In this document: piece by piece, positions 1 to 11,843 of the stretch
Position numbering within the stretch: position 1 is the stretch's first letter
Layout of the letters: each line of letters begins with the position of its first letter
NCBI GenBank assembly: GCA_017883345.1
Contig: JADGNT010000069.1
Location: 1 to 11,843 of the forward strand
Length of the DNA stretch: 11,843 nucleotides
Source of the DNA: Candidatus Solibacter sp.
GTDB lineage: Bacteria > Acidobacteriota > Terriglobia > Bryobacterales > Bryobacteraceae
Direction: 5' to 3'
Position numbers and translations under genes: made by a program
Notes under the pieces: generated by a model
The model's input: only the letters and a program-made list of their open reading frames with translations
What the model was told of the DNA's origin: nothing
Databases searched by the model: none

Positions 1-1283
1 AGCATGTAGCGGAACCAGTGCTTCTCGAATTTGTATTGCCAGTCCAGGTGCGCTTTGGCGGCCTCGGTGTGGATGCGGTCCGGTCCGGGCACGTCGACCT
101 CCGAGCCCTCCACGAAGCCGGCCGTATCCGGACCCGCCATGTGGCGCACGGTTTCGCGGACGAAATCGGGGTCGCCCCAGCGGAGGATGAACAGGTCGTC
201 GTTGCGCAAGTGCCAGAGCAGGCGGTAGCGGCCGTGCGCCAGCGCCACCCATTTCCGGTCGAGCACATGCGGCTCCGCCGACGAGTACATGTGCTCGCCG
301 TTGAACTTGATATCCAGGTACACGGGGCCGGGATAATTGGCGGATGCCAGCATGGCCGCGAGGGGCTCCGGTTCCGCCTGCCAGTAGCGCAGGATGAACG
401 GCACCGGCCGAGCCACCTGCTTCAGCGCCGCGAAGTAGGTGTCGGCAATCCAGTCCATTTTCTGCTTCGCCGTCATGACGTCCATGCGCTCTCCGGCGGT
501 GGTGCCCAGGCCGGTGAGCATGGGATAGGTGGCGAATAGCTCCTTGATCGCCTCGCGCTGGTAATCGCGGATCTCTGGCGAGTCGAAGCCGGCCGCCGGT
601 ACGTGGTGCTGCTGGGCGAAGGCGCGCGACACATGGATGTTCCATGTGACCAGGTACGTGTCCAGGCCCCGGTCGGCGGCCAGTTGGAACAATTGGCGGA
701 AGAACGCGATGTTGCGGTCGAGTTCGGCCGCCGGCACATCCAGCGCCTCCGGATACTTGGGGACGCGCACCATGCGGCCGTAAGGATGGGCGCTCCAGAA
801 GGTGATGGCGTTGTACCGGTTGCGCGCCGCCATGTCCAGGAACTTCCGCCAGTAATCCATGCTCCAGAACCACTGGTTGTTGGCCAGGTCCTCCTCGGAC
901 AGATAGCCGGTGCCGGGCAACGGAACATTAAACTTGAGGGCGCGGACGGCGAGCGACGGCTGCTCCTCTTTGTCGCGCACCTGGGCGGAGAGTTCCAGTT
1001 GCTCGGCGAAATCGAGCGCCCCGTACATGGCGCCGCGCGCGTCGCCGCCGGTGACCGTATAACCGCCGGTGATCGCGCGGATGCGAAAGGCTTCCGGTTT
1101 CAGATCCTTGGTCACGGAGATCGCGACACGTCCGAGGGAAAGCCCGCCGGCGGCGTTACGAATCGCGGCGGCGCCGAATTCGCTTACCGGACCGGGAACC
1201 TGATTGGTCACTTCAGTCGCGGCAATCGCCGTGAATGCCAGCAGCAAGCACATGCTGCCGGCGACCGGAAAACAACGCCTCAT
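1..1283 (-). CDS. Secreted glycoside hydrolase-like protein, 3' end outside window
   Basis: A minus-strand frame stays open from an ATG at 1283 to the left edge: 427 codons with the C-terminus missing. A good ribosome site (GGAGGT, 6 bases upstream) supports this start. Residues 1-22 form a signal peptide (MRRCFPVAGSMCLLLAFTAIA), so the product is secreted. Residues about 25-115 look like the alpha/beta N-terminal domain found before TIM barrels in GH20, GH67 and GH84 enzymes, with the segment GGYTVTGGDARGAMYGALDF. From about residue 130 the chain looks like a (beta/alpha)8 barrel: MDYWRKFLDMAARNRYNAIT, then DTYLVTWNIHV, GLGTTAGERMD and VYLDIKFNGEHMYSS. The Glu in TAGERM and the Asp/Glu in the last segment are candidate acidic active-site residues. 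A GH67/GH115-like glucuronidase-type enzyme is my best guess, but the exact family is not settled. The frame reads through the window without a stop. It lies downstream of, and in the same direction as, the GH106-like gene. Confidence 0.8.
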   Translation of the reverse strand, partial: MRRCFPVAGSMCLLLAFTAIAATEVTNQVPGPVSEFGAAAIRNAAGGLSLGRVAISVTKDLKPEAFRIRAITGGYTVTGGDARGAMYGALDFAEQLELSAQVRDKEEQPSLAVRALKFNVPLPGTGYLSEEDLANNQWFWSMDYWRKFLDMAARNRYNAITFWSAHPYGRMVRVPKYPEALDVPAAELDRNIAFFRQLFQLAADRGLDTYLVTWNIHVSRAFAQQHHVPAAGFDSPEIRDYQREAIKELFATYPMLTGLGTTAGERMDVMTAKQKMDWIADTYFAALKQVARPVPFILRYWQAEPEPLAAMLASANYPGPVYLDIKFNGEHMYSSAEPHVLDRKWVALAHGRYRLLWHLRNDDLFILRWGDPDFVRETVRHMAGPDTAGFVEGSEVDVPGPDRIHTEAAKAHLDWQYKFEKHWFRYM

Positions 1284-1291
1284 ACGATACC

Positions 1292-1321
1292 TCCAGGGTA
1301 GCTGAATCCAGGGTACCTAAA
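1292..1321. repeat. Two tandem 15-bp direct repeats in a leader region
   Basis: The unit TCCAGGGTAGCTGAA (1292-1306) is followed directly by TCCAGGGTACCTAAA (1307-1321), matching at 13 of 15 positions. On the minus strand the first copy contributes the start of the ribosome-binding site of the secreted hydrolase at 1283. The pair could be a slippage duplication or a repressor half-site pair; the sequence does not distinguish these. Confidence 0.5.
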
Positions 1322-1340
1322 TCCCATGAAGACGATGACG

Positions 1341-1374
1341 TTGACAACTTCCCCCCTTCGGCTATTCTTGAAGT
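1341..1374 (+). promoter_or_regulatory. Sigma-70-type promoter placed for a leaderless antitoxin mRNA
   Basis: A perfect -35 box TTGACA (1341-1346) is followed after 16 bases by TATTCT (1363-1368), which keeps four of six -10 consensus bases. A start about 7 bases downstream of the -10 box falls at 1375, the A of the antitoxin ATG. No Shine-Dalgarno sequence lies at a usable distance before that ATG. The transcript is therefore probably leaderless. The core TTGACAA reads TTGTCAA on the other strand, so a divergent promoter for the gene at 1283 could share it, but I see no good -10 box there. Confidence 0.7.
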
Positions 1375-1671
1375 ATGACGACCATCGTCAAAAACAAAGC
1401 GGAAGTCGTAGTACCGCGGAGTATCCGGCGCCAGGCTGGTATCAAAGCTGGGGATCAGCTCGAATTCAAGGCGTCCGACCGGAGCATTACTATTACAGCC
1501 GTCGAGCCCGTTTACCGTCCGACCAAAGCCGAAGCCGCGGCTATCCGCAAGGGCGAGGCCGAAATTGCACGCGGCGAATTCGTCACTTTAAACGAACTTC
1601 TCAATGACCTGGATACTCGCCGTCGCAAAGGCGGCGCAAAAGCAACTCAGAAGAATTCCCGTCAGAGATAG
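1375..1671 (+). CDS. AbrB/MazE-type (SpoVT-AbrB fold) antitoxin
   Basis: This 98-residue protein begins with a swapped-hairpin AbrB DNA-binding domain: residues 1-45 read MTTIVKNKAEVVVPRSIRRQ, followed by AGIKAGDQLEFKASDRSITI. That matches the family pattern 'strand, VPRSIRRxxGIKxGDxLEF, strand'. The rest is charged and helical (KAEAAAIRKGEAEIARGEFV), ending in a Lys/Arg-rich tail; this half normally wraps the toxin. By family knowledge such proteins neutralise a RelE/ParE-type toxin and repress their own promoter. The partner gene begins inside its 3' end with a 68-base overlap, so the two are translationally linked. The start is set by the promoter at 1341-1368 and the conserved N-terminus. 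Since the toxin gene is broken, this antitoxin is probably an orphan that can still bind DNA. Confidence 0.85.
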   Translation: MTTIVKNKAEVVVPRSIRRQAGIKAGDQLEFKASDRSITITAVEPVYRPTKAEAAAIRKGEAEIARGEFVTLNELLNDLDTRRRKGGAKATQKNSRQR

Positions 1672-1831
1672 GGACAAGATCGCGGCCGCGATCCGAACGA
1701 TGGCCACCGATCCGTTTCAGGGCGACGTCATCAAGCTCGAAGGAGCTGAAAACTGTTACCGCCGATGTGGCGCACGCACTCCTGCGTGCAGCGTCGAGTC
1801 TCACTCGACGCTCTGCGCCCTGGGGCAGTAA
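1604..1831 (+). pseudogene. RelE/ParE-superfamily toxin, 3' half lost to a repeat element
   Basis: The frame begins MTWILAVAKAAQKQLRRIPV and continues RDRDKIAAAIRTMATDPF and GDVIKLEGAENCYRR. This is the standard start of a RelE-type mRNA interferase: a strand, two helices with the 'LRRIP..DRDKI..AI..MA.DPF' pattern, then 'KLEGxxxxYRR'. Family members run to about 85-95 residues and continue with 'RVGDYRIxF', the strands that carry the basic and aromatic active-site residues. Here similarity stops after Arg54 (base 1765). The next codons belong to the palindromic repeat at 1767-1877, so residues 55-75 are translated repeat. The product should lack nuclease activity. It could still fold in part and bind the antitoxin. 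A weak trace of the lost 3' part may lie at 1893-1919 in another frame. Confidence 0.8.
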
Positions 1832-1877
1832 GCGTCGGCAAGAGTGCCGACGCGGCACGCAGGAGTGCGTGCGCCAC
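1767..1877. repeat. 111-bp BIME-like element with 23-bp inverted ends and four hairpins
   Basis: The terminal 23 bases (1767-1789 and 1855-1877) are perfect inverted copies beginning GTGGCGCACGC. Four perfect hairpins follow one another: GCACGCA (1772-1778, loop CTCC), AGCGTCGAGT (1790-1799, loop CTC), GCGTCGGCA (1832-1840, loop AGAG) and GCACGCA (1855-1861, loop GGAG). A weaker imperfect hairpin sits in the centre (1813-1828). The layout resembles two REP units in inverted orientation, the bacterial interspersed mosaic element arrangement that RAYT transposases are known to mobilise. No clear target duplication flanks it. It interrupts the toxin gene and lies just beyond the 3' end of the convergent GH106-like gene, where the stems could also act as a transcript end or mRNA stabiliser. 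Confidence 0.85.
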
Positions 1878-1912
1878 GGTAGCCAGTCAGCGCGCCGCGG
1901 ATACCGCGCAGT

Positions 1913-4900
1913 CTACGTACCTCGTTGGGAAACTACCGTCACCGGGCCGATCAGGCCCGATTCGGCCGGCGTCTGAGAGCCGCCGAACATACCCCCTCCT
2001 CCCCGGCCTCCCTGGGTGCCCGCGGGCGGCGCAGCTAGCACTCTCTTCTCCGGAGGACCCAGCCGGTCGCCTATCTGCCGGTTGGTCCACTGGTTGGTGA
2101 CCTTGATCTCCAACTGGTTCGCTCCCGCCTTCAGCACGCCGCTCGCGTCCAGTTGGTACGGCGCTTTCCACAATATCCCGAGCGCTTTGCCGTTGACCGA
2201 CACTTCGGCGAGGTCCTTCACCATCCCCAGGTCGAGCAGGACTTTCGCTCCGGGCCGGAACCAGCTTGGCGGCGCCTGCACGGACTTGGTGTAGGTGGCA
2301 GTCCCGGAGAAGTATTTCACGCTCGTATCCGGGTTCGCCGTCCACGATTCCAGCTTCGCCAATTGGATCTTCGCCGGCGCTCCGAAGTTGGGCGGAAAAG
2401 TCACAGTCCATGGTCCGCTCAGGGTTGCCACCGTGGTGCTGGCTGGGCGCACAATCGTGCGCGAGGGAGAGGCGGCCGCCCGCCGGAAGACCACGAACAC
2501 GCTCTCGCGTTCCGCCAGATGCAGCGGCACCGTGGTGCGGTCACTAGAGATCGCGTACCCGGCCGGAGAGATCTCTCCCGTGTCGGGATGCCAGAGCTCC
2601 GCCGCCTTGCCGGTCACGCGGAAGCGGGCCTCCAGATCGAGCTCGCGATCCGACCGGTTGGCCGCATAGTAGATGTCGGTATCGCCGGCCCTGCGATGGA
2701 TCCAAGGCATGGTGGCATCTAGCGCCTGGGTGCACTCGAAGTCCCTGGGGACCCGCAGCGTGGCCAGCACCTGCGCCGGCGGCAGGCCCCACACCACGTT
2801 GCCTTTCCCGTAGACCCGTTGGAAGCGGCTGATGCCGTCGAGATCGCCCCACACGCCGGCGGCCAGCGCCTCTAATTCCGTATCGGCATCGGGATACCCG
2901 GCCAGGCTCGGCGTTTTCCGCGGCTTCGGGCCCAACACGGTAGCGCCGCCCGCCACCAAGTCCCGGATTTTGCGCAGCACCGGCAGCGTCATGCGTTCTA
3001 TCGGCGGCAGCACCAGCACGCGGTAGCTCATGCCGTCCGGCAGGGTGAGGCGACCGTCCTCCTTCACCGACATCCGGTGGAGCACCACGTCCGCATTCAC
3101 GTAGTCGTAGTCGTAGCCCTCCGGCGGAGGCGGCTGCAAGCCCTGTCCCCAGATCGGCATCGTCGAGGGTGCGCCTTCCGGCAGCAGATACGCCAGGTCG
3201 GCCACGAAAAGGCCCTGTTGCAGCATGAAGGAGTTGCGCGCCAGGTAGGTCATGAACGGCCGCGCCTGTTCGGCCCACGTGATGTTGCGATGGATGTGCG
3301 TGCCCACCATGATGTTGCCGGGCTTGGTATCGAGCGGCTGGTGCGCCGAGGTGTGGAAGACGATGCGGTTGACGCCTTGCGCAAACCAGTAATCGCCAAT
3401 CTTCTTCAGCGTGTACGGCGCCTCATAACCGCCGCCGGTGAACGACTCCGTGGCCACCAGGTTCTTGCCGTAAACATGCGAGGCCGAAGCCGCGCCGCGA
3501 ACGTCCTGGTAGTACATGAGCTCGGGATGCAGCGCCCGCACCCAGAACTCGCCCATGGGGATGTCCACCTTGCTCTTGTTGAGCAGCGTGTCCTCGGCGA
3601 TTTCGAGCGAGACCCCCGCGGCTTCCGCATAGGTTCCGAGACCCCGCTGCCGCGCCATCTCCGCCATGGTGCCGAAGTGGTTGTCGGCGAACATGTCGGC
3701 GAGGGTGCGCCGGAAGTCCCATAGGAAGCGGTCGCTCGCTTCCGCGCTCTCCACCACCCGGCCGGCCAGGGCCGGAAGGTAGGGCGTCGGGTCGTAGCCG
3801 CGCCGCTGGCGGAACTCGCTCACCATCTCATCGGTCCAGTTCTGCATGCCCGCTTCCCAGCTATCCATGATGATGTACCGCAAGCCCTTGCCAAACAGCG
3901 GCCCCAGGGCCTGGGCGATGGGGTCGGTGTAGCCGCGGAAGTAGGCTTCCATATGTTGGCGGCTCAGCTTGTCGGCTTCGTAGCCGAGACCCGCCGGTGT
4001 GGCGGGGCGGTTCTTGGCCCCGGTTAGGGAGTAGCCCATGCGGAGGATGGTCCACTTGCCGGCCGGCACGTCCCAGTTGAGGCTGCCGTCTTTGGCCATC
4101 TTCGAAGTCAGGTCAAAGACATCGGCGCGCCGGATCGCGGCTGAGGAAGGCACCGCCGGGGTGGGCACGGATTCGTACTCGAACAGGAAGCTGAAACCCG
4201 CCTTTTCCTCCCAACGGTGCACCCGGCCGCCAGAGTGCAGCACGGCCTCCGCGAGGACGTACTCCTTGGCCGGTTGCGCGGAGGCCCCGCTCATCACCGC
4301 CGCGGGCGCCAGGAACGCGCCGGTCAGTTCCACGCGGTAGAATCGCGCGGCTGTCTCGGGAAACGCGAACGTCCGCACCGTGCCGCCGCGGTATAGTTGC
4401 GCGCCGGGCAGCACCGCCAGTGTTTTGAAGTTCACGCCGTCGGCACTGGCCAACACGCGGCCGGCCGGTATGCCGCCGCGGCCGGCGATGGTGATCGCCC
4501 GCGCCTGGAACGGCTGCGCGAACTCGAATTGCACCCACGCGGGGCCGCCGCCTTCCGGGGCGGGAATGGTGACCGTCGAGTTCAGGTCGTCATCCATCAG
4601 CGCGGCTCCGTCGATGGCGGCTGCGTCGATGGCGCCCGCGTTGGTGGTCACTTTCGGTGCGCGGTCGCTCATGCGGGCTTCTTCCGCCGGCGTCCGATAC
4701 GCCACCACGATGCTGTCGCCATAATACGTCGGGTCCGGGGGCGTGCCGGCCCGTCCGCCTCCCGTCCTCAGGTTGCGGATCGGCCCGTTATTGGAAGGCG
4801 GCTGCGGCAGCTTCCCGGCATAATTCAGCGGTCCAACGACCGCGGTCTCGCTCCACACGAGTTTCTTCATGGCCTGTTCGGGTTTGACCCACGGTCCGCC

Positions 4901-5281
4901 CGTCTCGCTCCAACCGGCGGAGCTGAAGATCGTCATCTCGAGGCCCAACCGGTCCGCCTCGGACGCCGCGTGGCGGACGGCATCCAGCCACTCGGGGCTG
5001 CCGAACAGAATCTTCTTCTCCACCGTCTGGCCGCTGCCCGAGGCGACGTCGGCCAACTGCATGCCGCCGATGCCAGAGCGCTTCATCCACTCCAGGTCCT
5101 TGCCGATCCCTTCCTTGGTGATGTTGCCATTGGTCCAGTGCCACCAGGTACGTGGCTTGGCCGAATCCGGCGGGTTCTTGAAACCTTGCTCGAGAGCGTC
5201 GCCCGGGTCCTGCGCCCCCACCAGGGCCAACAGCCCGGTGGCGGCCACCGCCATGGGGCCGTAAACACGAAACGGCTTCAA
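1913..5281 (-). CDS. Secreted GH106-like glycosidase (alpha-L-rhamnosidase-type)
   Basis: This 1122-residue protein starts at a TTG (5281) four bases after the strong ribosome site GAGGAGG (5286-5292), which makes the rare start convincing. Residues 1-23 are a signal peptide ending LVGA. Residues 35-85 hold the family signature FKNPPDSAKPRTWWHWTNGN, then DLEWMKRSGIGGMQLADV. A galactose-binding-like insert (about 225-350) interrupts the barrel. Conserved acidic sites follow: MDSWEAG (Asp473, Glu476), TYAEAAG (Glu553) and VATESFTGGG (Glu612), all plausible catalytic or metal residues. The C-terminus (about 940-1090) is a jelly-roll with EVSVNGKALGILWKAPYQLD and NQLEIKVTNQWTNRQIGDR, typical of this family. 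A glycine-rich stretch GGRGGGGMFGG follows. Known GH106 enzymes cleave alpha-L-rhamnosides in pectin-type glycans; the exact substrate here is inferred. It is the last gene of the tight minus-strand cluster. Confidence 0.9.
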   Translation of the reverse strand: MKPFRVYGPMAVAATGLLALVGAQDPGDALEQGFKNPPDSAKPRTWWHWTNGNITKEGIGKDLEWMKRSGIGGMQLADVASGSGQTVEKKILFGSPEWLDAVRHAASEADRLGLEMTIFSSAGWSETGGPWVKPEQAMKKLVWSETAVVGPLNYAGKLPQPPSNNGPIRNLRTGGGRAGTPPDPTYYGDSIVVAYRTPAEEARMSDRAPKVTTNAGAIDAAAIDGAALMDDDLNSTVTIPAPEGGGPAWVQFEFAQPFQARAITIAGRGGIPAGRVLASADGVNFKTLAVLPGAQLYRGGTVRTFAFPETAARFYRVELTGAFLAPAAVMSGASAQPAKEYVLAEAVLHSGGRVHRWEEKAGFSFLFEYESVPTPAVPSSAAIRRADVFDLTSKMAKDGSLNWDVPAGKWTILRMGYSLTGAKNRPATPAGLGYEADKLSRQHMEAYFRGYTDPIAQALGPLFGKGLRYIIMDSWEAGMQNWTDEMVSEFRQRRGYDPTPYLPALAGRVVESAEASDRFLWDFRRTLADMFADNHFGTMAEMARQRGLGTYAEAAGVSLEIAEDTLLNKSKVDIPMGEFWVRALHPELMYYQDVRGAASASHVYGKNLVATESFTGGGYEAPYTLKKIGDYWFAQGVNRIVFHTSAHQPLDTKPGNIMVGTHIHRNITWAEQARPFMTYLARNSFMLQQGLFVADLAYLLPEGAPSTMPIWGQGLQPPPPEGYDYDYVNADVVLHRMSVKEDGRLTLPDGMSYRVLVLPPIERMTLPVLRKIRDLVAGGATVLGPKPRKTPSLAGYPDADTELEALAAGVWGDLDGISRFQRVYGKGNVVWGLPPAQVLATLRVPRDFECTQALDATMPWIHRRAGDTDIYYAANRSDRELDLEARFRVTGKAAELWHPDTGEISPAGYAISSDRTTVPLHLAERESVFVVFRRAAASPSRTIVRPASTTVATLSGPWTVTFPPNFGAPAKIQLAKLESWTANPDTSVKYFSGTATYTKSVQAPPSWFRPGAKVLLDLGMVKDLAEVSVNGKALGILWKAPYQLDASGVLKAGANQLEIKVTNQWTNRQIGDRLGPPEKRVLAAPPAGTQGGRGGGGMFGGSQTPAESGLIGPVTVVSQRGT

Positions 5282-5305
5282 GCAACCTCCTCTCGGGGTC
5301 AGCCT

Positions 5306-5392
5306 GCAAACGCTCCCTAACGGTCGCGGCTCTGTAACTCACGCTGAATCGGCACGACCGTAACGGAGCCGCGACCGTTAGGGAGCGTTTGC
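5306..5392. repeat. 87-bp MITE-like palindrome with 11-bp flanking direct repeat
   Basis: Bases 5306-5332 and 5366-5392 are perfect 27-bp inverted copies beginning GCAAACGCTCCCTAACGG. The right half contains the unit CGACCGTAACGGAGC (5355-5369) and again CGACCGTTAGGGAGC (5372-5386), 13 of 15 matching; the left arm holds the same unit inverted. Immediately outside lie GGGGTCAGCCT (5295-5305) and GGGGTCAACCT (5393-5403), a 10-of-11 direct repeat that looks like a target-site duplication. The TGA stop of the upstream reductase lies inside the right copy. Removing the element and one copy restores a spacing of about 17 bases between that stop and the GH106-like start. The long stem should fold in the mRNA and could lower expression of the downstream gene. 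Confidence 0.85.
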
Positions 5393-5396
5393 GGGG

Positions 5397-6464
5397 TCAA
5401 CCTCTACTGACAAATTTGAAGAACATCGCCTGCTTGGAAACCGGCTCGGCCCGGGCGGCTAGCGTGGTCATCTGATGCGCGCTGAGCGGCGTGAAATCAC
5501 GCGCCAGTTGCACGTTCTCTTCCAGTTGTTTGATGGAATCGCAGCCGACGATCACCGTGCTGACCGGTAGCGTTAGAGCGTAGTACATGGCCTCGCGCAT
5601 CTCTAGCGGTCCCGGCGTAGTGGCGATCACCGCGCCTTCCCACGAGGTTTTCTGGCGCTCTAGCGGTGGCGGAGTCCAACTCGACAACAGCCGGCCGCGC
5701 GCCGGGATCTTCATCCCGATAATCCCCATCCGCTTCTCCACAGCCAGAGGCAGCAGCGTGTCCATAAAACTGAATTGGTGTCGATCCGCCGCGTTCAAGG
5801 CCATCAGGATGGCATCGAACGGAAACCGGCGTATGCCTTCGGCCAGCGCTTCCGGCCGGTAATGGCCGGTGATGCCCAAATGCCGGACGATCTTCTGCTC
5901 GTGCGCCTGCCGCAGTGCTTCCATGGCGCCGCCCTTGGCGAAAACCGCCTCCACGTCCTCGGCCAGGCCGATATCGTGCAATTGCCAGAGGTCCAGATGG
6001 TCCGTTTGCAGCAGCTTGAGCGACTCCTCCAGCATGCGCAGCGACCCATCGCGCGTCCGCTCTTTGGTCTTGCTGGCCAGAAAGGCCTCTGCCCGGCGCC
6101 GCCGCATGACCTCGCCGACATAGCGTTCGCTCCAGCGCCGCGGCCCGCCGTAGATCGAAGAAGTATCAATGTAGTTGACTCCCAGATCGAGCGCCCGCTC
6201 CACGATGGGCACGGCAATTGCCTGGTTATCGGGACGCTCCAGTGCGCCTTGGCCACCCAGGCTGAAAATTCCCACCTTATAGCCTGTTTGCCCCAAATTA
6301 CGGGTCGGCAGGGCCGGCGCCGTTGGGGAGTTCTGAGCGTGTGCCGGCACTCCGCTGGTTTGTTGGGCGCTGGCGGCACGCCCCAAAAGTCCGGCGGCGG
6401 CCGAACCGCCAACCTTTAGAAAGGCGCGCCGGCCTGCATTCTTGTCCTGACCGAGTTTTTTCAT
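5397..6464 (-). CDS. Tat-exported aldo/keto reductase
   Basis: This 355-residue protein opens with a twin-arginine signal (GRRAFLKVGG, residues 11-20) and the hydrophobic AAAGLLGRAASA, so it should be exported folded. The mature part is an aldo/keto reductase barrel. It has the full catalytic tetrad: Asp100 and Tyr105 (NYIDTSSIYGG), Lys132 (FLASKTKER) and His163 (LWQLHDIG). The C-terminal STVIVGCDSIKQLEENVQLA matches the nicotinamide-cofactor phosphate-binding region of the family. Family members interconvert aldehydes or ketones and alcohols, often sugars, using NADP(H). The start ATG has AGGAAG eight bases upstream. It lies 56 bases after the preceding reductase and was probably about 17 bases before the GH106-like gene until the repeat at 5306-5392 inserted. 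The two reductases are clearly distinct in sequence, so this is not a recent duplicate. Confidence 0.9.
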   Translation of the reverse strand: MKKLGQDKNAGRRAFLKVGGSAAAGLLGRAASAQQTSGVPAHAQNSPTAPALPTRNLGQTGYKVGIFSLGGQGALERPDNQAIAVPIVERALDLGVNYIDTSSIYGGPRRWSERYVGEVMRRRRAEAFLASKTKERTRDGSLRMLEESLKLLQTDHLDLWQLHDIGLAEDVEAVFAKGGAMEALRQAHEQKIVRHLGITGHYRPEALAEGIRRFPFDAILMALNAADRHQFSFMDTLLPLAVEKRMGIIGMKIPARGRLLSSWTPPPLERQKTSWEGAVIATTPGPLEMREAMYYALTLPVSTVIVGCDSIKQLEENVQLARDFTPLSAHQMTTLAARAEPVSKQAMFFKFVSRG

Positions 6465-6520
6465 TTTAATCTTCCTTTCCTGCCCTCAATCGAGTAAATC
6501 ATGCAACGGTGGATCTTGTC

Positions 6521-7492
6521 CTAGCGGCCTGCGGCATCGCGCTTCCAGTATTCCAGCGCGGGCCCCTTCAAACCGCCCGGCCCGGCGGTCACGGCGATCT
6601 TTCGCAGCCCCTCCATCTCTTCCGCGCCGAGCGGCTTGAAGCGTTGCGCGAACCGCACGTCATCATCCAATTGCCCGGTCGTGCTGGCGCCCAGCGCCGC
6701 GCAATGAATCGGCAGACTCAACACATATTTCAGACACTCCTCGGCGTTCATCACGCGCAGCAGGAAAGCGTTGCCGAAAACCTTGATCGCCTGAATTCCG
6801 ATGCCGCGCTCCACCGCCACCGGAAGCACCTCTTTTTCGAAACTCAAATAGGCCGGGTCGGCGGCGTGCAGCGGCATCAGGATGGAATCCCACTTGTCGT
6901 AAGCGTGCAGCATCGCGAGGTGCACCTTGGGATCGTGATGGCCGGTGAATCCGAAGAAGCGGCACTTGCCGGCCTTCCGGGCGGCTTCGAAAGCTTCGAT
7001 CGCACCGCCGGGACCGAAGATGCGGTCCACATCCGCCTGCTCCTGGATGCCGTGCATTTGCCAAAGATCGACGTGATCGGTCTTCAAGGCCCCGAGGGAA
7101 ATATGCAGTTCGTCCTCGGCCTCTTTCCTGGTTCGCCTGGTGCACTTGGTGGTCAGGAAGATGTTCTTGCGCACGTCCGAGAGCACGTCGCCATACACCT
7201 CTTCGGAATGCCCGTCCCAGTACGAGTGGGCGCAATCGAAGTAATTGAGCCCCAGCTCGTAGGCGTGGCGCACGTGGGCCCGGGCCGCTTCCTTGTTCCG
7301 CAGCAGCGCCAGCCGCGCTCCGCCCTGGCCTACCACGGTAAGTTTGACGCCCGTCTTGCCGAATGCCCGCATGGGCGTGCCGCCGGCTTGCGGTTTAGGC
7401 GGTTGGGCGCTAAGGCCCGTGATGCCGAGGCCCGCGAAAACGCCTCCTGCAAACGTTCTGCGCCGCATGGATGCGCGCCCGTTCGAAGTCAT
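6521..7492 (-). CDS. Tat-exported aldo/keto reductase, second paralog
   Basis: The frame is open farther upstream, but the start at 7492 is preferred. It has GGGAGGA five bases before the ATG, and it opens directly into a Tat-type signal (MRRRTFAGGVFAGLGITGLS, residues 9-28). The extended frame would overlap the amidohydrolase gene. The 323-residue product keeps the aldo/keto reductase tetrad: Asp86 and Tyr91 (NYFDCAHSYWDG), Lys116 (FLTTKCT) and His147 (LWQMHGI). The C-terminus CAALGASTTGQLDDDVRFAQ is the cofactor-binding end. It starts 20 bases after the amidohydrolase stop, so the two are almost certainly co-transcribed. Its natural substrate is unknown. A sugar or sugar acid released by the neighbouring hydrolases is reasonable. 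Its signal peptide has RRxF but lacks the Lys common in Tat motifs, so export through Tat is likely but not certain. Confidence 0.88.
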   Translation of the reverse strand: MTSNGRASMRRRTFAGGVFAGLGITGLSAQPPKPQAGGTPMRAFGKTGVKLTVVGQGGARLALLRNKEAARAHVRHAYELGLNYFDCAHSYWDGHSEEVYGDVLSDVRKNIFLTTKCTRRTRKEAEDELHISLGALKTDHVDLWQMHGIQEQADVDRIFGPGGAIEAFEAARKAGKCRFFGFTGHHDPKVHLAMLHAYDKWDSILMPLHAADPAYLSFEKEVLPVAVERGIGIQAIKVFGNAFLLRVMNAEECLKYVLSLPIHCAALGASTTGQLDDDVRFAQRFKPLGAEEMEGLRKIAVTAGPGGLKGPALEYWKRDAAGR

Positions 7493-7512
7493 GGTTCCTC
7501 CCAATCGATCCG

Positions 7513-8565
7513 TTAAAGCTTGTTCGCCATATCGATGCACAATTGAGTCACGAAATCGCGGTAGCTCCCGAGCCGCGCATCGCCACCCTTGGCCAGATAC
7601 GCCCGCAAGATCTTCCGATGGCTCTCCTCGGGAAAATCGATTCCCCTTTTCTGAAACAACCACACTGGAGCGTCGGTCTTCCAATCGGTGCGCGACCACT
7701 TGGCGTCGATCAACCGGGCCGGCCGGCTCTTTTGGAAGAAGTGCCGGTGCGCATTCTCGTAGAAGAACTTCCGGCGATCGGCGGCAGTGGGCGTGAGGCC
7801 GGCGGCGTCGATCCAACCTTGGGTGGAGCGATACGTCTCATCGCGCCACAGCGCTACCGGAAACTCGCTGCCATACATGATCCTGTCCCAGCCGGTCAGT
7901 TCGACCAGCGCCCGCGTCCAGATGCGCAGCGGTTCCCGATCCATGTAGCCTTGGCGCGAGAAAATGATCAGAAATCGAGGATGCCGGAACAGGCGGCCCA
8001 CCGCTTCATTCCTGGAGAAGATCAGCGGATCGGCCGGTCCCGCGAAATGCGTGCCGCACACTACGCATTCCGGGTAGCGTTGCAAAAAATCGACCAACTG
8101 CGGTGCGGCGGCTTTGTAACCCTCGCTGCCTTCCAGATAGGGAACGCCTCCCGCCTTTCCGACGAGGTCCAACAATCGCGGTTCCCTGGCAACTAACTCC
8201 GCTTGCAGCCGGATGCCCGTAAATCCGCACTCCATCTGTGCGGTGATGCAGTCGATCCTTTCCGGCGCCGACCGTCCCATCGGCATTCCGATCGAGCGCA
8301 AGCGATCGCCATATTGCACGGCGGCGCGGGACAGTTCGCGCAAGTCGGGGCAGGTGGCGGCAGTGCCTACGATGGCCGCTTCCACGCCGTTTGCGTCGAG
8401 AATCGCCAGAAATTCCTCCGCACTGAGGAATCGCGGCAGCGAGACGTGCCCCCACGCATCGATGATTTTCGGTTTCTCGTCCTGAGCTGTGGCGAGGCCG
8501 GCGGCGGAGGCGGCCGCGATTGAGGAAGCCACGAACTGCCGCCTCGTCGGAGGTACACCTTTCAT
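7513..8565 (-). CDS. Tat-exported amidohydrolase-2 family protein with altered metal site
   Basis: The chosen start at 8565 gives 350 residues beginning MKGVPPTRRQF, followed by a small-residue hydrophobic run VASSIAAASAAGLATA, a Tat signal. Longer starts would read back through the repeat at 8601-8697 and are rejected. The body is an amidohydrolase-2 (TIM-barrel metal hydrolase or decarboxylase) fold: KIIDAWGHVSLPRF (residues 33-46), AAIVGTAATC, VVCGTHFAG (His173), DRIMYGSEFPVALWRDE (residues 227-243) and NAHRHFF near the end. In the family the first motif is normally D-x-H-x-H and the late one GSDxP. Here they are D-A-W-G-H and GSEFP, so a metal ligand is missing and the usual catalytic Asp is Glu. 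Lactone hydrolysis or decarboxylation is the family role, but the altered site makes activity uncertain. It is the first gene of the minus-strand cluster. Confidence 0.85.
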   Translation of the reverse strand: MKGVPPTRRQFVASSIAAASAAGLATAQDEKPKIIDAWGHVSLPRFLSAEEFLAILDANGVEAAIVGTAATCPDLRELSRAAVQYGDRLRSIGMPMGRSAPERIDCITAQMECGFTGIRLQAELVAREPRLLDLVGKAGGVPYLEGSEGYKAAAPQLVDFLQRYPECVVCGTHFAGPADPLIFSRNEAVGRLFRHPRFLIIFSRQGYMDREPLRIWTRALVELTGWDRIMYGSEFPVALWRDETYRSTQGWIDAAGLTPTAADRRKFFYENAHRHFFQKSRPARLIDAKWSRTDWKTDAPVWLFQKRGIDFPEESHRKILRAYLAKGGDARLGSYRDFVTQLCIDMANKL

Positions 8566-8600
8566 GGCACCCGTTTTAGCACAATGCCGCGCGAGTAGCC

Positions 8601-8697
8601 ATGTGGGGCGGTCCCCCTGGACCGCGGCGGACGCCTCGTCCGCCCGCCGATAGCCGGCCAGGGGGCCCGGCCGCGGGCGAGGGCGCCCGCCCCACAT
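8601..8697. repeat. 97-bp BIME-like element with 11-bp inverted ends and four hairpins
   Basis: The ends ATGTGGGGCGG (8601-8611) and CCGCCCCACAT (8687-8697) are perfect inverted copies. Inside are GCGGTCC (8608-8614, loop CCCT), GGCGGACG (8626-8633, loop CCT), CGGCC (8655-8659, loop AGGGGGCCC) and GCGGGCG (8673-8679, loop AGGG), each with its complement. CCCCCTGG (8613-8620) also pairs with CCAGGGGG (8658-8665). It fills most of the 212-base gap between the divergent amidohydrolase and serine hydrolase genes, so it sits where their promoters should be. Outer GTGG ends, hairpin number and loop polarity match the element at 1767-1877, though the sequence does not. No target duplication is evident. 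Confidence 0.8.
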
Positions 8698-8777
8698 CGC
8701 TTCCCCGGTACTATGTGATTGAGCTGCGCGGCAGGGAAGCCCGATTGCACGCGCGCTCGGGATGAAAGGAAGAAGCC

Positions 8778-10046
8778 GTGACAAAAGCTAAACCGATGAT
8801 TTGGAGTCTGGCGCCGGCCATGTTACTGTCGGCCGCCGGCCAGGTGCCTACGGGAAAACCCGAGGAAGCGGGTATGTCGACCGAACGCTTGCAGAGAATT
8901 CACCAGGCGGTGCAGCGCCATATCGACGCCGGGGCAATCTCCGGCGCGGTGACACTGGTGGCCCGGCACGGCAAGATCGTGCATTTCCAGGCGCACGGTC
9001 TGATGGATCTTGAATCGAAGAAATCCATGACGACGGACGCCATCTTCCGTATCGCTTCGATGACCAAGCCGATTACGGGTGTGGCTGTGATGATGATGGT
9101 CGAGGAAGGGAAAATCCGCCTGAACGATCCCGTGTCGAGATTCATTCCCGAGTTCAAGGACACCAAGGTTGCCGTTCCCAGAGATTCGATCACCCCTCGC
9201 CCCTCGGGCCAGCGGAGCGGAGATCCGGATTTCTATCTGGCGCCGGCCTTTCGCGAGATCACGATTCGCGATCTGCTGACGCATACCTCGGGGCTCATCA
9301 GCGGTGGGATTGGAGCACGAGAGGCGGCAAAGTCAACTCCGAAGACACCCACCGACACTCTGGCCAGCTACGTCCCCAGATTGGGTTCTGTTGCGCTCGA
9401 CTTCCAGCCGGGTACGCAGTGGGCGTATAGCGGCGCGGCCGGTCCGGAAGTGCTCGGGCGAATCGTGGAGATCGTCTCGGGTCAGCCCTACGATCGGTTC
9501 TTGCAGACGCGCATTTTCGAGCCCCTCGGGATGAAAGACACTTTCTTCTACCCGCCGGACGACCGCAGGCCCCGGCTTGTTACTTTGTACGACAAGAGCC
9601 CCAACGGTTTGCGGAAAAGCGCAAATCAGGATGGCTTTTCCAGTAAGACGTTTTTTGGCGCCGGTGGTGGCCTGATGTCAACCGCCGAAGATTATCTCCA
9701 GTTGGCGCAGATGCTGTCGAACGGCGGCAAGCTGAACGGCCACGTCCTGCTGAGCCCCAGGACCGTACAATTGATGGCTGCCAATCATGTGGGCGACATG
9801 TTCAACGGAAAGCTGGGCCGGCCCGCTCACGGCATGGGTTATGGCCTTCTGATGGGTGTGATCGAGGACTCGGTGGCGTCGGGACTGCGCGTGTCCACTG
9901 GCAGCTTCGGCTGGGACGGAGCGTACGGAACGCAGGCGTGGATCGATCCCACGGAAAAGATGGTTACCATCATCATGATCCAGACGCAGGTGACACCGGT
10001 GCAGCGCGACTTCGAAAACGCGGTTATGCAAGCGATCGTGGAATAG
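8778..10046 (+). CDS. Exported serine hydrolase, class C beta-lactamase/esterase family
   Basis: The GTG at 8778 follows AGGAAGAA at a suitable distance and gives 422 residues; an ATG at 8796 is a weaker alternative. Residues 1-21 form a signal peptide (KPMIWSLAPAMLLSAAG). The enzyme belongs to the beta-lactamase class C / penicillin-binding-protein-like family. It has the nucleophile motif SMTK (Ser94, Lys97) in FRIASMTKPITG, the conserved ITIRDLLTHTSGL (residues 161-173) and the C-terminal FGWDGAYGTQAWIDP (377-391). The second motif, normally Tyr-x-Asn, reads Tyr217-Ser218-Gly219 (WAYSGAAGPEVLG). Tyr is kept but Asn is Gly, which fits esterase or peptidase relatives better than true beta-lactamases. 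The substrate is unknown. It is divergent from the minus-strand cluster and 25 bases ahead of the next gene, so it may lead a three-gene unit. Confidence 0.88.
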   Translation: MTKAKPMIWSLAPAMLLSAAGQVPTGKPEEAGMSTERLQRIHQAVQRHIDAGAISGAVTLVARHGKIVHFQAHGLMDLESKKSMTTDAIFRIASMTKPITGVAVMMMVEEGKIRLNDPVSRFIPEFKDTKVAVPRDSITPRPSGQRSGDPDFYLAPAFREITIRDLLTHTSGLISGGIGAREAAKSTPKTPTDTLASYVPRLGSVALDFQPGTQWAYSGAAGPEVLGRIVEIVSGQPYDRFLQTRIFEPLGMKDTFFYPPDDRRPRLVTLYDKSPNGLRKSANQDGFSSKTFFGAGGGLMSTAEDYLQLAQMLSNGGKLNGHVLLSPRTVQLMAANHVGDMFNGKLGRPAHGMGYGLLMGVIEDSVASGLRVSTGSFGWDGAYGTQAWIDPTEKMVTIIMIQTQVTPVQRDFENAVMQAIVE

Positions 10047-10071
10047 TCGCGTAGCTTAGGGCCAACGCAAG

Positions 10072-10440
10072 ATGAAACTTCGAATCAAAGGGAACTCATT
10101 GCGGCTCAGGCTGACGCGGCCGGAAGTCATCCGGTTGGGTGATGACGGGGGAGTGGAAGAGCGTGCCGATTTCGGCGCCGGGGAAGTACTGACATACCGG
10201 CTGCGCCCGGTGGCGACGCCGGGGCCGCTGCACGCCGCGTTCCATCAAGGCACGATCGAGGTAACCGTTGCCGGCGAGACCGCTCGGGATTGGGCTGTTT
10301 CGGAGGAAGTGGGGCTCTATGCGCAATCCGCCGGCCTCCGGATTGCAATTGAAAAGGACTTTCGCTGCCTGACGCGCCCCAGCAGCGAGGAGCCGGACGC
10401 CTATCCCCACCCGGCCCAGGATGCGCGCGCCGGATCGTAA
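10072..10440 (+). CDS. Conserved small protein of the MKxRIKGNSxRLRL type
   Basis: The 122-residue protein starts MKLRIKGNSLRLRLTRPEVI, a highly recognisable N-terminus of a conserved uncharacterised family; I believe it is the one listed as DUF7009, but cannot check. The first 110 residues look like a beta-rich domain with segments VEERADFGAGEVLTYRL, GTIEVTVAGETARDWA and GLRIAIEKDFRCLT. No signal peptide or membrane segment is present, so it is cytoplasmic. The last residues (EEPDAYPHPAQDARAGS) are probably disordered. The start is fixed by the conserved N-terminus; no strong ribosome site precedes it. It ends 13 bases before the hemerythrin gene and is probably co-transcribed. The function is unknown. 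Its position next to a hemerythrin and a TorD-like chaperone hints at a link to respiratory or metal-oxygen metabolism, which is inference only. Confidence 0.8.
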   Translation: MKLRIKGNSLRLRLTRPEVIRLGDDGGVEERADFGAGEVLTYRLRPVATPGPLHAAFHQGTIEVTVAGETARDWAVSEEVGLYAQSAGLRIAIEKDFRCLTRPSSEEPDAYPHPAQDARAGS

Positions 10441-10453
10441 GGAAAATACAACC

Positions 10454-11029
10454 ATGCCCATCGTAATCGGCGCCAAGCGCGAAAGCGGTTTTACCGACCC
10501 CATCGGATTGCTCGGCGATTGCCACCGCCGCGTCGAGCGTTTTCTGGCGGTGCTGGTCCACGTGGCCACGCAGGCGCATGGCGAGCCGTTCACCGGGGAG
10601 CAACGCACTGCCTGGGATACGGCGCTCCGTTACTTCCGCGAGGCCGCGCCCAAGCACACGGCGGACGAGGAGGAGAGCCTGTTCCCCCGCTTGCGCACCA
10701 TGGACCGCCCGGACGTACAAGCGCTGCTCGCGCGGGTGGACGGGCTGGAGCAGGACCACGTGGGCGCCGCGAAAGCCCACGCGGAAGTCGACCGCCTGGG
10801 TCTCGCCTGGTTGGCCAATGGACGGCTTTCCCAGGAGGAGGCATCGCGCCTTACCGCCGTGCTTGCCGAACTCGCGGAGTTGTACCGCGCCCACCTGGCG
10901 ATCGAGGATACGGAAGTATTTCCCCTCGCCGCCGCGGTTCTCTCCGCCTTGGACCGCCAGGCCATCGGCGGCGAAATGGCGCTTCGCCGCGGCCTCGGAA
11001 CGCGGGTATCAGTCACACGCCAAGGCTGA
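10454..11029 (+). CDS. Hemerythrin-domain (HHE) protein
   Basis: The start at 10454 (MPIVIGAKRESGFTDPIGLL) is preferred to an in-frame ATG at 10421, which lies inside the previous gene. AAGGA about ten bases upstream supports it. The 191-residue protein shows the four-helix hemerythrin ligand pattern: His24 (DCHRRVERF), His68 and Glu72 (KHTADEE), His102 (LEQDHVG) and His147 with Glu151 (YRAHLAIED). Such cytoplasmic diiron proteins bind oxygen or nitric oxide, or hold iron. The domain fills residues 15-160. The tail (DRQAIGGEMALRRGLGTRVS) is predicted helical and is also found as a broken second copy at 11459-11529. It converges on a TorD-like gene remnant and overlaps it by 21 bases. Confidence 0.9.
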   Translation: MPIVIGAKRESGFTDPIGLLGDCHRRVERFLAVLVHVATQAHGEPFTGEQRTAWDTALRYFREAAPKHTADEEESLFPRLRTMDRPDVQALLARVDGLEQDHVGAAKAHAEVDRLGLAWLANGRLSQEEASRLTAVLAELAELYRAHLAIEDTEVFPLAAAVLSALDRQAIGGEMALRRGLGTRVSVTRQG

Positions 11030-11092
11030 TTCCACTTCGAGGGCAAGCGCGTCCAGCAGGGCGGCGTAGCACTCACCCTCCGCCCTCCGCGC
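10955..11092. repeat. Direct repeat, copy A: convergent hemerythrin/TorD 3'-end junction
   Basis: This 138-base stretch aligns with 11459-11594 in the same orientation, with about 22 mismatches and one 2-base gap by hand (roughly 83% identity). It holds the last 24 codons of the hemerythrin gene on plus and the last codons of a TorD-like gene on minus. Differences in the TorD part mostly keep the protein (LLDALALEVESALA against LLDALSLEIESALA), so both copies probably spent time under selection. Confidence 0.85.
11009..11092 (-). pseudogene. C-terminal remnant of a TorD-like chaperone gene
   Basis: Read on the minus strand this gives ARRAEGECYAALLDALALEV followed by ESALACD and a stop. It matches the C-terminal 25 residues of the TorD-like protein encoded from 11843 to 11517 (ARNADGDCYADLLDALSLEI, then ESALA). 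Upstream of 11092 the similarity ends and no start or further TorD-like sequence is seen, so it is a fragment. A two-base insertion relative to the intact copy moves the stop codon and adds Cys-Asp. Its stop falls within the last codons of the hemerythrin gene. Confidence 0.75.
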
Positions 11093-11216
11093 GGACGGTT
11101 CTCCCGGTGGGCTTTTCGTCCGAAGGGATGAGCGGACGCTAACGCCCAGTGGTTCATAACTTGCTTGGGGTATTTAGAGAGTCGATCGAAATATCGATTC
11201 CAAAGAGGATATCCAC

Positions 11217-11411
11217 ATGGCAAAAGACGCGCATAACAAAGCAGCTGAGCATCATGAAAGCGCTGCCAAGGCTCATCGTATGGCCGCGGAGCACCATGGA
11301 AAGGGCGATCATGCAGCAGGTAAAAAACACTCGATGACCGCGCTTGAGCACTCTGGTAAGGCACACGAAGCCTCGAAGGCGGCTCACGAAAAATCTGGAC
11401 AACAGAAGTAA
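11217..11411 (+). CDS. Small His/Ala-rich helical protein
   Basis: The 64-residue product has 16 Ala and 11 His, one Leu, and no Ile, Val, Phe, Tyr, Trp, Cys or Pro. The motif KAAEHHESAAKAHR (residues 8-21) is followed by the near-repeat MAAEHHGKGDHAAGKKH (22-38) and then looser A/H/K/E repeats, ending ASKAAHEKSGQQK. It should form an extended amphipathic or disordered helix in the cytoplasm. Similar short AAEHH proteins occur in other bacteria as uncharacterised proteins, in my recollection. Metal binding, or a desiccation-protein-like protective role, is conceivable but unproven. GAGGA seven bases before the ATG supports the start. Its base composition is clearly less GC-rich than the flanking genes, and it lies between two direct repeats, so transfer as a cassette is plausible. 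The leader holds the short dyad ATCGAAATATCGAT. Confidence 0.8.
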   Translation: MAKDAHNKAAEHHESAAKAHRMAAEHHGKGDHAAGKKHSMTALEHSGKAHEASKAAHEKSGQQK

Positions 11412-11433
11412 CCTGCAGCTCGAATGAACTTTA

Positions 11434-11460
11434 CGGCGGCCATACAGGATTTGGCCGCCG
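11434..11460. terminator. Strong hairpin after the His-rich gene, probable terminator
   Basis: CGGCGGCCA (11434-11442) and TGGCCGCCG (11452-11460) form a perfect 9-bp stem around a 9-base loop, 23 bases after the stop of the small gene. No T-run follows on plus, so it is not a canonical intrinsic terminator. On minus the sequence after the stem is TAAAGTT, only slightly better. It lies right at the left border of direct repeat copy B. Confidence 0.45.
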
Positions 11461-11529
11461 CCAGGCCATCGGCGACGAAATGGCGACCCGCCGCGGCCTC
11501 AGCCCGCGGATATCAGTCACGCCAGGGCT
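11459..11529 (+). pseudogene. 3'-end remnant of a hemerythrin gene
   Basis: In frame with base 11462 this reads QAIGDEMATRRGLSPRISVT, matching QAIGGEMALRRGLGTRVSVT at the C-terminus of the intact hemerythrin protein. There is no hemerythrin domain upstream; the preceding sequence is the hairpin at 11434-11460. The native stop codon is lost through a 2-base gap relative to the intact gene. It is therefore a non-functional remnant of the duplicated junction. Confidence 0.7.
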
Positions 11530-11594
11530 GACTCTATTTCGAGAGAGAGCGCGTCCAGCAGGTCGGCATAGCAATCTCCATCCGCATTCCGCGC
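11459..11594. repeat. Direct repeat, copy B: second hemerythrin/TorD 3'-end junction
   Basis: This is the partner of 10955-11092. Similarity starts around CGCCAGGCCATCGGCG and ends near the shared CCGCGC. The two copies bracket about 366 bases that hold only the small His/Ala-rich gene. Copy B is attached to the intact TorD-like gene, copy A to the intact hemerythrin gene, so each copy is the true 3' end of one gene and the remnant of the other. Confidence 0.85.
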
Positions 11595-11843
11595 CAGGTT
11601 GGCCAGCGGGCGAATCCAATGCGCGAGGTGGCGTTCCAGGAATTCGGCGCGCGCCCGCTCCAGGGATGCGGCATCGGGGTTCCCGGCGGCCAGACAATGA
11701 TCCAGCCAGGCCAGGAATTCCAGTTGCGTGAGCAGATGATCGGGCGCAGCCTGGGAATGGATTTCCAGACCGAAGTTCCGATAGAAAAGCTTGTTCTCCA
11801 GCACCACATCGCCCGCCGGACGATTCAGCAGCCAGGCGCTTTC
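11517..11843 (-). CDS. TorD-like molybdoenzyme chaperone, N-terminus outside window
   Basis: The frame is open to the right edge and gives the last 108 residues, beginning ESAWLLNRPAGDVVLENKLF; the true start is beyond the window. A GTG at 11807 would be an internal start and is not preferred. Features of the all-helical TorD/DmsD/NarJ-type family are visible: FYRNFGLEIHSQAAPDHLLT, then QLEFLAWLDHCLA, with the PDH and LEF elements. The late motif is EFLERHLAHWIRPLANLA (family 'FLxxHLxxW'). Such cytoplasmic chaperones hold molybdopterin oxidoreductase precursors until the cofactor is inserted and they are exported through Tat. The client enzyme should lie outside the window to the right. A broken second copy of its 3' end is found at 11009-11092. 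Confidence 0.75.
   Translation of the reverse strand, partial: ESAWLLNRPAGDVVLENKLFYRNFGLEIHSQAAPDHLLTQLEFLAWLDHCLAAGNPDAASLERARAEFLERHLAHWIRPLANLARNADGDCYADLLDALSLEIESALA

Follow-up and report, generated by a model that had tools for sequence, protein, structure and literature searches.

The window analysed here, 11,843 nucleotides long, is the whole of one contig (C418) from a 5.45 Mb, 890-contig, 79%-complete assembly of Candidatus Solibacter sp. A gene for a GH106 alpha-L-rhamnosidase occupies 1913-7492, beside the first of two palindromic elements, and two aldo/keto reductase genes adjoin on the same strand. Element 1 is found downstream of the GH106 gene, 35 nt from its 3' end, and element 2 has divergent genes on its two sides, provided that the amidohydrolase start is the ATG at 8565. 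Both elements fall outside genes as bounded here; a longer, TTG-start amidohydrolase ORF would cover element 2. Their parts are as follows.

1767..1877, plus strand: element 1, probable REPIN of the CTC-loop family, two two-hairpin units in inverted orientation
1767..1811, plus strand: left unit of element 1, made up of a GTGG foot (1767-1770), hairpin A with loop CTCC (1772-1789) and hairpin B with loop CTC (1791-1811)
1832..1877, minus strand: right, inverted unit of element 1; hairpin B 1832-1853, hairpin A 1855-1872, foot 1874-1877; plus-strand loops AGAG (1832-1853) and GGAG (1855-1872), minus-strand CTCT and CTCC
8603..8695, plus strand: element 2, probable REPIN of the CCCT-loop family, two two-hairpin units in inverted orientation
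8603..8644, plus strand: left unit of element 2, made up of a GTGG foot (8603-8606), hairpin A with loop CCCT (8608-8625) and hairpin B with loop CCT (8626-8644)
8655..8695, minus strand: right, inverted unit of element 2; degenerate hairpin B 8655-8673, hairpin A 8673-8690, foot 8692-8695; plus-strand loops AGGGGGCCC (8655-8673) and AGGG (8673-8690), minus-strand loop of hairpin A CCCT

A preliminary description of the window had reported two four-hairpin elements running from GTGG to CCAC, and this was borne out: a strict search for the layout matched the window at exactly these two places and matched none of 60 dinucleotide-shuffled windows. Element 1 extends from GTGG at 1767 to CCAC at 1877 and element 2 from GTGG at 8603 to CCAC at 8695; the span of 8601-8697 given earlier for the latter takes in the right element but adds AT on either side. 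Four perfect hairpins had been attributed to each element. The loops are as described, but the third hairpin of element 2 is degenerate, with 5 bp, a 9-nt loop and base 8673 in common with the fourth hairpin. At this position a copy elsewhere (L032) has 8 bp and a 4-nt loop, the window's element 2 carrying one extra C. It is fair to say that the two elements have almost no sequence in common, as neither element's BLAST list from its own genome contains the window's other element. What they share is GTGG, one base and a stem beginning GC (their first letters are GTGGCGC and GTGGGGC, respectively), and the G+C content of element 2 is 86%. The pyrimidine-rich loops on the left and purine-rich loops on the right are present but do not count as independent evidence, because the right half of each element is the left half inverted.

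Folded as single strands, elements 1 and 2 gave z scores of -12.5 and -3.5, respectively, and 0 of 200 shuffles were as good in either case. In the predicted minimum-energy folds of both, the outer arms pair to give one long hairpin with inner hairpins, not four separate ones. Four separate hairpins would be one of two possible shapes, and local hairpins are supported by the single units found beside RAYT genes, in many cases with no inverted partner nearby.

Neither element is a single-copy coincidence. A BLAST search of element 1 against its own genome gave 68 rows at E≤10; the best 17, counting its own place, align over 105-144 nt at 83-100% identity. Element 2 gave 51 rows at E≤10, of which 5 (own place included) span 99-135 nt. 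These row counts include weak tails and both strands of palindromic places, and the near-palindromic form of the elements allows one place to yield two rows. Since several matches are found no more than about 50 nt from a contig end (e.g. in C291, C441, C23, C272 and C393), copies are probably undercounted. The hairpin-A pattern of each element was also sought in the same genome, with 80 places for element 1 and 26 for element 2. The reversed control pattern found none there and only 4 in 150 genomes of the family, against 1803 for the element 1 pattern, and one family includes genomes with no copies as well as genomes with over 200. Clean GTGG...C[CT]AC ends were seen in 17 of 20 element 1 copies examined, the orientation of one copy having been set manually. 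One copy (L025, C454:2832-2976) has outer hairpins with matching complementary insertions, as if the arms change in concert, and six other entries (L032-L035, L015 and L041) form MITE-like composites around a REPIN core. In nine genomes of the genus the flanking gene is present but has lost its neighbouring synteny, and no empty site could be called there.

The window holds a third inverted repeat at 5296-5402, with 43-nt arms that are 86% complementary and the core CTCCCTAACGGTCGCGGCTC. It gave 94 alignment rows in its own genome at E≤0.001, and its core matched 9 times (at most 3 substitutions, both strands) in 60 sampled contigs. Its ends showed no GTGG foot, and a search of the eight Y1_Tnp loci did not find its core.

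The likeness of each element to two inverted REP-like units stood, except that each unit comprises two hairpins rather than one. In this genome the unit consists of GTGG, usually one base, hairpin A, 0-2 nt and hairpin B (73 units were listed, a few of them plainly unrelated). In general form it is GT[AG]G, usually one base, hairpin A of 6-8 bp, usually 0-2 nt, and hairpin B of mostly 6-10 bp. The loop families present are CTC (element 1), CCCT (element 2), GTC/GTT, and ATCC with TTC. A hairpin B of at least 7 bp follows 32 of 39 CTC places, compared with none in shuffled 30-mers. The elements are not members of two unrelated families lacking a common foot: in 60 contigs sampled at nearly even steps (378,341 nt), GTGG was the commonest tetranucleotide before hairpins of at least 7 bp (31 of 426 on both strands, followed by CTGC with 25) and also before double hairpins (10 of 36). 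One dinucleotide shuffle of these contigs gave 264 hairpins and 6 double hairpins, with GTGG not among the top feet listed.

Pairing in the stems was measured in two sets of copies. The hairpin-A pattern fixed 4 of 7 pairs; the three left free all pair in 40 of 41 places in the same genome (0.6 expected), where variation is mostly at one of the three, and in 16 of 22 places in relatives (0.3 expected). Among the 17 element 1 copies found by BLAST, 99.1% of 527 cells pair, the covariation score is 0.090 against 0.033 after shuffling (reached by 0 of 500 shuffles), and 13 cells are changed on both sides against 3.3 after shuffling. Only 3 of 31 pairs show a change on both sides, a count reached by 166 of 500 shuffles.

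These 17 copies alone were used to build a covariance model; a mixed-family alignment, in which hairpin B was misaligned, was dropped. Within the window the model ranked element 2 second (20.8 bits, E 0.006), well ahead of the next match at 12.0 bits, the E-values being rough and the high G+C of element 2 possibly helping its score. This ranking lends support to the earlier suggestion of a modular superfamily of REP-like units. In the 60 sampled contigs the model found two elements of the ATC-loop family (L123 and L125, E below 1e-6) and did not detect a CCCT-family element at L082:6864-6986. It matched 10 of 21 relatives' genomes, one of them in another family of the order, with only 150 candidates scored per genome (6298 in the own genome) and matches counted on both strands.

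A RAYT-type transposase had been proposed to move these repeats, and RAYT genes are present in the same genome. Seven Y1_Tnp matches exceed the cut-off, and five of them (L060-L064) are of the RAYT type studied here. In these five, H94, H96 and Y153 (the HUH motif and catalytic Tyr) are invariant, the motif YIE-x-NP (YIExNP) is found, and the best NCBIfam match is NF047646 (REP-associated tyrosine transposase), at scores below its cut-off (67-79.7 of 80). The best PDB match of the RAYT profile is 4er8 (TnpArep; E 6e-9). One gene, L064, encodes a 200-residue RAYT and is flanked by two inward-facing units of the element 1 (CTC) type, the second of which lies inside the 3' end of the RAYT frame. 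Relatives were found in 87 of the 150 genomes of the family at E≤1e-10. Among the matches listed, the closest named ones are from Bryobacterales MAGs, which points to Bryobacteraceae as the host family. A separate IS200-like transposase ORF (L058:1069-1521), with a DHVH and a Y----Q type motif and without a flanking pair of GTGG hairpins, may represent another Y1 class.

Units were then sought beside 114 RAYT loci, made up of 30 chosen automatically, 4 of the own ones (5 own loci in all, and 109 from relatives) and 80 further listed matches spanning at least 150 query residues, a selection that leaves out shorter matches and some lower-listed ones of that span. With no more than one mismatch and a spacer of up to 3 nt allowed, a two-hairpin unit occurs within 500 nt at 60 of the 114 loci: upstream at 47, downstream at 48 and on both sides at 35. 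The nearest unit faces inward in 39 of 47 upstream and 43 of 48 downstream cases. When double hairpins were sought without reference to a foot, 196 were found in 49,760 nt beside RAYT genes and 16 in 193,188 nt further off, a density about 48 times higher beside the genes (both strands counted). The commonest foot of these double hairpins beside RAYT genes was GTGG, in 65 cases, and GTAG occurred in 13, each place being counted on both strands.

The number of hairpins per unit follows the RAYT phylogeny. The tree of the 114 sequences is a quick, midpoint-rooted one, with 11 of its 111 inner branches starred. In one clade (SH-aLRT 97), 60 of 83 loci have two-hairpin units; its sister clade has them at 0 of 31 loci, with single GT[AG]G hairpins flanking the gene on both sides at 13 and on one side at 6 (19 of 31 in all). 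Scored as double or single hairpin over 73 rows, the character changes once on the tree, whereas 200 shuffles need 10 or more changes. The direction of this change is only inferred, because the tree is rooted at its midpoint. Among the best 80 of the named loci, two-hairpin units occur at 13 of 41 from Acidobacteriota (on both sides at 4) and at 2 of 39 from elsewhere, both one-sided and with one mismatch each; a single hairpin on at least one side was found at 11 of 16 loci from Verrucomicrobiota and 3 of 6 from Pseudomonadota. Single hairpins outside the phylum and the rarity of doubles there fit the gain of a second hairpin. No two-hairpin unit was detected at 23 of the 83 loci of the tandem-hairpin clade (L159, L163 and 21 others), three of which have a single hairpin on one side; these RAYTs may have decayed units or may use another recognition site.

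The loops of the two hairpins are related to each other and to the RAYT. Hairpins A and B share a loop 3-mer in 69 of 95 units beside RAYT genes, compared with 31.2 (sd 4.1) when B is shuffled, and in 42 of 60 when one unit is taken per locus, compared with 19.6 (sd 3.3), both comparisons ignoring relatedness. In none of the 95 units do the stems of A and B begin with the same three bases, and hairpin B is therefore not a plain copy of A. When loops are sorted into classes by our own regular expressions, the RAYT tree requires 13 class changes for A and 14 for B, compared with 36.5 and 33.7 after shuffling. Element 1 fits the CTC branch of RAYTs, to which L064 of the same genome belongs. Element 2 fits the CCCT branch; no RAYT of this branch was among those fetched from the own, 79%-complete assembly, and such a RAYT (L199) does occur in a genome of the same genus (G130), flanked on one side by a CCT/CCCC unit. 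The loop rule has exceptions, in that the A and B loops of the ATC branch are unlike (AATC and TTTC) and L139, within the CTC branch, has TTCA loops. The earlier proposal was that the repeats could be recognised by their shape and GTGG foot; the foot is indeed kept, together with a loop specific to each family, rather than shape alone.

Copy numbers point the same way. In the 42 genomes where at least one type reaches 5 or more copies, presence of the matching RAYT branch is the best predictor of how many copies a loop type has, with AUC values of 0.73 (CTC), 0.82 (CCCT), 0.75 (TTG) and 0.90 (ATC) against 0.44-0.65 in the other cells, branch membership here covering only the 114 sampled loci. 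The link becomes less specific when all 150 genomes are taken: RAYTs of the CTC branch accompany CCCT repeats too (p 2e-5), and those of the TTG branch are tied more to CTC repeats (p 0.006) than to TTG repeats (p 0.02). Of the 12 genomes with a sampled CCCT-branch RAYT, 6 have at least 5 copies of the CCCT pattern, as do 16 of the 138 genomes without a sampled one, among them the own genome.

We considered whether the repeats might be spread by other means, such as recombination or as cargo in MITE-like elements with another transposase, with units lying beside RAYT genes by chance. Four relatives of element 2 (L032-L035) do lie inside 22-24 nt inverted repeats (AGGGCTATGTGCTTGACTCAGGTA or near), L015 and L041 lie inside others, and the lack of a CCCT-branch RAYT among those fetched from the own genome would also suit this explanation. 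However, 24 of 30 entries have no flanking repeat within 90 nt (two of these have little flank left), and with only 6 of 30 flagged we rejected flanking inverted repeats as the general mobile unit. The dense and mostly inward-facing double hairpins beside RAYT genes, and a loop type that tracks the RAYT branch, make such an explanation unlikely. It also seems quite improbable that the elements are RNA or DNA structures kept by the host (terminators, mRNA stabilisers or protein sites), their link with RAYTs being a relic. The position of element 1 just past a gene and that of element 2 between divergent genes would suit such roles, which REPs elsewhere are described as having in passages of PMC3686654, but the foot and the loop code would be unnecessary for them, copy numbers vary too widely within one family, and the elements had no match in Rfam at gathering score.

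Finally, the second hairpin could be a chance or unrelated neighbour of an ordinary single-hairpin REP. The single hairpins of the sister-clade RAYTs and the greater variability of hairpin B in stem and spacing are compatible with this; the regular presence of hairpin B after CTC places and at the loci of one RAYT clade, and loop sharing between A and B far above that seen after shuffling, already contradict it and leave it highly improbable.

Much of what we describe is established for the REP/REPIN and RAYT systems (REPtrons) of Pseudomonas, Stenotrophomonas and E. coli. Comparisons with known systems draw on passages of PMC3733652, PMC6006769, PMC8266576, PMC3686654, PMC2817692 and PMC3174227, among which the nearest description is that of the double palindromic TIRs of PMC3733652. 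A GT(A/G)G head beside a GC-rich palindrome, inverted pairs in many copies, an HUH/Y1 transposase gene flanked by units in inverted orientation and a link between REP type and RAYT type are all features of REPtrons in the passages of PMC2817692 and PMC3686654. However, the REPs described there have one palindrome per unit, whereas here there are two in tandem, often with a shared loop, which makes these repeats a variant of the REP kind. The host also differs, as PMC2817692 found RAYTs suiting its criteria only in gammaproteobacteria.

The double-foot REPs of TnpAREP subclass 2.4 (PMC6006769) likewise carry GT[AG]G and C[TC]AC at opposite ends, with NH[IFV]H and WQ motifs in the transposase. 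As described there, they form a single long hairpin with two feet and their enzymes carry YIxNNP; the elements here have four hairpins and no layout of that kind, and the own RAYTs have YIE-x-NP and no YIxNNP, so this class was ruled out. Class 3 TnpAY1 repeats (CnGA foot, YV..EQ transposase) were ruled out on the GTGG foot and the YIExNP motif. The double palindromic TIRs of TIRYTs (PMC3733652) resemble our elements in having two adjacent palindromes by a RAYT-like gene, in the same phylum, and the acidobacterial TIRYTs form a group. By that paper's text, most TIRs are described as unrelated to GTAG repeats, some have GGGGWSAS, and two from Pseudomonas join a degenerate GTAG unit to an unrelated stem-loop. 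The elements here have a GT[AG]G foot and no GGGGWSAS at it, and an acidobacterial TIRYT with that motif was ruled out at their ends (GTGGCGC and GTGGGGC), although the double palindromic TIRs of PMC3733652 may include related things. For the group 3 TnpAREP enzymes of Stenotrophomonas and Marinomonas (PMC8266576), cleavage depends on particular loop bases, and a GTGG foot permits cutting at CC; the Marinomonas enzyme cut GTGG substrates at CC and, less efficiently, at CA. Unlike the repeats here, those of group 3 have a single hairpin, and the passages concerned describe no loop code across a RAYT tree.

REPs, REPINs, RAYTs and GT[AG]G feet are thus known, and what is new here is the tandem-hairpin unit, although we do not claim that it is absent from print. 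No description of tandem-hairpin REPs with a shared loop was found in the titles and abstracts listed for PMC papers, a search whose scope excluded subscription journals, most preprints, figures and supplements. The automatic search of one genome survey defined REPs as one hairpin, short or long, with some atypical structures obtained by manual inspection (PMC6006769), and under that single-hairpin definition tandem pairs would go unreported as such.

Taken together, elements 1 and 2 are best explained as REPINs of a tandem-hairpin REP superfamily in Acidobacteriota, with cognate RAYTs (probability about 0.85), the family concerned being very probably Bryobacteraceae. We suggest that a RAYT would bind its cognate unit as single-stranded DNA, reading the GTGG foot and the loops of A and B, and would cleave beside the structure to mobilise or copy REPINs of its loop type. 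By analogy with the Marinomonas enzyme, a CC dinucleotide would be a plausible cleavage site with a GTGG foot. Stems would drift by paired changes, pairing being what matters there, and new families may arise when a RAYT branch and both loops change together. We favour a second protein contact as the role of hairpin B, since in most families B carries the same loop as A on another stem. We lean slightly towards a wider scheme in which the bipartite REP arose once in a Bryobacteraceae RAYT clade, its two tandem hairpins read through a shared loop word, with RAYT branch and both loops co-changing and several loop codes (ACTCR, CCCY, TTGNNAA, and AATC with TTTC) living side by side in one genome as separate populations of mobile repeats.

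As to how a RAYT chooses its REP, the identity of loop bases counts in two group 3 systems with a single hairpin but is of no importance in E. coli (passages of PMC8266576). The Bryobacteraceae offer a natural series in this respect, with RAYT branches that have their own loop words while foot and architecture stay nearly constant, together with a sister clade that has single hairpins. This series puts the recognition code, as well as the transition from one hairpin to two, within direct reach of experiment. It also indicates that repeats without visible sequence similarity can form one superfamily, which sequence-based repeat finders would split.
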